From: Anaerolineaceae bacterium oral taxon 439 | GTDB lineage: Bacteria > Chloroflexota > Anaerolineae > Anaerolineales > Anaerolineaceae | Length of the DNA stretch: 64,000 bases | Assembly (NCBI GenBank): GCA_001717545.1 | Contig: CP017039.1 | Coordinates: 1,550,001 to 1,614,000, forward strand | Reading direction: 5' to 3' | Notes under the pieces: generated by a model | Database searches by the model: none | What the model was told of the DNA's origin: nothing | Seen by the model: the letters and a program-made list of their open reading frames with translations, nothing else | Translations under genes and position numbers: made by a program | In this document: one piece after another, positions 1 to 64,000 of the stretch | Layout of the letters: each line of letters starts with the position of its first letter | How positions within the stretch are numbered: the stretch's first letter is position 1

Positions 1-1
1 G

Positions 2-760
2 TGGGTCTGGTTCGAAAGCGCCGATGGCTCGCCGATGAGCTATTGGCGGAACCTGACGATTCAGCGATTCGAAGAAAACGGGTTCCAGACGCTGAACTAT
101 ACGGAGCCCGAAGCGGCGGCGACGGCGCGGTTAACGGTTCCGGACGGGTTTTACCGGATCGTGACCGGAACGCGGCAGCTCGACGGCAGCGTTAAGACGT
201 CGGTGCGGTTTGTTGCGATTTCAGCCGCGGGTCCGGAGCGGATTCCGGTTACGGTCCCGACTGCGGATCCGCTGACGACGTTTTTCCGGTACGTTCCGAT
301 CGGAGAAACTGTGCTGCGGATGGTTTCGGGAGGTCCGGCGATCGTTCCGGTGCGATCGGACAGCGGCGAGGTTCTCGCCTTCGTCGACGTTGGTTCCGAA
401 CCCACCGAGCATTTTTTCAACGAGCTTCTTGAAGCGGAGGACGAGATTCGACGGCGCACCGTTCCGATAACGCTGGTTCTGCGTCCGGAGGATGATTTGA
501 ATCAGCGGACGTTCCGACGCGTTTCAGAAACGTTCCCCAGCGTTCGCGCCTGTTGGGCGGCGGACGCTGCCGCCGAATCACGGCTGCATCAGCTCATGAA
601 CGCGGGGGACGAGCGGCGCCCGTTTATCCTGGCGATCGATTCGGAGGGACGGGGTCTTTATTCGTTCAGTAACTATAACGTTGGAACGGTCCGGCTGGTT
701 TCAGAGATATTAGCCGTCGGCGCGAAGGATGGCGGTGGGATGAAGGAAGGTCAATCGTGA
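2..760 (+). CDS. C-terminal part of a secreted or transglutaminase-like protein (5' end outside window)
   Basis: The open frame runs in from base 2 without a start, so the gene begins upstream and only about 252 C-terminal residues are seen. The visible part starts with a beta-rich stretch (YWRNLTIQRFEENGFQTL, then YRIVTGTRQLDGSV). This resembles the region after the catalytic core of bacterial transglutaminase-like proteins, where a description of regained legible values from text follows. The last 110 residues have a thioredoxin-like pattern but no CxxC pair. It ends overlapping the start of the fucosidase gene, so the two are probably translationally coupled. The catalytic part is not in the window, so the family assignment is tentative. 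Confidence 0.5.
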   Translation, partial: WVWFESADGSPMSYWRNLTIQRFEENGFQTLNYTEPEAAATARLTVPDGFYRIVTGTRQLDGSVKTSVRFVAISAAGPERIPVTVPTADPLTTFFRYVPIGETVLRMVSGGPAIVPVRSDSGEVLAFVDVGSEPTEHFFNELLEAEDEIRRRTVPITLVLRPEDDLNQRTFRRVSETFPSVRACWAADAAAESRLHQLMNAGDERRPFILAIDSEGRGLYSFSNYNVGTVRLVSEILAVGAKDGGGMKEGQS

Positions 761-2040
761 TGAAAAAGGAAGCTTCGGGCGTGGAGCGGGCGGCGCTCCC
801 GCGATGGTTCACGGATGGGAAATATGGACTGTTTATTCATTTTGGGCTGTATTCGATCCTGGGGGGCGAGTATCGCGGAAAAGTCGTCCCGGGGTTGGCG
901 GAATGGATCTTGAACCGGGCCGGGATTCCGCTTGAAGAATATCGGGCGTTAGCCGACCGCTTCGATCCGATCCATTTTTCGGCGGACGAAATCGTTCGTG
1001 ACGCGATCCGTTGGGGAATGAAATATGTCTGCCTCACGGCGAAGCACCACGACGGGTTCGCGCTGTTTGATTCGCGGTGCAGCGATTATAACAGCGTGAA
1101 GCGATCGCCCTGCCGGCGGGATTTCGTCGGCGAGCTGGCGGACGTCTGCCGTCGGCAGGGGTTGGTTTTCTGCGTCTATTATTCTCAGGCGCAGGACTGG
1201 GACGATCCGGACGGCTACGTCGCGTACCGGGATAATTCCGGGAAGAATTTCGAACGCTATTTCCATGAAAAATGTATTCCGCAGGTTAAAGAGCTGCTGA
1301 CGCAGTATGGCCCGGTCGGGATGATCTGGTTTGATACGCCGATGGAGATGACAGCGGATCAGGCGATGACGCTGCGCGCCGTCGTCAAGGAGCTTCAGCC
1401 CGATTGTATTATCAGCGGGCGGATTGGGCATGGCGCGAGCGATTATTTATCGACGCAGGATAACCGTCTACCGGCGTTCCCGATCTACCGGCATTGGGAG
1501 GTCCCGGCGACGACGAACGAATCGTTTGGGTATAAAGCTTCCGATCAGCGTTGGCGTCAGGTCCCGGAGGTTCTTGAAAAGATGATGAAGATTATCAGCC
1601 GCGGGGGAAATTACCTGCTGAACGTCGGCCCGGACGGAACCGGGAAGATTCCGGACGCGTCGAAAGCGATTCTCGATCAGGTCGGCGTTTTTTTACGGGA
1701 GAACGGAAGCGCGCTGTATGGGTCGGTCCCGACGCCGCCGTATATCTACGAGTTGGATCGGATTTTTATCACCGGGAAGCCGAACCGGGTTTACCTGACG
1801 ATTCTCGATCCGGGACGGTATGCCGGCGAGGAGCTGCCGTTCCCGAACGTTCCGCATGAGCCGATCGCCGCGCGTGTCGTCGGGAGCGGCGAACCGGCGT
1901 CCGTCCGGTGGGGACGGACGCTGGAAGGCGATTCGTATTGGGGCGTCAGAATTCCGGAAACTGTCGGCGGCCGTCTGGCGATGGCGATCGAGGTTGAGAT
2001 CGAGGCGGAACGCGTGACGTTTTCGCCGATTGACGAATAA
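760..2040 (+). CDS. GH29 alpha-L-fucosidase
   Basis: Hydrolyses terminal alpha-L-fucose from glycans. The GH29 barrel covers roughly residues 12-320: WFTDGKYGLFIHFGLYS near the N-terminus, YVCLTAKHHDGFALF around 90-104 (substrate-binding His pair), and the WFD motif at about 190-192, whose Asp is the family's nucleophile. No signal peptide is visible, so it probably acts on imported oligosaccharides. The ATG at 760 overlaps the TGA of the preceding gene, and an AGGAAGG lies upstream; a GTG at 757 is an alternative start. It converges on a sugar ABC operon that may supply its substrate. At 426 aa it is of normal length for a compact GH29 enzyme with a short C-terminal beta domain. Confidence 0.88.
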   Translation: MKKEASGVERAALPRWFTDGKYGLFIHFGLYSILGGEYRGKVVPGLAEWILNRAGIPLEEYRALADRFDPIHFSADEIVRDAIRWGMKYVCLTAKHHDGFALFDSRCSDYNSVKRSPCRRDFVGELADVCRRQGLVFCVYYSQAQDWDDPDGYVAYRDNSGKNFERYFHEKCIPQVKELLTQYGPVGMIWFDTPMEMTADQAMTLRAVVKELQPDCIISGRIGHGASDYLSTQDNRLPAFPIYRHWEVPATTNESFGYKASDQRWRQVPEVLEKMMKIISRGGNYLLNVGPDGTGKIPDASKAILDQVGVFLRENGSALYGSVPTPPYIYELDRIFITGKPNRVYLTILDPGRYAGEELPFPNVPHEPIAARVVGSGEPASVRWGRTLEGDSYWGVRIPETVGGRLAMAIEVEIEAERVTFSPIDE

Positions 2041-2080
2041 GATCAGGAATCCGCGGACGGACGCCTGCGGATCGTTCTTA

Positions 2081-2118
2081 AAAAAGTGGGCCGCCAGATT
2101 TCCAGCGGCCCACTTTTA
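2081..2118. terminator. Bidirectional intrinsic terminator
   Basis: A 13-bp stem (AAAAGTGGGCCGC paired with GCGGCCCACTTTT) around a short loop sits between the convergent fucosidase and permease genes. A-runs on one side and T-runs on the other let it work in both directions. Confidence 0.85.
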
Positions 2119-2130
2119 CCGGGTTGTTTT

Positions 2131-3036
2131 TTATCCTTTAACCGAACCGACCATGATTCCCTTGACGAAGTATTTCTGAACAAACGGATAGATCAGCATC
2201 AACGGCAGCGACGACACGACAATGACGGCATACTTGAGCAGGTCGGTCAATCCCTGCATATCGGCGAGCGCCTTGGCGTTGACGACGAGCGTCGGGTCGA
2301 CTTTGTTGATCACGAGGATTTCCCGGAGCGCGATCTGGAGCGGCTGAAGATTCGGGTCTTTCAGGTAGATCAGCGCGCTGAAATACGTGTTCCAGTGGCC
2401 GATTCCGTAGTACAGCGCCAGAACGGCAAGGATCGGCTTGCTGAGCGGGATGACGATCGTGGTAAAGAACCGGAACGGGGTACAGCCCTCCAGGACGCCG
2501 GCTTCGTACAGCTCGTTCGGGATGTTGTTCATAATATAGTTCCGGCAGAGCATCAGATTCCAGATCGACAGCGCGTTCGGAATCAGCATGGCCCAGACCG
2601 TGTTAATCAGGCCGAGCTTTTCGACGACCATGAACGTCGGGACGAGCCCGCCGCTGAAGATCATCGCGAACATGAAGAAAAACGAAAGGACCCTCCTCGC
2701 TTTGAATTCCGGTCGGGATAAGGGATACGCCGCCAGCATGGTCATGACCAGATTGATCAGCGTTCCGGCGACCATGTAAAAGAACGAGTTCCGGAAGCCA
2801 AGGATAATTTTATGGTACCTGAAGACGGCTTCGTAGCCGCGAAGCGTCGGCCGGACGGGAAGGAGCTTCATCTCTCCGGATATGACCGCCTGCGGATCGG
2901 AGAAGGAGGCGCTGACGACGTACAAGAGCGGCACCAGGATGATCAGCAGGATGAGGATCATCAGCAGATAGATAAAAAACAGGAAGACTTTATCCGGCGC
3001 GCTTTCCTGCATCGTTTTCTTTCGGGCAGTAAACAT
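2131..3036 (-). CDS. Carbohydrate ABC transporter permease (YtcP/LplC type)
   Basis: Inner-membrane permease of a CUT1 sugar importer, 301 aa with six predicted membrane segments. The EAA loop (NELYEAGVLEGCTPFRFF, about residues 190-210) contacts the shared ATPase, which is not encoded here. It is preceded by AGGAGG at 7 nt from the ATG and follows the partner permease by 11 nt. The C-terminus ends in GIMVGSVKG, typical of the YtcP branch that imports polygalacturonan-, rhamnogalacturonan- or glycan-derived oligosaccharides. The actual substrate is not known. Confidence 0.9.
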   Translation of the reverse strand: MFTARKKTMQESAPDKVFLFFIYLLMILILLIILVPLLYVVSASFSDPQAVISGEMKLLPVRPTLRGYEAVFRYHKIILGFRNSFFYMVAGTLINLVMTMLAAYPLSRPEFKARRVLSFFFMFAMIFSGGLVPTFMVVEKLGLINTVWAMLIPNALSIWNLMLCRNYIMNNIPNELYEAGVLEGCTPFRFFTTIVIPLSKPILAVLALYYGIGHWNTYFSALIYLKDPNLQPLQIALREILVINKVDPTLVVNAKALADMQGLTDLLKYAVIVVSSLPLMLIYPFVQKYFVKGIMVGSVKG

Positions 3037-3047
3037 CGTTTTTCCTC

Positions 3048-3986
3048 CTACCAGACGCTCGTTTCGGTCAGCCGTTTCGAAATTTCGTTGACGAAAACGA
3101 AAAGCAGCAGGCTGATTACCGAGTTAAACAGCCCGACGGCGGTTGAAAAGCTGAAATCGCCGTTTTTAAGCCCGATTTCGTAGACGAACGTTGAAATAAT
3201 TTCCGCGTTCGCCTGATTCACTGAGTTTTTCATCAGGTAAGCCTTTTCGAACCCGATATTCATGATCTGGCCGACGTTGAAAATCAGCATCATGACGATT
3301 GTGGGGCGGATCGCGGGCAGGTCCACGTTCCAGATCCGCTGAACCCGGGATGCGCCGTCGATAATCGCCGCTTCCTGTAATTCAGGATTGACGCCCGAGA
3401 GCGCGGCGATATAGATAATTGACGCATATCCGGATATCTGCCAGACGCCGCTCCAGACGTAAAGATGCGGAAAGATATCTTTTGATCCGAAGAAGTTGAC
3501 CGGTTTTCCGCCGAGCGCAACGATCAGGTGGTTCAGGATACCGGTCCTGAGGTCCATGATTCGCATCATGATTCCGACGAGGACGACGAGCGAAATAAAA
3601 TAAGGCGCGTAGGTAACGATCTGGACGAATTTTTTGAGCCTTTGGTGCTTGACTTCGTTGATCGCCAGCGCGAGGAGGATCGGGATCGGGAACCCGACGA
3701 GAAGGGAATAAACCCCCAGTCGGAGCGTGTTCCTGATAATCCGGAGGCTGGACGGGGCGCCGAGGAACTGCCGGAAGTACATCAATCCGACAAAATCCGA
3801 ACCGAAGATTCCTTTTCGGGGGCTGAATCGCTTGAACGCTAAGATAATCCCGCCCATCGGGATGTAATTGAAAATAATCAGGTAAATAACCGGCAGCGCA
3901 ATCAATGCCCAGAATTGCCAGTTTTTATACAGGTAAATTTTGATTGCGTCTGTTCGCGATTTCTTTTTTCCTGTCGCTGTGATCAT
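3048..3986 (-). CDS. ABC transporter permease (LplB type)
   Basis: First permease of the pair, 312 aa. A cytoplasmic basic N-terminus is followed by six membrane segments, with the EAA loop ELQEAAIIDGASRVQRIW near residue 200. The NYIPMGGIILAFKRFSPRKG stretch is characteristic of the LplB subfamily. It forms a heterodimer with the product of the next gene (start 3036). It is in one operon with the binding-protein gene upstream (gap of about 110 nt) and cutC. Confidence 0.9.
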   Translation of the reverse strand: MITATGKKKSRTDAIKIYLYKNWQFWALIALPVIYLIIFNYIPMGGIILAFKRFSPRKGIFGSDFVGLMYFRQFLGAPSSLRIIRNTLRLGVYSLLVGFPIPILLALAINEVKHQRLKKFVQIVTYAPYFISLVVLVGIMMRIMDLRTGILNHLIVALGGKPVNFFGSKDIFPHLYVWSGVWQISGYASIIYIAALSGVNPELQEAAIIDGASRVQRIWNVDLPAIRPTIVMMLIFNVGQIMNIGFEKAYLMKNSVNQANAEIISTFVYEIGLKNGDFSFSTAVGLFNSVISLLLFVFVNEISKRLTETSVW

Positions 3987-4098
3987 GATTCTTTTGCTCC
4001 GAAAATTTCGAACGGGACAAAGGATCCCATTGCCCCGTTCGGTTGCTGTTATTGGATTGTCGGACGAAACGAAACCTTATTTACAATCGTTCAGGCTT

Positions 4099-5754
4099 TC
4101 ATTCCGCGGACTGCCGGTCGAAAGCGGCCTGATAGACTTCGAGGAATCGTGGGAGCTGGACCGCTTCGAAACCTTCGACGTAAGCGTTCCAGGCGTCGTC
4201 GTCGTTGATATCCTGGTCGCCGCGGATGAATGCGGTGCTGTTGGTCTGGACGTAGTCGGCGACTTCCTTCGAAATGACCTGGAGTTCGGTCGCTTCGTCG
4301 GCGGTCAGCTTCAGCGGCGGGGTAACGCTGTATGGGGCGTCATCGCCCTGACCATAGGGTTCCATCTTATCGCGGGTTTCGATGAAGAGGAGTTTTTCGA
4401 GGCCTTCGGCGGAAGCGATATCGATATCCTGCGCCGTGACTTCGCCCATTCGGATTTTCGCCGTCGCGTAGTTCAGCCCGACGTCCTGCCAGTCGTGGTT
4501 CTGCGGTTCGGAGGAATAAGGATTCAAAACCTTGAACAGCGCGGGATCGCCGCCGAGGCCCATTTCGCCTTCTTTGGCTAATTCCCAGTCTTTCCCTTCT
4601 TCCGCGCCGTACTGCATGGACAAGTAGCCTTCCATCGTGTAGAAGAAGTCGGCCCAGCGTAAAATCGCTTCGGGATTCTCGGCGTCAGCCGTGATCACGA
4701 GGCGGCCCTGGCCGATTCCGTCATGTTTGAAGTAGGTCGCGTTCTGGACGCCTTCGGGGCCGACGAGCGGCGCGATAACACGATATTTCGCGTAGGATTC
4801 TGGTTTGCTGGAAACGTCATAGCCGTCGGAAATCGTTCCGTAGGGCGCGAATAAGACCGGATCGCCGTCCTGATTCATGAGCGTGCGATATTGTTCGTGG
4901 TTCTGCGTGAAGGAGCCGTCGTAGATCGCGCCCAGATCGAATAACTCGCGCATGTATTTCAGCGCTTCGCGATATTCGTCTTTCGTCGCGATCGTTTCGA
5001 TTTTCTGCGTTTCGTTATTGACGACGAGTTTTGCGTCGGACCGCGTTGAGCCGGAGCCCGGGTCTAAAATGAACGGGTTGATAAGCCAGTCTGCGAACTG
5101 CTGACCCCAGCCGTCGGTCGAGCCGGTAATCGCGACGCCGGTCGGGTTCTTCTCGACGTACGCCTTGACGACTTCCTTGAATTCCTCGGTCGTGGTCGGA
5201 ACTTCCATGCCTAACTCTTCGAGCGCCGCGGTATTGACCCACATCTTGTTGCGGTACTGGCAGTGGTAGCACTGGTTGATCGCCGGAAGACCGTAGATAT
5301 GCCCGTCGGTTTCGGTAATCTGGCCGCGGAGCTCGGGCATTTCTTCAAGAACCTTCGAGAAGTTCGGCATGTTTTCTTCGATCAGGTCTTCGATCGGCAG
5401 CAGCATGCCTTCGGCGACGCCGTATTTCGCGATCCCGGGCGTCGCGAAGAGGAAGACGTCCGGGAGCTGATTCGAGAGCATTGTCAGATTTACGGCTTCT
5501 TCCGCGGAATCGTTATTGGTGACCTCGAATTTCCAGCTGATCCCGGTCAGATCTTCCATGTATTTCGTGAAATCATTAGTCGCGAAGTCGATCACGTTCG
5601 GCATCGACAACCGGAACATGGACATTTCGATCGGTTCTTTAACGATCGGGTACGTCCCGACTTCGTTCAATTCCGCTTTTTCAGCGAAAACCGCGCTTGC
5701 CGCTACGAGGAGGACAAGACTAAACAGGACAAACACAGACAGGCTTTTCTTCAT
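4099..5754 (-). CDS. Extracellular sugar-binding protein of the LplB/YtcP-type importer
   Basis: Large (551 aa) family-1 solute-binding protein of the LipO/YtcQ type that captures oligosaccharides for the two downstream permeases. The start at 5754 follows AAGGAG at 6 nt and gives a clean Sec signal (MKKSLSVFVLFSLVLLVAAS, then AVFA and cleavage before EKAEL). The frame stays open 24 nt upstream, but that extension would disrupt the signal. No lipobox Cys is present, unlike most Gram-positive homologues, so it would be released or periplasmic rather than lipid-anchored. The operon order cutC, binding protein, LplB-like, YtcP-like supports the role. Confidence 0.88.
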   Translation of the reverse strand: MKKSLSVFVLFSLVLLVAASAVFAEKAELNEVGTYPIVKEPIEMSMFRLSMPNVIDFATNDFTKYMEDLTGISWKFEVTNNDSAEEAVNLTMLSNQLPDVFLFATPGIAKYGVAEGMLLPIEDLIEENMPNFSKVLEEMPELRGQITETDGHIYGLPAINQCYHCQYRNKMWVNTAALEELGMEVPTTTEEFKEVVKAYVEKNPTGVAITGSTDGWGQQFADWLINPFILDPGSGSTRSDAKLVVNNETQKIETIATKDEYREALKYMRELFDLGAIYDGSFTQNHEQYRTLMNQDGDPVLFAPYGTISDGYDVSSKPESYAKYRVIAPLVGPEGVQNATYFKHDGIGQGRLVITADAENPEAILRWADFFYTMEGYLSMQYGAEEGKDWELAKEGEMGLGGDPALFKVLNPYSSEPQNHDWQDVGLNYATAKIRMGEVTAQDIDIASAEGLEKLLFIETRDKMEPYGQGDDAPYSVTPPLKLTADEATELQVISKEVADYVQTNSTAFIRGDQDINDDDAWNAYVEGFEAVQLPRFLEVYQAAFDRQSAE

Positions 5755-5784
5755 TTGACTCTCCTTAAAGATACTCATTCTTTA

Positions 5785-6534
5785 TTACTTTCTCGCGACC
5801 GCGGCCGCGATATTCTGAACGGTTGCCGCGTCGATCAGCTGGACCCGGTCTTCGGCCGGATAAAGCGCGCCGCCGTAAAAAATCTGACGGTTGTTCCGGA
5901 CGGAAGGTTCGCTGATCTCCTTGTGGCAGGCTAAATGGATCTGGGTCGCGCCGGTTTCGGCGACGATCCGCGCCGCGTTTTTCAGCGTGATCCCCGCGCC
6001 GGGGAGGATTTCGATCCGCCCGTCCGCATATTCGATCATCTCGCGGATCGTATCGGTCGCGAAGAAAACGTTCGGCTCCTGGCCGCTGGTCAGGATACGG
6101 GTCACGCCGAGATCGACGAGCTGGTCCAGGCTTTTTCGCCAGTCGGGGACGACGTCGAAGGCGCGATGAAATACCGCCGGACGGCGGCCGGCCAGCTCGA
6201 CGAATTCTTTCGTCCGGACTGGATCGACTTCCCCGTCGGGGGTCAGAAAACCGAAAACGAGACCGTCCGCGCCGGCGTCGAGAAGCCGTTCCGCGTCGAT
6301 CCGCATTGTTTCATATTCGATTCCCGAGTAATAGAACCCGGCTTCGCGCGGCCGGATCATTGTCATAATCGGCAGGCTGGTTTTCGCTTTCGCGACGGCG
6401 AGTTCGCCGATCGTCGGGGTTAACCCGCCCTGGAACAGGTTGCTGTTCAGTTCGACGCGATCGGCGCCGCCTTTCTCGGCCTCGATGACGTCCCCGGCGC
6501 TTCCACAACAGATTTCGATTTGTATCGTGTCCAT
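5785..6534 (-). CDS. cutC: CutC family protein
   Basis: A 249-aa TIM-barrel protein of the CutC family. The start is MDTIQIEICCGSAGDVIEAE, followed by GGADRVELN and the typical core LPIMTMIRPR and FGFLTPDGEVD. The ATG at 6534 has GAGG at 6 nt; the longer open frame upstream is not CutC-like. The family was named for copper tolerance in E. coli, but a direct copper role is disputed. CutC homologues are often found with sugar or glycan genes, as here, where it is first in an operon with a sugar importer (gap to binding protein 30 nt). Its biochemical function in this operon is unknown. Confidence 0.85.
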   Translation of the reverse strand: MDTIQIEICCGSAGDVIEAEKGGADRVELNSNLFQGGLTPTIGELAVAKAKTSLPIMTMIRPREAGFYYSGIEYETMRIDAERLLDAGADGLVFGFLTPDGEVDPVRTKEFVELAGRRPAVFHRAFDVVPDWRKSLDQLVDLGVTRILTSGQEPNVFFATDTIREMIEYADGRIEILPGAGITLKNAARIVAETGATQIHLACHKEISEPSVRNNRQIFYGGALYPAEDRVQLIDAATVQNIAAAVARK

Positions 6535-6576
6535 TAATAACCTCAGATAAATAATAACATGAAGGCTGACGATGAA

Positions 6577-6597
6577 TGTCACCTTGTTATTGTGACA
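6577..6597. promoter_or_regulatory. Possible operator upstream of the cutC-transporter operon
   Basis: TGTCAC-9 nt-GTGACA is a perfect 6+6 inverted repeat 43 nt upstream of the cutC start. Its position suits a repressor site for the sugar operon (GntR- or LacI-type regulators use sites of this kind). No regulator gene is adjacent. The rest of the 6535-6811 gap shows no gene. Confidence 0.35.
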
Positions 6598-6811
6598 TCT
6601 GTCCGGGCATTCTGGGTAAGTTCCGGGCTGGGGCTTGAGGGATTGGGAGGCAATCCGTTGAGTTATTAAACTAAGTGAAGTAAATGCCGTGTCGGGCGGG
6701 CGGGTCCTCCGCCGTGGGCGCGCCCGGGAGAGGTATCGCCATCCGATACTCTCCGATATTATCTGGGCGCATATCATTTTGTTTAATGTTAAGGCGAAAT
6801 ATTCAATATGA

Positions 6812-8014
6812 TTATCCTGCGTTGGCTTTATTTCCTGAATATTTGGCGAAAAGGAAGAGAATGGGTGCAATTAAGAATATGGGGATCGTGCTTCCGATAT
6901 AGATTCCGATAAAACTTTTTTGTTGAATGAGCCATCCACAAAGCAGTATTCCTGCGGTTTCAGAGAAGTTTGAGACGAGATTTATCAATCCGGCGTATTT
7001 TCCATGATCTTTGCTTTTGGTTGCTGAGAAGATGAAATCGTTCAGCAGCGAGAATAGTACGTCAAATATCCAGATGAGTCCGGTCAGGCAGCTGACGAGT
7101 AATATAAACGAATCGGACAGGTATATTAACGTAAAAAGCAGAAAACTTAATCCGCTGAAAATCAGAAGGTTCTTCAGCAGATCGGAATTTTTAATTTTAT
7201 ATTTTGAAAACAGCAATATGAGGCTTCCTGAAATAAGGTGAATTCCGGCTTGCCCAAAAGCAATCTGGTCAATATCAAAATTTGTTTTCAGTTGTAAGTA
7301 TACGTTGCTGTAATTTATTATCATTGGCGAGAAACCGACTACCGAAAGGATGAATAAAATCAGGATCAGCGTTCTGGGATTTTCTGATGTCAAAGCGTCA
7401 CTCTTTTGCGTTTTGACAGGTTCGTGCGGTAAAGGGCCCGAATGATCAGGATCACTTTTTATTTCTGTCAGGAAAAATTGGGGGATCATGGAAATGAATC
7501 CAAAAAATGCGGATAGATAGAGGATTTTTTTTACAGGGATATCCCAATTGTGGCAGAAGCCTGCAAGCGCTGCGCCAATTGTTATTGATATGATATTCGT
7601 GAATCTGAAAATTGAAAATAAATTGAATCTTGACTGAATCGTTTTGAATGAATACAAGGTTGGGCCGGTCAGATTATTCAGTCCAATAAAAGCGATTCCG
7701 AAAAAAAAGGAGATCAGCAGCAACACAGGGCGAAACGTTATTATAGTTTGAAAATAATAGCAGAGGCAAAGTATCGCCGTGAATAAAAGCATCAGCGTTT
7801 TTTTAGAAAATCTGTCAATCAGGATTCCTGACGGATAACTTGCAATTGCCATCGCTATATTTCCGGTCGCAAGGAAGAGCCCAAGAAAAGATTCGGTAAA
7901 GCCCGATTCCAGGAAATAAATATTAAACAGGGTGTTAAATATGCCTGTACCAATTAATCGGATTGAAGACGAAATGAAGAATAAATGAAGCGATCGCCGT
8001 TCTGATGTCATCAT
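6812..8014 (-). CDS. MFS transporter
   Basis: A 400-aa membrane protein with about twelve hydrophobic segments and the MFS loop 2-3 signature region (PSGILIDRFSKKTLMLLF, residues about 61-78). The start has AAGGAG six nt upstream. It is strikingly richer in A and T than the genes on either side, with codons such as ATT, AAA and TTT favoured, which suggests recent acquisition from a lower-GC donor. It stands alone between the cutC operon and the leucine leader. The substrate cannot be inferred; related proteins are drug or sugar exporters. Confidence 0.8.
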   Translation of the reverse strand: MMTSERRSLHLFFISSSIRLIGTGIFNTLFNIYFLESGFTESFLGLFLATGNIAMAIASYPSGILIDRFSKKTLMLLFTAILCLCYYFQTIITFRPVLLLISFFFGIAFIGLNNLTGPTLYSFKTIQSRFNLFSIFRFTNIISITIGAALAGFCHNWDIPVKKILYLSAFFGFISMIPQFFLTEIKSDPDHSGPLPHEPVKTQKSDALTSENPRTLILILFILSVVGFSPMIINYSNVYLQLKTNFDIDQIAFGQAGIHLISGSLILLFSKYKIKNSDLLKNLLIFSGLSFLLFTLIYLSDSFILLVSCLTGLIWIFDVLFSLLNDFIFSATKSKDHGKYAGLINLVSNFSETAGILLCGWLIQQKSFIGIYIGSTIPIFLIAPILFLFAKYSGNKANAG

Positions 8015-8193
8015 TTTTCGCTCCTTCTTTTGGGCGGAGGTTGTGTGTACTTATCATACTTCATTCATGGATCGTGGAGAATGGTTTCCAGCGGATTTCA
8101 GGTTTTCTCAAATACCAGAACGATTCGATGCCGGATGTAATGAAATCGGCGGCAGCTTCGCGGAAAGCGGGGCGACTGGTTAAAATAGTCTAC

Positions 8194-8262
8194 ATGAACC
8201 GTTTAATCGACGTTAACCTCTTCTTCGGTTTGTTGCTTAGCCGCCTGTATACGGACGTATAG
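8194..8262 (+). CDS. leuL: Probable leucine leader peptide
   Basis: A 22-codon frame upstream of leuA in which six residues are Leu, concentrated in LFFGLLLSRL. Its position (130 nt before leuA), composition and the attenuator just downstream match ribosome-mediated attenuation of leucine biosynthesis. The 3' part of the frame (CCGCCT, 8241-8246) can pair with AGGCGG of the terminator's 3' arm (8323-8328), which would form an alternative antiterminator. No strong Shine-Dalgarno is seen; a TAAAAT hexamer 8 nt before the ATG may be a -10 box, giving a nearly leaderless message. It is too short to be found by coding statistics alone. Confidence 0.5.
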   Translation: MNRLIDVNLFFGLLLSRLYTDV

Positions 8263-8312
8263 GGCAGGTTTCGCGCCGAAACGACAGCAGGAAGTTTTCA
8301 GGAAGAAAAAGG

Positions 8313-8335
8313 ACCGCCCGGGAGGCGGTTTTTTC
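8313..8335 (+). terminator. Attenuator terminator before leuA
   Basis: ACCGCC-5 nt-GGCGGT followed by TTTTTT lies between the leucine-rich leader and leuA. It is an intrinsic terminator within the 5' leader of the operon, which is the expected position for an attenuator. A T-box was considered, but the conserved TGGNACC element is not present. Confidence 0.65.
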
Positions 8336-8391
8336 TTTATGCCGGAGCCGTTCGCGGTTTACCAAATCAAATCAGGACAGGAGTTTGACCT

Positions 8392-9984
8392 ATGTCGGAA
8401 AAGATTATCATATTTGATACGACGTTACGTGACGGAGAGCAGTGCCCCGGGGCGTCGATGACGTCCGAAGAGAAAATGGAGATCGCGCACGCGCTCGCGC
8501 GGCTCAGGGTCGACGTGATCGAGGCTGGGTTCCCGATCGCGTCCCCCGACGATTTAGCGGCGGTCCGGCGGATCGCGAACGAGGTCGGGGTCTCTCGAAA
8601 CGGTTCGTACGCGCCGGCGATCTGCGGCCTGGCGCGCTGCGCGAGGAAGGATATCGACGCGGCCTGGGAAGCGGTTCGCGGGGCTGACCGTCCGCGAATC
8701 CACGTTTTTATCGCTTCGTCCCCGATTCATATGAAATATAAGCTGCGGATGGAGCCGGCCGAGGTCATTTCCCGGGCCCGGGAGATGGTCGCATATGCGC
8801 ATAGCTTGTGCTCCGATATCGAGTTTTCGCCCGAGGACGCGAGCCGTTCCGAGCCGGAATTCTTATATGAGCTGTTGGGGGCGGCGATCGAGGCCGGCGC
8901 GACGACGCTGAATATCCCGGACACGGTCGGATACGCGACGCCGCACGAATACGGCGAGCTTATCCGCAAGATCCGCGAGCATACGAAGGGGATCGAGAAG
9001 TGTATCCTGTCGACCCATTGTCACGACGATCTGGGCCTGGCTGTGGCGACGACGCTGGCCGGCTGTGAAAACGGGGCGCGGCAGATCGAGGTCACGATCA
9101 ACGGGATCGGCGAGCGGGCGGGGAACGCTTCGCTGGAAGAGGTCGTCATGGCGATTCGGACGCGCGAGTCGTATTATGGGCTGCGGACCGATATCGACAC
9201 GCGGCATCTGGCGCGCGTTTCGCAGATGGTTTCGAATTTTACCGGCTTCCCGATCGCGCCGAATAAAGCGATTGTCGGGCGGAACGCCTTTGCGCATGAA
9301 TCCGGGATTCATCAGGACGGCATGCTCAAAAACGCGCTGACGTACGAGATCATGAAGCCGGAAGACGTCGGCGTCCGCCAGACGAACCTCGTTCTGGGAA
9401 AGCATTCGGGCCGGCACGCGTTGGCGAACCGAATGGCGGAGATTGGGTACAACCTGACCGAAGCAGAGCTCGACGTCCTCTTCGTGAAATTTAAGGATTT
9501 AGCGGATAAGAAGAAGCATATATCCGACTGGGACCTCGAAGCGCTCGTCTCGTCGGATATCCGACAGCTGAATCCCTATTATCAGTTGGACGGGCTGCAG
9601 ATTTCCTGCGGAACGATCGGGATGCCGACCGCGTCGGTTCGCCTGATTTGTCCGGATGGGGAGACGCGGACGGTCGCCGAAATTGGAACGGGTCCAATTG
9701 ATGCCGCGTATAAGGCGATCGACGCGATCGTTCAGGTCGAAAACACGCTGAAGGAGTTCATGATTCACGCGGTTACGGAAGGAATTGACGCGGTCGGAGA
9801 GGTGACCGTTCGGATCGAGAACGCCGTCCCCTCCGCCGAGGTGCATCCGCAGAGCGACGGGGCGAAGACGCTCCTGATCAGCGGGTATGGAGCGAATAAC
9901 GATATTGTCGTGGCCGCGGTCAAAGCGTATTTATCAGCGCTGAATAAGCTTATCGAGATGACGGCGAAGAAGGACAAGGGGTAA
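8392..9984 (+). CDS. leuA: 2-isopropylmalate synthase
   Basis: Condenses acetyl-CoA with 2-oxoisovalerate, the committed step of leucine synthesis. At 530 aa it has the full form: an HMGL-type TIM barrel beginning [16 protein letters not shown], the metal-binding [11 protein letters not shown] near residue 205, [18 protein letters not shown], and a C-terminal allosteric LeuA dimer domain (about 390-525) that senses leucine. The ATG has CAGGAG 8 nt upstream. It is the first gene of leuA-leuC-leuD-leuB and follows the leader and attenuator, so feedback and attenuation control are both likely. Confidence 0.95.
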
Positions 9985-9989
9985 AGACG

Positions 9990-11432
9990 ATGGGTGGGGC
10001 AACGTTATTTGATAAGATCTGGAACGCGCATGTCGTTTTGCAGGAGACGGGCGCGCCGCCGGTCCTGTATATCGATCTGCACCTGACGCACGAGGTCACG
10101 TCGCCGCAGGCGTTTCAGGAGCTGCGCTGGCGCGGGCTGAAAATCTGGAACCCCGATCGAAATAAAGCGACGACGGATCACTGCAACCCGACGCGGCTTG
10201 GTCCCGACGGCAGCGAGCATGGCGCGCTGATCTACGCCGACGAGCAGGCGAAATCTCAGATCCTTCAGCAGGAGGCGAATTGCGCCGAGTTCGGGATCGA
10301 CCTCTGCGGACTGGATCATCCATCCCGCGGCGTGATCCATGTTTTCGGACCGGATTTGGGGTTGACGCAGCCGGGAATGACGATCGTCTGCGGCGATTCG
10401 CATACGGCGACGCACGGCGCGTTCGGCGCGGTCGCGTTTGGGATCGGAACGAGCGAAGTCGGGCACGTGATGGCGACGCAATGCCTGTTGCAGCGGAAGC
10501 CGAAAACGATGAAGATCGCGTATCAGGGAACGCTTCCGGAAGGCGTCAGCGCGAAGGATTTGGCGCTGTTTACGATTGCGGCGATCGGGGTTAACGGCGG
10601 AACGGGGTACGCGATCGAGTTCTGCGGCGAAGCGGTCCGGACACTGTCGATGGAAGGGCGGATGACGCTCTGCAACATGGCGATCGAAGCGGGCGCGCGG
10701 ACCGGGATGGTCTCGCCCGACGAAACGACGTTCGCGTACCTGAAGGGCCGGCTGTATGCGCCGGCGGGAGAAGCCTGGGAACGGGCGGTCGCCGAATGGC
10801 GGAAGCTTCCGAGCGATCCAGACGCGGAATATGACCGTGTTGTTGAGATTTCGTTGGCGGAGATCGCCCCGATGGTTACGTATGGGATCAATCCGGCGAT
10901 GGCGATTCGAGTCGACGGGAAGATCCCGGATTCGGCCGCGGCGGCCGCGCCGGGAGCGAAGGACGAAGCCGCGTTCCGGAAAGCGCTGACGTATATGGGG
11001 GTTGAAGCCGGCCGGGGGCTTGGCGATTATCCGGTTGATTCCGTTTTTATCGGCTCGTGTACGAACGGGCGGCTGGAGGATTTGCGCGCCGCGGCGGAAA
11101 TCCTGCGAGGGAGGAAGGTCGCGGCCGGAGTCGATACGATCGTTGTCCCGGGATCGGGCGCGGTCAAGCGCGCGGCCGAGGCGTTGGGGCTGGATCGGAT
11201 TTTTACGGACGCCGGCGCGGAATGGCGCGAACCGGGATGCAGCTTGTGCCTGGCGATGAACGGGGATTTCGTCGCGAGCGGAAAGCGTTGCGTCAGTACG
11301 AGTAACCGCAATTTTGAAGGGCGTCAGGGACCGGGGGCACGGACGATTTTAGCCTCGCCGGCGACCGCCGCGGCTTCGGCGGTTTGCGGGCATGTCGCCG
11401 ACCCGCGCGCGTTGATGGGAGGGAAATCATGA
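9990..11432 (+). CDS. leuC: 3-isopropylmalate dehydratase large subunit
   Basis: Aconitase-type subunit that, with LeuD, isomerises 2- to 3-isopropylmalate. It contains the three Cys ligands of the catalytic [4Fe-4S] cluster: C357 in FIGSCTNGR and C417/C420 in [27 protein letters not shown] and [20 protein letters not shown] are family signatures. It starts 5 nt after leuA, and its stop overlaps the leuD start (ATGA). The length of 480 aa is close to the usual 465-475 of the bacterial LeuC branch. Confidence 0.95.
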
Positions 11433-12019
11433 AGGCGTTTACGACGTTGACTTCGACGGTTCTGAACCTGCCGGTGGATCATATCGACACGGATCAGATC
11501 ATCCCGGCGCGTTTCCTGAAGACGACGGAGAAGACCGGATTCGGCGAAAACGCGTTTCATGATTGGCGCTATCGCCCCGACGGAACGGAGAACCCGGATT
11601 TCGCGATGAATCGCGAGCCGGGACGATCGGCGAAAATTCTTTTTACCGGCGATAATTTCGGCTGCGGAAGCTCGCGGGAACATGCTCCCTGGGCGATTCT
11701 TCAGGCTGGCTTCGACGTCGTTATCGCGCGCGGATTCGCCGATATTTTCAGCAACAACAGTCGTAAAAACGGATTATTGCTGATAACGCTGCCAGAGAAT
11801 TCGTATCATGAGCTGAAATTGGCGCTGGCGGAAGACGGCGGGAAACGGATGACGGTGGATCTCCCGGCGCAGGCGATCGCCTATGGCTCGCTTCGGCTGT
11901 CGTTCAAAATCGATTCGTTTTATAAAATGTGCCTGCTCCAGGGGCTGGACGATTTCGGGTACATCCTGAAAAACGCGGACGCGATCCGCGCGTTTGAGTT
12001 GAAAAATGGAAAACGATAG
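11429..12019 (+). CDS. leuD: 3-isopropylmalate dehydratase small subunit
   Basis: Swivelling-domain partner of LeuC, 196 aa. It begins [20 protein letters not shown] and carries [10 protein letters not shown] and [15 protein letters not shown], the substrate-recognition loops. The ATG at 11429 overlaps the leuC stop, which ensures coupled translation of the heterodimer; the open frame upstream of it lies inside leuC and is not used. It is followed after 12 nt by leuB. Confidence 0.94.
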
Positions 12020-12031
12020 GATAGATTTGAT

Positions 12032-13099
12032 ATGGAAATGAAGATTGCGCTTTTCCCGGGAGATGGGATCGGTCCGGAGGTTATCGAGGCGGCGAAACGG
12101 GTCCTTGACGCCGTTGCCGTGAAACGGGGCCATTCGATTATCTATGAGCGGTTCCTGATCGGCGGCGCGTCGATCGACCGAACCGGATCGGCGCTGACGG
12201 ACGAGACGATCGACGCGGCGAAAAAATGCGATTCGATCCTTTTAGGCGCGGTCGGCGGTCCGAAATGGGATTGTCCGGACGCGGCCGTCCGCCCGGAACA
12301 GGGGCTGCTGCGGCTGCGGAAGGAGACCGGCGCGTTCGCGAATTTACGCCCGGTGAAGACGTACGAACGGCTGTATGCGATGAGCCCGATTAAGAATGAA
12401 GTCCTGCGTGACGCGGATATTCTGGTGATCCGCGAGCTGACCGGCGGGATCTACTTCGGGCGGAAGGAGCGCGGCGTCGATTCTTCCGGGGTCGCCTGGG
12501 CTGTGGACGAGCTGCGGTATTCGGCGGCGGAGATCGAGCGCGTTTTGGAACTGGCGTTCCGGATGGCGCGCGGACGGCGGCGGCGGGTCATGTCGGTCGA
12601 TAAGGCCAACGTTTTGGATTCGTCCCGTCTCTGGCGGAAGACGGCGAACGCGGTTCACGAGCGTTATCCGGATGTCCGGCTGGACCATGTTCTGGTGGAT
12701 ACGGCGTCGATGAGGCTGGTTTCGAATCCGCGCGAAATCGACGTGATGGTAACGGAGAACATGTTCGGGGATATCCTGACCGACGAAGCGTCCGTCCTGG
12801 CCGGGTCGATGGGGATGCTCCCGTCGGCTTCGATCGGCGATGAGTCTCCTGGTATATACGAACCGATTCATGGCTCCGCGCCGGATATCGCAGGGAGAGG
12901 AATTGCGAATCCGCTCGGCACGATCCTGAGCGCAGCGCTGATGCTGCGGTATGCGTTCGGACTGAACGACGAGGCGGCGGCGATCGAGACCGCCGTCGAG
13001 CGTACGGTTGGGAATGGCGAACTCCCGGCGGACCTGGGCGGCAAGGCCGGGACGCAGGCGACAACGGATCAGGTCTTAGCACAGCTTGCCGCGCTGTAA
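12032..13099 (+). CDS. leuB: 3-isopropylmalate dehydrogenase
   Basis: NAD-dependent oxidative decarboxylase completing the leucine branch (355 aa). Features are the N-terminal GDGIGPEV, LLRLRKETGAFANLRPVK, the Lys/Tyr catalytic region around RELTGGIYFG, MVTENMFGDILTDEAS for metal binding, and the adenine-binding HGSAPDIAGRGIANP. It is the last gene of the operon and is followed by a strong terminator shared with the convergent foldase gene. Confidence 0.95.
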   Translation: MEMKIALFPGDGIGPEVIEAAKRVLDAVAVKRGHSIIYERFLIGGASIDRTGSALTDETIDAAKKCDSILLGAVGGPKWDCPDAAVRPEQGLLRLRKETGAFANLRPVKTYERLYAMSPIKNEVLRDADILVIRELTGGIYFGRKERGVDSSGVAWAVDELRYSAAEIERVLELAFRMARGRRRRVMSVDKANVLDSSRLWRKTANAVHERYPDVRLDHVLVDTASMRLVSNPREIDVMVTENMFGDILTDEASVLAGSMGMLPSASIGDESPGIYEPIHGSAPDIAGRGIANPLGTILSAALMLRYAFGLNDEAAAIETAVERTVGNGELPADLGGKAGTQATTDQVLAQLAAL

Positions 13100-13128
13100 A
13101 CAGCACGCCGCGGATCAAAAAAAGCATA

Positions 13129-13165
13129 AAAAAAGCGATGGGGCAACTGCCATCGCTTTTTGCTT
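13129..13165. terminator. Bidirectional terminator between leuB and the PpiC gene
   Basis: AAAAAGCGATGG paired with CCATCGCTTTTT around a seven-base loop (GGCAACTG region), between two convergent genes, with A- and T-runs on both sides. Confidence 0.88.
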
Positions 13166-13188
13166 GGATTCCTTCGAACGCTTCGAGG

Positions 13189-14445
13189 TTACGGCTTTTT
13201 CGTCGGTTCCGCCGTTGCTTCCGAAGCTGCCGCGCCGTCGGCGGGTTTTTCGGTCATTGCGCCGGTCTCATCACCACTCGTTTCCATCGCTGCGTCTTCG
13301 GCGCTGTTATCTTCGACCGGAATTTCGGTCGGGGTCGGCTCAACCGGTTCAAAGACTGGCTCGGTGACGACGACCTTGTCCGCCGCGCCGGTCTTCACGA
13401 TTTCATATCCAGCCGAAATATCTTCGAACCAGGCTTCGTAAACAGCGGTCTGCGCTTCTTCGAGCGCGCTTCCTTCCATGGGGCGGAGCTCTTTCCCGTC
13501 TAAAGCGATAATATGGTAACCGAAATCGGTCTTGACCGGATCGCTGATTTCGCCCGGATCGAGCGCAAACGCGGCTTCTTCAAACGGCAGAACCATCATG
13601 CCTTTGCTGAACCAGCCAAGATCGCCGGAATTGTCTTTATTTCCCGTGTCCAGCGAGTTTTCGGCGGCCAGCGTTTCCCAGCTTTCGCCCGCGGCGAGTT
13701 TTTCGAGGATTGCCGAGGCTTCTTCTTTTGTTTTCACGAGAATATGGCGCGCTTTGACTTCTTCCTGCTCATAGACTTCGTCGGATTGGTTCAAGACGTA
13801 TTCGCGCAGCTTCTCTTCGAGGATCAGGGAGCGAAGATCTCCCTTGAAGAAATCGACCGTGAACGCGTCTTTGACGAAGGCGCTGAAGTATTCGTCAACT
13901 TTGTTGCGGAATTCGAGCTCCTTGTTGATCTCCGGCTCCGTGCTGATCCCTTCGCCGCCGAGCGAATCGAGCGTATCGGACGAGGCTTCGCCTCCTTCCG
14001 GGCTGGCCGCGGTTTCAAGCTCGACTTCGGCGTCGGCTCCGTAGCCAAAGATATCTTTCAGGCGCGTTTCGACCTCTTCGTCGCTGACGCTGAGCCCGGC
14101 TTTCTCGGCTTCGGCGGCGACGATGACCTGATGCGCGGCGTTGGCCAGGACGATCTCCCTGATTTTTTCGGCGCCGTTTTCGCCGAGGATGTCGACGAAC
14201 TGCTGGTTGAATTCGTCGTCAATCGCCATCCCGTACATCCGGTAAATCGTGACGTAATAGTTGTATTGCTGGATGAGGTTGAAGCGATAGAATTTCGCGC
14301 TTTCGACGTACTGATCGACGGTAAACGGGATGTCGTTGACCGTTTGGACAACGTCGGACTGCGCGAATGCGGTCCGAACAGGGGCGATGAATCCGAGGAT
14401 CAGGATCATCGCTAAGATAATTTGAAGTGCTTTATTTAATTTCAT
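13189..14445 (-). CDS. Secreted SurA/PrsA-like peptidyl-prolyl isomerase
   Basis: Extracytoplasmic folding factor of 418 aa. The signal peptide is MKLNKALQIILAMILILGFI then APVRTAFA. A SurA_N-like helical region (to about 240) is followed by a parvulin/PpiC rotamase domain (KARHILVKTKEEASAIL, SLDTGNKDNSGDLGWFSKG, DPVKTDFGYHIIAL). The last 70 residues are a low-complexity Pro/Thr/Glu/Ala tail, typical of wall-spanning regions. There is no lipobox. The start at 14445 gives the signal peptide; a TTG 42 nt upstream is open but less likely. Confidence 0.88.
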   Translation of the reverse strand: MKLNKALQIILAMILILGFIAPVRTAFAQSDVVQTVNDIPFTVDQYVESAKFYRFNLIQQYNYYVTIYRMYGMAIDDEFNQQFVDILGENGAEKIREIVLANAAHQVIVAAEAEKAGLSVSDEEVETRLKDIFGYGADAEVELETAASPEGGEASSDTLDSLGGEGISTEPEINKELEFRNKVDEYFSAFVKDAFTVDFFKGDLRSLILEEKLREYVLNQSDEVYEQEEVKARHILVKTKEEASAILEKLAAGESWETLAAENSLDTGNKDNSGDLGWFSKGMMVLPFEEAAFALDPGEISDPVKTDFGYHIIALDGKELRPMEGSALEEAQTAVYEAWFEDISAGYEIVKTGAADKVVVTEPVFEPVEPTPTEIPVEDNSAEDAAMETSGDETGAMTEKPADGAAASEATAEPTKKP

Positions 14446-14658
14446 TTTCTTACAGTTCCATTCTCTGATCGTTAGTTTGCGAAGCAATTGTAAAACGAAA
14501 ATGACGGATTTCCGGATTTTCAGAAGTTAATAGTTCATTAAATACATGTATAGAAAACTTCAGACGAAGCTCAGGGCGTCGAGCCCGCGCTTGAAAATAA
14601 CCCGGAGGCAGCCGCCGTACGGCGCCGCCTCCGGGGTCAACGCAGACGCCCGCGAGAT

Positions 14659-15027
14659 CTATGAACCGGTCGTCAGGATTTCGTCGGCCGCTTCCGCCGA
14701 TGCGGAGCCGGCGGACTGGATTTTCCGCTGCGTTCGGGAGAGGAAATCCTTGCCGCGCTCGGCCAGCGTGTCCGACTGTTCTCTCGCGATCTCGGCGAAT
14801 TCGTTGATTTTGCCAACGGCGCTGTTGGTTGCGACTTCCGCCTGCTTATAAACGTTGTCGATCGAACGGTTGGCGCTGTTGATCCATTCTTCCGATTTCC
14901 CGCGGATCAGCGACCGGGTTTCTTCGCCGCTTTTCGGCGCGTAGAGGATCGACACGACCGCGCTCGCGACGCAGCCCGCGATAAACCCGACGACAAAATA
15001 TTCAAACCCGTTATCTTTTTCTGACAT
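14659..15027 (-). CDS. YtxH-family membrane-associated protein
   Basis: A 122-aa protein with an N-terminal membrane segment (FVVGFIAGCVASAVVSILYA) followed at once by PKSGEETRSLIRGKSEEW, the diagnostic YtxH (gas-vesicle/general-stress-like) motif. A long amphipathic helix with coiled-coil character follows. YtxH proteins are envelope or stress-associated with unknown biochemical role. It is co-directional with and 10 nt downstream of another small membrane protein, the usual pairing with DUF948-like proteins. Confidence 0.75.
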   Translation of the reverse strand: MSEKDNGFEYFVVGFIAGCVASAVVSILYAPKSGEETRSLIRGKSEEWINSANRSIDNVYKQAEVATNSAVGKINEFAEIAREQSDTLAERGKDFLSRTQRKIQSAGSASAEAADEILTTGS

Positions 15028-15037
15028 TTATTTCTCC

Positions 15038-15484
15038 TTATTTCCTGTGGAACAATAATGAACCGATTTTCCTGATCCCCGCGACTTTGGAGCCGACGGA
15101 AATTGCTGGCGAAACGAACTTATCGTTCATGAAGGCGACTGTGCCTTTGACGTTTTGAACCGTTTCCTTCGTCGTATTCAGGATCGGCCTGATCTCGGTA
15201 CGGAGGAGACCGGTTAACGCGGAAAGCTGATAGATCAGGACGAAAATCGATCCGATCAGGATCAAGGCGGACGTCGCGCTGACGACGATCGCGATATTTT
15301 TAGCTTTTTCAACGGTTTCGCTGTTTGCGAAGATCATGATGGTAATCAGCGCCGTGATCAGGATCACGATCACAATCGCCGCGATGAGCCAGCGCCGTCC
15401 GCCGGAGGAGCCAGCGCCGTCCTTCTCCGGCGGCTGCTGGATGTATTCGTAATTGGTTTTGTCCGCTGTCTCTTGTTCCGTCAT
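15038..15484 (-). CDS. Small membrane protein (DUF948-like)
   Basis: 148 aa starting MTEQETADKTNYEYIQQPPE. Two membrane segments (WLIAAIVIVILITALITIMIF and NIAIVVSATSALILIGSIFVLIYQL) precede an amphipathic region (LRTEIRPILNTTKETVQNVK) like DUF948 proteins, which pair with YtxH. The ATG at 15484 has GAGG 8 nt upstream; a longer N-terminus is open but has no ribosome site. The function is unknown; the pair is probably an envelope-stress module. Confidence 0.6.
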   Translation of the reverse strand: MTEQETADKTNYEYIQQPPEKDGAGSSGGRRWLIAAIVIVILITALITIMIFANSETVEKAKNIAIVVSATSALILIGSIFVLIYQLSALTGLLRTEIRPILNTTKETVQNVKGTVAFMNDKFVSPAISVGSKVAGIRKIGSLLFHRK

Positions 15485-15677
15485 GAACGCTGCCTCGGGT
15501 CTTTCAGGGATTCGCAATTTCGCTTCGGTCTTTTCACTTAGTGATTATACATGAAAAGTTTGAAAAGTTTTATTTGAAATTCGTCTGAGCGCAGGAGACG
15601 GCTGCGCTTTGCTATGAAAAATGCGGATGGCCGAGCTTTGCCTCATGCGAATTTTCGGGTTTCGGCGATATTCCTAT

Positions 15678-15683
15678 TATAAT
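15678..15683 (+). promoter_or_regulatory. -10 box of the pfkA-ppx-ppk operon
   Basis: A perfect TATAAT 54 nt before pfkA. The -35 region (TTTCGG, about 17 nt upstream) is poor. It is the only good promoter element in the gap. Confidence 0.45.
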
Positions 15684-15736
15684 TACAAGAAGGAAGGAAT
15701 TCGTTCCGACAAGGTTCCAGGGAGAGGAAGAGAAAA

Positions 15737-16837
15737 ATGGGGCTGTGCGTTGGCATGTTGACGAGCGGCGGCGATTGCCAGGGGCTGAATTCGGCGATGC
15801 GTGGCGTCGCGAAACGACTTTATGAGGCGGATCGGGATACGCGGGTTATCGGGTTTACCGACGGATACGCAGGACTGATGAATCGGAATTATCGGGAGAT
15901 GGCTTATTCCGATTTTTCGGGAATCCTGACGTTAGGCGGAACGATTCTCGGAACCTCGCGGCAGCCGTTCAAAACGGTGAATAATCCGCTCGATCCGGAG
16001 AAGAAGGACGGTCCGACGCGGGCGGAGGCGATGATCCGGACGTATAAGGAGCTTAAGCTGGACGCGCTCGTTATCTTAGGCGGAAACGGGTCGCATAAAA
16101 CCGCGCACATGCTTTCGGAGCGGGGCCTCAATATTATTACGATTCCCAAGACGATCGATAACGATCTGGCCGAAACGGACATGACGTTCGGGTTCCAGAG
16201 CGCGGTCAATATCGCGACCGAAGTCATTGACGGGATCCATACGACGGCGACGTCGCACGGCCGCGTTTTCATCATTGAAATCATGGGACATAAAGTCGGC
16301 TGGCTGACGCTTTACGCCGGGATCGCCGGCGGGGCCGACGTGATCCTGATCCCGGAGATTCCCTACGATCCGATGGCGATTGTTAAGGCAATTAAGAAGC
16401 GCGAAGCGGACAGGAAGCGATTTTCGATTATTGCGATTGCCGAAGGGGCGAAATCCAAAGAAGAGGCTGCGCTGTCGAAAGCGGACTATATCGCTCGGAT
16501 CACGAAGTCCGCGAATTTATCGGTCGCGTACCGCTTGGCGGCGTTGCTGGAAAAGATGATGGTGCGCGAGATCCGCTGCGTCGTCCCGGGTCATTTCCAG
16601 CGCGGCGGGACGCCTTCGGCTTACGATCGCGTGCTGACGACGGCGCTGGGGGTGAAAGCCGGGGATTGTATTCTGTCGAAGAAGTTTGGCCTGATGATGG
16701 CCGTGCGGAACAACGCGATCGTCACTGTCCCGCTCAGCGAAGTCGCGAATAAGCTGAAAGCGATTCCCGCGGATCATTACCTGATCGAGACGGCGCGGAA
16801 GACCGGTATTTATTTTGGCGATGAGAAAACGATATAA
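15737..16837 (+). CDS. pfkA: 6-phosphofructokinase
   Basis: Phosphorylates fructose 6-phosphate, the committing step of glycolysis. At 366 aa it has LTSGGDCQGLNSAMRG, LGGNGSHKT (residues 114-122), IPKTIDNDLAETDMTFG with the catalytic Asp141, and the substrate loop IIEIMGHKVGWLTLYAG. The donor-site residues correspond to Gly104 and Lys124 of E. coli numbering (G118, K138 here), a combination described for the long, group III ATP-dependent enzymes that are close to PPi-PFKs. The usual Asp of GGDG is Asn117. It is directly followed by ppx with no gap. Confidence 0.9.
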   Translation: MGLCVGMLTSGGDCQGLNSAMRGVAKRLYEADRDTRVIGFTDGYAGLMNRNYREMAYSDFSGILTLGGTILGTSRQPFKTVNNPLDPEKKDGPTRAEAMIRTYKELKLDALVILGGNGSHKTAHMLSERGLNIITIPKTIDNDLAETDMTFGFQSAVNIATEVIDGIHTTATSHGRVFIIEIMGHKVGWLTLYAGIAGGADVILIPEIPYDPMAIVKAIKKREADRKRFSIIAIAEGAKSKEEAALSKADYIARITKSANLSVAYRLAALLEKMMVREIRCVVPGHFQRGGTPSAYDRVLTTALGVKAGDCILSKKFGLMMAVRNNAIVTVPLSEVANKLKAIPADHYLIETARKTGIYFGDEKTI

Positions 16838-18382
16838 ATGAACGCGAAGAAAAATATAGCAGCCGTGATCGACGTCGGGTCACATGAGACCTCGCTGCGG
16901 ATTGCGCGTCTGGTCCGCGGAAGTGCGCCTGTTTTGATCGATGAAGTCTCCCGGACGATTCCTGTCGGCGTCGATACGTTTACAACCGGGAAGATCAGTC
17001 AGGTTAACCTGACGCAGATTGTCGACGTGCTGAACGATTTTAAGGATAAGCTGAAGGAGTATCGCGTGACGACGTTCCGCGCTTTTGCTTCGAGCGCGTT
17101 TCGCGAGGCGACGAACGGGAGCTACGCTATTGAACAGATTTTTATCCGGACCGGAATCCGGGTCGAAATTCTTTCGAACAGCATGGATAATAAATATATT
17201 CAGATCGCGGTTTCGGAAGGACTGCCAGGGTTCGCCGCGCTGGCGGATCAGGGCTGCGTTATCCTGGTGATTGGATCGGGTTCGATTCAGCTGACGCTGT
17301 ATCATGGCGGACAATATATTAACTCGCAGCATTTCCGCCTCGGCGTGCTGCGTGTCCGCGAGCTGTTAGGGAGTCTCGAACGCGTTTCACCCGATTTTAA
17401 CGCGCTCCTGGCGGAGTATATTTCCGGTGCGCTGAACTACTATCGCGCGATCAACTCGCGGCAGTCCGATTTTCAGAACCTGATCGTGATCGGCGGATCG
17501 CTGCGCTATATGAAGTATGTCGCGAAGTGGGATCTGGCGGACGGCGAGACGATTTCGACCGGAGATTTCCTGGCGCTGCTCGAACGGCTGAAGACGCGGG
17601 AACGGAGGATTTTAGCCCGCGTCGCGCAGATCCCGACGGAGCATGAATCTCTCCTGATCCCCGGCGGGGTGGTCATGGAAGAGGTCCTGGCGTTTACCGG
17701 CGTTGAGAAATTTTACATGCCGAATCTGGATTTAATCGACGGCGTTTTATTTGAAATGAGCCATGAGTATTACCGGACGAAGTTTATCCGTGATCCGTAC
17801 AAGAATATGGAAGAGGCGGCGCATCATCTCGCTCGTCGGTACCGGACGGATAAATTTCATGTTCGCCATGTTCAGAAATTAGCGGAGCGCCTGTTTGATC
17901 TGACCGAGAAGTTTCATAATCTTGGCGTAACCGAACGGCGTTACCTGTCGCTCGCGGCAATTTTGCACAATATCGGCAAATACGTCAGCATGTACGACGA
18001 CGGGATCCGCGCGTTTAATATTATCAATTCAGCCGAGCTGATCGGGTTGGACGACGCTGAAAAAGAAATGGTGGCGCTGATCGCCTGTTTTCATAACGGG
18101 CATGTTAATTATGATGAGCCGATGTTAAGCAGATTTACCGAGGCGGAGCGGATCGTGATCCTGAAGCTGACCGCGATCCTTGCCGTCGCGAATTCGCTTG
18201 ACGCGGGCCATAAACAGAAGCTGGAAATCCTTTCCGCCAAGACGGCGAACGACAAGTTCCTGCTGACCGTCAGCGCGAACCGGGACGCGACGATTGAAAA
18301 TTGGAACTTTAGTCATCATACGGCGCTGTTCGCCGATTTATTCGGGTATAAACCGGTCCTGCGCGTCAGGCGAACGCTTTAG
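16838..18382 (+). CDS. ppx: Exopolyphosphatase / pppGpp phosphatase family protein
   Basis: A 514-aa Ppx/GppA protein. The N-terminal ASKHA fold starts AAVIDVGSHETSLRIARL (phosphate-binding loop 1); the second loop is LVIGSGSIQLTLY near residue 145. A C-terminal HD-type region has HNIGKYVSM and HNGHVNY. It releases Pi from polyphosphate ends or acts on pppGpp. Its ATG touches the pfkA stop, and ppk follows after 21 nt, so synthesis and breakdown of polyphosphate are co-transcribed. The canonical Glu of the second motif is replaced (GSGS rather than GGGS with a nearby Glu), so activity should not be taken for granted. Confidence 0.82.
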   Translation: MNAKKNIAAVIDVGSHETSLRIARLVRGSAPVLIDEVSRTIPVGVDTFTTGKISQVNLTQIVDVLNDFKDKLKEYRVTTFRAFASSAFREATNGSYAIEQIFIRTGIRVEILSNSMDNKYIQIAVSEGLPGFAALADQGCVILVIGSGSIQLTLYHGGQYINSQHFRLGVLRVRELLGSLERVSPDFNALLAEYISGALNYYRAINSRQSDFQNLIVIGGSLRYMKYVAKWDLADGETISTGDFLALLERLKTRERRILARVAQIPTEHESLLIPGGVVMEEVLAFTGVEKFYMPNLDLIDGVLFEMSHEYYRTKFIRDPYKNMEEAAHHLARRYRTDKFHVRHVQKLAERLFDLTEKFHNLGVTERRYLSLAAILHNIGKYVSMYDDGIRAFNIINSAELIGLDDAEKEMVALIACFHNGHVNYDEPMLSRFTEAERIVILKLTAILAVANSLDAGHKQKLEILSAKTANDKFLLTVSANRDATIENWNFSHHTALFADLFGYKPVLRVRRTL

Positions 18383-18403
18383 ACCGCGGTTGGGCCTGAG
18401 AAG

Positions 18404-20650
18404 ATGGAGGAAAAATTGGAACCGAATGCTGAAAATCTCGATCGCGCTTTTCTTTTATCTTTGGATGAGAATAAGGACCTGCTGGGGAAGGCGGCGTTTG
18501 AGCGGAGCGCGTTTTCTTCTAAATTTATCAATCGCGAACTTAGCTGGCTGGAGTTTAATGACCGCTGCCTGGAGGAGGCGCGCGATATTGAAAATCCGTT
18601 ATTTGAGCGCTTGAATTTTATCTCGATTACCGGGTCGAACCTGGACGAATTCTTCATGGTCCGCGTCGCCTCGATTCATGACCTCGTCAAGGCGGATTAC
18701 ACGGTGGCCGATCCGTCCGGCCTGAAGCCGCAGGAGCAGCTGGAGCGGATATCGGAGCGGGTCCATGAGATGGTCCGGCGGCAGTATTCGACCGTGAACC
18801 GGTCGCTTTTCCCCGCGCTCGAAAAGGAAGGATTTTTTATTAAAACCCCGGATCAGCTGACCGAGGATCAGCTGAAATTTGCGCAGCGATATTACGAATC
18901 GACGGTTTTCCCTGTCCTGACGCCGTTAGCGGTCGACGCCGGTTCGCCGTTCCCGCTGATCGCGAATAAGTCGCTGAATCTTTTCGTCATGGTCGAGCAG
19001 CCGGATCGGAAGCTGAAGACCGAAGGTGGAAAATCGTTCGCGATTATCCAGATCCCGGTCGTCCTTCCGCGCATCGTTCAGCTTCCGGATCCAACCGGAA
19101 AGAGTTTTATTCTTCTCGAGGATTTGGTGATCCTGTTTATCAACCGCTTATTCAGCGGCGTCAAGGTCGGCGATATCGCGCGTTTTCGGATTACCCGGAA
19201 CGCCGATCTGGAAATCGACGACGAAGACGCGGCCGATTTGCTGGTAGAAATTGAATACCAGCTGCATAAACGCCAGTGGGGCGAGGTCATCCGGCTCGAA
19301 ATCGATCGGGACGCGGCGCCCGCGATCGTTCAGGAGCTTTATGAAAATCTGAAAATTTCGGATATCAACGTCTACCGGGTCCCCGGCCCGCTCGATCTGA
19401 CTTTCTTTTCGAAGCTTCCGAAGCTTATCGGCGACCGGCCCGACCTGAAATATCCCAGTTTCGTTCCGCAGCCGTCCCCGGCGTTCCTTCGCCAAAGCGA
19501 TATTTTTTCCGTTCTCCGCGACCGGGACGTCATCCTGAATCATCCGTTCGAGAGTTTCAGCCCGGTTATCGAGCTTATTCAGCAGGCGTCGCGCGATCCG
19601 AACGTTCTGGCGATTAAGCAGACGCTCTACCGCGTCAGCGGGCAGTCGCCGATTATTACCGCGCTGGCGGCGGCGGCGGAGGCCGGGAAACAGGTCCTGG
19701 TCCTCGTTGAGCTGAAAGCGCGTTTTGACGAGGAAAATAATATCCAGTGGGCGAAGAAGCTGGAAAAAGCCGGCTGCCATGTGATTTATGGGCTGGTCGG
19801 GCTGAAGACGCATAGCAAGATCACGCTCATCGTTCGTGAAGAAGAGGACGAAATCCGCCGCTATGTTCATTTAGGAACGGGAAATTATAACGATATTACT
19901 GCCGGTATTTATACTGATTTAGGCTTGATGACCTCTTCCGAGACGCTCGGTCGGGACGCGACGGATTTCTTTAACATGATCACCGGGTATTCGATCCCGC
20001 TTGGATTGCGGAAGCTGATCGCCGCGCCGCGTTGGCTCCGGGAAGATACGATTTTCCGAATTAAGCAGGAAGCCAGAAACGCGAAGGAAGGGAAGAAAGC
20101 GATTCTCGTCGCGAAGATCAATTCGCTCCTGGATCCGGAAATTGTTGAAACGCTGTACGCCGCGTCGCAGGCGGGCGTGAAAATCTTCCTGATCGTACGG
20201 GGAATTTGCGTGCTGCGCCCCGGAATTCGCGGGCTCTCGGAAAATATCCATGTCCGAAGTCTCGTTGGCCGCTACCTTGAACATTCGCGTATCTTTTATT
20301 ATTACAACGATGGGAGCGAGGACCTGTTCCTCGGGTCGGCGGACTGGATGCAGCGGAATATGGACCGGCGGATCGAGGTTCAGTTCCCGATCGAGGATCG
20401 GGACGTCCGCAACCGGATTTTCCGGATTCTCCGGCTTCAGCTCTGCGATACGGATCGGGCGCGGATTATGGCGGCGGACGGAACGTACCGGCGCGTCGAC
20501 CGGCGGAAGAGCGACCCGCTCGACAGCCAGACGCAGCTGGCGATTGACGCGCTGGAGGCGGCGGCGAGGCTTACGCCTGCGCCGAAGGACCTGGATCGGT
20601 TTATTCCACGGGACTCGGACTCGCTTTTGGATCCTGAAGACGCCCTTTAA
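18404..20650 (+). CDS. ppk: Polyphosphate kinase 1
   Basis: Makes polyphosphate from ATP. At 748 aa it has the full PPK1 set: an N-terminal helical domain (FINRELSWLEFNDRCLEEA), a middle domain and two PLD-like C-terminal domains. The autophosphorylated histidine is His470 in GLKTHSK, and the second catalytic His is His627 in LEHSRIFYY. KQTLYRVSGQSPI, ELKARFDEENNIQWA and HLGTGNYN are conserved. The C-terminal 40 residues are a short extension. It is the last gene of the pfkA-ppx-ppk operon. Confidence 0.95.
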   Translation: MEEKLEPNAENLDRAFLLSLDENKDLLGKAAFERSAFSSKFINRELSWLEFNDRCLEEARDIENPLFERLNFISITGSNLDEFFMVRVASIHDLVKADYTVADPSGLKPQEQLERISERVHEMVRRQYSTVNRSLFPALEKEGFFIKTPDQLTEDQLKFAQRYYESTVFPVLTPLAVDAGSPFPLIANKSLNLFVMVEQPDRKLKTEGGKSFAIIQIPVVLPRIVQLPDPTGKSFILLEDLVILFINRLFSGVKVGDIARFRITRNADLEIDDEDAADLLVEIEYQLHKRQWGEVIRLEIDRDAAPAIVQELYENLKISDINVYRVPGPLDLTFFSKLPKLIGDRPDLKYPSFVPQPSPAFLRQSDIFSVLRDRDVILNHPFESFSPVIELIQQASRDPNVLAIKQTLYRVSGQSPIITALAAAAEAGKQVLVLVELKARFDEENNIQWAKKLEKAGCHVIYGLVGLKTHSKITLIVREEEDEIRRYVHLGTGNYNDITAGIYTDLGLMTSSETLGRDATDFFNMITGYSIPLGLRKLIAAPRWLREDTIFRIKQEARNAKEGKKAILVAKINSLLDPEIVETLYAASQAGVKIFLIVRGICVLRPGIRGLSENIHVRSLVGRYLEHSRIFYYYNDGSEDLFLGSADWMQRNMDRRIEVQFPIEDRDVRNRIFRILRLQLCDTDRARIMAADGTYRRVDRRKSDPLDSQTQLAIDALEAAARLTPAPKDLDRFIPRDSDSLLDPEDAL

Positions 20651-20788
20651 AATTCGCGTAGCCTTAAAATGTCTTTGCTGAACTGTGGACAGGCTCTAAG
20701 GATTGTAACGATTCCTTTCTCCGATTCGCAGTATACTTAACCGTCAGGGTTATTCAATAAAAAAAGAAAAAAGCGAGGATATAAGAGG

Positions 20789-21760
20789 ATGACTTTCAGT
20801 AAGGTTGTTGTTATTGGCGGCGGCGTTCTTGGGGCGCAGATTGCGTTAATGTCCGCGTATACGGGGCATGATACGACGTTGTGGCTGCGAAGCGAGGGGT
20901 CGATCGGTCGTACCCAACCGAAAATCGAGCGTTATTCAAGCCTGATGATCGAGGATCTGGAGAAGGCGAAGGCTCTTCTTGGGAATCCGATGGGCGCTTT
21001 TTTGTATCCGCGCGGGCTGATTAAAAGCTGGGCTCAGGCGACCGCGGAAGAAATCGACGGGCTCATCGCGCAGGCGAAGGATCGGTTCGCGAGCCTGATT
21101 CACCTTGAACTCGATATGGCGAAGGCGGTTGCCGGCGCCGACGTTGTGATTGAAACGATGTCGGAGGATCCGAAGGCCAAGATCGGCGTTTACACGGCGC
21201 TGAAGGACCTGCTTCCGGAGAAGACGATTCTCTGCACGAATTCTTCGACGATGCTTCCCAGTTCGTTCGCCGCGTATACGGGACGTCCGGAAAAATACTG
21301 CGCGCTGCATTTCGCGAATACGATCTGGAAAAATAACACGGCTGAAATCATGGGTCATGCGGGAACGGACGAGGCTGTATTCAGGCAGGTCGTCGCTTTC
21401 GCGGCGGAAATCAATATGGTTCCGCTGGAGCTCCATAAGGAACAGCCCGGCTATATCCTGAACTCGATGCTGGTGCCGTTCCTGAACGCGGCGGAGGCGC
21501 TTTGGGCGAACGAAGTCGCCGATCCGGAAACGATCGACCTCACCTGGCAGCTGGCTACCAGCGCGCCCGCCGGTCCGTTTAAGATTCTCGACATTGTAGG
21601 TCTTGAAACTGCGTATAACATTAATCGTATGCGCCCGGACGTGAATACGGAGGGAACGGTCAGCTATAAGATCGATCACCTTCTGAAAGCGAAAATAGAT
21701 CGGGGCGAGACCGGGGTCAACGCCGGGAAAGGTTTCTACGATTACCGGAAGCAGGGGTAG
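20789..21760 (+). CDS. 3-hydroxyacyl-CoA dehydrogenase
   Basis: NAD-dependent dehydrogenase, 323 aa. The Rossmann start is KVVVIGGGVLGAQIALMSAY, DVVIETMSEDPKAKIGVYTAL corresponds to the ADVVIEAV region, and the catalytic His/Glu pair is LHFANTIWKNNTAEIMG. The C-terminal dimer domain contains QPGYILNSMLVPFLNAAEAL. It could act on 3-hydroxybutyryl-CoA in butyrate-type or fatty-acid metabolism; no partner genes (thiolase, crotonase) are adjacent. An insertion sequence begins 27 nt after its stop. Confidence 0.85.
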   Translation: MTFSKVVVIGGGVLGAQIALMSAYTGHDTTLWLRSEGSIGRTQPKIERYSSLMIEDLEKAKALLGNPMGAFLYPRGLIKSWAQATAEEIDGLIAQAKDRFASLIHLELDMAKAVAGADVVIETMSEDPKAKIGVYTALKDLLPEKTILCTNSSTMLPSSFAAYTGRPEKYCALHFANTIWKNNTAEIMGHAGTDEAVFRQVVAFAAEINMVPLELHKEQPGYILNSMLVPFLNAAEALWANEVADPETIDLTWQLATSAPAGPFKILDIVGLETAYNINRMRPDVNTEGTVSYKIDHLLKAKIDRGETGVNAGKGFYDYRKQG

Positions 21761-21762
21761 GG

Positions 21763-21786
21763 TTTCGGAAAAATCAGCCGCTTAAA
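21763..21786 (+). repeat. Left direct repeat flanking the IS481-like element
   Basis: A 24-bp sequence (TTTCGGAAAAATCAGCCGCT then TAAA) identical to 22849-22872 on the other side of the element. It is the apparent target duplication, much longer than the 4-15 bp usual for IS481. Confidence 0.8.
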
Positions 21787-22848
21787 TGTTGGTTTGTCAA
21801 TGATGCGTTACAAGTTTGAAAGATGAATCTTAAGGAACTGAGAAGGGGAAAGCCAGGCGAGAGGACGCATCGGGAAATTGTTGTACCAATGGTTATGAAC
21901 CTTCAGTTGTTTCTTAAAATCGTTTAGCGAATAGAAGCGATGAGTTGCGTAAAAGTACTCATTATCTTTACGGTGTGAACGTTCGACCTTACCGTTATGA
22001 CGAGGGGTATAGGGACGAATGAGTTTGTGGACGATGCCACGCTGTTTGAGCAGCTGCTCAAACAGCGTGGGGCGATCGCGATTCGAGGTAAATCGGTTTG
22101 TGAATTCGGTACCGTTATCTGTTTGAACGCATTCAACCTTGAATTTGAAGGCTTTAAGCATATTCTCCAGGAAGACAGCAGAGGAAAAGGTACTCAGCTC
22201 ATCGAAGCCTTCAACGTAACGAAAGCGAGAATATTCATCGATAGCAGTATATTGGTAGTATTTCTTACTTCCGAATGAATCAGAAGCAATACAAGCGGCA
22301 GGAACGTGCTTGACATCAATTTGAACGCGTTGTCCCGGATATTGCATCGCTTCGTATGTCTTAGGAATATATTTTGGATTTTTGACCTTGATCGCCATTT
22401 TTCCACTTTTACAGAGGATGCGGTACAAACCTGTAATGGTGCGGGTATACCCTCGCTGGCGCAGTTTTACCCAGAATACGACTAATCCGGCATGAGGATT
22501 CCGTTTTCGCATGTTATGAATCAGCTTGAGCTCTTCTTCTGTATGCTGATTCGGATGACTTTTAGGTTTATGAGAGAAATCCCGCAAAGAATCTTGTGTC
22601 CCGTCATACCGTTTCATCCATCTGTATACAGTTGGGCGGCTGACCTTGTATTTTCTTGCTGTTTCACTAACTCCATGCTTTTCACAATACTTTACCATGG
22701 ACTCCCTGAATCTAAGAATTTGTGTTATCGTTTTCATAGCGAATGGGTATCTCCTTTTCTTTGGTTTTCGCAGACTCAACTATAAACGAGATTTCTTCAT
22801 TCGCTTTTCTTTTTCTCTAATTTGTAACGCATCTATGGTAATCCTACA
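21787..22848 (-). mobile_element. IS481-family insertion sequence, apparently complete (1062 bp)
   Basis: The ends are imperfect 27-bp inverted repeats beginning TGTTGG (left) and TGTAGG (right), both continuing into GATGCGTTACAA. One full transposase gene lies inside. A 24-bp direct repeat flanks it. The insertion lies between the hydroxyacyl-CoA dehydrogenase gene and the rplU promoter and disrupts neither. The identical flanks suggest a recent insertion. Confidence 0.82.
21808..22737 (-). CDS. IS481-family DDE transposase
   Basis: 309 aa, intact. An N-terminal helix-turn-helix (VSETARKYKVSRPTVYRWMK) and a linker precede the rve core, whose catalytic triad is visible: Asp in VQIDVKHVP, Asp in CVQTDNGTEF and Glu in NGKVERSHRKDNEY. 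The ATG at 22737 has AAAGGAG somewhat far (13 nt) upstream; a TTG start 42 nt earlier is possible. It is AT-richer than its neighbours. Confidence 0.9.
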   Translation of the reverse strand: MKTITQILRFRESMVKYCEKHGVSETARKYKVSRPTVYRWMKRYDGTQDSLRDFSHKPKSHPNQHTEEELKLIHNMRKRNPHAGLVVFWVKLRQRGYTRTITGLYRILCKSGKMAIKVKNPKYIPKTYEAMQYPGQRVQIDVKHVPAACIASDSFGSKKYYQYTAIDEYSRFRYVEGFDELSTFSSAVFLENMLKAFKFKVECVQTDNGTEFTNRFTSNRDRPTLFEQLLKQRGIVHKLIRPYTPRHNGKVERSHRKDNEYFYATHRFYSLNDFKKQLKVHNHWYNNFPMRPLAWLSPSQFLKIHLSNL

Positions 22849-22872
22849 TTTCGGAAAAATCAGCCGCTTAAA
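22849..22872 (+). repeat. Right direct repeat flanking the IS481-like element
   Basis: A perfect copy of 21763-21786. It ends six bases before the -35 box of the rplU promoter. Confidence 0.8.
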
Positions 22873-22877
22873 TCGCT

Positions 22878-22905
22878 TTGACAGTTTGCTGAATTGATGT
22901 ATAAT
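22878..22905 (+). promoter_or_regulatory. Consensus sigma-70-type promoter of rplU-rpmA
   Basis: TTGACA, 16-bp spacer, TATAAT: both hexamers are perfect. The 5' leader from about 22912 to 23006 is GC-rich with possible stems (GGTCCGCGGCGGCTGCGCGG region) that could hold an autoregulatory L21 site; no known riboswitch motif is recognised. Confidence 0.88.
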
Positions 22906-23006
22906 AAGACGGTTCGCCGAGACGTTCCGGCGGATCAGAGCCAACTTCCCCGGTCCGCGGCGGCTGCGCGGCGGAGGACGGCGAAGTGAAGATTGGAGAA
23001 AGAATT

Positions 23007-23321
23007 ATGAAGTATGCTATCGTAGAGTCGGGCGGCAAACAGTATAAAGCTGTTGAAGGTCAATCGATCGTCGTCGATCGGTTGGAAGCCGAAGCCGGCG
23101 AAGAGATCGTCCTGAACGACGTCTTACTGCTTGTCAGCGACGGCGCGGTTAAAGTCGGTCAGCCGACTGTCAAGGCTGCGAAGGTCACCGGGAAAATCGT
23201 CGGCGAGGAAAAGGGGCCGAAGATTATCGTTTTCAAATATCGTCCGAAGAAACATTATCGCGTCAAGACTGGTCACCGCCAGATTTATACGCGTATTCAG
23301 ATCGAATCAATAGAGGGGTAA
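23007..23321 (+). CDS. rplU: 50S ribosomal protein L21
   Basis: 104-aa 23S rRNA-binding protein. It starts MKYAIVESGGKQYKAVEGQ and ends with the L21 signature FKYRPKKHYRVKTGHRQIYT. The ATG at 23007 has GGAGAAAG upstream; a longer open frame adds seven residues without homology. It is the standard operon partner of rpmA, 6 nt downstream. Confidence 0.96.
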   Translation: MKYAIVESGGKQYKAVEGQSIVVDRLEAEAGEEIVLNDVLLLVSDGAVKVGQPTVKAAKVTGKIVGEEKGPKIIVFKYRPKKHYRVKTGHRQIYTRIQIESIEG

Positions 23322-23327
23322 GACATC

Positions 23328-23627
23328 ATGGCACATAAAAAAGGCGGCGGTTCCAGCCGCAACGGTCGCGACAGTAATTCTCAGCGCTTAGGTGTTAAGC
23401 GCTTCGGCGGCGAGTTGGTCCTCCCCGGCAGTATCCTGGTTCGTCAGCATGGGACGAAAGTTCATGCCGGTGAGAACGTCGGCTGTGGGCGTGATTATAC
23501 GCTGTACGCGAAAGAGCTTGGTTTTGTCGTTTATGAAACGATGCCGGGCGGACGGAAGCGAGTCAATATCGATCCGGTTGAATTCGTCGATTATGACGAA
23601 GAAGAAGTTACCGAAGAAGCTGAATAA
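23328..23627 (+). CDS. rpmA: 50S ribosomal protein L27
   Basis: 99 aa, starting [20 protein letters not shown] with the conserved LGVKRFGGE. The N-terminal tail reaches the peptidyl transferase centre. There is no cleavable N-terminal extension of the Staphylococcus type. It follows rplU as in most bacteria. Confidence 0.97.
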
Positions 23628-23691
23628 CGGTTTTCACCGGACCGTTTTCGAAGGTCAGTAGAAAACGAAGCGTGAAAGAAAGAAGGAAATC

Positions 23692-24159
23692 ATGAAAAAA
23701 GGAATTCATCCGGATTATTTCCCTGAAGCGACGGTAACCTGCGCCTGTGGAAATACATGGAAAACCGGTTCGACTCGTAAAGAAATCCGAACTGAAGTCT
23801 GCAATGCCTGCCATCCGTTTTACACCGGACAGCAGCAGCGTATGCTCGACATGGAAGGGCAGGTTGACCGCTTCTATCGCCGATTGCAGGCGCGGCAGGA
23901 GTTTATCGCCGAAAAGCAGTCCCGCGAAACGTCGAAGACGTCTCCGGAACGGACTATCGAATCGCTGGAGCTGTCAAAGCGCCAGACGGAAGCCCTGCTG
24001 GGAGCCGGTTATAAAACGGTTGCCGATATTTTAGCCGATTTCAACGCCGGCGGCGATGAAAAGATCCTGACTGTCGACGATTTTGGTCAAAAATCGCTGA
24101 TCGACCTGAAGAAGAAGCTTCGCTCGCTCGGGTATGAAGTTCCGGCGACGCAGGGCTGA
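23692..24159 (+). CDS. rpmE: 50S ribosomal protein L31 fused to an RNAP alpha-CTD-like domain
   Basis: Residues 1-66 are a zinc-type L31: MKKGIHPDYF, with Cys17, Cys19, Cys37 and Cys40 (CACG, CNAC) and HPFYTGQQQRMLDMEGQVDRF cut short here as in L31. A charged linker (67-88) leads to a helix-hairpin-helix domain (89-150: LELSKRQTEALLGAGYKTV, then FGQKSLIDLKKKLRSLGYE). This lines up with the alpha C-terminal domain of RNA polymerase (LELTVRSANCL and LGKKSLTEIK in E. coli). Normal L31 is about 70 aa, so the length of 155 aa is unusual. An AAGGA sits 6 nt before the ATG. Confidence 0.88.
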   Translation: MKKGIHPDYFPEATVTCACGNTWKTGSTRKEIRTEVCNACHPFYTGQQQRMLDMEGQVDRFYRRLQARQEFIAEKQSRETSKTSPERTIESLELSKRQTEALLGAGYKTVADILADFNAGGDEKILTVDDFGQKSLIDLKKKLRSLGYEVPATQG

Positions 24160-24181
24160 AACGCAGGATAACAGCTTTGGT

Positions 24182-24212
24182 AAAGCTCGTCCGAAAAGGG
24201 ACGAGCTTTTTT
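24182..24212 (+). terminator. Intrinsic terminator after rpmE
   Basis: AAAGCTCGTCC / GGACGAGCTTT stem with a five-base loop and a following T-run. Confidence 0.9.
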
Positions 24213-24258
24213 TATCAGGCGATCATTGCTGGAACGCGGGAAGAAGCCTTCCCTCCGT

Positions 24259-24888
24259 TCAGCTTTTACGAACGAGCAGGGTAAAATCGTAAATTTCGTA
24301 ATCATGCAGCAGCGCGACGTTGCGCGAGAAGCTGCGCTTGCAGTAATCGAACAGCGCGCAGGGATCGGCGTAATAAAGATCCGGACGGAGCGCCATCCGT
24401 TCAGGGTCGGAATATTTCGTCAGGAAATTAACGGCGAACCCTTTTTTCGTCCATGCGTCGAATTTTTTTAAGTTCTCCAGGACGTATTCGGTCCAGTCCG
24501 CGTTGGACGCGTCGAGTTTGATATTAAAGACCCCGGATGCGACGAGGTAGTCCGCACCTGCAATTTCGGAGGGGTCGAGATGAAACGTACAGCTCTGACG
24601 GCCTGCGAAGCGGGTTTTCGCCGCTTCGACCGATTCAGGGACGATATCGAGGCCGTAGTAACGGTCCGGTTTGCAGCCGTTTTGGTCCATGTAGTCAATT
24701 AAATACCCATAACCGCAGCCGAACTCGATCATCGTGAAGGGCTGCGCGCGGTCGACAACTTTGAGGAGCTGCTCGAAGCGGACATCCTGCGCATAGGTGG
24801 AGTTCCAGCCGACGCCCTCCGCCGATTCGCCGTGGCTGGCGAATTGATCCTGGAAGAAGCGCCGGATTCCCGGGATGTCGGCCGTCAT
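24259..24888 (-). CDS. SAM-dependent class I methyltransferase
   Basis: 209 aa with motif I IEFGCGYGYLIDYM (residues 53-66) and acidic motif II in YYGLDIVPESVEAAK. It is the last gene of a three-gene operon after a GT2 glycosyltransferase, overlapping it by 4 nt. A role in methylating a surface glycan or its lipid-linked precursor is inferred from context only. Confidence 0.78.
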   Translation of the reverse strand: MTADIPGIRRFFQDQFASHGESAEGVGWNSTYAQDVRFEQLLKVVDRAQPFTMIEFGCGYGYLIDYMDQNGCKPDRYYGLDIVPESVEAAKTRFAGRQSCTFHLDPSEIAGADYLVASGVFNIKLDASNADWTEYVLENLKKFDAWTKKGFAVNFLTKYSDPERMALRPDLYYADPCALFDYCKRSFSRNVALLHDYEIYDFTLLVRKS

Positions 24889-25850
24889 TCGCCCTGTCCC
24901 TTCGTCTCGGCGGCGGCGCTCTGTTCGGCGACGAGATAAACCGGCCGGTCCATCGTCCGCACGTACATCCGAGCCAGATATTCGCCGATCAGGCCCAGCG
25001 AAAAGAGCTCCGCCCCCGAGAAGAGCGAGACGAGGGAGGCTAAGAACGGCCAGCCGGGGATCGAGCCGACGACGATCGCGATATACAGAACGTAGATCAG
25101 GACGATCACGCCGAAGATCAGGAAGAAAAACCCGAGCATGGAAGCTAAGCGCAGCGGGATCGTGCTGTATCCGGTCATGATCGAGAGCGTTGCTCTAATC
25201 AGGCTTTTCATCGTGTAATTCGATTCGCCGACGGTCCGCGGTTTTTCTTCGACGGCGATATGGCTGAACGATGTCGTCCCCCAGCTCAGGAGCGGATCGA
25301 TGTATACGTCAGGACTATGATAATCGGCGAAGGCGTCGCGGAGCTCGGTCCTGAATATCCGGAAGGCGCCGATGTCCTGAATCGGGATGTTCATGATCTT
25401 ACTGAGGATCAGCTTGATCATTCTGGAACCGAGGTTTCGCCACCAGGCATGCGGCAATTTTTTCGGAACGGCGTAGACGACGTCGTAGCCTTTCCGGAAC
25501 TCGTCAAGGAGCGCGGGCAGCTGTTCCGGAGGATGCTGCAGGTCGTCGTCCATCGTGATCGTGATTGGGAAACGCGCCGCGCGTATTCCGCAGAGGGTCG
25601 CGTTATGCTGACCAAAGTTCCGGCGCAGCCGGACGCCGACGACGTTGGGAACCGTCGCGGCTAAGCGCTGAATCGTCGCCCAGCTCGGGTCCGGCGATCC
25701 GTCGTCGATGAAAATTATCTCATAGTTGGAAAACAGCGTCGGGCAGACGCGGCTGAGCCGGTCGGCCAGTTCAGGAATCGTATCCGCGCCGTTGTAAACG
25801 GGGATTACGATCGACGCTTCGAAATCGGGAGACGGGTCGTTATTTATCAT
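24885..25850 (-). CDS. GT2 glycosyltransferase, bactoprenol-type (GtrB/DPM1-like)
   Basis: 321 aa from MINNDPSPDFEASIVIPVYN. The catalytic domain has FIDDGSPDPSW and the metal-binding TMDDDLQHPPEQLP (about 95-110), followed by a QxxRW-like region and two C-terminal membrane segments (MLGFFFLIFGVIVLIYVLYI, then LVSLFSGAELFSLGLIGEYL). This architecture transfers a sugar from an NDP-sugar to undecaprenyl phosphate. The start at 25850 overlaps the upstream gene's stop by 11 nt. It would supply the lipid-linked sugar to the upstream membrane transferase. Confidence 0.85.
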   Translation of the reverse strand: MINNDPSPDFEASIVIPVYNGADTIPELADRLSRVCPTLFSNYEIIFIDDGSPDPSWATIQRLAATVPNVVGVRLRRNFGQHNATLCGIRAARFPITITMDDDLQHPPEQLPALLDEFRKGYDVVYAVPKKLPHAWWRNLGSRMIKLILSKIMNIPIQDIGAFRIFRTELRDAFADYHSPDVYIDPLLSWGTTSFSHIAVEEKPRTVGESNYTMKSLIRATLSIMTGYSTIPLRLASMLGFFFLIFGVIVLIYVLYIAIVVGSIPGWPFLASLVSLFSGAELFSLGLIGEYLARMYVRTMDRPVYLVAEQSAAAETKGQGE

Positions 25851-27960
25851 TTTCACTCGCATATAAGCTGCAGCCGACGTCATAGAACGCGGCCTGAACT
25901 TCATTGAAGGTTTCAATCTTGTCGATTGGGAACTCGCTCAGGAGACGCTGGATCCGGGTACAGAGCGGCCGATCCAGATCCGGGTTCATGCGATGTGTTT
26001 CGCGGATCAGCGGGATGTTCTTTTGCCATTGCGCTGTATGCGCATAGGCTTCGATGAATGGGATCAGCTCCGAGGCTTCCGCCGGTGAGAGATCCTTCGC
26101 GCCGAGGCGGATCGATTCGTCGCCGATTTTCGCGATCTCTTCCCAGTCTTCAAATTGGCGGGCGAGATCGGCTTTCTGAAACGCGGCGCACCAGGTTTCG
26201 CCGCCGCTGTCCCTGAAGACCCGTTCTCGCAGGAACGGAGTCCGCGCCTGATCCGAGCGGCGGATCCGATCGAGGTTCGATAGCGGGATCAGGTCATAGA
26301 ACGAGGACGGGAAAATCGGGAGATCGGCATGCTGAGCTGGGTCCAGAACGCGCAGGCATCCGGGCGGCGCGTAAAAATAGACGATGAGGTCGGAGGCGCG
26401 GCCGCTGAAAAGGGCGGAACGGAAGCCATGATAAATCGGTGCGCCGGATTCGAGCTGGGTCAGGTCGCGATCAAAGCGGACGTCGAAGAATCCGACCGCG
26501 GTCGGAAGGTCGAGCGTTTGATGATCCGGGAAAAGCGCTAAATTAATCATCCCGGTCAGCGAATTGTCGGTTTCATAGCTGAGCGGGTTGAAATCGGTGA
26601 AGAAGTAGGTCCGCTCTTCGAGCCTGGGGATCCGGGCTTGCAGCTGCTCGACGAGACTCTTTTGCAGCTGCCAATCGCGGGCATAGCTGTTGGTGTTAAG
26701 GACGTTGCCGCCGGTCATGAACGCAGCCGTCAGCGCGACGAGCAGGATTTTCTGAACCTTGGTCCGCAGCGCCCAATCGATCAGCGCGACCAGCAGGATC
26801 GCTGACCCGAACATGTACGCGGTCAGCCAGCGGTCGCGCGGGAACGTCAGCGCAGGCGACAGGTCGGTGACGACGTAGGGAAGCCCTGGGAGGACGATGG
26901 CGCTGAGGCCGATGATGACCGCGCCGCCGGTCCAGCCGCGATCCGACGCTCCGTTATTCTTCGGCGCCGCGTTTTTCCTGAGGATCAGCGCGGCGGTCAG
27001 GAAGGTAAACGACAGGAGGACGACGATCCAGAAAACGCGGTCGGAGAACGCGGCGGTGGATTCGCTGAATGGGAAGCGGAAAAACTCGAACCAGGCCGAC
27101 CAGGTCGCGGTCAACGCGTCCTGAAGAACCGTTCGGAGAAGTCCGAGTCCGGTTCGCAGCGGGTCCGCGGTCAGACGATCGAGCAGGACCGGCCGGTACG
27201 ACGGAAAGCGGAAAACGAAAACGCGCCATACCATGAAGCCGATAAACGCGGTCAGGTAAGGGACCCAGCTCAGGACGGAATCGCGGATCAGGCGCAGTCC
27301 GGACGTCGGTTCCGTCCGTTCCCGGCGCAGGTAAACCCAGATCATGACAACGCGCGCCAGATCCAGCCCGGTGTAATATTCTGTACAGAGCGTGCAGAGC
27401 AGGTAGCAGACGACGCCCAGAACGGTATGCGCTATCGCGATAGCGGTCCGTTTCGCCTGGAACGCGTCGATCGCCAGGAACATGAAGACATAGGAGAGCA
27501 GGTAGAAGAACAGGAGGATGAACGCGTTTCCCCAGACGTAAGCGATCGGCGTCTGTTTGAAGCCCGAGTACACGGCGCAGATCGCCGCGATCCAAAGCGT
27601 TTCATCGGGCCGGTCTTTCCAGAGGAGGCGCAGCGTTTTAAAGAAAGCGCAGCCGGCGAGCCAGCGGAAGACGACGGTGAGCAGCTGCCAGCTCAGCGGA
27701 TTGACGGAAAAGATTTCGCCGGTCCAACGGTAAAGGATCCCGAGAAACGGGCGATCGCTGGTAAACGCGTCGGCGAAGCCCTGCGGCCCCTGGGTAACCT
27801 CGAACCAGAGCATCGGCCAATCGTCCCAGTAAAAACCGATCCGGGTAATCAGCGGGAGGAACGCCGCGGCGCTGAGAAGAAAGAGCAGCACGTAGCCGAA
27901 ACGATCGGATCGAAAAAAATTCCTGTTGCTGAAAAATAAACCTTGCGGTTCGGATTTCAC
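25840..27960 (-). CDS. GT-C-type membrane glycosyltransferase (putative)
   Basis: 706 aa with ten or more membrane segments and a C-terminal extracytoplasmic domain of about 280 residues. Just after the first segment comes GFYWDDWPMLWF, the acidic first-loop motif of GT-C enzymes, which use polyprenyl-phosphate sugars on the outer membrane face. The start is GTG at 27960, with AAGGAG 11 nt upstream. The operon with a bactoprenol GT2 enzyme and a methyltransferase supports a Gtr-like glycan-decoration module. No close named family is recognised. Confidence 0.65.
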   Translation of the reverse strand: MKSEPQGLFFSNRNFFRSDRFGYVLLFLLSAAAFLPLITRIGFYWDDWPMLWFEVTQGPQGFADAFTSDRPFLGILYRWTGEIFSVNPLSWQLLTVVFRWLAGCAFFKTLRLLWKDRPDETLWIAAICAVYSGFKQTPIAYVWGNAFILLFFYLLSYVFMFLAIDAFQAKRTAIAIAHTVLGVVCYLLCTLCTEYYTGLDLARVVMIWVYLRRERTEPTSGLRLIRDSVLSWVPYLTAFIGFMVWRVFVFRFPSYRPVLLDRLTADPLRTGLGLLRTVLQDALTATWSAWFEFFRFPFSESTAAFSDRVFWIVVLLSFTFLTAALILRKNAAPKNNGASDRGWTGGAVIIGLSAIVLPGLPYVVTDLSPALTFPRDRWLTAYMFGSAILLVALIDWALRTKVQKILLVALTAAFMTGGNVLNTNSYARDWQLQKSLVEQLQARIPRLEERTYFFTDFNPLSYETDNSLTGMINLALFPDHQTLDLPTAVGFFDVRFDRDLTQLESGAPIYHGFRSALFSGRASDLIVYFYAPPGCLRVLDPAQHADLPIFPSSFYDLIPLSNLDRIRRSDQARTPFLRERVFRDSGGETWCAAFQKADLARQFEDWEEIAKIGDESIRLGAKDLSPAEASELIPFIEAYAHTAQWQKNIPLIRETHRMNPDLDRPLCTRIQRLLSEFPIDKIETFNEVQAAFYDVGCSLYASENDK

Positions 27961-28062
27961 GAAAGCGTAAGCTCCTTATTTCATAGAATCATCGATTCAA
28001 TTTTACCAAATGGCGGAAAAATCGGCGCTGCAAAACGCAACTGAGTGTGAAATTTGTTCAAC

Positions 28063-28091
28063 TTGACAGAATCTGAGAAGGACGGTATTAT
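28063..28091 (+). promoter_or_regulatory. Promoter of the initiator tRNA
   Basis: TTGACA, 17-bp spacer, TATTAT, ending 12 bases before the tRNA. Confidence 0.85.
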
Positions 28092-28103
28092 ATATAGTGT
28101 TGA

Positions 28104-28175
28104 TGCGGGGTAGAGCAGAGGCAGCTCGTCGGGCTCATAACCCGGAGGTCGTACGTTCGAATCGTGCCCCCGCTA
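28104..28175 (+). tRNA. tRNA-fMet (CAT), initiator
   Basis: A cloverleaf of 72 nt. The acceptor is GCGGGG/CCCCGC with an unpaired position 1:72 (T28104 opposite T28174), and the D stem is GAGC/GCTC. The anticodon stem has three consecutive G-C pairs around CTCATAA, and the T arm is GTACG-TTCGAAT-CGTGC. The 1:72 mismatch plus GGG/CCC are the hallmarks of initiator tRNA. CCA is not encoded. Confidence 0.93.
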
Positions 28176-28183
28176 CTAAACGA

Positions 28184-28213
28184 GAACCGGAGTACTCTAA
28201 GCTCTGGTTTTTT
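28184..28213 (+). terminator. Terminator of tRNA-fMet
   Basis: AACCGGAG / CTCTGGTT stem (one G-T pair) followed by TTTTTT. It immediately adjoins the transposase remnant. Confidence 0.75.
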
Positions 28214-28768
28214 CATATCCCAAAGTAATTCGTCTGAGGCAAACCAAATATTGCGGATAAATGCTCAATAAGGTCCGTATCGGTTGCCAGGCGCAGATAC
28301 TTGCGATCGACCTTGGCCACCCGGAATTTACGAAAGAATTCGAAGATCTCGCTGGCTGAGAACCAATTCTTCAGAATTTTCGTTTGGAAGAATCTCTCCA
28401 GCAAAACGGTCAGATAGCAGATCAGAAAATGATCCTGGATCGTTTCCTTTTTTCTCAGAAAAACTGGACGCGCATCCAGATCGGATTTCATGATTCGAAA
28501 GGCTTCTTCAATGCGCCAAAGATTATGGCAGGTGTCGTAAATCTGCTGATTCGGCATGCCGATCTCAGAAGTTACCAGCAGGTTATATCCTGTTTAACTT
28601 TGAATATGGGTTTCTACCGAACCTAAGAATTGATAACAGAAATGCGCGGTGCCTTTTTTCTCCGGGGAATAAAAGCTTTTGTCGATCGAGAGATAGGTTC
28701 GATTTTTCTGCTTCGTTTTCTTGAGATAATAAAGCATAATTTCCCAGAAATAATGCCGCTAACGCCAT
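28213..28768 (-). pseudogene. Decayed IS4/IS1634-type transposase (C-terminal part)
   Basis: Two frames read end to end on the minus strand. 28768-28583 encodes about 61 residues of poor homology. A frameshift then leads into 28557-28213, with NLLVTSE just upstream of MPNQQIYDTCHNLWRIEEAF and RIMKSDLDARPVF, the Y-(2)-R-(3)-E-(6)-K-type end of IS4-superfamily transposases. The N-terminal DDE core is absent. It is AT-rich and lies directly after the tRNA-fMet terminator, so an insertion sequence entered behind the tRNA and then degraded. Confidence 0.72.
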
Positions 28769-29032
28769 TATTACAGCATGAAAAACCGGGCCTTGTCAAG
28801 TTATTATTTTATAAGCAGGGCTGTCAATTACGAAGAAATCCTTATATTTTTCCACCCGCTTTCTAAAGTTTCTGGCATGAACTACCAAAGACGAGGACGC
28901 AAGATGGGAAAAACAATATGTCGCTTATCCAGCAAAATAAGTGACAAAAATCATCTTGCTTTTCTCATGACCGCATCTAAAATATAAGATATATTATATG
29001 GCCAAATTTATTTTACACTCAGAGGTGATCCT
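28769..29032. other. AT-rich intergenic region with a possible promoter
   Basis: No gene is supported. A TTGCTT-16 nt-TAAAAT pair at 28956-28983 could drive the secreted-protein gene at 29033. The composition matches the adjacent transposase remnant and is probably IS-derived. Confidence 0.45.
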
Positions 29033-30592
29033 ATGCATGGACAGAAGGCAGTCTGTCTGGTTTTAATCATCACAGCGTTCCTTCTCGTCCCGATCCCATC
29101 CCAAGTCTTCGCAACCTCCGAATTCAACTGGGAGCTTCGCGCTTATCGGGACTTTTCCGTCGCCTGCGCCTTTTCTACAAGCGACGCGAATCCGCCCGGG
29201 AACGATGTCCTTCGTATCCACTGCGGCGATCGGATCGCGTCCGAATTCGCGCTGACGCCGCAATGCGACGATCCGACGTTCCTGGCCTGCGACGGCTATT
29301 TTCTTCGTGGCTTTTCGCTCCAGTCTGATCCGCACGAAGACATTTGGATCGACAGCAGCTCAGTCATGGGGCTGCGCGAAATTGAAATCCGTCCGTTGAA
29401 CTGCGAACCCAACGCCATCTGCGATCAGATTCCGATTATCGAATTCTCCGTACGGTCCCAGTCAGACGCGCAGTCTGTTTTCCAAATCACGATCGATAAC
29501 GAAGATTTCACATGCGCAGCGCCAGTCTGCCAGATTGCTTTAGCGCCGCCTTCCTCTAAAAAGAATTCATGGATCACCGCAAGCCTGATCGATCCGGAGG
29601 GAACCAGTGGAAAGCTGCACCATATTTTTTTTCGATTTAAACGGCTCATGCGCTCCCCGGATCTTTTTTTTCTGGAATGGCTCTGGTGCGATCGGTTCGG
29701 GGACTCGCTATACGGGGCGGAAAACTGGTACGTCGTCCCGTCGCCCTTAGAGCTGGGCAGACTGGACGGAACCGTATTAGCGCCCAGTCAGACGGAAGAC
29801 GATATCTATACGGAATATCAGCTCTACGGCCTCTGCGCAGAGTTCATCAGAAACGGCACGGTTCGCGCTCGCGACTGTCCAGGATTCGGGCTTTTAGACG
29901 GGAAAACTCCCAACGGATGCGGAATCGACGCATGCCGTGAGCAGGTTATCCTGCGCCAGAACGACGCGAACCAGCAGATTACGCGCGCCGGAACCGCGTT
30001 TCGAATTCCGCCGGGACTCCTGAAAAACGTCCTGCTGGGCGAATCTCAATTCACGAAATTTTCCGGACAACCCGGAGAAATCGGAGCGGGTCATCTGACT
30101 CAGCTTGGCGTGGATACGTTGCTGCGATGGTCGCCTTCGACGTTCGCGTCCGCGTGCGCGGAAGTTTACCCGCTTCTGCCGGAGCTCTGCGCCGCGGGAT
30201 ATGAGGCCATGGACGAGCCGCATCGCCGCCTCCTTCGCGGCGTTATCGTCCGGGAAGCGCGCGCGGACGAAGGTATTATGCTGACTGCCAGAATTCTTTT
30301 CGCCTGCGAAAGACAGGTTGGCTGGATCATTATTGATCTGCGGAATCGGCCGCTGCAGCATATTACGGATTATCAGACGTTGTGGAAGCTGTCGGTCGCG
30401 ACCTATCATGCCGGCGCCGAATGTACGAGGCAGGCGATTACGCGAACGGTGAAACAGCAATATGCGATCCAGTGGACGAATATCAGAAGGAACTATGTCG
30501 GGAAATGCCGCTCAGCTCCGGCTTACGTGGATATCGTATTCAGTCCCGACTATCCCAGGTATCCGCCGCTTATGTCCAGCGCGGATCACTGA
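29033..30592 (+). CDS. Secreted Cys-rich protein with a transglycosylase-like domain
   Basis: 519 aa. The signal peptide is AVCLVLIITAFLLVPIPSQV then FA. The N-terminal half is beta-rich with about a dozen cysteines (CGD, CDDPTFLACDG, CEPNAICDQ, CAAPVCQ), probably disulfide-bonded outside the cell. The C-terminal part (from about 320) contains FRIPPGLLKNVLLGESQF, then GEIGAGHLTQLGVDTLLRW, an SLT/lysozyme-like catalytic signature with Glu in ESQF. It may cleave peptidoglycan or another polymer. The gene is preceded by AGAGGTG and stands alone. The family is not named; I infer the enzymatic role from the motif. Confidence 0.55.
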   Translation: MHGQKAVCLVLIITAFLLVPIPSQVFATSEFNWELRAYRDFSVACAFSTSDANPPGNDVLRIHCGDRIASEFALTPQCDDPTFLACDGYFLRGFSLQSDPHEDIWIDSSSVMGLREIEIRPLNCEPNAICDQIPIIEFSVRSQSDAQSVFQITIDNEDFTCAAPVCQIALAPPSSKKNSWITASLIDPEGTSGKLHHIFFRFKRLMRSPDLFFLEWLWCDRFGDSLYGAENWYVVPSPLELGRLDGTVLAPSQTEDDIYTEYQLYGLCAEFIRNGTVRARDCPGFGLLDGKTPNGCGIDACREQVILRQNDANQQITRAGTAFRIPPGLLKNVLLGESQFTKFSGQPGEIGAGHLTQLGVDTLLRWSPSTFASACAEVYPLLPELCAAGYEAMDEPHRRLLRGVIVREARADEGIMLTARILFACERQVGWIIIDLRNRPLQHITDYQTLWKLSVATYHAGAECTRQAITRTVKQQYAIQWTNIRRNYVGKCRSAPAYVDIVFSPDYPRYPPLMSSADH

Positions 30593-30856
30593 ACTTCCGC
30601 TCGCCTTGCGCAATTCTACAGCTTACTGGATTCGCTGCGTCCGGCATCTTCGCGAATGAATTTTCCTCCTGTCCCGAATCGCAAGTCCTGGTTAACCAGA
30701 TTTAGCTTCTGCGATGCTGCTCCTGTCGACTTCGGAATTTCTTTCATCGTGCGATCGACCGACGACGTCTTCGCGCCGATCGCGGCAAAATTCCTTTAAT
30801 TGCGCCCATAACCTGCGTCCGTCTCCAAATCAAAGATAAATCCTATCATCGGTTTT

Positions 30857-31075
30857 TTATTCCGTCCAGATCATTTTTCGTTCCAGGGTCTGTCTGTCGA
30901 TTTTGAAGATCCTGTCAACGGTCAGGCCGGATAAGGTCAGAACGTAAACCTGCTTGCAGGCAATGTAAAAATCCAGTATGTTCCCATCCAGAATCAGTTC
31001 ATCCCGCTGCGTCGAGAGCCGGGAATTCCGGGCGGAAACGGCCGGATTTTCATGGTTTAGGATAGAATAAACGAA
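30857..31075 (-). pseudogene. Possible gene remnant opposite the DUF1015 leader
   Basis: An open frame of about 70 codons with no start codon or ribosome site, but with protein-like content (ELILDGNILDFYIACKQVYV, LTLSGLTVDRIFKI). A stop lies just upstream. It may be the 3' remnant of a beta-propeller-like gene. The remaining bases of the 30593-31100 gap show nothing else; GAAACG to AAAGGAG before 31101 is the DUF1015 ribosome site. Confidence 0.3.
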
Positions 31076-31100
31076 ACGTCATCGATAAAGGAGAATTTAA

Positions 31101-32414
31101 ATGGACTGTCAAAAACCTGTCGTCCTGCCCCCCGAAATCCTGCTTCCGAACGCTTCGGTCGATCTGGAGAAGTGGGCTGTGATCGCCTGCGATCAGTATA
31201 CGTCGAACGAGGCGTATTGGAAGCGCGTTGAAGCGTTCGTCGGCGATTCGCCGTCGACGCTGAACCTGATTTTCCCGGAATATTATTTAGGGAAGGTCGA
31301 CGAAGCGAAAAAAATTCAGCAAATCCGGTCCGCCATGCGCGCGTACGACGAAGAGAACGTTTTCACGACGCATCGCGGCATGATCTTAGTCGAGCGTCAG
31401 ATCGGCCACGCGACGCGGTATGGGCTGATGGCTGCGATCGATCTGGAGGCGTACGATTACACGCGCGCTTCGACGAGCTGGATCCGCGCGACGGAGGGGA
31501 CGGTCGCCGAACGGATCCCGCCGCGAATGAAGATCCGCGAAGGCGCGCCGCTCGAACTTCCGCATATTCTGGTCCTCGTCGACGATACGGAAAAGCTGCT
31601 GATCGAGCCGCTGGTCGCAATCAGGGATACGCTTCCGGTCGCGTATGACTTCGACCTGATGATGGGGAGTGGGCATATCCGCGGTTATTCGCTCGCCGAC
31701 GGGGAAATCGAACGGCGTGTCCTGGCGGCGGTCGATCGGCTCCGTTCCGACGAGACGCTGACGAAGAAGTATGGTCCGCTGAATGAGCGAAATCGGATTC
31801 TTTTCGCAATCGGCGACGGGAATCATTCGTTAGCGACGGCGAAGGAAATCTGGGAAAAGAATAAGAAGGCCTGGGGCCCGGATCACCCGGCCCGATACGC
31901 AATGGTTGAGCTGGAAAATCTTCATGCCGCGGCGCAGGAATTTGAGCCGATTCATCGGATCGTTTCAGGCCTGAGCGGTTCGCTGAAGAATGCGCTGACC
32001 GGCGAATTCGGCGGGACGGTTACGTTCGAGCCGTTCGCGAATCGGGAAACGCTTTTCGCCGCGGTCGACGCGACGAAGGACGGCGTCCAGTCGTTCGGAC
32101 TGATCGAAGACGGCGAGTTCGTCAAGGTTACGTTCGCGGAGCCGCGGTCTGCGCTCTGCGTCGGGTCGGTTCAGCAGTTCCTTGACCAGCTCAGGAAGGC
32201 CGGGTTCTTTAAAGAAGTCGACTACCTGCATGGTACGGAAGAGTTGAGCGCGCTGTCCGACGTGAAAGGGAACGCGGGGATTTATCTCCCGCCGGTTCAG
32301 AAAAACGGCTTCTTCGAAGGGATTATCAAAGACGGCGCGCTCCCGCGCAAGACGTTTTCGATGGGCGAGGCGCAGGAAAAGCGCTTTTATATTGAAGCGC
32401 GTCGGATTTTGTAG
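31101..32414 (+). CDS. DUF1015 family protein
   Basis: 437 aa, full-length DUF1015: LPPEILLPNASVDLEKWAVI, ACDQYTSNEAYWKRVE, the conserved FAIGDGNHSLATAKEIWE and HPARYAMVELENLH. DUF1015 proteins are cytosolic; some branches are linked to serine or phosphoserine metabolism, but no reaction is established for this one. The ATG has AAAGGAG 7 nt upstream. It is followed by the NBR1-domain genes after about 105 nt. Confidence 0.88.
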   Translation: MDCQKPVVLPPEILLPNASVDLEKWAVIACDQYTSNEAYWKRVEAFVGDSPSTLNLIFPEYYLGKVDEAKKIQQIRSAMRAYDEENVFTTHRGMILVERQIGHATRYGLMAAIDLEAYDYTRASTSWIRATEGTVAERIPPRMKIREGAPLELPHILVLVDDTEKLLIEPLVAIRDTLPVAYDFDLMMGSGHIRGYSLADGEIERRVLAAVDRLRSDETLTKKYGPLNERNRILFAIGDGNHSLATAKEIWEKNKKAWGPDHPARYAMVELENLHAAAQEFEPIHRIVSGLSGSLKNALTGEFGGTVTFEPFANRETLFAAVDATKDGVQSFGLIEDGEFVKVTFAEPRSALCVGSVQQFLDQLRKAGFFKEVDYLHGTEELSALSDVKGNAGIYLPPVQKNGFFEGIIKDGALPRKTFSMGEAQEKRFYIEARRIL

Positions 32415-32530
32415 CGAAGCGAAGGATGCGGTCTGTCCGGACCGGGGCTGCCGGTTTTTCCGCCGCGAACTCAGCCGGCCGGTTTTTTTGGTAGAATATT
32501 AAACGGATCAGTTGAAAATTGAAGGAGTTC

Positions 32531-33208
32531 ATGAAAATGCGAAAAGTTTCTTATCTTATCTTGATGGGCATCGCGGTTTTTGTGCTGAGCGCATGTGGTC
32601 CGGCGGAAACCCCGGTCCCGACGGTCGATTTGAATCTTCTGGCGACGGACGCCGCTGCGACGATCGCCGCGCAATATACCCAGACGGCCTGGGCGATGCC
32701 GACGGAGACGCCGGAGCCGACGTACACGCCGATCATCCCGACGGAGATCCCAACGATGATGGCGATTCCGACGATCGCGACCGGCGGTGACGCCGCGCCT
32801 GGCGCGATCCCGGCGGTGGGAGAAGCGATCCCGACGATTCCCGCCGCGCTCCCGACCGCGACGCTGGGAAAGACGGGGAATCAGTGCGTCTACTCGGACC
32901 AGAATATCAAGGACGGGACGGTCTTCAAGGCCGGCCAGACCGCCGATCTGACCTGGTACGTGACGAATACGGGAACGACGACCTGGACGACGGATTACTC
33001 GATCCGGTTCTATTCCGGGACGAACTTCGCGAAAGCCGGGAATACCCGCTATAAGCTCCCGGTTGCCGCGGCTCCGCAGGCTACCGCTCAGTTCACGATC
33101 GATATCGTCGCGCCGTCGACAGCGGGTGAGTATAAGATGGCCTGGGTCATTTCCGACGAAGGCGATAATAATTTCTGCATGGTCGACGTGACGATTAAGG
33201 TTGAGTAA
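32531..33208 (+). CDS. Lipoprotein with an NBR1-like Ig domain
   Basis: 225 aa. A type II signal has the lipobox LSAC (Cys near residue 22), followed by a Thr/Pro linker (TPTETPEPTYTPIIPTEIPT-like, residues 50-110). The C-terminal domain is the Ig-like fold of NBR1 (NQCVYSDQNIKDGTVFKAGQ, WYVTNTGTTTWT, YKMAWVISDEGDNNFC), which in bacteria is found on surface lipoproteins, especially in Anaerolineae. Two ATGs (32531, 32537) are possible; GAAGGAG precedes both. Its partner gene with the same domain follows in 12 nt. Confidence 0.82.
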   Translation: MKMRKVSYLILMGIAVFVLSACGPAETPVPTVDLNLLATDAAATIAAQYTQTAWAMPTETPEPTYTPIIPTEIPTMMAIPTIATGGDAAPGAIPAVGEAIPTIPAALPTATLGKTGNQCVYSDQNIKDGTVFKAGQTADLTWYVTNTGTTTWTTDYSIRFYSGTNFAKAGNTRYKLPVAAAPQATAQFTIDIVAPSTAGEYKMAWVISDEGDNNFCMVDVTIKVE

Positions 33209-33220
33209 GCGAAGCGGCGT

Positions 33221-33802
33221 ATGAATAAAAAGTTTCTTTTAATTATAATTACTGTGTTGGCGCTGACGCTGATCGGGTTTACTCATTTCAGCGCGCAGCT
33301 CGCTCCGGCGGAGTTCGACGCGCTCCGGACGGAGGTCGCCGCGACCGTCTACGGCGAAATCTATTCAACCGTCTATTGGCAGTTCTCCGCGCAGTCGACG
33401 CAGGCGGCGCTGGCTCCGGCTTCCCCGGGCGTTACGGGGCTTGGGCCGGGCGTCTGGAAGCCGACGCCGACCGTCTATTCGTATATGGCGAAAATGACGG
33501 GACAGGGGAAGAACTACATGCAGATCAAGATGTACGAAGATTGGAAGATGAGCTGGACGTTTAAAAACGTCGGGCCGCTCGATTGGACGGATGAATTTTA
33601 TCTTCGCTACTATAAGGGCGTCGTCCCGATCGAAGGAAAAGTTATCATGCTCCCTGCGGTTCCGAAGGGTGAGAGCGTTACGGTCGAAGTCACGTTCGAC
33701 GGACGCGATTCGCCGGGAATTTATAACGCCTATTTCGAGCTGATCGACAACGACGGGGCGGTTATTTTAGATAATATTTTCTCAGCGGTCCTGGTAAAAT
33801 AA
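33221..33802 (+). CDS. Membrane-anchored or secreted NBR1-like Ig-domain protein
   Basis: 193 aa with an N-terminal hydrophobic segment (FLLIIITVLALTLIGFTHF) that lacks a lipobox Cys. A spacer precedes an NBR1-like domain (MSWTFKNVGPLDWTDEFYLR, SVTVEVTFDGRDSPGIYNAYFELI). It is co-transcribed with the lipoprotein of the same domain and presumably works with it on the cell surface. Ligand unknown. Confidence 0.75.
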   Translation: MNKKFLLIIITVLALTLIGFTHFSAQLAPAEFDALRTEVAATVYGEIYSTVYWQFSAQSTQAALAPASPGVTGLGPGVWKPTPTVYSYMAKMTGQGKNYMQIKMYEDWKMSWTFKNVGPLDWTDEFYLRYYKGVVPIEGKVIMLPAVPKGESVTVEVTFDGRDSPGIYNAYFELIDNDGAVILDNIFSAVLVK

Positions 33803-33808
33803 CCGCGG

Positions 33809-34777
33809 GTGAAGTCCTTCATGACTTCAAGCGATCGGAAAAACTGGATCAGAGCCGAGGCGAACCGTCTCGGCTTTAGCTTTACCGGGTTCACGACGGC
33901 CGATCCGCTCGAAGCCGAAACGCTGCGTTATCTGGATTGGCTTCGGCGCGGCTGTCATGGCGAAATGGTTTATCTCGAACGGGCGGATACGATCGCGAAA
34001 CGTGCGGATCCGCGCGCGCTTTTCCCCGACGGGCGGAGCGCAATCGTTTTCGGCGTCCGGATCGGCGTCTGGCCGCGACCCGACCGTGGGTATCAGGTCG
34101 CGGATTTCGCCCGTTATTACGATTATCACGATACGATTCCTGTCCGGCTGAACGAGCTTTTCGAACGTTATAACCGCGTTTTCGCTTCGGAACTGCGATG
34201 GAAAATCTGCGCCGATTCTTCGCCGGTCTTTGAGCGCGCGCTGGCGGTCCGCGCCGGGTTGGGCTGGATCGGACGCAGCTCGATGCTGATTCATCCGCGG
34301 TTCGGTTCGAAAACGCTGTTGGCGGTCGCGTTTACGGACGCGGCTTTCGAGGCAGACGCGCCGTTTATCGGGGAATGGTGCGGAAGCTGCCGCCGCTGCG
34401 TTGAGGCTTGCCCGATGGGCTGTATCGACGGAGAGATGCGCGAAATTGACGCGCGCCGCTGTATCTCTTACCTGACGATCGAACGGAAATCGTCTCTGGA
34501 GGCGGAACTTTGGGAACGGATCGGAACCCGGGTTTTCGGCTGTGACGTGTGCACGGATGTCTGCCCTTGGAATCGATCGGCGATGCGTCTCGAAATAACC
34601 CCGGCGAAAACGTCCTCTGGGATCCTGATCCCCAATGGGGCCGCGTTTCCGGACGAGCGCGATTTTGAGCTGACGCAGGCGACGTTTAAGGAAAAGTATT
34701 GCGGTTCGCCGATCCTGCGGCGGAAGCTGCCGCGCTGGCTGGCGAATCTGGAGAACGCGGGCCGGAATTGGCGCTGA
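33809..34777 (+). CDS. queG: Epoxyqueuosine reductase
   Basis: Reduces epoxyqueuosine to queuosine in tRNA, the last step of the pathway. 322 aa with DUF1730 in the N-terminal half and two ferredoxin-type [4Fe-4S] motifs (CGSCRRCVEACPMGC near 195; CDVCTDVCPWN near 250), as in other QueG proteins, which also bind cobalamin. The start is a GTG at 33809; an ATG 12 nt downstream is possible. No other queuosine gene is in the window, and the substrate would be made elsewhere in the genome. It sits 6 nt after the Ig-domain gene. Confidence 0.9.
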   Translation: MKSFMTSSDRKNWIRAEANRLGFSFTGFTTADPLEAETLRYLDWLRRGCHGEMVYLERADTIAKRADPRALFPDGRSAIVFGVRIGVWPRPDRGYQVADFARYYDYHDTIPVRLNELFERYNRVFASELRWKICADSSPVFERALAVRAGLGWIGRSSMLIHPRFGSKTLLAVAFTDAAFEADAPFIGEWCGSCRRCVEACPMGCIDGEMREIDARRCISYLTIERKSSLEAELWERIGTRVFGCDVCTDVCPWNRSAMRLEITPAKTSSGILIPNGAAFPDERDFELTQATFKEKYCGSPILRRKLPRWLANLENAGRNWR

Positions 34778-34796
34778 TCCAGGGTCTTTTCTCTCG

Positions 34797-36863
34797 TTAT
34801 TCCGGTTCTCCGGGCGATTCAAGAAACTGCGTATAGGTATTCAGAAATTCGTCTTCCGCGTGGACGGGGACGCCAAGTTTTCGCGCTTTTTCGAGTTTTG
34901 AGCCGGCTTTCTCGCCATAAATAACGAATGAGGTTTTCCGGCTGACCGAGTCGCCAGCTTTCCCGCCCAGGCGAACGATCTGTTCATGGATCGATTCGCG
35001 GGTAAAGCGTTTGAGCGTCCCGGTGACGACGACGGTTTGCCCGGCGAGCGGCAGGTTTTCCGGCGCGTTTTTATCAGCGCCTTCAGCGTCGCGCCTTTCG
35101 ACGGTCGGATCGATTCCGGCCTGGCGGAGTTTCCCGACGATTTCCAGGTTGCGAGGGGAACGGAACCATTCGATAATTGATTCAGCGAGCGTTTCGCCGA
35201 CGCCGTCGATCGCGGTGAGTTCCGAGTCCGCCGCTTCGCGAAGCGCGGCGATCGATCCGAAGCGGTTGGCTAACGACGCGGCGATGACTTCGCCGACGTT
35301 ACGGATCCCGAGCGCGTTGATCACGCGGGCGAGCGGACGGGATTTCGAGGCCTCGATCGCGGCGATCAGGTTGTCGGCTTTCTTTTCTCCGAAGCCCGGG
35401 AGGGTCAGGAGCTGGTCCCGGGTCAGGGCGTACAGGTCGGCGTAATCCGCGACCATTCCGCTTTCGCAGATTTGTTCAACGATCCGGATCCCCAGCCCTT
35501 CGATATCCATCGCGGTCCTGGACGCGAAGTATTCGACGACGCGAATAAGCTGCGCCGGGCAGCGGCTGTTGATACAGAAAAGGCCGATTTCGCCGGGGAA
35601 GCTTTCGACCGGCTCGCCGCAGGAAGGACATTTCGCCGGCGGAACGTAGGGAAGCTGGCTCCCATCGCGGCGTTCAGGGATCGACGCGACGACATACGGG
35701 ATCACGTCGCCGGCGCGCTTGATCAGGAGCTGGTCCCCGATTCGAATATCGCGGTCGCGAATGAAATCGAAGTTATGGAGCGAGGCCTGACGAATCGTGG
35801 CACCGCCGATTTCCGCAGGCTCCATCATGGCCGTTGGGGTCAGGATCCCGGTTCTCCCGACGGCGACGCTGATATAGAGGAGTCTTGTCATGGCTTCGCG
35901 CGCGGGGAATTTCAGCGCGATCGCACCGCGCGGATCTTTTCCGGCGAATCCGAGCGCGTCCGCGGTGACCAGGTCGTTGACCTTGATCACAATGCCATCG
36001 ATTTCGTAGCGGATCGTTTCGCGAATCTGCGTCCAGTTCGGAATATCGTTGAGAACGCCGTCAAGCGTCGGAAAGTATCTGGCTTCGTCGAATGTCGGAA
36101 AGCCAAGCTTTCGCAGGTAGTCGGTCCGTTCGGTTTGCTGCATGGGTATGGGAACGTCGTGCGAATCGTCCAGGACCTGGTAAATCAGGATTTTCAACGG
36201 ACGAGCGGCGGTCACCGCGGGGTTCAGCTGCCTGAGCGAGCCGGAAGCGGTATTCCGCGGGTTCAGGTACGGTTTTTCGCCGTTCCGGACGATTTCGTCG
36301 TTCAGCCGCTCGAAATCCTGATTTTCAATGTAGACTTCGCCGCGGACGACGATCGTTTCAGGGACGGGGACGGATTCGTTCGAAAGCGGGATCCGGAGGG
36401 GAACGGAGCGGATCGCGCGGATATTCGCCGTGATATCTTCGCCGACAAGCCCGTCCCCGCGCGTCGTCCCGCCCGTCAAGGCGCCGCTCCGATATGTCAG
36501 AACGACGGTCAGTCCGTCAATTTTGGGCTCCATGACGTAGCCAGCGCTGTCCGCGTCCGGGTCGATTTTTCGGATGCGCTCGGCCCAGGCGGCGACGTCC
36601 TGCGCCGAGAAGGCGTTGGCTAAGCTGAGGACGGGCTTCGGATGCGCGACCGCAGGGAACCGCCCGGAGGCGGGCGCGCCGACGCGCTGGGTCGGCGAAT
36701 CGGCCCGGATCCAGTCCGGATGCGCTGCTTCGATCTGCCGCAGTTCATTCAGAAGGCGGTCGAATTCGGCGTCGGTGATGATCGGCTGTTCAAGTACGTG
36801 GTAGCGATAGTTATGCTGATTCAGCGTCTGAATCCGTTGGATATAATCCAGTATGGAGAGCAT
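34797..36863 (-). CDS. ligA: NAD-dependent DNA ligase
   Basis: Seals nicks in replication and repair. 688 aa from MLSILDYIQRIQTLNQHNYR. Its domains are Ia, the adenylation domain with Lys114 in EPKIDGLTVVL, the OB-fold, the Cys4 zinc finger (CPSCGEPVESFPGEIGLFC then CPAQ), HhH repeats (LLTLPGFGEKKADNLIAAIE) and the C-terminal BRCT (TVVVTGTLKRFTRESIHEQI). The ATG at 36863 has GAGGGAG 8 nt upstream; the frame stays open further 5' without homology. Confidence 0.95.
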   Translation of the reverse strand: MLSILDYIQRIQTLNQHNYRYHVLEQPIITDAEFDRLLNELRQIEAAHPDWIRADSPTQRVGAPASGRFPAVAHPKPVLSLANAFSAQDVAAWAERIRKIDPDADSAGYVMEPKIDGLTVVLTYRSGALTGGTTRGDGLVGEDITANIRAIRSVPLRIPLSNESVPVPETIVVRGEVYIENQDFERLNDEIVRNGEKPYLNPRNTASGSLRQLNPAVTAARPLKILIYQVLDDSHDVPIPMQQTERTDYLRKLGFPTFDEARYFPTLDGVLNDIPNWTQIRETIRYEIDGIVIKVNDLVTADALGFAGKDPRGAIALKFPAREAMTRLLYISVAVGRTGILTPTAMMEPAEIGGATIRQASLHNFDFIRDRDIRIGDQLLIKRAGDVIPYVVASIPERRDGSQLPYVPPAKCPSCGEPVESFPGEIGLFCINSRCPAQLIRVVEYFASRTAMDIEGLGIRIVEQICESGMVADYADLYALTRDQLLTLPGFGEKKADNLIAAIEASKSRPLARVINALGIRNVGEVIAASLANRFGSIAALREAADSELTAIDGVGETLAESIIEWFRSPRNLEIVGKLRQAGIDPTVERRDAEGADKNAPENLPLAGQTVVVTGTLKRFTRESIHEQIVRLGGKAGDSVSRKTSFVIYGEKAGSKLEKARKLGVPVHAEDEFLNTYTQFLESPGEPE

Positions 36864-36956
36864 TCCAATTTCTCCCTCTCGCTTTTTATAAGGTATTATA
36901 TAATGGATCGGTTGATTCAACCGACTTGATCATGGGGTTTAAGGAGGATTTCAGCA

Positions 36957-38027
36957 ATGGCTCAGAAGAGCTTAGGATACGTAGAAATGGTATGGACTTG
37001 CCCGAATTGTCAGGCGAAGAATCGCGGGTCTGTACGCTATTGTTCGAGCTGCGGCGCGGCGCAGCCGAAAGACGTTCAATTCGAACGGCCTCTTTCGAGC
37101 GAACTTGTCGCCGATCCGGAAAAAATTTCGGAAGCTGCCTCCGGGCCGGATATTTACTGCGCCTATTGCGGAAATCGAAATCCATCGACCGCGAAGAGCT
37201 GTCAGAACTGCGGAGCGGATTTAGGGGAGGGCGAAGCTCGGGAATCGGGCGCCGTTTACGCCGGGCCGACGGGGCCGGTTGAAAAAGCGGTGACTTGCGG
37301 TGTTTGCGGAACGGAGAACCCGGTCAGCGCGCTCAAGTGCGCCGGCTGCGGATCGCCGTTGGATACAACCGTGAAAGCGGAGCCCGCGGCGCCGGCTCCG
37401 AAGCCGAAGAGAAAATCGACCGGTTGTATTATTGCGGCGGTTATCCTCGCGGCGCTGATCGGCGTGATCCTGTTCCTGTTTTTGAAAACGAATTCGTTGA
37501 CGGCCCGAGTTACGGAAAAGAACTGGGAGACGTCGGTAAATATTCTGGAGCTTATCCAGAAGACCGGGACGGCTTGGTGCGACGAGGTTCCTTCCGACGG
37601 AAAAATCACGAACCGGTATCGAAGTCCTCGAGAAACGAGCAGCAGTTATATCGCCGGCGCGGAAGAAGAATGCGGCGAGCCGTATTTCGTCGATCAAGGA
37701 AACGGTTATTCGAAAGAGGTTCAGGACTGTACTTATACAGTTTATGATGATGAATGCGAATACACGTATAAGGCGTGGGACATCGTCGATACCCGAACCG
37801 CGTCGGGATCGGATAACCGTCCGTATTTCCCGGAGCTGAACCTGATCCCCGGACAGCGGGAAGGCGAGAATACAACGAGTTATCGGGTCGAATTTGCCGA
37901 CGACGGAGGGAAGGAATACCTGTATTCGCCGGGGACGCTCGAAGAATATACAGCTTTTGAGCTGGACCAGCGGTACGCGCTGGAGGTTAACCTGGTCGGC
38001 GGCGTCGTCAAGTACGAGCTTCAATAA
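36957..38027 (+). CDS. Triple zinc-ribbon membrane protein
   Basis: 356 aa. Three successive CxxC...CxxC ribbons (WTCPNCQAKNRGSVRYCSSC, about 14-33; IYCAYCGNRNPSTAKSCQNC, about 64-83; VTCGVCGTENPVSALKCAGC, about 105-124) precede one membrane segment (CIIAAVILAALIGVILFLFL) and an extracytoplasmic beta-rich domain of about 190 residues (NWETSVNILELIQKTGTAW). Many cytosolic zinc ribbons plus one anchor suggest a signalling or scaffold role. AAGGAGG lies 9 nt before the ATG. Function unknown. Confidence 0.7.
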   Translation: MAQKSLGYVEMVWTCPNCQAKNRGSVRYCSSCGAAQPKDVQFERPLSSELVADPEKISEAASGPDIYCAYCGNRNPSTAKSCQNCGADLGEGEARESGAVYAGPTGPVEKAVTCGVCGTENPVSALKCAGCGSPLDTTVKAEPAAPAPKPKRKSTGCIIAAVILAALIGVILFLFLKTNSLTARVTEKNWETSVNILELIQKTGTAWCDEVPSDGKITNRYRSPRETSSSYIAGAEEECGEPYFVDQGNGYSKEVQDCTYTVYDDECEYTYKAWDIVDTRTASGSDNRPYFPELNLIPGQREGENTTSYRVEFADDGGKEYLYSPGTLEEYTAFELDQRYALEVNLVGGVVKYELQ

Positions 38028-38035
38028 CATTTTTT

Positions 38036-38077
38036 CAGGGGAACGGGCCTTTCGGGGCCGATCCCCCTGTTTTTTAA
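38036..38077. terminator. Terminator between the zinc-ribbon gene and DUF3343
   Basis: CAGGGG(...)CCCCCTG with an inner GGGCC/GGCCC stem and a TTTTTT tail on the plus strand, between two convergent genes. Confidence 0.7.
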
Positions 38078-38322
38078 CTGAATTCAGCGCGGTAACGTTC
38101 CTGATAACCCGCTTCGTTCGGTTCCACGATCCGTTCGACGTCCTCCGAAATGAATTCGTTCGGAATCGGTTCGTCCGTCTCGAACCTGACGCAGATTCCG
38201 CAGCTGCTGCTCAGCGATCGCGGCACGGGCATCAGCCGGGCGGGAAACGCGCACGCGTCGCAGCGCTTCTTGAACCGGATTGCGCCAAAATGCGAATAGA
38301 ACGTCGCGAGATAGACGGTCAA
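38074..38322 (-). CDS. DUF3343 protein (putative Se/S carrier)
   Basis: 82 aa: MTVYLATFYSHFGAIRFKKR with Cys in CDACAFPARLMPVPR and SSCGICVRF. DUF3343 proteins cluster with YedE/YedF in genomes that use selenium and are proposed to handle Se or S as carriers. It is the last gene of the yedE-yedF-DUF3343 operon. Confidence 0.82.
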   Translation of the reverse strand: MTVYLATFYSHFGAIRFKKRCDACAFPARLMPVPRSLSSSCGICVRFETDEPIPNEFISEDVERIVEPNEAGYQERYRAEFS

Positions 38323-38333
38323 GCGGTTCTCGC

Positions 38334-38540
38334 TTATTTCCTGAGCGTAATCGTAAACGTTCCGTTTTCTTCTTCAACGGCGGACCGGAAGCCCTGCCCT
38401 TCGGCGAAGCGGACGACGTTTTCCCGCGCTGTCGGGCTGTCGACGAGGATCTGGATCGCGCTTTCACCGCTCTGGATCGCTTCGCGCGTCTGAATGACCG
38501 GTTCGGGGCAGGACAGCCCTCTGACGTCAATCGTTTTCAT
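38334..38540 (-). CDS. yedF: TusA/YedF-type sulfurtransferase-like protein
   Basis: 68 aa; KTIDVRGLSCPEPVIQTREA contains the reactive Cys of the TusA fold (CPxP). It stands between yedE and DUF3343, which defines the selenium-associated YedF role rather than tRNA thiolation. The C-terminal extra domain seen in some YedF is absent. Confidence 0.85.
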   Translation of the reverse strand: MKTIDVRGLSCPEPVIQTREAIQSGESAIQILVDSPTARENVVRFAEGQGFRSAVEEENGTFTITLRK

Positions 38541-38567
38541 TTCTGGTTTCCTCCCTTGGGATTTCAG

Positions 38568-39656
38568 TTAGTTTTTCGCTTTGCGGAACGTATTCAGCGA
38601 CGCGATCAGCACGCAGACGGCAATTCCGATGACGACGGCGATTTTTCCGTTCGCGGTCGGGCCTTCTCCGCTCGAAGCCAGCCCGAAATTATGCGCAAAC
38701 GCCGCGCCGGCAGTAAGGCCGAGAATCGTAATTGCGCTGTCAATATTGCCTTCGCCCGCGAGGACAAGCTGCCGCAGCGGGCAGCCGCCCAGCAGGACCG
38801 ACGCGAACCCGACGAGGAACATGCCTGCCGCGTTCCAAAGGCCGTCTGTATGCGCGATCGGCTGACCGGCGAAAGCGAATGAAAAATAGGCCTCTCCGGT
38901 CAGCGCGGTCAGCGCAAGGTTGACGATCAGCGCGCTGCAGAGGATCGCGATAAAACCGGCGATGAGCCTGGTTTCGCGGAAGAGGATCAGGTCGCGGAAC
39001 CCGCCGATCATGCACAGGCGCGACCGCTGCGCCAGGCTCCCGACGATCAACCCGGCCGCAAGGCTGACGGCGATAGCGGCATGCTTCGCCCCGGGGCCCC
39101 CGCCGGCTTCCGTGAAGAAAATAAACGCGGGCGCGGCGACGAGGAGCAAGAGAAGGACGGCTTGCAGGAATGGGAATACGGCGCCTTCGGGCGGCCGCTG
39201 TTTATACGTTCGTCCCAGCGTATAGCCTTTATTCAGGAAGAAGATCCCAACGGCAATCCCGCAGACAAACCCGATCAGGCCGACGATCGCGTTCAGATCC
39301 CCGCCCGCCAGTCGGACGATCATGCGGAACGGGCAGCCGAGGAACATCAGCCCGCCGATCATGACGAAGGCGCCAAGAACGAATCGGGTTACCGGCGAGC
39401 TCCCGCCGCGCGGCGCGAATTCTTTCCGGACGACCGAAAGGATCAGCGCGCTCAGGACGATTCCGATAATTTCTGGGCGGATATACTGAACTGGGGCGGC
39501 GCGGTGAAGCCCCAGTCCGCCGGCGATATCGCGAATGAAACAGGCGATACAGAAACCCATATTTTTGGGGTTCCCGAAATATACAAGCAAGGACGCGACG
39601 ATGCCGATGATGATTCCGGCGAGGATAATAAACCGATTCTCTTTTTTCCTGATCAT
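38568..39656 (-). CDS. yedE: YedE-family putative selenium transporter
   Basis: 362 aa, an integral membrane protein with about nine segments and two YeeE-type repeats. Each carries a CPxR half-site (MFLGCPFRMIVRLAGGDLNA and LLGGCPLRQLVLAGEGNIDS) that form the thiol-based path. The family is selenium-linked by genomic association. It is the first gene of the minus-strand operon, with its own promoter in the divergent gap. Confidence 0.88.
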   Translation of the reverse strand: MIRKKENRFIILAGIIIGIVASLLVYFGNPKNMGFCIACFIRDIAGGLGLHRAAPVQYIRPEIIGIVLSALILSVVRKEFAPRGGSSPVTRFVLGAFVMIGGLMFLGCPFRMIVRLAGGDLNAIVGLIGFVCGIAVGIFFLNKGYTLGRTYKQRPPEGAVFPFLQAVLLLLLVAAPAFIFFTEAGGGPGAKHAAIAVSLAAGLIVGSLAQRSRLCMIGGFRDLILFRETRLIAGFIAILCSALIVNLALTALTGEAYFSFAFAGQPIAHTDGLWNAAGMFLVGFASVLLGGCPLRQLVLAGEGNIDSAITILGLTAGAAFAHNFGLASSGEGPTANGKIAVVIGIAVCVLIASLNTFRKAKN

Positions 39657-39698
39657 ATCGATTTGACTCCGTTCATAAAATGAATCATTGCAGACTTT

Positions 39699-39727
39699 AT
39701 CCTACCATTCCGATTTGAAAACTTCAA
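39699..39727 (-). promoter_or_regulatory. Likely promoter of yedE-yedF
   Basis: On the minus strand TTGAAG, 17-bp spacer, TAGGAT. It lies back to back with the promoter of the cysteine desulfurase, so a shared regulatory region is probable for the LysR protein. Confidence 0.5.
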
Positions 39728-39759
39728 ATAGGATTTATCGGCTGACAGCGTGGATTTAT

Positions 39760-39788
39760 TTGCGCCTATTATAAGCAGCGACTATAAT
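39760..39788 (+). promoter_or_regulatory. Likely promoter of the cysteine desulfurase-lysR operon
   Basis: TTGCGC, 17-bp spacer, perfect TATAAT, 29 nt before the ATG. Confidence 0.65.
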
Positions 39789-39817
39789 CAGGAATCATGC
39801 GTCGATAAGGGATCAAT

Positions 39818-40981
39818 ATGGGCAGAATTTACTTCGACAACGCGGCGACGAGTTTTCCGAAACCGGAGGCGGTCGCCGACGCGGTTTACCGCTATATTTC
39901 CGAACAGGGCTGCAATATTAATCGCGGCGGTTACCCGGGGGCGTACGACGTGGAGGAGACGGTTTACGAAACGCGGGAGTGGCTTTGCGATCTGTTCCAT
40001 GGGGAGGACGCGCGCTCTGTCGTCTTTACCCGGAGCGTGACCGAGAGTCTCAACGTTCTCCTGAAGGGTTTTCTCCGCCCAGGGGATCACGTTCTGGTTT
40101 CCTCCATGGAACATAACGCCGTTATGCGCCCGCTGACGCAGCTGCGCCGAGAGAGCGTCGCCTTTTCGCGAGTACCGGCGAATCCGGACGGATCGCTCAA
40201 TCTGGATGAGATGGCGGCGCTCCTGACTGAGCGGACGAGGGCGGTGGTGATGACGCATGCGAGCAACGTTTGCGGAACGGTACTGCCGGTTGCGCGGGTT
40301 GGGGCCTTCTGCGCCGATCATGGGCTGACGTTTATCGTCGATTCAGCGCAGAGCGCCGGCGTTCTTCCGATCGACATGCGGGAAATGCGAATCGATGCGC
40401 TGGCGTTTACCGGGCATAAAGGATTGCTCGGTCCGCAGGGCGTCGGCGGTTTCCTGCTGCGTTCCGGGCTGGAGACGGCGATTGAGCCGCTGATCTCCGG
40501 CGGAACCGGAAGCGTCAGTTATTCCGAAAGCGTTCCGGAGTTCATGCCGGATCGGTTCGAGGCGGGAACGCTGAACCTGCCCGGCATTATGGGGCTTCAC
40601 GCTGCGCTTGGTTGGATTCGCGAACGCGGAATCGACGCGATTTATGCGCATGAAATGGCGCTGACCGAGGCTTTTCTGGCTGGGCTGCGGCCGCTCGCCG
40701 ACGACGGAAGGCTCCGGGTCGTTGGGCGGCCCGACCTTTCCGGGAGGACGGGCGTCGTCTCGGTTCAGCTTCTCCATACGGATCAGGCGGAAGCCGCCGA
40801 TCGTCTGGCGGAGGCGTACGGCGTTATGACGCGCGTGGGGCTGCACTGTGCGCCCGGCGCGCACAAGGCGTTGGGGACGTTTCCAGACGGAACGATCCGC
40901 TTCTCGTTTGGCTGGCGGAATACGCTCGACGAGGTGCGTTTCGCCGTCAAGGCGCTGGAAGAACTCAGCCATGGAGTTTAA
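39818..40981 (+). CDS. Cysteine desulfurase family protein (selenium cluster)
   Basis: 387-aa class V PLP enzyme starting MGRIYFDNAATSFPKPEAVA. The Schiff-base Lys is K201 in FTGHKGLLGPQGVGG, the cofactor region is FIVDSAQSAG, and the catalytic Cys is C344 in VGLHCAPGAHKALG. It liberates S or Se from (seleno)cysteine. The neighbouring yedE/yedF/DUF3343 point to the selenium branch of this family. Its stop overlaps the lysR start by 11 nt. Confidence 0.86.
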   Translation: MGRIYFDNAATSFPKPEAVADAVYRYISEQGCNINRGGYPGAYDVEETVYETREWLCDLFHGEDARSVVFTRSVTESLNVLLKGFLRPGDHVLVSSMEHNAVMRPLTQLRRESVAFSRVPANPDGSLNLDEMAALLTERTRAVVMTHASNVCGTVLPVARVGAFCADHGLTFIVDSAQSAGVLPIDMREMRIDALAFTGHKGLLGPQGVGGFLLRSGLETAIEPLISGGTGSVSYSESVPEFMPDRFEAGTLNLPGIMGLHAALGWIRERGIDAIYAHEMALTEAFLAGLRPLADDGRLRVVGRPDLSGRTGVVSVQLLHTDQAEAADRLAEAYGVMTRVGLHCAPGAHKALGTFPDGTIRFSFGWRNTLDEVRFAVKALEELSHGV

Positions 40982-41876
40982 GCATTTAGCCGCGTTCACT
41001 GCGGTCGTTCGCTATCAGAGCTTTACCAAGGCCGCCAGAGCGTTATTCCTGACGCAGCCGAGCGTCAGCGCGCAGGTCAGCCAGCTCGAAGAGGAGCTGC
41101 AGACGAAGCTCCTGGAACGGACGACAAAATCGATTCGGCTGACCGCCGCGGGTGAAGAGCTGTTCGAATATGCTTCCGGAATTTTAGCGGTTCGAGAAAA
41201 AATTTACCGGCGTTGTTCGAGCGGCCGTCGCGTGCCGGTCTGTATCGGCGCTTCGACGATTCCGTCGGCTTACCTGCTTCCCGATCTTCTGACGGCGTAT
41301 CGCCGGCGGGTACCGGATTTCAGCTTCGAGCTGCATCAATCCGGAAGCCAGAAGGTTATCGACGGTGTTATCGAAAGCCGGTATGATGTCGGGTTTGTCA
41401 GTCTGGCTTATCAGGATAGCGCCTTCGCCTGCGTCAGGCTCTGGTCCGATCGGCTCGTTTTTATTACGCCGCCGGTTGAAAAGTATCAGGAGCTTCTGCT
41501 GAGCCGGTTGGATCCAGTTTTGGAGCTGCTTCGCGAACCGCTTATTTTCCGGGAACAGGGGAGCGGCAGTCTTCAGAGCGCCGAGCGTTTCCTGGCGCAG
41601 GCCGGCTTGACGGAAAACGAGCTGAATATCGTTGCGCGCGTCGATGATACCGAAGCGATTAAGCGCATGGTTGCCTGCGGTCTGGGAATCGCGATGATTT
41701 CGGATCTGGCGGTTCGGAAGGAGATCGAGGAAGGCCGGCTTCTCGCGTTTGGCGGGGACGATCCGACGGTTCAGCGCGATATTTTCATGATCCACCGGCG
41801 GGATTATGGGCTGAGGGCGGGGCTGCGTGCGTTTTTGGAATATCTGGAGGCGAAAGCCTGCGAGCAGGGTAGTTGA
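40971..41876 (+). CDS. LysR-family regulator of the selenium cluster
   Basis: 301 aa. The HTH is in MEFKHLAAFTAVVRYQSFTK with AARALFLTQPSVSAQVSQLE, followed by a LysR effector domain (about 90-300, PVCIGASTIPSAYLLPDLL). The start overlaps the desulfurase stop, so both are on one message. A LysR branch associated with selenium metabolism is known; this gene's context fits it. Likely sites are in the 39657-39817 divergent gap. Confidence 0.85.
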   Translation: MEFKHLAAFTAVVRYQSFTKAARALFLTQPSVSAQVSQLEEELQTKLLERTTKSIRLTAAGEELFEYASGILAVREKIYRRCSSGRRVPVCIGASTIPSAYLLPDLLTAYRRRVPDFSFELHQSGSQKVIDGVIESRYDVGFVSLAYQDSAFACVRLWSDRLVFITPPVEKYQELLLSRLDPVLELLREPLIFREQGSGSLQSAERFLAQAGLTENELNIVARVDDTEAIKRMVACGLGIAMISDLAVRKEIEEGRLLAFGGDDPTVQRDIFMIHRRDYGLRAGLRAFLEYLEAKACEQGS

Positions 41877-41897
41877 TGAATTTCTTGCGGGGGCTGT

Positions 41898-44474
41898 ATG
41901 ACTGACTGGGTTCGGAAGTTGAAATTGTTGAAGGATCGGAAACGGATCGCCGCTTTAGGCCTCTGGGGACTCGTCGTAGTTTATCTTTTCGCTTTCTTTC
42001 CAACGACGGCTTTTTTTGAGCTGAGTCCCGGACCTGATCTGACCGAGCTGCTTCCGCTGGAGAGCGGAAGCGTCTATGAACAGCAGCTGGCGCTGACCGG
42101 AGAAGCATGGCTCAGGAGGATCGAAATCCGTTTTGGCGCGATAGCCCCTGACGCTTCTGGAATGGTTGACGTTGCGTTTTACGCGAACGGGACGAAGCTT
42201 CAGGACTGGTCGGTACCGGTTTCGAAGATCAGCGATTCGGGATATACGTCATTCTCGTTCGGGCGAACCGTTCCGATTCGACCAGAGGACGCCCCCGGTT
42301 TTACGATTCAGCCGCGGTTCGATCGGGAGTCCAGCGCGGCGCTTTGGACGTCGGGCGGCGGCGACCGTTTTTTTTCCAATGGAAATCGGATCGCGGGAAA
42401 AACGGCCGCCTATCGGCTTGGAGGTTTGGACGCGGCGAATCGGAAGAAGACGCTGCCCCTGTTCGCGGTTCCGTTCTTAATCCTATTGGGAGTTGCCGTG
42501 CTGACCTTTGATCCGACCCGGGTAAAGGGGTATCAGCTGATTCTGGTATTTGTCGTTCTGATAACCGCGCTGCGGCTTATTTCGACCGAGGTTTTTCAGA
42601 AGATCGATTCGGCGCCGACGATGAATTGGGACGCGCTGCGTGAGCGGGGCGCGGCGCGCGTCATGGAAACGATCGATCCGATTACGATCTGGGAGGGCCA
42701 TGTCGACGCTAACAAGATGGGGTTTACGTCGCTTGAGTTCTTTATCACGAGCGGGCAGTCCGAACTGCTTGAGGTTCAATTGATCGGGGAAAAGGATCAT
42801 GCCGTTTATTACGATCAGGTCATTACCGGCGAAGACTTTTTCGAAACTCCATATCCGGGGAGGGCGAGCGTTTCGCTGAACGCCGCGGACGCGATTGGAT
42901 TGGAAGGCGGTTATTTCCCGGATATTCAGTACATTCTTTATATTACGAACGCGGATACGGAAAGACCGTTGGAAATCGAGGTCCTTCAGGATGGGAACGG
43001 AACTCGCACGCCGCATATCTTTCTTCATCGGGATTCCTACAATGGGTATCGCTTTGCCGTCGCCGTGATTCTCTTCGTTTTTGGGGCGTTTGCCGCCGCC
43101 GTCTTTTTTAACCGGGGCGCGGCGTTTACCCCGGAACGGTTCTTCCTGTTTGCGGCGGTCCCGCTGGTCTTTTCGTATTTTCTGATCCTGCCGACGTTCT
43201 GCGTTGACGACGCCTATTTTCATTATTCATCGGGGTATCATTGGGCGAACCTGTTAATTGGCGATGGGGATCATGCGTGGCTCGTGCGCGATACCGACGC
43301 GCATTATTATGGCAACAACGCGGAGGGCCTGCTGCTTTATCCGTCAGGACAGATCTACATGATAGAAATTAAGAACGCGGCGAAATTCGGTTTTGGCGGT
43401 GAAATGAGAAATTATCGCTATGTGACCGATAGCCTTTCGAGTTATTCCCCGCTCAGCTATTTCCCGCAGGTCCCTGGATATGCGCTGGGACGGCTCCTGA
43501 ACCTGAACGGATTTTTTACGGCGCGCATGGCGAGGCTGATGATGATTCTGACGTATCTGTTTGCGTGCTATCATGCGATCCGGATCGTGCCGATCGGAAA
43601 GAGCGTATTCGCGTTGACGGCGCTGCTTCCGCGCGCGTTATACGCATGCAGCTCGATTTCGTACGATGGCGTCGTTCTGGTTGTCGGGTTCTGCTGGGTT
43701 GCGAACGTCCTGCGGCTGGCTTACGATAGCGGTTCAAAAAAGGCGTGGGCTGAGACGATCGTCTGGACGGCGTTGGCTGGCGCGGTTAAAGGCGGAAGCG
43801 CGCTGCTCCTGCTGCCGATCGTTTTGGCGATTCCAAATCGGAAAGCGAAGCGAACGCTTTGGATCATGGCGTCGATCGTCGCGGTCGGCCTTTTATCCTT
43901 CTTTGTTTTCAATCCGGCGATCCTGAGCGGGAGCCATTTTCAGTTAGGAATGGGCGATGACGGGAAGCTGACGGCTTCTTTCGCGTTTACCGATCCGATC
44001 CGCTTCCTGAACATGGCCTGGAATACGTATCGCGCGACCGGGATCCTGAGTTTTATCGAGGCGGCCGGATCGAAGCTCTGCTGGACGGAGAAAACGATTC
44101 CGGATCTTATGATCCTGGCGCTTTTCCTGATCATTGGGACGCAGTCTTTATTGGAGCGCGACGCGGTTCGGATACGCTGGATCCTTCGAGCTGCGTCCGG
44201 GGCTGTCGTCGGTTTATCACTGATATTGACGCCGATTATGGTTCTGAAAGAAACGCCGGTTGGGGCTCCGGTGATCCGCGGACTGCTGGGACGGTATTAC
44301 TTTACGCTGCTGCCGCTGATTTTTGTCCTGTTCAAGCGCAGATCGAATGATCTGGATGTCGCGTCGATCGATTTGGGACGCGTCCGTGCGATCCGGCAGC
44401 TCTGTTATCGGAGCTTCCTGATCGTATCGATCGCGTGTTTTTTCGTGATGTTCCGGCTGTATATAACCCGGTGA
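41898..44474 (+). CDS. Large membrane protein, DUF2142-like
   Basis: 858 aa: a first membrane segment, an extracytoplasmic beta domain to about 190, another to about 390, then ten or so segments. TFCVDDAYFHYSSGYHWANL and RALYACSSISYDGVVLVVGF resemble DUF2142 (GT-C-like) proteins, which have PDE..H and S.S.DG motifs. It is likely involved in surface polysaccharide assembly, but the donor and acceptor are unknown. The start follows GGGGGCTGT, 22 nt after lysR. Confidence 0.65.
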   Translation: MTDWVRKLKLLKDRKRIAALGLWGLVVVYLFAFFPTTAFFELSPGPDLTELLPLESGSVYEQQLALTGEAWLRRIEIRFGAIAPDASGMVDVAFYANGTKLQDWSVPVSKISDSGYTSFSFGRTVPIRPEDAPGFTIQPRFDRESSAALWTSGGGDRFFSNGNRIAGKTAAYRLGGLDAANRKKTLPLFAVPFLILLGVAVLTFDPTRVKGYQLILVFVVLITALRLISTEVFQKIDSAPTMNWDALRERGAARVMETIDPITIWEGHVDANKMGFTSLEFFITSGQSELLEVQLIGEKDHAVYYDQVITGEDFFETPYPGRASVSLNAADAIGLEGGYFPDIQYILYITNADTERPLEIEVLQDGNGTRTPHIFLHRDSYNGYRFAVAVILFVFGAFAAAVFFNRGAAFTPERFFLFAAVPLVFSYFLILPTFCVDDAYFHYSSGYHWANLLIGDGDHAWLVRDTDAHYYGNNAEGLLLYPSGQIYMIEIKNAAKFGFGGEMRNYRYVTDSLSSYSPLSYFPQVPGYALGRLLNLNGFFTARMARLMMILTYLFACYHAIRIVPIGKSVFALTALLPRALYACSSISYDGVVLVVGFCWVANVLRLAYDSGSKKAWAETIVWTALAGAVKGGSALLLLPIVLAIPNRKAKRTLWIMASIVAVGLLSFFVFNPAILSGSHFQLGMGDDGKLTASFAFTDPIRFLNMAWNTYRATGILSFIEAAGSKLCWTEKTIPDLMILALFLIIGTQSLLERDAVRIRWILRAASGAVVGLSLILTPIMVLKETPVGAPVIRGLLGRYYFTLLPLIFVLFKRRSNDLDVASIDLGRVRAIRQLCYRSFLIVSIACFFVMFRLYITR

Positions 44475-44572
44475 AATGTCCGGGAAAAAGGTGATTTTTG
44501 ACGGATTGCCGTGTCGGACAAGTATAGTAAAATCAGGATGGGAAACGCTCTATATCTGAAAAGGAGCAGAAA

Positions 44573-45961
44573 ATGGCAACGCTACTCGTAAAAAATATTG
44601 ACACTTTGTACACAAACGACACCGATTTGGGCGATATGAAGGGCGGCGCGATTTTCGTCCGCGATAACGTCATCGAACAAATCGGGCTAACGTCTGAGCT
44701 GCCAGCGACCGCGGACCGCGTTATCGACGCGCGGGGAAAATTTATTTTACCGGGGTTCGTTAATACCCATCATCACTTTTTCCAGACGCTGACGCGGGCG
44801 GTCCCGGGCGCGCAGGACGAAGAGCTTTTCGATTGGCTGGTTCGGCTTTACCCGATTTTCAGCGAACTCGATTCGGAAGCGACCTACGTTTCGTCGACGA
44901 TCGCGATGGCGGAGCTGATTCTTTCCGGCTGTACGACGTCCAGCGATCATCAGTATCTTTGGCCCGGCGATTCAAAACTCGACGACCAGATTCGCGCTGC
45001 GTCCGAAATTGGGATGCGGTTCCATGCCGTTCGCGGGTCGATGACGCTGGGGCGAAGCCAGGGGGGCTTACCGCCGGATCACGTGATCCAGAGCGAAGAT
45101 GAAATTCTGGCCGACAGTCAGCGGCTGATCGAAACGTATCATGATCCGTCGCGCTACTCGATGTGCCGGCTGGTTCTCGCTCCATGCGCGCCGTTCAACG
45201 TCACGGAGCGGATCCTCGTCGAATCGGCGCGGATGGCGCGGTCGTATGACGGCGTCCGGCTGCATTCGCACGTCGCGGAAACGAAAGACGAGGAAACGTG
45301 GTGCGCCCGAACGCATCATATGCGCCCGGCGCGCTATATGGAGAAACTGGGCTGGGTTGGTGAAGACGTCTGGTGGGCGCATTGTATCTTCCTCCAGCCA
45401 GACGAGATCCAGCTGATGGCGGATACCGGTACCGGCGTGGCGCATTGTCCGTCGTCAAACATGCGCTTAGGCTCGGGCGTCGCGCCGATTCGCGAGATGC
45501 TGGACGCGGGCGTGCGCGTGTCGCTGGCGGTCGACGGTTCGGCTTCGAACGATTGCAGTCACATGATCAACGAAGGGCGGCAGGCGCTTCTTCTACAGCG
45601 GGTTGCGAAAGGGGCGAACGCGCTCAAGATTCGCGAGGTTTTCAGGATGGAGACGACGGGCGGAGCTTCGGTCCTGGGCCGCGACGATATCGGCGTGCTG
45701 CGTCCCGGGATGGCGGCGGACTTTATCGGCGTGCCGCTGAATACGATCGGCCTGGCCGGCGGCGCTGTGCATGACCCATTGGCGTCGCTGTTCCTTTGTT
45801 CCGTTCCAAAGGTCGATCTGTCGGTCATCAATGGGAAGATCGTTGTCGAGGGCGGAGAGCTGCGGACGATCGATCTGGAACGCTTTATCGCGCGGCATAA
45901 CGAAATCGCGCGCCGTAATGTCTCAAAGTACCCTGTTCCGGAGCGGTTCAAGCTGGTGTAA
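44573..45961 (+). CDS. Amidohydrolase, 8-oxoguanine deaminase-like
   Basis: 462 aa, a metal-dependent deaminase of the TrzN/AtzB/8-oxoguanine deaminase group. The metal site starts at NTHHHFFQTLTRAVPGAQDE (residues 64-83); VRLHSHVAETKDEE (about 232), VAHCPSSNMRLGSG and the catalytic Asp in AVDGSASND follow. The HHFFQT and SNMRLGSG signatures suit the 8-oxoguanine branch, but S-adenosylhomocysteine/guanine relatives are close. Its last 30 codons are duplicated at 46843, inside the downstream island. Confidence 0.85.
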   Translation: MATLLVKNIDTLYTNDTDLGDMKGGAIFVRDNVIEQIGLTSELPATADRVIDARGKFILPGFVNTHHHFFQTLTRAVPGAQDEELFDWLVRLYPIFSELDSEATYVSSTIAMAELILSGCTTSSDHQYLWPGDSKLDDQIRAASEIGMRFHAVRGSMTLGRSQGGLPPDHVIQSEDEILADSQRLIETYHDPSRYSMCRLVLAPCAPFNVTERILVESARMARSYDGVRLHSHVAETKDEETWCARTHHMRPARYMEKLGWVGEDVWWAHCIFLQPDEIQLMADTGTGVAHCPSSNMRLGSGVAPIREMLDAGVRVSLAVDGSASNDCSHMINEGRQALLLQRVAKGANALKIREVFRMETTGGASVLGRDDIGVLRPGMAADFIGVPLNTIGLAGGAVHDPLASLFLCSVPKVDLSVINGKIVVEGGELRTIDLERFIARHNEIARRNVSKYPVPERFKLV

Positions 45962-46036
45962 GCAGATGAATCCAGGAGACGGCGTCACGATGGGGCGCCG
46001 TCTTTTTTCATGGTTTTCCGTTGATTCGATCGCGTC
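45872..46036 (+). repeat. Repeat A: 3' end of the amidohydrolase gene, its terminator and a helicase-tail relic
   Basis: Matches 46843-46987 (copy A') at roughly 90% identity apart from gaps. It covers the last 30 codons of the amidohydrolase, its terminator (45978-46008) and about 28 further bases. Read on the minus strand those bases encode DAIEST then HEK, like DAIEAT/HEK at the end of the helicase. Beyond 46036 the copies diverge completely. Confidence 0.85.
45978..46008 (+). terminator. Terminator of the amidohydrolase gene
   Basis: GACGGCG / CGCCGTC stem followed by six T. A second copy at 46929-46957 (ending with five T) lies over the helicase stop codon. Confidence 0.85.
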
Positions 46037-46089
46037 CATGCGCGAGAAGCTTCCATCTCTGAAGAAAAGGAAATGCTGGTGATCATATT

Positions 46090-46710
46090 ATGATAAATGC
46101 AGTTTTATATATCCACGGGAAAGATGGGAATGCAGCGGAAGCGGATCATTATAAAGAATTGTTTCCATTCTGTGATGTATTTGGACTGGACTATAAAAAC
46201 GATACCCCATGGGCGGCGGGAGATGAAATAAGGGAAGCGGCCAGGTCGTTGAGCGTCAAATATGAAAATGTGATTTTGGTTGCAAACAGTATCGGCGCAT
46301 TCCTCTCGATGCATGCAGATATCGAGAAAGAGATAGCGCACGCTTATTTTATTTCTCCGATCGTTGATATGGAGAGCCTGATCATAGATATGATGCGCCG
46401 GGTGAAGGTTACTGAGTCGGAATTAAGGGAAAAGGGCGTCATAAAAAATGACTTTGGTGAAGAACTGTCATGGGAATATCTTTGCTATATTCGGAATAAT
46501 CCGATCCTTTGGAATGTTCCGACCGATATTCTGTATGGCAGCGAGGATGTTATGACATCTATTGATATCGTAACGACTTTTGCAGAAAAACATAACGGAA
46601 GGCTCACTGTTATGGATGGCGGCGGGCATTGGTTTCATACAGAGGCGCAAATGCGGTTTCTGGACGCCTGGATCAGAAAAACAATCGGATGTCGCGAGGA
46701 TTACCGCTAA
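46090..46710 (+). CDS. Alpha/beta hydrolase (cargo gene 1)
   Basis: 206 aa. The nucleophile elbow ANSIGA has Ser67, the Asp is in YGSEDVMTS, and the His is in GGGHWFHTEA near residue 180, so the catalytic triad is complete. The N-terminal AVLYIHGKDGNAAEADHYKE has the oxyanion HG. It is similar in size to small RBBP9/YdeN-like serine hydrolases. It is AT-richer than the flanking chromosome and lies alone between repeats A and B'. The substrate is unknown; a defence role is possible only by position. Confidence 0.7.
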   Translation: MINAVLYIHGKDGNAAEADHYKELFPFCDVFGLDYKNDTPWAAGDEIREAARSLSVKYENVILVANSIGAFLSMHADIEKEIAHAYFISPIVDMESLIIDMMRRVKVTESELREKGVIKNDFGEELSWEYLCYIRNNPILWNVPTDILYGSEDVMTSIDIVTTFAEKHNGRLTVMDGGGHWFHTEAQMRFLDAWIRKTIGCREDYR

Positions 46711-46723
46711 GTTAAGTGAAATA

Positions 46724-46787
46724 CGGCGTCCCGCTGGTTTCGCCCTGGAACCGTCGGCCGTTTCAGGGCGAAACCAGCGGGACGCCG
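46724..46787. repeat. 24-bp perfect inverted repeat (stem of B')
   Basis: CGGCGTCCCGCTGGTTTCGC with CCTG, mirrored at 46764-46787, around a 16-base loop. It may end the hydrolase transcript. Part of it (46741-46770) is the inverted version of the hairpin at 55993-56022. Confidence 0.9.
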
Positions 46788-46828
46788 AAAATCTATCGCG
46801 CAGCGATCGCCTGATTGACGACCTCGTT
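46770..46828 (-). repeat. Repeat B': duplicated 3' end of the NahK-like kinase gene
   Basis: 59 bases matching 56022-56080 with only two differences. It contains the last codons of the kinase (NEVV-QAIAAR-stop on the minus strand, one D changed to N). There is no kinase gene here. Confidence 0.9.
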
Positions 46829-46842
46829 GTGGGTGGATGAGT

Positions 46843-46987
46843 GATCTGGAAAGCTTCATCGCGCGCCGGAATGTCCAAAGTACCCTGTTCCAGAGCGGTT
46901 CAAGCTGGTGTAAGCGGATGAATCCAGGAGATGGCGTCACGATGAGGCGCCGTCTTTTTCATGGGATTCCGTTGCTTCGATCGCGTC
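46843..46987 (+). repeat. Repeat A': decayed copy of the amidohydrolase 3' end
   Basis: Second copy of 45872-46036. It lacks 18 bases between two ATCGCGCG repeats, one T in GTCTC and one T in the T-run. The amidohydrolase frame is therefore broken, which is expected for an unselected copy. Its 3' part carries the helicase stop. Confidence 0.88.
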
Positions 46988-49900
46988 GTCATATTTTTTC
47001 AGGAAATCAGCCGCGTATTCGCGGTTCAGGATATCGTGGATTTTCTGATTGTAATAGTTGCGCAGGCAGTTATAACAGGACGGCGAGCAGGTGCATTCCG
47101 TCGTGATTTTTATCGCCTTTTTGATGACCCGGCGGAAGACCGCGCCGTCACTCGTCGCGATCCTTCGGACGTGCCCGGCGCCGCCCGCTACGGCGTCGTA
47201 CAATACAATCGCGTAGATCAGATTTTTCCCTGAGTGGATTTTTTGCAGGCACGCTTTAATATCGTTCCGCTCGATATCCAGGGTTGCCGATAACGCCTCA
47301 AGCAGCGCGTACATCGCAGATACCATGACGCTATAGTCTCCCGCTTGCGGATGGTCGAAGATTATTCGAACGACGTCTGTCCTGAATACATGGATGAGCT
47401 TATTTTTAAAGAGTTTATTCTCACATTTTGTGTCCCAGGGCGTTGAATGTTTTTTCTCAAGCGTTTTCTTGTGCGAATTTGAATTTTCCTTCTTTTTCTG
47501 TTCGCTCAGACTTTCCGCGTAGCCGCAATGCGAACAGACATAAAAATCATCCGTGCAGACAACCATCAAAGAATCATTGACGGAGGTTTCCAGCTGAACC
47601 TGATTCCCATTTTTCAAAATAAATTTGAATTGTTCAATAACCTGGCGCTGCGTGTCGCCAATGTAGCAGTCTTCGCTGCGATAGGCTTTTTCCGGTTTAC
47701 GCATCGGGACGTCGGTTGGATTTGCGCTGGCGATGAAGCCCTTCCGCGGCTCAATCGCCTGCTGCCACTGCCCGCGGCTGATCGGTTCATGACATGCGAT
47801 GCAGAAGAGTTCTTCGTTCTCATTCGGTTGAATCGTTCGATAGTTCCAAGTCATACAGGCTGAATTTTTGCATTGCGCGATATAGGCGATTTCCCAATCC
47901 TGCCCCGTTTTCAGCGGCAATTTCCGGATGTATCGGCTCGTATACAGCTTCCCGTCGGCGACAACCTGCGAATCCGGCGCGTATTCCGAAACTGCCAGCT
48001 GCAAATCGCGAACCATCTGCAGCTTTTTATCAGACTGGGCGTTGGCGTTTTGGTGAAGTTCAACCGTATCGACCGGGAACCCATATTTGGGAAGGACGTT
48101 ATTCCGGACTAAGAATTCAATCAGTTCATTCCTGCCCCGTTGATCTTCTTTTCCCCGGCGGAACGATTTCAGTTTGTTTTCAATCGCCGCGGCTTTTTGG
48201 ACGTTTCCTTCTCTGAAAAAGCGGTCAACCTCCGCTTCGTAAAACTCGATCGTTTTTCGATAATCCTCAACCGCGATTTTCAGTACGCCGTCCGCGCCGA
48301 TCAGTCTCTCCGTCCAGGCGTAATCCGCGAGGCCCATTGGAGCGTGCATGTTCTCTGGTATGGACCGCAGTAAAACGCGCTTTAAATCTGCCGGCTTTCC
48401 CGCGAGATATTCGCGGAACTTTTCCCAGCCGTCGCCGTTGAGAAATACGTCTGCGTCATTCAGGTTATATACGTCCGGGTTCTTCGCGAAAAAGGCGCTG
48501 AGTGCGACCGCGAAGATATGGCGCAGGATAATTTTTTCGTTCCGGACGGCGAAAAGTGGGACGCCGATTTTCCCTGTGATCATGTTCGTCGGCTGGCTAT
48601 AAAACGTGTAATCATGCGAGCTAAGTTTCGCGTAGGTTAGCGAGAATGACGCCGTGTTGAGCCCCCGACCGGCGCGGCCGGCGCGCTGAACGTAATTCGC
48701 CGGGGACGGCGGCATATTCCGCAGGAAGACCGTTTCCAGATCGCCGACGTCGACGCCCATTTCGAACGTCGTCGAACAGCTCAGCGCGTTGATCTTTTTA
48801 TTGATGAACATCTCCTGATACTTTTGCTGCTGTTCGCGGCCCAGCTGCGCCGTATGCTCCTTGATATGCAGCGGCTTCATTTCTTCCGACTGATAGAGTT
48901 TTGCATAGTGATCTTCTGCGAGAATCGCTTCGCGTGAAATCGGCTGCAGCCGCCCGCCGCAGCGTACGTTCTGACAAAAGTTTTTGCAATTATGCATGGT
49001 AACTTTTCCGCATGTGTCGCAGCGGAAGAGCGGGGTCGCTTCGGTTCCGGCCTGAATCGTGAATCGATTGGTATGGATATAAAATTCCTGATTATCCGCC
49101 GAGGACAGTCCCTCCGTGCCGCAGAGTACCCCATTCCAATAATCCTTTAAAAGCTCGTTCGCAGCGGCTTCATTCTTGTCAAGCGCTTTCATGACCCGCT
49201 TCAGCCGGCTGTTGGAAATGAGCGAGCCGTTGTCTCGAATCGCGCAGGCCCATCCGCGCAGGTGCGTTTTCTTTGTATCCTGATCGCGGTCTTTCAATAT
49301 TTTGAAGCGTTTCGGGCGCGTCGAGTAAAAAATATAATCGCGATCGGAATCTGTCAATTCGCAGTCTCCTTCCAGCGCGCCATGATAAACGATATCCATG
49401 ACGAGAAGGTCGAATAACGCCTGCGTATCTTCAGCTTTTTGGCCAAGCTCCCTCGCAGCGTTTTGGATCATATCCTGACTGTTGCCTTTGTAATTGAACT
49501 TTATGAGTCCCAGGCTGACGAGACTGGTCGACCGGCGGGCGTTGACCATCTCGTTCAATACCGCGATCCAGGCGTGTTTCCGACTGATTGCAGTGAGGTT
49601 GCTCGAACCGTCGTCTCCGGGATCCGCGAACGTCCGGCATGAATCAAAATATGCAGTCAATTCTTCTACGAAGGCTTGAATTTCCCAGGGATGATTCGCC
49701 ATGTTCCGGCGATTTTTCTCGACGACATGCCAGATTCCTCGGCGACGCAGGAATTCTCCGTAGGACGCCTGCATGTAGGAAGCGAAAAAAGCAGCTTCTC
49801 CGCGGCTGTCTGAAAAGGTCAGGAATTGTTTTGCACGCTGAATTCTTTCGACCGGCTGGGTTCGGTTGGCGGCTCCGAATAAGCCGCTCTTCGCGGGGCG

Positions 49901-51811
49901 GGCTTCGTCGATTTCGCTTTTCAGCCTTTTTTCGCTTTCAGGAAGCTCTTCGAAAAGCGACGTTCCCAGGACAGACGTCGCCGCCTCCTGCCCCAGGTAG
50001 AACAATTTGAGGGAGCCCTGCTTACAGACTGGGCATTTGGGGGAATGATTCGTTCCGGACGAAGGCTTCGCTTTTCGGACCTGAATATATTGATTCTTTC
50101 CGCAGTCGCACGGTTTTCTCCCGCGCAGGCTTTCATCGCAGATCGATCCGCAGGCCGCGCAGATCAGATAATCTTCTATTTCGATACTGTCGCTTTGAGA
50201 TTTGCCGTCGGCTTCGTCTTCTTCGTCGTACTCGTCCAGGTCCGAATCTTTCGGATCGCGAATGAGATAAAAGCTGATATCCTGATCAAACATGCCTGAC
50301 CCAAATTCAATCTTATCCTGGAAACTTTTCCCGACGATCGCGACGCGTCCGCAATCATCGCAAACCGCACATTCGAAAACTTTCCTGTCTTCTCCTTGCA
50401 GCTTGATCGTACTTTTCCGCGTCAACATCAGCTTTTTTGATGAATCCAAGGTAATGTACATGCCTTCCGGCGCTTTGGCGAACAGATGATACCTGGCTTT
50501 GATCAGAGGCGTCATGTTTTTGACAGCCTGCGCTGCGATATGGATAATATGAATAACGTCTTGATCGGTTATTTCGTGATCTTTTTGAAGCGCCTTCGTG
50601 ATCTCCGGAATCGTCATCGGCTCCGTCAGGATTTTTCGCAACTCCCGATAAAGCGTCGCCCGCGTGCAGAGATCATACAAATATTCTGCGTCCGCCTGCC
50701 CTTCCGGAATCGCTAACCCGTAATCTGCGACAATGTTGTTCAGCGGCTTATTCGGATCGGACAGATCCGCGAAAAGCTTCGCCGGGATATCGAGCGGAGC
50801 GTCGGAGAAATCCGGCGGAATTCGTTCGGAGCGAATAATATCGGAGGACCGAAACTTTGCGCCGCAAAGCGTTTCTGCAAACTTGACGATCTCCGGGTTT
50901 ACGTCTTTCTTTCCGAGGGTCGCGCTCGTCAGGATATGCAAAACGTTGTCCGGATCGCTGATCCGGGCCTTGAGACGTTTCAGGAGCATCGCAGTTTCCA
51001 TTCCGGTTGCGCCGCGGTAGATATGCGCCTCGTCCAGAACGAGGAATCGCAGCTTTGCGCCAGAAAAGACCAGATCGTCTTTTGGCCGCAGCATCATATA
51101 TTCAAGCATTGCGTAATTCGTGATCAGGATATGCGGCGGGGTCGCGCGCATCTGATCGCGCGAGATGACTTCGTTTTTCAACGGCGTCATCGGCTTTCCA
51201 GTTGCGTCTTTAAATATTTTTCCGTACCCGATTCGCCCTTGCTCTTCTTTTTCTTTCGTGCTGCTGTTGTAGACGCCGAACGTAATTTTCGGATAGTATC
51301 TGAATAGTTTGCGAAGCCTTTTCATCTGATCATTCGCCAGCGCGTTCATCGGATAGATCAGGATCGCGCGGACGCCCGAATCAAGTTCCCCATCTTCGAT
51401 CTCATGCAGCAGGTGATGGATAATCGGAATCAGGAAGCACTCCGTTTTCCCGGAGCCGGTCCCGGTCGTGACGATCAGGTTCTTTCCTTGATTGGCTTTT
51501 CGAATCGCCTGCTCCTGGTGCAGATATAAGCCGCGGTTAAGCTGGATTTCCTTTTCGCCGTCCGGAAGATCGCCTTCTAATTCGTTGAATAAATCGGATA
51601 TGACGCCTTCTTTGATCAGCGCGGCGAGGCTGGCGCCCTTTTTAAAGGAATCGCTGATCTCCAGGAAAGGACCTTTTGTGACTGCGCCTTCTTTCTGGAG
51701 TGCCTTTCGGAATTGTTCCGAATAATCCGGGTCGGCGATATTAAAGGATGTCGTAATATAACTGATAAATTCGTCTTTAATATTTTGTGAGGCTTGGATC
51801 GGGTCAAACAT
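46937..51811 (-). CDS. DEAH helicase with DUF1998-like C-terminus (DruE-like)
   Basis: 1624 aa. Helicase core: GTGSGKT (117-123), DEAH (260-263), SATLG (296-300) and motif VI in YVQRAGRAGRGLNTASF. Cys-rich patches at about 480-600 (CAVCDDCG, CAACGSICDES, CPVCKQG), about 935-955 (CDTCGKVTMHNCKNFCQNVRCGG) and about 1310-1430 are probably zinc-binding. The C-terminal part (about 1520-1600) is DUF1998-like: VLYDAVAGGAGHVRRI and CTCSPSCYNCLRNYYNQ. Such giant helicase-DUF1998 proteins define DruE of Druantia defence; DISARM-type helicases are alternatives. It follows the upstream gene after 3 nt. The tail lies in repeat A'. Confidence 0.8.
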   Translation of the reverse strand: MFDPIQASQNIKDEFISYITTSFNIADPDYSEQFRKALQKEGAVTKGPFLEISDSFKKGASLAALIKEGVISDLFNELEGDLPDGEKEIQLNRGLYLHQEQAIRKANQGKNLIVTTGTGSGKTECFLIPIIHHLLHEIEDGELDSGVRAILIYPMNALANDQMKRLRKLFRYYPKITFGVYNSSTKEKEEQGRIGYGKIFKDATGKPMTPLKNEVISRDQMRATPPHILITNYAMLEYMMLRPKDDLVFSGAKLRFLVLDEAHIYRGATGMETAMLLKRLKARISDPDNVLHILTSATLGKKDVNPEIVKFAETLCGAKFRSSDIIRSERIPPDFSDAPLDIPAKLFADLSDPNKPLNNIVADYGLAIPEGQADAEYLYDLCTRATLYRELRKILTEPMTIPEITKALQKDHEITDQDVIHIIHIAAQAVKNMTPLIKARYHLFAKAPEGMYITLDSSKKLMLTRKSTIKLQGEDRKVFECAVCDDCGRVAIVGKSFQDKIEFGSGMFDQDISFYLIRDPKDSDLDEYDEEDEADGKSQSDSIEIEDYLICAACGSICDESLRGRKPCDCGKNQYIQVRKAKPSSGTNHSPKCPVCKQGSLKLFYLGQEAATSVLGTSLFEELPESEKRLKSEIDEARPAKSGLFGAANRTQPVERIQRAKQFLTFSDSRGEAAFFASYMQASYGEFLRRRGIWHVVEKNRRNMANHPWEIQAFVEELTAYFDSCRTFADPGDDGSSNLTAISRKHAWIAVLNEMVNARRSTSLVSLGLIKFNYKGNSQDMIQNAARELGQKAEDTQALFDLLVMDIVYHGALEGDCELTDSDRDYIFYSTRPKRFKILKDRDQDTKKTHLRGWACAIRDNGSLISNSRLKRVMKALDKNEAAANELLKDYWNGVLCGTEGLSSADNQEFYIHTNRFTIQAGTEATPLFRCDTCGKVTMHNCKNFCQNVRCGGRLQPISREAILAEDHYAKLYQSEEMKPLHIKEHTAQLGREQQQKYQEMFINKKINALSCSTTFEMGVDVGDLETVFLRNMPPSPANYVQRAGRAGRGLNTASFSLTYAKLSSHDYTFYSQPTNMITGKIGVPLFAVRNEKIILRHIFAVALSAFFAKNPDVYNLNDADVFLNGDGWEKFREYLAGKPADLKRVLLRSIPENMHAPMGLADYAWTERLIGADGVLKIAVEDYRKTIEFYEAEVDRFFREGNVQKAAAIENKLKSFRRGKEDQRGRNELIEFLVRNNVLPKYGFPVDTVELHQNANAQSDKKLQMVRDLQLAVSEYAPDSQVVADGKLYTSRYIRKLPLKTGQDWEIAYIAQCKNSACMTWNYRTIQPNENEELFCIACHEPISRGQWQQAIEPRKGFIASANPTDVPMRKPEKAYRSEDCYIGDTQRQVIEQFKFILKNGNQVQLETSVNDSLMVVCTDDFYVCSHCGYAESLSEQKKKENSNSHKKTLEKKHSTPWDTKCENKLFKNKLIHVFRTDVVRIIFDHPQAGDYSVMVSAMYALLEALSATLDIERNDIKACLQKIHSGKNLIYAIVLYDAVAGGAGHVRRIATSDGAVFRRVIKKAIKITTECTCSPSCYNCLRNYYNQKIHDILNREYAADFLKKYDDAIEATESHEKDGASS

Positions 51812-51814
51812 CAG

Positions 51815-54800
51815 CTATGGCCTTTCAGTCGTGTAAAAAAATAAATCAACAGAATCGTAGCGATTTTTATTTTTTTGATTTGGCTCTCGATCTGTCAGAC
51901 TATACTCGGTTTTCGTCATCTCATCAAATATTTTCCGATAGTAAAAGCCGTCTCCATGCGAATTGGTAATACTCATCGTCCTTTCCCCGATATAGATCAC
52001 AAGGACCGGGTTAACCTGATAGCGCGTAATCCCGCGTTCATCGGTAAACGCTTCGGATGAGAAATTCTTCCGATTATTTCCATCTTTATAGCGAAAGAGG
52101 ATTCCGCTGTATACAGGGCAGTTGCCTTCGGACGTGGGCTGAATTCCCTCGAATTTAATCTGATCGATATAACATGGATGGACCTCGATCGTTTTTTCAC
52201 CGTTGGTAATGGACGGAATCCGGATCCGGCGGTTCTGGAAACGCAGCAGATTCTTATCGCCAATAATGCATTCGCCCTGCGCGAGTTCAATTTCGGTTTG
52301 ACTGAAAAGGCTCTTCGATCGGATCGCGATTTTATACTGATATTCGCCTCCCGGTACGTTCTCCGGAAGCAGGAGGCTGTCCGTGGATTCGTCTAAATCG
52401 AACGTCATTGGCGCGTTCGATCCGAGTTTCAGTGTCAATATAAACTTTTGATTCGGACTTCCGATAAAAGCGCCGCCCAGATCCCAGAATAAGACCCCGT
52501 TCTCTTCCCAAAGCTTCGGCCTGCGAAGGAACCCTTCTTTGAAGAAGACGGAGCCAAGCGGGTATGTCGCTGCAGTTTGATTTCTTTCGATCTTTAAATC
52601 GAGATGGACCCTGGCGTTCGGCAGTGTTATCGAATGGAGCTTGTTCCCGATCAGCATCGAGCCATTTTTATCAAACTGGGTTGGCTCTCCGTCAATCAGC
52701 AATGACGCTGAAGCGCCCTTTGGAGCCGTAATCTGTAATCGACTGTCCTGCGCAATATCCCGATAATACCAGGCGGAAGCCGGCGGGTTCAGCCATTTAC
52801 CGGTGGACTCGGAAAGCGTGATTTTGGGAATCGCGATCTGAACGTCGCCGTTCCGATATGGGAACGATATGAATTCGTCACCCGCGGAAAAATCGATCGA
52901 TTCCGACAGCTCATCCAACTGAATTTCCACTTTCGCGTCTCGATAATCTTCGCTGGAATAGTAAAACTCGCGCGAAAATTTGCAGCTTGCCTGGTCGATC
53001 AGGAGATAATCCCGCTTGAAAAGGAGCTTTTCTTCGCCGAGGTCCAGGATGCGAATTCTGCAGACGTCTTTTCCGTTATCCAGCGGCAAGGCGTAGAGCG
53101 TTTTTTCCTCGTTGCAGTCCAACGCTGATAAATCGATTCGTTCCTCATCTTTCCGGATAACGTATCGGGTTGAAACCTCGGGCCGGCTTAGAACAAGATG
53201 GCAGGCGCTTTTTCGATCCGCGAATTCGAATTCTTCCTCGTCCTCGATATAAGTCGGAAGCGATTCCGATTCTTGAGGCGAAAGAATCCGGAACTCAGTT
53301 TCGGTTTCGCCGCGGTCGTAATAAGCGATTTTTGAATCGATCCTGACGATAAATCCGGGCTCTAACTCAACGAAATACCCGTTCGCCGCTGGGACTTTCA
53401 GCGGCTGGATCGGCGATTGCTCTCCGCGTTCGACCTGAACCCGTTTGTCAGACGGGAGGATCAGCGTGTAATCTCCCGGCGGAAGGATCGAACCGGTCAG
53501 TTCGTTTTTCCCGGAAAACAGGAACCGGGTCCGATAGAGTCTTTCCTCAGAATCGTAAATCGCTTCCTCCTCGCTGGCCAGCCGCAGGCGAAGCTGACCT
53601 GGAAATTCATTCTTTATCAGCGAATGAAGATCGATCGTTTTACTTTTCAGCGTCTTGCCCAGTTCGTTCCCGTACCATGCCATTGAGCAAGTTGAAATAA
53701 GCCTGTCCGCGCTGTAAACTTCGAGCGTCAGGTTTGGCTCGATCGTTCGCTGAAGACGGATTTCAGGCAATCCAATTTGAAGTTCGTCTTCATTTTTCAA
53801 ATAAAATCTGGCTCGGATTTTTGAATAGTCCCAGACGATTTCCCGCCGCTCGCTCGCTCGATCTTTTTCGGATTTTCTTGAATCGGATATTTCCGTGAGT
53901 TTTCTCTCGAACCAATCTTCGCAGAGCTTTTCCTCATAATGTTTTATTTCTTCAATGTTATTGTTGATGAGCGAGTCGATTTTCTGGAGCATTCGCACAA
54001 CGAGGCTGCGGGTAAATTTCGGCCGAAGTAAAATCAGTTTCCGGATCCCTTCTCGGAACGAATAACTTCGGGAACTGATCGAGATGTTGAGATTTTCCGA
54101 TTGAACGCCCTGTTCGTCGCTGAATCGCTGGCTCAGAACCTGGAGCATGTCCCCGATCAGCGGTTCGTCCGGATCGATCGTCCACCCCAGGTTTTCTTTA
54201 TAGAAGTCAAAAAGAAAATCAAAAAAGGCCATCCAGGATTCACGGGGCGAGAAAGCGTGCATCGTAACGGTACTGCGGAAGGACCGTTTTCTTTCGTTTT
54301 CGATAAAAAACCTGTGATTTCGATCGAGCGTGCCTTCCAAGGCGCCTTTCAGGATTTCTTCAACAATTTTATCTTTATCAAGGTACCCGAATTGCTTAGC
54401 CGCATATTCCCAGAATTTTGGCTGGACATCCGGATCCCAGTTTTTTGTGTAGTGAGTTAAGGCGAGCGTAAGAATTGCCTGATCCCTGCGTAAGAGCCGT
54501 TTGATTGAACCCGATAATCTTTTCTTGAGAATCTTTTCGGCTTCCTGAAGGATGGTTTGGGTTTCTTCTTCTGTCAGGATCGCGCTTCCGATCAGAGGAT
54601 TTTCCGCGAACGCGCGGGCGATAAAATCTCCCTCGCTCGTCCGAATTTCCATATCCGATTCCATTCCATCGTCCTGGGGGACAGGCCGCTGCTGCGTCCG
54701 TACAAAGCCTAATTTTTCAATATATTTTTCTAAGCTGATCCCTTTTCCGTATACAAAAGAATTCAGATTTCGATAAGTGGAAGAATCCGCCGGGAGATAA

Positions 54801-55846
54801 ACGACGTTATCCTGAACGATATATTTTTGCAGCTCCGCGATATGTTGTGCTGTTGTTTCCTGCGATAGATTGAATAGAGAGTGCGTTCGATACGTTTTCC
54901 CGCCGGGATAGAGCGCTATTCTATCTGCTTCCGGATTGATCGTCCGGATATATTCGCGATACTTCGAAATCGCATGTGTGACTTTCCCTTTTAATCTATT
55001 GTCGTGTGCGTTGAAATGATCTGACTGTTTGTACGCGTCGATGATCTGATCCAGTTCAGCAATGGATTCGCATTGGTAGAAATCGTAAGTCGGGACAGGA
55101 AAACTAAATTCCGCGGGTAAATTTCTTAGAATCGTCGCGGTCCATCTTGCGCTAACCTCGGAACAGTTCTGTTGCTCATGGAGCCAGGCAGTAAAGCGTT
55201 CTTTAAGGTCTGTCGAGGCGGCTGGTTCATAGTGAGGAGCCTGTTGAGTGAATGAGGCAGCTGGATGATTCGTTTCAGTTGTCTTCGCGATCGGATTTTC
55301 TTCTTCTCCATCATTTCTGGCTTTGATTTCTGCTGGGGTTGAAGCGAGTTTGCTGACGGAGGGTAGCGCGTCTTTCAGCGGGTTCATGGCATTGGGACCA
55401 GGCGGAGGCAGCTCCTGCGCGGAAGCTTCGGGCTCGATCGCCGGAACGGTCGGAGTTATTTCTTTCGCAGGAGGGATTTCTACGGGTTGAGAGACGGGGT
55501 CTGACGCCTCGATCGGTTCCGCTGGTTGGATCGATTCGCCCGGCTGCAACGTGACTGGCTCTGGCTCGTTTGCGGATGAGGCTTTGGTCGGTTGATTTTC
55601 TATGTCTGACCCTGTTTCATTTGAGCATTGAATATACTTCAATTCAGATTGTGATTCAATTTGTACGCCGGAAACCCTCGGCAGGCTGCTCTTTTTTTTA
55701 CGGCGGGGCTTCGTTTTAGCGCGATTTGCGCCAGAAAGCGTCTTCCAAAGGTTTCTCAGGCGATGAAGAAGATTCCCGGAATTCTTGCTTTTTGTGGATT
55801 TATTTTTTTGCTTTAACTTGCGAAATAGCAACTTGAAAAATCTCAT
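51815..55846 (-). CDS. Large partner protein of the helicase (DruH-like candidate)
   Basis: 1343 aa. N-terminal 1-55 is very basic (RFFKLLFRKLKQKNKSTKSK); 60-215 is a Pro/Glu/Ala-rich linker. At about 215-300 is a helical domain (ERFTAWLHEQQNCSEVSARW, SIAELDQIIDAYK, ISKYREYIR) like the core-binding-type domains fronting several restriction enzymes. The middle (about 330-720) is helical; from about 720 it is beta-rich with Ig-like repeats. No nuclease or ATPase motif is seen. The pairing with a DUF1998 helicase and order upstream of it match druH-druE of Druantia type III, but the sequence link is unproven. It could be a new family. Confidence 0.6.
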   Translation of the reverse strand: MRFFKLLFRKLKQKNKSTKSKNSGNLLHRLRNLWKTLSGANRAKTKPRRKKKSSLPRVSGVQIESQSELKYIQCSNETGSDIENQPTKASSANEPEPVTLQPGESIQPAEPIEASDPVSQPVEIPPAKEITPTVPAIEPEASAQELPPPGPNAMNPLKDALPSVSKLASTPAEIKARNDGEEENPIAKTTETNHPAASFTQQAPHYEPAASTDLKERFTAWLHEQQNCSEVSARWTATILRNLPAEFSFPVPTYDFYQCESIAELDQIIDAYKQSDHFNAHDNRLKGKVTHAISKYREYIRTINPEADRIALYPGGKTYRTHSLFNLSQETTAQHIAELQKYIVQDNVVYLPADSSTYRNLNSFVYGKGISLEKYIEKLGFVRTQQRPVPQDDGMESDMEIRTSEGDFIARAFAENPLIGSAILTEEETQTILQEAEKILKKRLSGSIKRLLRRDQAILTLALTHYTKNWDPDVQPKFWEYAAKQFGYLDKDKIVEEILKGALEGTLDRNHRFFIENERKRSFRSTVTMHAFSPRESWMAFFDFLFDFYKENLGWTIDPDEPLIGDMLQVLSQRFSDEQGVQSENLNISISSRSYSFREGIRKLILLRPKFTRSLVVRMLQKIDSLINNNIEEIKHYEEKLCEDWFERKLTEISDSRKSEKDRASERREIVWDYSKIRARFYLKNEDELQIGLPEIRLQRTIEPNLTLEVYSADRLISTCSMAWYGNELGKTLKSKTIDLHSLIKNEFPGQLRLRLASEEEAIYDSEERLYRTRFLFSGKNELTGSILPPGDYTLILPSDKRVQVERGEQSPIQPLKVPAANGYFVELEPGFIVRIDSKIAYYDRGETETEFRILSPQESESLPTYIEDEEEFEFADRKSACHLVLSRPEVSTRYVIRKDEERIDLSALDCNEEKTLYALPLDNGKDVCRIRILDLGEEKLLFKRDYLLIDQASCKFSREFYYSSEDYRDAKVEIQLDELSESIDFSAGDEFISFPYRNGDVQIAIPKITLSESTGKWLNPPASAWYYRDIAQDSRLQITAPKGASASLLIDGEPTQFDKNGSMLIGNKLHSITLPNARVHLDLKIERNQTAATYPLGSVFFKEGFLRRPKLWEENGVLFWDLGGAFIGSPNQKFILTLKLGSNAPMTFDLDESTDSLLLPENVPGGEYQYKIAIRSKSLFSQTEIELAQGECIIGDKNLLRFQNRRIRIPSITNGEKTIEVHPCYIDQIKFEGIQPTSEGNCPVYSGILFRYKDGNNRKNFSSEAFTDERGITRYQVNPVLVIYIGERTMSITNSHGDGFYYRKIFDEMTKTEYSLTDREPNQKNKNRYDSVDLFFYTTERP

Positions 55847-55903
55847 CTATGATCCGTTCCTTTGATCAGAGGTTTTTTTATGGTGAGAAGTGATACGCTT
55901 ATT

Positions 55904-55933
55904 ATTATATAATGTATTTAGAACCTTTTGCAA
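55904..55933 (-). promoter_or_regulatory. Promoter of the two-gene helicase operon
   Basis: On the minus strand TTGCAA, 18-bp spacer, TATAAT, giving a leader of about 50 nt before the 55846 start. It lies in an AT-rich stretch between the operon and repeat B. Confidence 0.7.
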
Positions 55934-55992
55934 GTTTCTTTCTTTCAGTCCACAAAGCCAACGCGGATCGGGTCGCCTGCGATTTAATAAAT

Positions 55993-56022
55993 CGCCCTGA
56001 AACGGCAGACCGTTCCAGGGCG
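55993..56022. terminator. Hairpin downstream of the NahK-like gene
   Basis: CGCCCTG(...)CAGGGCG stem, with AT-rich sequence next to it on the minus strand. The same hairpin is present inverted at 46741-46770. Confidence 0.65.
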
Positions 56023-56080
56023 AAACCAGCGGGAGGCCGAAAATCTATCGCGCAGCGATCGCCTGATCGACGACCTCGTT
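56022..56080 (-). repeat. Repeat B: original 3' end of the NahK-like gene
   Basis: The intact copy of the 59-bp repeat B', part of the functional kinase gene. It marks the right boundary of the accessory region. Confidence 0.9.
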
Positions 56081-57133
56081 CATATAATCCCAGTTCGCGT
56101 CCATGTCGCGCACATATTGGAACTGCGTTCGGCAGCGGTCCAGATTCTGGTCCGGGTACTGAATATGAAAATACTTGTCGCCGACGAGATAATCCGCCAG
56201 GAACCGCACGCCGCATTCCAGCGTCATCATCTTCGCCCCGATCGGGAGCAGCCGCAGCTCAGTTTCGGTCAATTTCTCGCGCGTCTCGGAGATGAACGCT
56301 TTCGTATAGGCTTCGTAGTAGTCGCGATGAAGATAGATTTTCGATAAATTCTTTTCGTTTTCCGCCGCGCGGACCGCGCCGAAACGGATCGAATCGCCGA
56401 AGTCGTTCGCCGACAGGCCCGGCATGACGGTATCCAAATCGATAACGCAGACACCGCGTTTCGTCGTCTTATCGAATAATACGTTATTCAGCTTCGTATC
56501 GTTATGCGTCACGCGCAGCGGAATTTTCCCCTCGTCGAGTAAGTCTAAGAGCGTCGACGCGAACGGCCGGACCGACATGGCATATTCGATTTCCGGGCGG
56601 ACGGATTCCAGCCGTCCCTGATAATTCGTTTCGATCGCGCGGTCGAGCGCTTCATAACGTTTGACCGTATGATGAAACCCCGGGATCGTCTCGGTCAGTT
56701 CCGCGGCGGGAAAATCGGACAGCAGGTTCTGAAACTGCCCGAAGGCAACGGCGGATTCAGCGAAATGAGCCGGGTTGTCTGGCTGATTAAAGCAGATACT
56801 GTCCTTGACGAAGACATATAGGCGCCAGACCTCTTCGTCTTCCGTCACGAGATAATCGCGTCCGGCCTTCGTCCCGATCAGCGTCAAAACCTCGCGCGGA
56901 TCCTTCGCCTTCTTTGCCAGATGCCGCGTGACGCTGATAATATTCTGCATCAGGCTTTTATAGTCGCGAAAGGCGAACGTATTAATTTTTTGCAGGATGT
57001 ACCAGGCGCCATCGTCGGTAACGACTTTATACGTCGTGTTAATATGCCCGTTCCCGTACCTCTCGCAGCTGACGACCTTCCCCGTCAGTTCAAACAGCTC
57101 AGCGGCCCGGATCGTTTCCATACTCAACCCCAT
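56045..57133 (-). CDS. nahK: N-acetylhexosamine 1-kinase-like phosphotransferase
   Basis: 362 aa. Strong resemblance to Bifidobacterium NahK (LnpB): GNGHINTTYKV near residue 27, LRVTHNDTKLNNVLF with catalytic Asp212, VIDLDTVMPG for metal and DFGDSIRFGA. NahK makes GlcNAc/GalNAc 1-phosphate in the lacto-N-biose and galacto-N-biose pathway. The gene follows a nucleotidyltransferase and sugar permeases, as expected. An ATG at 57121 is an alternative start; the 57133 start overlaps the upstream stop. The 3' end is duplicated at 46770-46828. Confidence 0.88.
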   Translation of the reverse strand: MGLSMETIRAAELFELTGKVVSCERYGNGHINTTYKVVTDDGAWYILQKINTFAFRDYKSLMQNIISVTRHLAKKAKDPREVLTLIGTKAGRDYLVTEDEEVWRLYVFVKDSICFNQPDNPAHFAESAVAFGQFQNLLSDFPAAELTETIPGFHHTVKRYEALDRAIETNYQGRLESVRPEIEYAMSVRPFASTLLDLLDEGKIPLRVTHNDTKLNNVLFDKTTKRGVCVIDLDTVMPGLSANDFGDSIRFGAVRAAENEKNLSKIYLHRDYYEAYTKAFISETREKLTETELRLLPIGAKMMTLECGVRFLADYLVGDKYFHIQYPDQNLDRCRTQFQYVRDMDANWDYMNEVVDQAIAAR

Positions 57134-58035
57134 AAAGCTTCGGGATATATTCCGCTCCGGCGCATCTCTTTCAGCGCCGCCATGACCGCGGGTTTGTCTT
57201 CTTTATACGTAACCCCGTACCATTTTTCCTGCGTTGGGAGAACCCTGAACGTCGCCCGGCCTTCCTGGATCAGCTTGTTCGGAATAATTGGCAAAAAGTA
57301 TTCGCATTTAAGCGGGTTGCCCGGCAGGTTCGCGCGCAGGAATTCCGCAAACGTATCGTTAATTTCTTTCATCATCGAACGCTGAAAACCCCAGAGGTTC
57401 ATCGAAACGTACGTTCCGTTCGGGACGAAAAGATCGGCGCCGTCTTCCTGGATTGCCGCGCCGCCGTCGGCTTTGATGATTTTGACCCGTTCGACGATCC
57501 CGGCTAAATTTCCGTTTGCGTCAAGCTCGCAGACGCCTCTGGAGACGCTCCCATTTTCGGTCAGCGTATTCTCGATTCGGTACCCGACCATCGCGTGCCG
57601 CGTCGGGCCGGTTTCGGACGAAAGGAAATCATAGACGGAGCGAAACGCTGTCCGCCCGTAATAGTCGTCAGCGTTGATGACAACGAACGGTCCATGAACC
57701 AGCTCCTTCGCGCTCAGCGTCGCGTGCGCCGTGCCCCAGGGCTTTGTCCTGCCTTCCGGGATGGAGAATCCGGCGGGAAGGTTTTCAAGAAGCTGAAACG
57801 CATAGTCGACCTGGTAATGGCCGCGAATCCGCGATCCGATCCGGGCCTCGAAATCGGTTTCCATTTCGGGCTTGATCACGAAAATAACGCGGCGGAACCC
57901 TGCCGCGTGCGCGTCGTACAGCGCGTAATCCATCATCACGTTTCCATGTTCGTCAAGCTGGTCGAGCTGTTTGAGACTGCCGTAGCGGCTGCCCATGCCT
58001 GCCGCCATGATAATCAGTACCGGTTTTTCGTTCAT
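57124..58035 (-). CDS. Sugar-1-phosphate nucleotidyltransferase
   Basis: 303 aa with the GT-A type NTP-binding start LIIMAAGMGSRYGSLKQLDQ, VFVIKPEMETDF, and the metal Asp motif FVVINADDYYGRTAF. It would convert hexosamine or hexose 1-phosphate to the NDP-sugar for the kinase encoded next; in bifidobacteria that step uses GalT-type and UDP-sugar enzymes. The overlap with nahK suggests coupled translation. Confidence 0.85.
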   Translation of the reverse strand: MNEKPVLIIMAAGMGSRYGSLKQLDQLDEHGNVMMDYALYDAHAAGFRRVIFVIKPEMETDFEARIGSRIRGHYQVDYAFQLLENLPAGFSIPEGRTKPWGTAHATLSAKELVHGPFVVINADDYYGRTAFRSVYDFLSSETGPTRHAMVGYRIENTLTENGSVSRGVCELDANGNLAGIVERVKIIKADGGAAIQEDGADLFVPNGTYVSMNLWGFQRSMMKEINDTFAEFLRANLPGNPLKCEYFLPIIPNKLIQEGRATFRVLPTQEKWYGVTYKEDKPAVMAALKEMRRSGIYPEALWG

Positions 58036-58100
58036 GTTCTAATCGATTTTCCTATTCATGAATCAGTTTTGTTTCGCGTCCGGGAGCCGGCGTGACTGCG

Positions 58101-58976
58101 TTATCCTTTGACGCCGCCGGCGGTAATCCCGGCGATAATTTTTTCCGACAGGAAGAGGTACAGGACGAACGTCGGCAGGAAAACGATAATGACCGCCGCG
58201 AACATTCCCGCCCAGTCGCCCGTGTACTTCATCGCATCGATCATCGAGTATAATCCGACTGCGACCGGTTTGACCCGGTCGTTATTCGCGAAAATCAGCG
58301 ACATAAAGTATTCGTTCCATATATTGATGAAATTAAAGATACTGACGGTGATGATCCCCGGCTGCGCCAGGGGGAGCATAATTTTCCAGAAGATCGATAT
58401 CTGAGAACATCCGTCGATCGCGGCCGCTTCTTCATAGCTCGCGGACAGGTTCGAAAAAAACGTCAACAGGAAAATCGTCGTATATGGGATATTGATCCCG
58501 ACGTACAGGAAGATCATCAAAATCCGGACCGTCCAATCCTGTTTGAGCAGCTGCATCTGGGAGACGACGCCGAAGAGCGGCAGGATGATCATGACCATCG
58601 GGACGCCCATCGCGGCGACGAAACTTGATTGAATCGGCTTATTCAGGAAGAATTTGAAACGCGAAAGCGCGTACGCCGCCGGCGCGCTGACGAGGATCAG
58701 GAGCGTCGCCGATATGACCGAGTAAAAGAGCGAGTTGGTAAAAAAGACGGAAACGTTCTGCGAATTCCAGGCTTTTACGTAGTTTTCAAAATGCAGCCCC
58801 GACGGGAACTGCAGCGAGGTTCCTTTGAAGATCTCTTTCGTCGTCGCGAACGACGCGGCCAGGATCCAGCCGATCAGGACGAAGGTAAAGACGACCCAGA
58901 TCGTCAGGATCAGGTAGCCCGGGAGGAGCGAAGCCTCTTTACGCCAATTGATATTCAGGAAAGATTTTCGGGTCAT
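58101..58976 (-). CDS. Sugar ABC transporter permease (MalG type)
   Basis: 291 aa, six segments, EAA loop SYEEAAAIDGCSQISIFWKI near residue 185, C-terminus EKIIAGITAGGVKG. CUT1 permease; partner of the next gene upstream. GAGAGG lies 7 nt before the ATG. It stands between the permease and the nucleotidyltransferase in one operon. Confidence 0.92.
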   Translation of the reverse strand: MTRKSFLNINWRKEASLLPGYLILTIWVVFTFVLIGWILAASFATTKEIFKGTSLQFPSGLHFENYVKAWNSQNVSVFFTNSLFYSVISATLLILVSAPAAYALSRFKFFLNKPIQSSFVAAMGVPMVMIILPLFGVVSQMQLLKQDWTVRILMIFLYVGINIPYTTIFLLTFFSNLSASYEEAAAIDGCSQISIFWKIMLPLAQPGIITVSIFNFINIWNEYFMSLIFANNDRVKPVAVGLYSMIDAMKYTGDWAGMFAAVIIVFLPTFVLYLFLSEKIIAGITAGGVKG

Positions 58977-58987
58977 CGTTCAGCCTC

Positions 58988-59914
58988 TCAGAATTCGATT
59001 TCTTCTTCACGGACGATCGCCGTCGTCAGGATAAACACGGCGACAACGATCAGGCTCAGGACGACGCCGACCGCCGCGCCCAGCCCGGCGTTGCGCTCGG
59101 TTACAACGTTCCCGGCGCCGAAAACCTGAAGATACATGTAGACCATCGGCGTGATCGTCTGCGTGTCGGCGGTGACCATCGCGAACAGCTGCGACCAGAC
59201 GAAGAATCCGACCGACGTAATCGACCACATCGTGATATTCGTTCGGATGACGCCTTTTAAAAGCGGGTACGTGACCTTGAAGAATTGCTGCGGCCTGGAA
59301 GCGCCGTCGATCGTTGCGGCCTCGTAAAGCTCGACCGGGATTTTTTCGATCCCGCCGGAGAAGATCAGCATATGGTATCCGACCATGCCAAAGCAGTAAG
59401 CGATCAGCAGCGACCAGAATTTATGATCCGAGTCGGTCCAGTTAATTTTCCCAAATGGCCCAAGGCCAATCGATTCGAGAAAATTCGCGACGCCGAGCCA
59501 GGCTTTCGTCGCCAGTCCGAACTTCGGATTGTACACGTACTGGATCCACATCGTCGCCAGCGCGACGGCCGAAATAACGTTGGGCATGTAAATCGCGGCG
59601 CGGAAAAATTTCCTGAAGCGAATGCCGCTGTTGAGGATAATCGCGAAGAGGAGCCCCAGCGTCAGGACGCCGGCGCCACCGATCGCCCAGATCCGGAACA
59701 GGTTCCAAAGCGAAATTTTGAACAGCTCGATCCGGGCCAGGTCGGTAAAGTTCTTCGTCCCGACGAAAACCCATTGGCTGATCGAGGATGTGGCGTTTTC
59801 GACCTGAAAGAAACTCATGTAGACCGTTCTCAGGATCGGATAGACAAAAACGACGCAAAAAATTAAAACCGCTGGCGCGATAAAGGCTGCGATAACCGCT
59901 TTATTTCGTCTCAC
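58988..59914 (-). CDS. Sugar ABC transporter permease (MalF type)
   Basis: 308 aa from a GTG at 59914 (RRNKAVIAAFIAPAVLIFC), which has AAAGGA 6 nt upstream. The frame is open to 59977, but those residues lie over the ribosome site. The EAA loop is ELYEAATIDGASRPQQFFKV. It forms the channel with the MalG-type protein; the ATPase is not encoded in the window. Confidence 0.9.
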   Translation of the reverse strand: MRRNKAVIAAFIAPAVLIFCVVFVYPILRTVYMSFFQVENATSSISQWVFVGTKNFTDLARIELFKISLWNLFRIWAIGGAGVLTLGLLFAIILNSGIRFRKFFRAAIYMPNVISAVALATMWIQYVYNPKFGLATKAWLGVANFLESIGLGPFGKINWTDSDHKFWSLLIAYCFGMVGYHMLIFSGGIEKIPVELYEAATIDGASRPQQFFKVTYPLLKGVIRTNITMWSITSVGFFVWSQLFAMVTADTQTITPMVYMYLQVFGAGNVVTERNAGLGAAVGVVLSLIVVAVFILTTAIVREEEIEF

Positions 59915-60205
59915 GTCGATTCCTTTCTTTGATACTGGCATTGATTGGTATTGACGGACCGCGGCTGCGAACGGCAATCGAAACTGAGCGAATGCTCGGG
60001 GCTTGCTTCGGACTGCGTCAATCGTTTATATTCGGGTTTCGCTCGAGTCGTTTCCAGCGTGGTCGGAGAAAAATCGAATGGAAACGCTTCAACCGAATCC
60101 CGTTATTTTTTTGGCGGATCCTTTATTTGTTCGAATCGGCCGGAAGAATGAAGAACTGTCTGTAATTCTGCTTTCGCTCTTCGGGTACTGAATTGTTCTG
60201 TTTGA

Positions 60206-60238
60206 CCCTGGGGAAGAATTCTTCCCCAGGGCTTTTTT
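60206..60238 (+). terminator. Hairpin with plus-strand T-run inside the minus-strand transporter operon
   Basis: CCCTGGGGAAGAA/TTCTTCCCCAGGG is a 26-bp perfect palindrome followed on the plus strand by CTTTTTT. As a terminator it faces away from the operon. On the operon message the hairpin could protect the binding-protein part of the mRNA. The rest of the 59915-60269 gap shows no gene. Confidence 0.6.
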
Positions 60239-60269
60239 CTTTTTTAACGTATTGTTGAAAAGCTTTTGC

Positions 60270-61514
60270 CTATTTGCCCGAGGCGGCCTCGAGGTTGTCA
60301 ACGAACGTCTGAGCGTCGATTGCGCCGGTGCAAAGCTTTTGGAAGTTTTCCTTGATCAGCGGCGTCATATCCGGATTATTCTCGATACCGGCTGACCAGG
60401 GGAAGCGGACCATCAGGCTTTCCATGACCGGGCGGACGGCGGTCAGTTTTTCCGGCCATTCGGTATTCGTCGTGTCGGCCGGTATCCCGACGGATTCGGT
60501 CGAAAGCTTCAGGTCGTATTCGCCCTTGGTAATTTTCTCGATAATCGCGAAGGCTTCCGGCGCGACTTCGGATTTTGCGTTGATCGCGAAAACCTGAGCG
60601 CCGAAGTTCGCGGCATCCAGGCCGGTTTTGCCGTTCGGGACGGCGGGATACGCGAAGCAGCCCCAACTGAAATCGTCGCCAGTCAGATCTTTGACTTCGT
60701 TCGGGAGCCAGGACCCGTTCAGGTACATCGCGGCTTCGCCGAGCGCGAATTCGCCGTTCTGGTTGGTCGGCCAGGCCGCCGTACCGAACGTTTCCGAGAG
60801 GAGGCCTTTTTCGGCCATCATGGCGTAGTCCTGCGCGGCGAGGAGGGCTTCCGGCGTCTCCGCCCATAGTCCTTCGTCGACGACTTTCTTGACGCCGTCG
60901 ACGCCGATGTAACGGGCTAACTGGTACCCGTAATTGCCGATAATGTAGGCGTCGTCGCTCGTGAACGGAACGTAGCCGGCGTCCTTAATCTTTTCAGCGG
61001 CGGCGACGAATTCTTCCCAGGTCGTCGGGACGGTTTCAACGCCGGCTTCGGCGAAAATTTCGGCGTTGTAGAAAACTTCGAAGAGGTTCGGCTGATAAGG
61101 GATCGATTTCAGCGTTCCGCCGGCGACTTCGCGCGCGGCGGCCATCAGGCCCGCGATTGCGGTTTCTTCATAGTTGCTGCTCTTGACGAGTTCTTCGAGA
61201 TCCATCGTATAAGCGCCCCATTGGACGTTGACGCGGTCAATATCTTCGTCGAACAAGTCGATAACCGTACCGGCGTCCAGCGCTGCCTGAAGCCCTTCGC
61301 GGATCCCGGTCCGTCCTTTGAACTGGATGTCGACCGTGTTCCCGGATTCGGCTTCGTAAGCTTCGATTGCTTCTTTGATAACGATTGCCTGCGGCTCCGC
61401 GTCGGACCACATCGACCAGTAGACGATCGTTTTACCTTCGCCGAACGCGGCGGAGGCGGCGGAAAGAACGACAATAAGCGTAAGCGCTAAGACAAGAAAC
61501 TTCTTTTTCATCAT
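60270..61514 (-). CDS. Sugar-binding protein of the NahK-linked importer
   Basis: 414-aa family-1 solute-binding protein. Signal peptide KKKFLVLALTLIVVLSAASA, then AFG and cleavage; no lipobox Cys. TIVYWSMWSDAEPQAIVIKE and FEVFYNAEIFAEAGVETVPT with TWEEF are typical. Its place upstream of two permeases, a nucleotidyltransferase and NahK points to an amino-sugar disaccharide. ATG at 61514 or 61511; CAGGAG lies 5-8 nt upstream. The promoter is in the divergent gap to the AraC gene. Confidence 0.9.
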   Translation of the reverse strand: MMKKKFLVLALTLIVVLSAASAAFGEGKTIVYWSMWSDAEPQAIVIKEAIEAYEAESGNTVDIQFKGRTGIREGLQAALDAGTVIDLFDEDIDRVNVQWGAYTMDLEELVKSSNYEETAIAGLMAAAREVAGGTLKSIPYQPNLFEVFYNAEIFAEAGVETVPTTWEEFVAAAEKIKDAGYVPFTSDDAYIIGNYGYQLARYIGVDGVKKVVDEGLWAETPEALLAAQDYAMMAEKGLLSETFGTAAWPTNQNGEFALGEAAMYLNGSWLPNEVKDLTGDDFSWGCFAYPAVPNGKTGLDAANFGAQVFAINAKSEVAPEAFAIIEKITKGEYDLKLSTESVGIPADTTNTEWPEKLTAVRPVMESLMVRFPWSAGIENNPDMTPLIKENFQKLCTGAIDAQTFVDNLEAASGK

Positions 61515-61569
61515 GATGACTCCTGTTGGATGACTCTCAAATTCCTTTGAGTTGGCCTGTTAATTCCAA

Positions 61570-61597
61570 TTATATTGAAAACGAACCGGTTTACAAT
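61570..61597 (-). promoter_or_regulatory. Promoter of the NahK-linked sugar operon
   Basis: Minus strand: TTGTAA, 16-bp spacer, TATAAT, about 55 nt before the binding-protein start. The region 61520-61681 is AT-rich and is where the divergent PocR-AraC regulator would bind. Confidence 0.65.
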
Positions 61598-61681
61598 AGC
61601 AAAAAAATCATGAGAAATAGTAAAATTGTTGTTGTACAGCGTTCGTTTTGAAGATAGAGGATTATTTGGGAAAAGTGTAAA

Positions 61682-62596
61682 ATGAGAGGAACTGATGAAA
61701 TCCGTTTAGATATTAATCGTATTCGCGAGATGCTGACAAATCTACAGGAACTGACGAATTTACGTTTCTCGCTGCATACGACCGGCGCGCAGGAGATTAT
61801 CACGGTCAACCGGCGGTCGGATTTTTGTAATTTGATTTGCGAAACACAGTACGGGTACCAGAAGTGTTTCAATTCGGACCTGAAAGGAATCGAAATGGCG
61901 AAGCTCCTCGAAAAACCGTATCAGTACCGCTGCCACGCCGGGTTGATCGATACGACGATCCCGATTTATAACCGTGGCGAGCTCGCCGCGATTATCCTCT
62001 TCGGTCAGATTCTTGACGATTCGCCGATCGAGGATCAGTGGCGGCGTTCGGCGCAGAGCTGCGAATGGCATACTGAAATGTACAGTTTGAAAAAAGCGTT
62101 TTACGAATTGCCGCGGCTGTCGAGCCGGGCGATTCGCGCGGCTTACGAAATTATCAATACCTGCGTCAGCGAAGTTCGTTTATCGCAGCTGCTATCGATC
62201 GAGCAGATGAGCGATTATGAGCGGCTGACGCTTTACCTGAAATCGAATTACGCAAAGGCGCTGAATGCGGAGACGATCGCCGGCGAGTTGTCGATGTCGA
62301 AGAGCCGGCTGTACCGCGTCGTACAGGAAGCCGGCGGTGGGAAATCGCTGAATACATTAATTACGGAAGAGCGCGTTTATGCGGCGAAGCGGCTCCTGAA
62401 AACCTCGTCCGCTCCGGTCCGGGAAATCGGCGCGCAGGTCGGTATTTTGGATTACAACTATTTTACGAAGCTGTTCCGGAGGTATACCGGCCGGACGCCA
62501 CGGGATTATCGAGCGGAAAAAGTCCGCGTTTCCGCCGCGATCGGGCCGCTCGCGTCCGCGCGGCCTCTCGAAGAATCTGGAAGCAATTCCGGCTGA
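61682..62596 (+). CDS. PocR-domain AraC-family regulator
   Basis: 304 aa. An N-terminal PocR ligand-sensing domain (about 30-165: CNLICETQYGYQKCFNSDLK, YRCHAGLIDTTIPIYNRGEL with conserved Cys/His) and a C-terminal AraC pair of HTHs (about 190-290: MSKSRLYRVVQEAGG and DYNYFTKLFRRYTGRTPRDY). It is divergent from the sugar-binding protein and probably activates that operon on sugar. PocR domains bind small ligands or a metal in other regulators. Confidence 0.88.
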   Translation: MRGTDEIRLDINRIREMLTNLQELTNLRFSLHTTGAQEIITVNRRSDFCNLICETQYGYQKCFNSDLKGIEMAKLLEKPYQYRCHAGLIDTTIPIYNRGELAAIILFGQILDDSPIEDQWRRSAQSCEWHTEMYSLKKAFYELPRLSSRAIRAAYEIINTCVSEVRLSQLLSIEQMSDYERLTLYLKSNYAKALNAETIAGELSMSKSRLYRVVQEAGGGKSLNTLITEERVYAAKRLLKTSSAPVREIGAQVGILDYNYFTKLFRRYTGRTPRDYRAEKVRVSAAIGPLASARPLEESGSNSG

Positions 62597-62601
62597 ATGC
62601 G

Positions 62602-62629
62602 TTGAAAAAAGGCGGATTTGCGGTATGAT
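62602..62629 (+). promoter_or_regulatory. Promoter of nfnA-nfnB
   Basis: TTGAAA, 16-bp spacer, TATGAT, about 110 nt before nfnA. Confidence 0.6.
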
Positions 62630-62741
62630 TGTGAAAAGAAGGTACAAGGGATTGTGCAGTTGTTTTTGACTGCCTGAAAAAGAACGTCAGGGAAAAATTG
62701 GGGAAACGGGCGAAAGCCTCGAAAAACGAAAGGGATTGCGC

Positions 62742-63584
62742 ATGTATAAAATTTTACGAAAGAAATCATTGAACCCGACTGTCACGCTGATGGAAGTGGA
62801 GGCGCCGTTTGTCGCTCGAAAGGCGAAAGCCGGCCAGTTTATTATTTTTCGGGTCGACGCGTTCGGCGAACGCGTGCCATTGACGATCGCCGACGCTAAT
62901 CCGGAAACGGGAAGCGTCACGATTATTTTCCAAATCGTCGGGGCGGCGACGCAGAAGCTGAACATGCTGAACGAGGGCGAGTTTATTCAGGATTTCGTCG
63001 GTCCGTTGGGCACGCCTTCGAAGGTTGAAGGTTTCAAGAAGGTTGCGGTCGTCGGCGGAGGCGTCGGCTCCGCGATCGCTTATCCGGTCGCGAAAGCGTT
63101 TCATAATGCCGGCGCAATCGTGCATACGATCGCGGGTTTTCGGAGTCAGGACCTGGTTATCTTAGAGGACGAATTCCGCGCGGTCAGCGAAAAAATGGTC
63201 CTGATGACCGATGATGGAAGTTACGGCGAGAAAGGGCTGGTGACCGACGCGCTGCGTTCGCTGATCGACGGCGGGGAAAATTACGAAGAGGTTGTCGCGA
63301 TCGGACCGTTGATCATGATGAAATTTGTTGCGAAGCTCACGAAAGAATACGGTATCCATACGGTCGTATCGATGAACCCGATTATGGTCGACGGAACCGG
63401 GATGTGCGGATGCTGCCGGCTGACGGTTGGCGGGAAGACGCTGTTTGCCTGCGTCGACGGTCCTGAATTCGACGCGCATCAGGTCGATTTCGACGAAGCG
63501 ATTTCGCGCTCCGGGATTTATAAAGGTTTTGAACGTCACGCGTACGAAGAATCCTGCAATCTCTTCAAACAGGAGGTTAAATAA
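62742..63584 (+). CDS. nfnA: NfnA-type ferredoxin:NADP+ oxidoreductase small subunit
   Basis: 280 aa. An FAD-binding part (MYKILRKKSLNPTVTLMEVE, RVPLTIADANPETGSVTIIF), an NAD(H) region with VAVVGGGVGSAIAYPVAKAF, and a C-terminal [2Fe-2S] site (GMCGCCRLTVGGKTLFACVD). The family includes the electron-bifurcating transhydrogenase NfnAB and sulfide dehydrogenase SudB; the following gltA-like gene supports NfnAB. The ATG at 62742 has AAAGGG upstream. Confidence 0.86.
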   Translation: MYKILRKKSLNPTVTLMEVEAPFVARKAKAGQFIIFRVDAFGERVPLTIADANPETGSVTIIFQIVGAATQKLNMLNEGEFIQDFVGPLGTPSKVEGFKKVAVVGGGVGSAIAYPVAKAFHNAGAIVHTIAGFRSQDLVILEDEFRAVSEKMVLMTDDGSYGEKGLVTDALRSLIDGGENYEEVVAIGPLIMMKFVAKLTKEYGIHTVVSMNPIMVDGTGMCGCCRLTVGGKTLFACVDGPEFDAHQVDFDEAISRSGIYKGFERHAYEESCNLFKQEVK

Positions 63585-63586
63585 TC

Positions 63587-64000
63587 ATGGCTAACATGCG
63601 ACCAACCAAGAATGAAATGCCGGAGCAGCCGGCTCTCGTCCGCAACCATAATTTTAAAGAAGTGACGCTCGGTTATACGCCGGAGCTGGCGATCGACGAA
63701 GCGAAGCGCTGCCTGCAATGTAAACATCGTCCCTGCGTCGCCGGATGCCCCGTGAATATTAAGATCCCTGATTTTCTCAAGCTGATTACAGAAGGCGATT
63801 TCGAGGCCGCCTATCAGAAAATTTACGAGACGAACGGCCTGCCGGCGATTTCGGGGCGCGTCTGTCCGCAGGAATCGCAGTGCGAACAGCGCTGCGTCCG
63901 CGGGATCCGCGGCGAGCCGGTCGCGATCGGCCGGCTTGAACGGTTTGTCGCCGATTATCATAATAGCCTCCCGGAAGCGCCGGCGGAAAAACCGGTCCCG
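63587..64000 (+). CDS. nfnB: NfnB / glutamate synthase small-subunit-like protein (3' end outside window)
   Basis: 138 residues are seen, starting MANMRPTKNEMPEQPALVRN, then the N-terminal FeS domain with CLQCKHRPCVAGCPV and CPQESQCEQRC. These hold the [4Fe-4S] clusters of the GltA/NfnB type. It starts 2 nt after nfnA with AGGAGG upstream. The catalytic flavin domain is cut off by the window end. Confidence 0.88.
   Translation, partial: MANMRPTKNEMPEQPALVRNHNFKEVTLGYTPELAIDEAKRCLQCKHRPCVAGCPVNIKIPDFLKLITEGDFEAAYQKIYETNGLPAISGRVCPQESQCEQRCVRGIRGEPVAIGRLERFVADYHNSLPEAPAEKPVP

What the first reader, a model, noticed from the sequence alone, without database searches (positions are those of the whole stretch)
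46937..55846. Two-gene giant helicase system resembling Druantia type III in a Chloroflexota-like genome
A 1343-aa protein and a 1624-aa DEAH helicase with DUF1998-like C-terminus are 3 nt apart, have their own promoter, are AT-richer than the flanks and sit in an accessory hotspot. Two-gene composition, order and sizes match druH-druE of Druantia type III (established knowledge). That the partner is DruH is inference; a new DUF1998 partner family is equally possible.
Basis: partly seen in the sequence, partly recalled or inferred. Interest (0 to 1): 0.82.

Follow-up and report, generated by a model that had tools for sequence, protein, structure and literature searches.

The report
Druantia-like helicase pair with unrecognised partner
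A rumen-type Chloroflexota genome carries a mobile pair of giant genes, a Druantia-family DNA helicase and a fast-evolving partner that present defence-gene models do not recognise, which looks like a diverged relative of a known two-gene anti-phage system.

Summary
The two genes are real: partner 51815-55846 (-, 1343 aa), 3 nt, helicase 46937-51811 (-, 1624 aa). The helicase is DruE-family nearly end to end (PADLOC DruE 584 bits, best other model 86), with intact motifs, and stops after DUF1998, leaving no room for a nuclease domain. The partner matches no Pfam, NCBIfam or PADLOC model, DruH included. The complete pair stands in 8 of 10 loci found (window included): rumen Chloroflexota, Anaerotignum, Ruminococcus-family genomes and one Ruminococcus phage; the other two lie at contig ends. 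The helicase is better conserved than the partner in 28 of 28 pairings. Profile comparison links the partner's helical module to partners in other Chloroflexota, which are clearly DruH-related; direct comparison with DruH fails. Relatives have parts the window copy lacks: RNA polymerase alpha-CTD domains on the partner (5 of 9 scanned) and a NERD-nuclease/helicase gene (3 of 8). In the sister family 5 of 10 partners end in a sigma-70 factor, a sixth holds part of one. Direct repeats of 89 and 132 nt suggest arrival by recombination. Verdict: a Druantia III-like system of a new partner lineage, not canonical Druantia III. Defence function is inferred.

The parts
51815..55846 (-). Partner protein, 1343 aa: low-complexity basic/Pro-rich N-terminus (about 1-200), helical region (about 205-665, shared core from about 330), then mostly beta strands (about 680-1340). 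First gene of the pair.
   Evidence: ORF; no Pfam, PADLOC or NCBIfam hit; homologues; helical-then-beta layout from a low-confidence AlphaFold2 model, pLDDT 45
46937..51811 (-). DruE-family (YprA-type) SF2 helicase, 1624 aa: Walker A GTGSGKT at 117, DEAH at 260, SAT at 296, QRAGRAGR at 1042, seven CxxC pairs, DUF1998/MZB 1500-1583; ends 41 residues after MZB.
   Evidence: ORF; Pfam; PADLOC DruE1 1.9e-175 and DruE3 3.2e-174; motifs
55904..55933 (-). Promoter-like site TTGCAA-18-TATAAT upstream of the partner gene, inside the cassette
   Evidence: consensus match only
55992..56080 (.). Repeat R1b, 89 nt: holds the 3' end of the kinase gene (ends 56045) and its hairpin; right edge of the cassette
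   Evidence: two copies in the 2.95 Mb genome; terminator-like hairpin 56023-55992
46740..46828 (.). Repeat R1a, 89 nt, 91% identical to R1b: a remnant of the kinase gene's 3' end left of the cassette
46858..46987 (.). Repeat R2b, 92.4% identical over 132 alignment columns to 45905-46036; its right end encodes the last 16 codons and stop of the helicase; left edge of the cassette
   Evidence: coordinates
45905..46036 (.). Repeat R2a: 3' end of the amidohydrolase (8-oxoguanine deaminase-like) gene and sequence downstream of it
   Evidence: gene identity

Best explanation
A horizontally acquired two-gene anti-phage system of the Druantia type III-like kind. Shown: a DruE-family helicase with no room for a nuclease domain, paired with a fast-evolving partner that has a helical module remotely related to the N-terminal part of DruH-related proteins, followed by a long region predicted (with low confidence) to be beta strands. 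Inferred mechanism: the partner is the sensor/regulator, whose Ig-like chain binds a phage structural or other late protein; on binding it activates or loads the helicase; the helicase, acting on 3'-ssDNA-bearing phage DNA (replication forks, packaging intermediates), unwinds or blocks it so that phage DNA cannot circularise or replicate. Because this helicase has no nuclease of its own, cutting (if any) comes from the partner, from a host nuclease, or in some relatives from the NERD-nuclease/helicase gene that follows. In the window copy that third gene is absent and the last 16 helicase residues are flank sequence; the conserved helicase core is whole.
For: DruE models 584/580 bits over nearly full length; the best other PADLOC models are SngC 86, DpdJ 81, BrxH 74, with DrmA 59; solved helicase 9tu7 240 bits against 65 for YprA 6znp (I take 9tu7 to be DruE because 9tud is named DruH). 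Adjacent partner-helicase order in 8 of 10 loci, the other two at contig ends. Helicase more conserved than partner in 28 of 28 pairings of 8 loci, not independent of each other, e.g. 58% against 28%, the pattern reported for DruE/DruH (PMC13192584 section 13). Partner core vs family-B partners hhalign E 4.7e-5 over 686 columns, N-module score 57.9 against at most 19.4 in 10 shuffles; family B vs DruH E 6e-9, score 89.6 against at most 25.2 in 20 shuffles. The low-confidence partner model matches chains of Ig/FN3 domains (57 PDB matches at E<=0.001). A DruE without canonical nuclease domain works in M. smegmatis (1667 aa, PMC13316683 Discussion), and 'Druantia III-like' helicases most often lack a nuclease (PMC12458937 section 8). 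Helicase motifs intact. Mobile setting: repeats, recombinase-domain genes near L007/L012 and L106, phage L015.
Against: No phage test exists. No match of the partner to DruH directly. Adding DruH rows to family B weakens the match (core E 0.0034, N-module 5e-4), the beta region alone shows no signal to family B or DruH, and with fewer rows the full comparison to family B was only E 0.0029, probability 11%; these E-values are for one comparison and I made many. Both models are poor (pLDDT 45 and 53); the Ig-like matches have TM-scores of about 0.1 on the query, and DruH 9tud is not among the 50 listed of 1186. No defence island in 10 window proteins tested. The window copy lacks the C-terminal tail of its five nearest relatives, the alpha-CTD domains and the third gene, and could be a weakened copy.
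Confidence: 0.68

Rival explanations
1. Canonical Druantia type III: the partner is simply a diverged DruH (YjiT family) and the helicase a DruE3 that lost its PLD domains.
For: Same two-gene order; DruE3 model 3.2e-174, nearly tied with DruE1; remote chain partner - family B - DruH.
Against: No DruH model at E<=1; NF038336 not hit; direct profile comparison E 0.042 over 38 columns or nothing; the quick helicase tree keeps the three proteobacterial DruE3 apart from the A/B/C group with SH-aLRT 97, though it warns of long branches.
Confidence: 0.12
2. A separate helicase system: the partner is not homologous to DruH; the shared helical module is a widespread domain, and the two systems only share the helicase.
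For: No direct signal to DruH; the beta region gives no signal to family B or DruH; alpha-CTD domains and the NERD gene in relatives are not part of Druantia III in the sections of the papers read.
Against: The alignment to family B is colinear over 686 columns, and family B is DruH-related.
Confidence: 0.25
3. A decayed or non-functional copy: the module was truncated on arrival (helicase tail replaced, third gene and N-terminal alpha-CTD missing). This may hold together with the main explanation.
For: The last 16 helicase codons lie in repeat R2b; the five nearest relatives have 1729-1804 aa helicases and three of eight loci a NERD gene; the window partner's N-terminus is low-complexity.
Against: Both ORFs are open over 2967 codons; helicase motifs kept; L106 and the phage copy (1593, 1558 aa), nine family-B helicases (1633-1678 aa) and the M. 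smegmatis DruE (1667 aa) are about as short; the promoter-like site is inside the cassette.
Confidence: 0.15
4. A housekeeping YprA/MrfA-type repair helicase with an accessory protein.
For: DUF1998/MZB and the YprA-type core.
Against: DruE models far outscore YprA-like ones; partner in the own genome and 1 of 60 relatives, and only the own genome of 400 in the phylum draw; spread across phyla and into a phage.
Confidence: 0.03

Closest known systems
Druantia type III (DruH-DruE), E. coli and M. smegmatis
   Same: Two adjacent giant genes, partner first; DruE-family helicase with DUF1998; partner evolves faster than helicase; partner beta-rich with Ig-like matches, both from a low-confidence model.
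   Different: Partner matches no DruH/YjiT model; no PLD nuclease domains on the helicase (present in E. coli DruE per PMC13192584); helicase 25% identical to E. coli DruE.
Druantia type III-like / III-B branch (PMC12458937)
   Same: DruE-type helicase most often without any nuclease domain; ours falls outside the three DruE3 rows of our tree.
   Different: Membership not tested: its reference sequence was not fetched; the sections read do not describe its partner gene.
Family B found here in Chloroflexota (partner 1137-1357 aa in 9 of 10, helicase 1633-1678 aa in 9 of 10)
   Same: Same order and similar sizes; remote homology of partners; NERD gene at the helicase's 3' end in 2 of 10 loci.
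   Different: 5 of 10 partners end in a sigma-70 factor (a sixth holds part of one) instead of N-terminal alpha-CTD domains; helicases form a separate clade.
TALON (PMC12458937)
   Same: Chloroflexota; a NERD nuclease gene beside a YprA-type helicase (in relatives of our pair, not in the window).
   Different: No TPR-CSD or TBP gene in the pair; no room for the C-terminal RNase H domain; TALON helicases are described as ARMADA-like. No TALON reference sequence was compared.
ARMADA type I
   Same: YprA-type defence helicase.
   Different: No BrxHII-like helicase or PglX-like methylase gene beside it; three helicases with ARMADA-like neighbours fall outside the group.

Membership tests
Druantia (any type) | DruE-family YprA-type SF2 helicase with DUF1998 | tested here: met
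   PADLOC DruE1 1.9e-175, best stretch 208-1605 of 1624; MZB 1500-1583
Druantia type III | DruH (YjiT/STY4851 family) partner | tested here: not met
   No PADLOC DruH model at E<=1, no NF038336 at 0.01; positive control E. coli DruH hits 11 DruH models and NF038336; BLASTP best E 0.46 and hhalign vs DruH negative
Druantia type III | Partner remotely homologous to DruH | tested here: inconclusive
   Only through family B: partner-B E 4.7e-5, B-DruH 6e-9; weaker when B and DruH are pooled; structure models too poor
Druantia type III | Two-gene operon, druH-position gene before druE | tested here: met
   3 nt gap, same strand; order kept in 8 of 10 loci, other two at contig ends
Druantia type III | Two C-terminal PLD domains on DruE | tested here: not met
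   Protein ends 41 residues after MZB; my HKD regex is uninformative since it also missed E. coli DruE
Druantia type III | Protection against phages | not testable with these tools
   needs an experiment
Druantia type III-like / III-B (PMC12458937) | Helicase falls in that branch of the YprA tree | not tested
   its reference sequences were not fetched; 31-row tree without them
DISARM | DrmA helicase plus separate DrmB with DUF1998 | tested here: not met
   DUF1998 is fused; DrmA 59 bits against DruE 584
ARMADA | BrxHII-like and PglX-like genes beside the YprA homologue | tested here: not met
   neighbours are a kinase-like gene, a hydrolase-like gene (below Pfam cut-off) and an amidohydrolase
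TALON | NERD nuclease, TPR-CSD and TBP genes; C-terminal RNase H fold | tested here: not met
   none of these among the genes next to the window pair; NERD gene only in 3 relatives
Housekeeping YprA/MrfA | closest to YprA/MrfA | tested here: not met
   YprA 6znp 65 bits vs 9tu7 240 bits

The most novel reading that the evidence does not exclude
DruE-type helicases of this group are controlled by partners that carry pieces of the transcription machine: RNA polymerase alpha-CTD domains in one family, a sigma-70 factor in its sister family. These modules tether the helicase system to RNA polymerase or promoters, or let the partner notice when a phage takes over or rewires host transcription, so that transcription takeover is the trigger for attack on phage DNA.
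Probability: 0.12. Interest if true: 0.82.

Novelty: new variant of a known kind. Interest (0 to 1): 0.52.

Why it matters
It shows that the DruE helicase works with partner lineages that the defence-gene models used here miss, so Druantia-like systems are probably under-counted. A DruE without nuclease domain and an optional NERD nuclease gene separates the helicase step from the cutting step and makes that division testable. The sigma-70 and alpha-CTD fusions in partners give a concrete, testable link between a defence helicase and transcription. A phage carrying the same pair suggests use in competition between phages.

Tried and rejected
DruH membership by HMM, BLASTP and direct profile comparison: negative. 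Housekeeping YprA, DISARM, ARMADA and TALON: rejected for the window pair.

Viral contigs: three scans, no relative. Plasmids: no partner match. Phages: the partner alone gave one weak hit (MT836674.1, E 2e-4, 6% of the query), not followed; the helicase led to PV036439.1.

Two AlphaFold2 jobs gave poor models (pLDDT 45.3 and 53.3); the fold search with the 308-residue module had no match at E<=0.001 and is treated as no evidence.

Empty-site test: kinase and amidohydrolase genes were sought in the 14 genus genomes. Apart from the window's own genome, the only one with both best hits on one contig is G005, where they lie about 96 kb apart; the best kinase hit there is 53% identical, so no near relative was at hand, and the insertion history rests on the repeats alone. 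A leftover helicase tail downstream of the gene was looked for by eye only; none seen. The HKD regex failed its own positive control and was not used. The first hhalign run was made with a global option by mistake and was replaced.

Sigma-70 fusions were first counted as 6 of 10; L051 holds only part of one and does not end in it, so the count is 5 plus 1 partial.
Full report
Observation. Both genes are present as described: partner 51815-55846 and helicase 46937-51811, minus strand, 1343 and 1624 aa, 3 nt apart. GC is 0.498 over the pair and 0.561 and 0.533 in the 8 kb on either side. The window is part of a 2.95 Mb single-contig genome in which the helicase query has one full match and two short matches in another helicase gene. 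The genus includes G012, whose two contigs carrying the partner appear in the named collection as MAG RUG11948, 'uncultured Chloroflexi bacterium'; that RUG names are rumen genomes is recalled.

The helicase. Pfam finds DEAD, Helicase_C and the MrfA Zn-binding domain MZB/DUF1998 at 1500-1583. PADLOC gives DruE1 584 bits and DruE3 580; the best other models are SngC 86, DpdJ 81 and BrxH 74, with DrmA 59. Solved relatives are 9tu7 (240 bits) and 9wae (153), ahead of YprA 6znp (65). Walker A, DEAH, SAT and motif VI and seven CxxC pairs are intact. The protein ends 41 residues after MZB, so there is no room for a nuclease domain. PMC12458937 (abstract, sections 5, 7, 8, figure legends and passages seen) says that helicases of a 'Druantia Type III-like' branch most often have none; PMC13316683 (abstract, outline and Discussion seen) reports a 1667-aa DruE without a canonical nuclease domain in an M. 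smegmatis system that protects.

The partner. No Pfam or NCBIfam family at 0.01 and no PADLOC family at E<=1; phmmer against solved structures gave one hit at 0.03, to residues 29-155 of its low-complexity N-terminus. The E. coli DruH, taken as control, hits 11 DruH models and NF038336. So it is not a recognised DruH.

Relatives. The partner was found in the own genome and in 1 of 60 relatives, which has two loci; in 1 of 400 Chloroflexota genomes, that one being the window's own (G012 was not reported in that draw); in 1 of 58 genomes of the family of Anaerotignum and 4 of 398 of the family of Ruminococcus RUG12166, each count including the starting genome. A pattern-limited scan of 84,980 species' contigs gave 5 loci, two of them those of G012. 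A 916-aa homologue lies in Ruminococcus phage NatCom_28274 (hhalign 95.9%, E 5e-9). Ten members in all: window, L010, L011, L012, L013, L014, L103, L105, L106, L015. In eight the DruE-like helicase follows at once. L014 stops inside the partner at a contig end. In L103 the sequence after the partner begins by eye like the helicase but the frame breaks after about 20 residues, within the last 525 nt of the contig, with no profile hit: a broken copy or an assembly fault. The pair is thus a real unit, spread across phyla, once in a phage, and twice near recombinase-domain genes (L007/L012; L106).

Rates. In all 28 pairings of the eight complete loci the helicase is more conserved than the partner, e.g. 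window-Anaerotignum 58% against 28%; the pairings are not independent. PMC13192584 (abstract, sections 9, 13, 16 and passages seen) reports the same for DruE/DruH and reads it as a sensor under phage-driven selection (section 13).

Extra parts in relatives. Five of nine members scanned (L010, L011, L012 as its copy L007, L013, L105) have RNA polymerase alpha-CTD domains at the partner's N-terminus; the window, L106, L103 and the phage version showed none, and L014 was not scanned. Such domains are small helix-hairpin-helix folds (recalled) and two of these partners also match BREX PglW there, so a plain DNA- or protein-binding role is possible. Three of the eight complete loci (L010, L011, L012) have a third gene, a NERD-nuclease/UvrD-type helicase of 574-609 aa, directly after the helicase.

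Sister families. Of 400 Chloroflexota genomes 63 have a DruE/YprA-type helicase match at 1e-30. I took the regions of 16 of the top 17 by score, leaving out G321. In 10 of the 16 the upstream gene belongs to one family (B); L061's helicase is split in two ORFs. Five of the ten B partners end in a sigma-70 factor (L052, L053, L055, L056, L058), and L051 holds part of one inside a longer ORF; Pfam regions 1.2, 2, 3 and 4 were shown for L053 only, the others by likeness to it. Two of ten B loci also have the NERD gene (L056, 14 nt after the helicase; L055, a 346-aa piece overlapping its end). No PADLOC DruH model matched the four B partners tested, yet an alignment of nine of the ten (L051 left out) matches a DruH alignment at E 6e-9, score 89.6 against at most 25.2 in 20 shuffles.

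Is the partner DruH-like? Profile comparison with shuffled-column controls: partner core vs B, E 4.7e-5, probability 68%, 686 columns, score 55.5 against at most 18.9 in 10 shuffles; N-module alone E 3.2e-6, probability 88%, 57.9 against 19.4; partner vs DruH directly 0.042 over 38 columns or nothing; with B and DruH pooled 0.0034 (core) and 5e-4 (N-module); the beta region gives no signal. With fewer rows the core comparison gave only 0.0029. E-values are for one comparison each and several were made. My reading: a very distant member of the DruH superfamily, linked by its helical module and by layout. This is not proved. AlphaFold2 with six rows gave helices to about residue 665 and then mostly strands, at pLDDT 45; its fold matches are mainly chains of Ig/FN3 domains, with the T5 tail tip among them, at TM-scores near 0.1, and DruH 9tud is not in the 50 listed of 1186.

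Tree. With 31 helicases (quick method, SH-aLRT only) family A is one clade (99), B one (99), C one (100), the three proteobacterial DruE3 one (100), and the ARMADA-context helicases lie outside. The program warns of long branches for the phage row, one ARMADA row and the DruE3-ARMADA join. Group and ARMADA labels rest on neighbouring genes (for L059, on size), not on a published reference.

How it got there. R1, 89 nt (46740-46828 and 55992-56080, 91% identical), holds the 3' end of the kinase gene; R2, 132 columns (45905-46036 and 46858-46987, 92.4%), holds the 3' end of the amidohydrolase gene. R1 was found nowhere else in the genome; R2 was not sought outside the window. The order is amidohydrolase-R2-hydrolase-R1-R2-[helicase-partner]-R1-kinase. 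The simplest reading is two alternative cargoes of one site stacked side by side, with the 8-9% difference between repeats pointing to a donor strain or sister species; this is inference, and no empty site could be found. The last 16 helicase residues and the stop lie in R2b, so the end of the gene is flank sequence; the DruE1 match ends at 1605, so the core is whole.

Mechanism. From PMC13192584 DruE loads on 3'-tailed DNA and DruH is the likely sensor, a case its authors call indirect; from PMC13316683 phage DNA circularisation and replication are blocked and a minor tail protein triggers it. The two papers differ on whether DruH and DruE bind each other stably. By homology the window helicase should do the same DNA step; sensing by the window partner is an analogy. 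The source of any DNA cutting is open.

Print status. Searches for YprA/Druantia/DISARM/DUF1998 (20 of 43 listed), Druantia/sigma factor/alpha/DruH (15 of 247 listed) and YprA/DruE/NERD/sigma70/antiphage (2 of 2) showed, in titles and starts of abstracts, no paper on alpha-CTD or sigma-70 fusions to a DruE partner; in PMC12458937 'sigma' occurs only as a supplier's name and 'RNA polymerase' not at all in the main text. Its supplementary tables were not read, so this is weak evidence of absence.

Noticed in passing
L053:9280-13320, also L052, L055, L056, L058; part in L051: Partners of DruE-like helicases in other Chloroflexota end in a sigma-70 factor (5 of 10 family-B partners, a sixth with part of one).
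   Followed up: partly
L015:7242-14665 (Ruminococcus phage PV036439.1): A phage carries the same partner-helicase pair close to its endolysin gene; both genes are annotated hypothetical. It may serve against competing phages.
   Followed up: partly
L010:13252-14976, L011:17584-19308, L012:13274-15103, L056:3050-4705: A NERD-nuclease/UvrD-type helicase gene follows DruE-like helicases of two different families.
   Followed up: partly
L060, L062, L063, L064: A third Chloroflexota group: helicases of about 1510-1570 aa behind partners of 409-816 aa with conserved C-terminal Cys/His finger-like motifs.
   Followed up: no
window 45905-46987 and 55992-56080: Two interleaved direct repeats suggest a hotspot in which alternative cargoes were stacked in tandem.
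   Followed up: partly
L103:1-525: Behind the partner gene the helicase start is seen by eye, then the frame breaks; a broken pair or an assembly fault at the contig end.
   Followed up: partly
window 34797-36920 (-): 707-aa protein whose residues 608-697 match PADLOC candidate PDC-S48 (2e-10).
   Followed up: no
MT836674.1:2576-2836: Weak partner-like match (E 2e-4, 83 residues) in an unannotated 9 kb phage record.
   Followed up: no
L013:3887-5230: A 447-aa protein without a Pfam family is encoded just upstream of, and overlapping, the partner gene in one of the two G012 loci.
   Followed up: no
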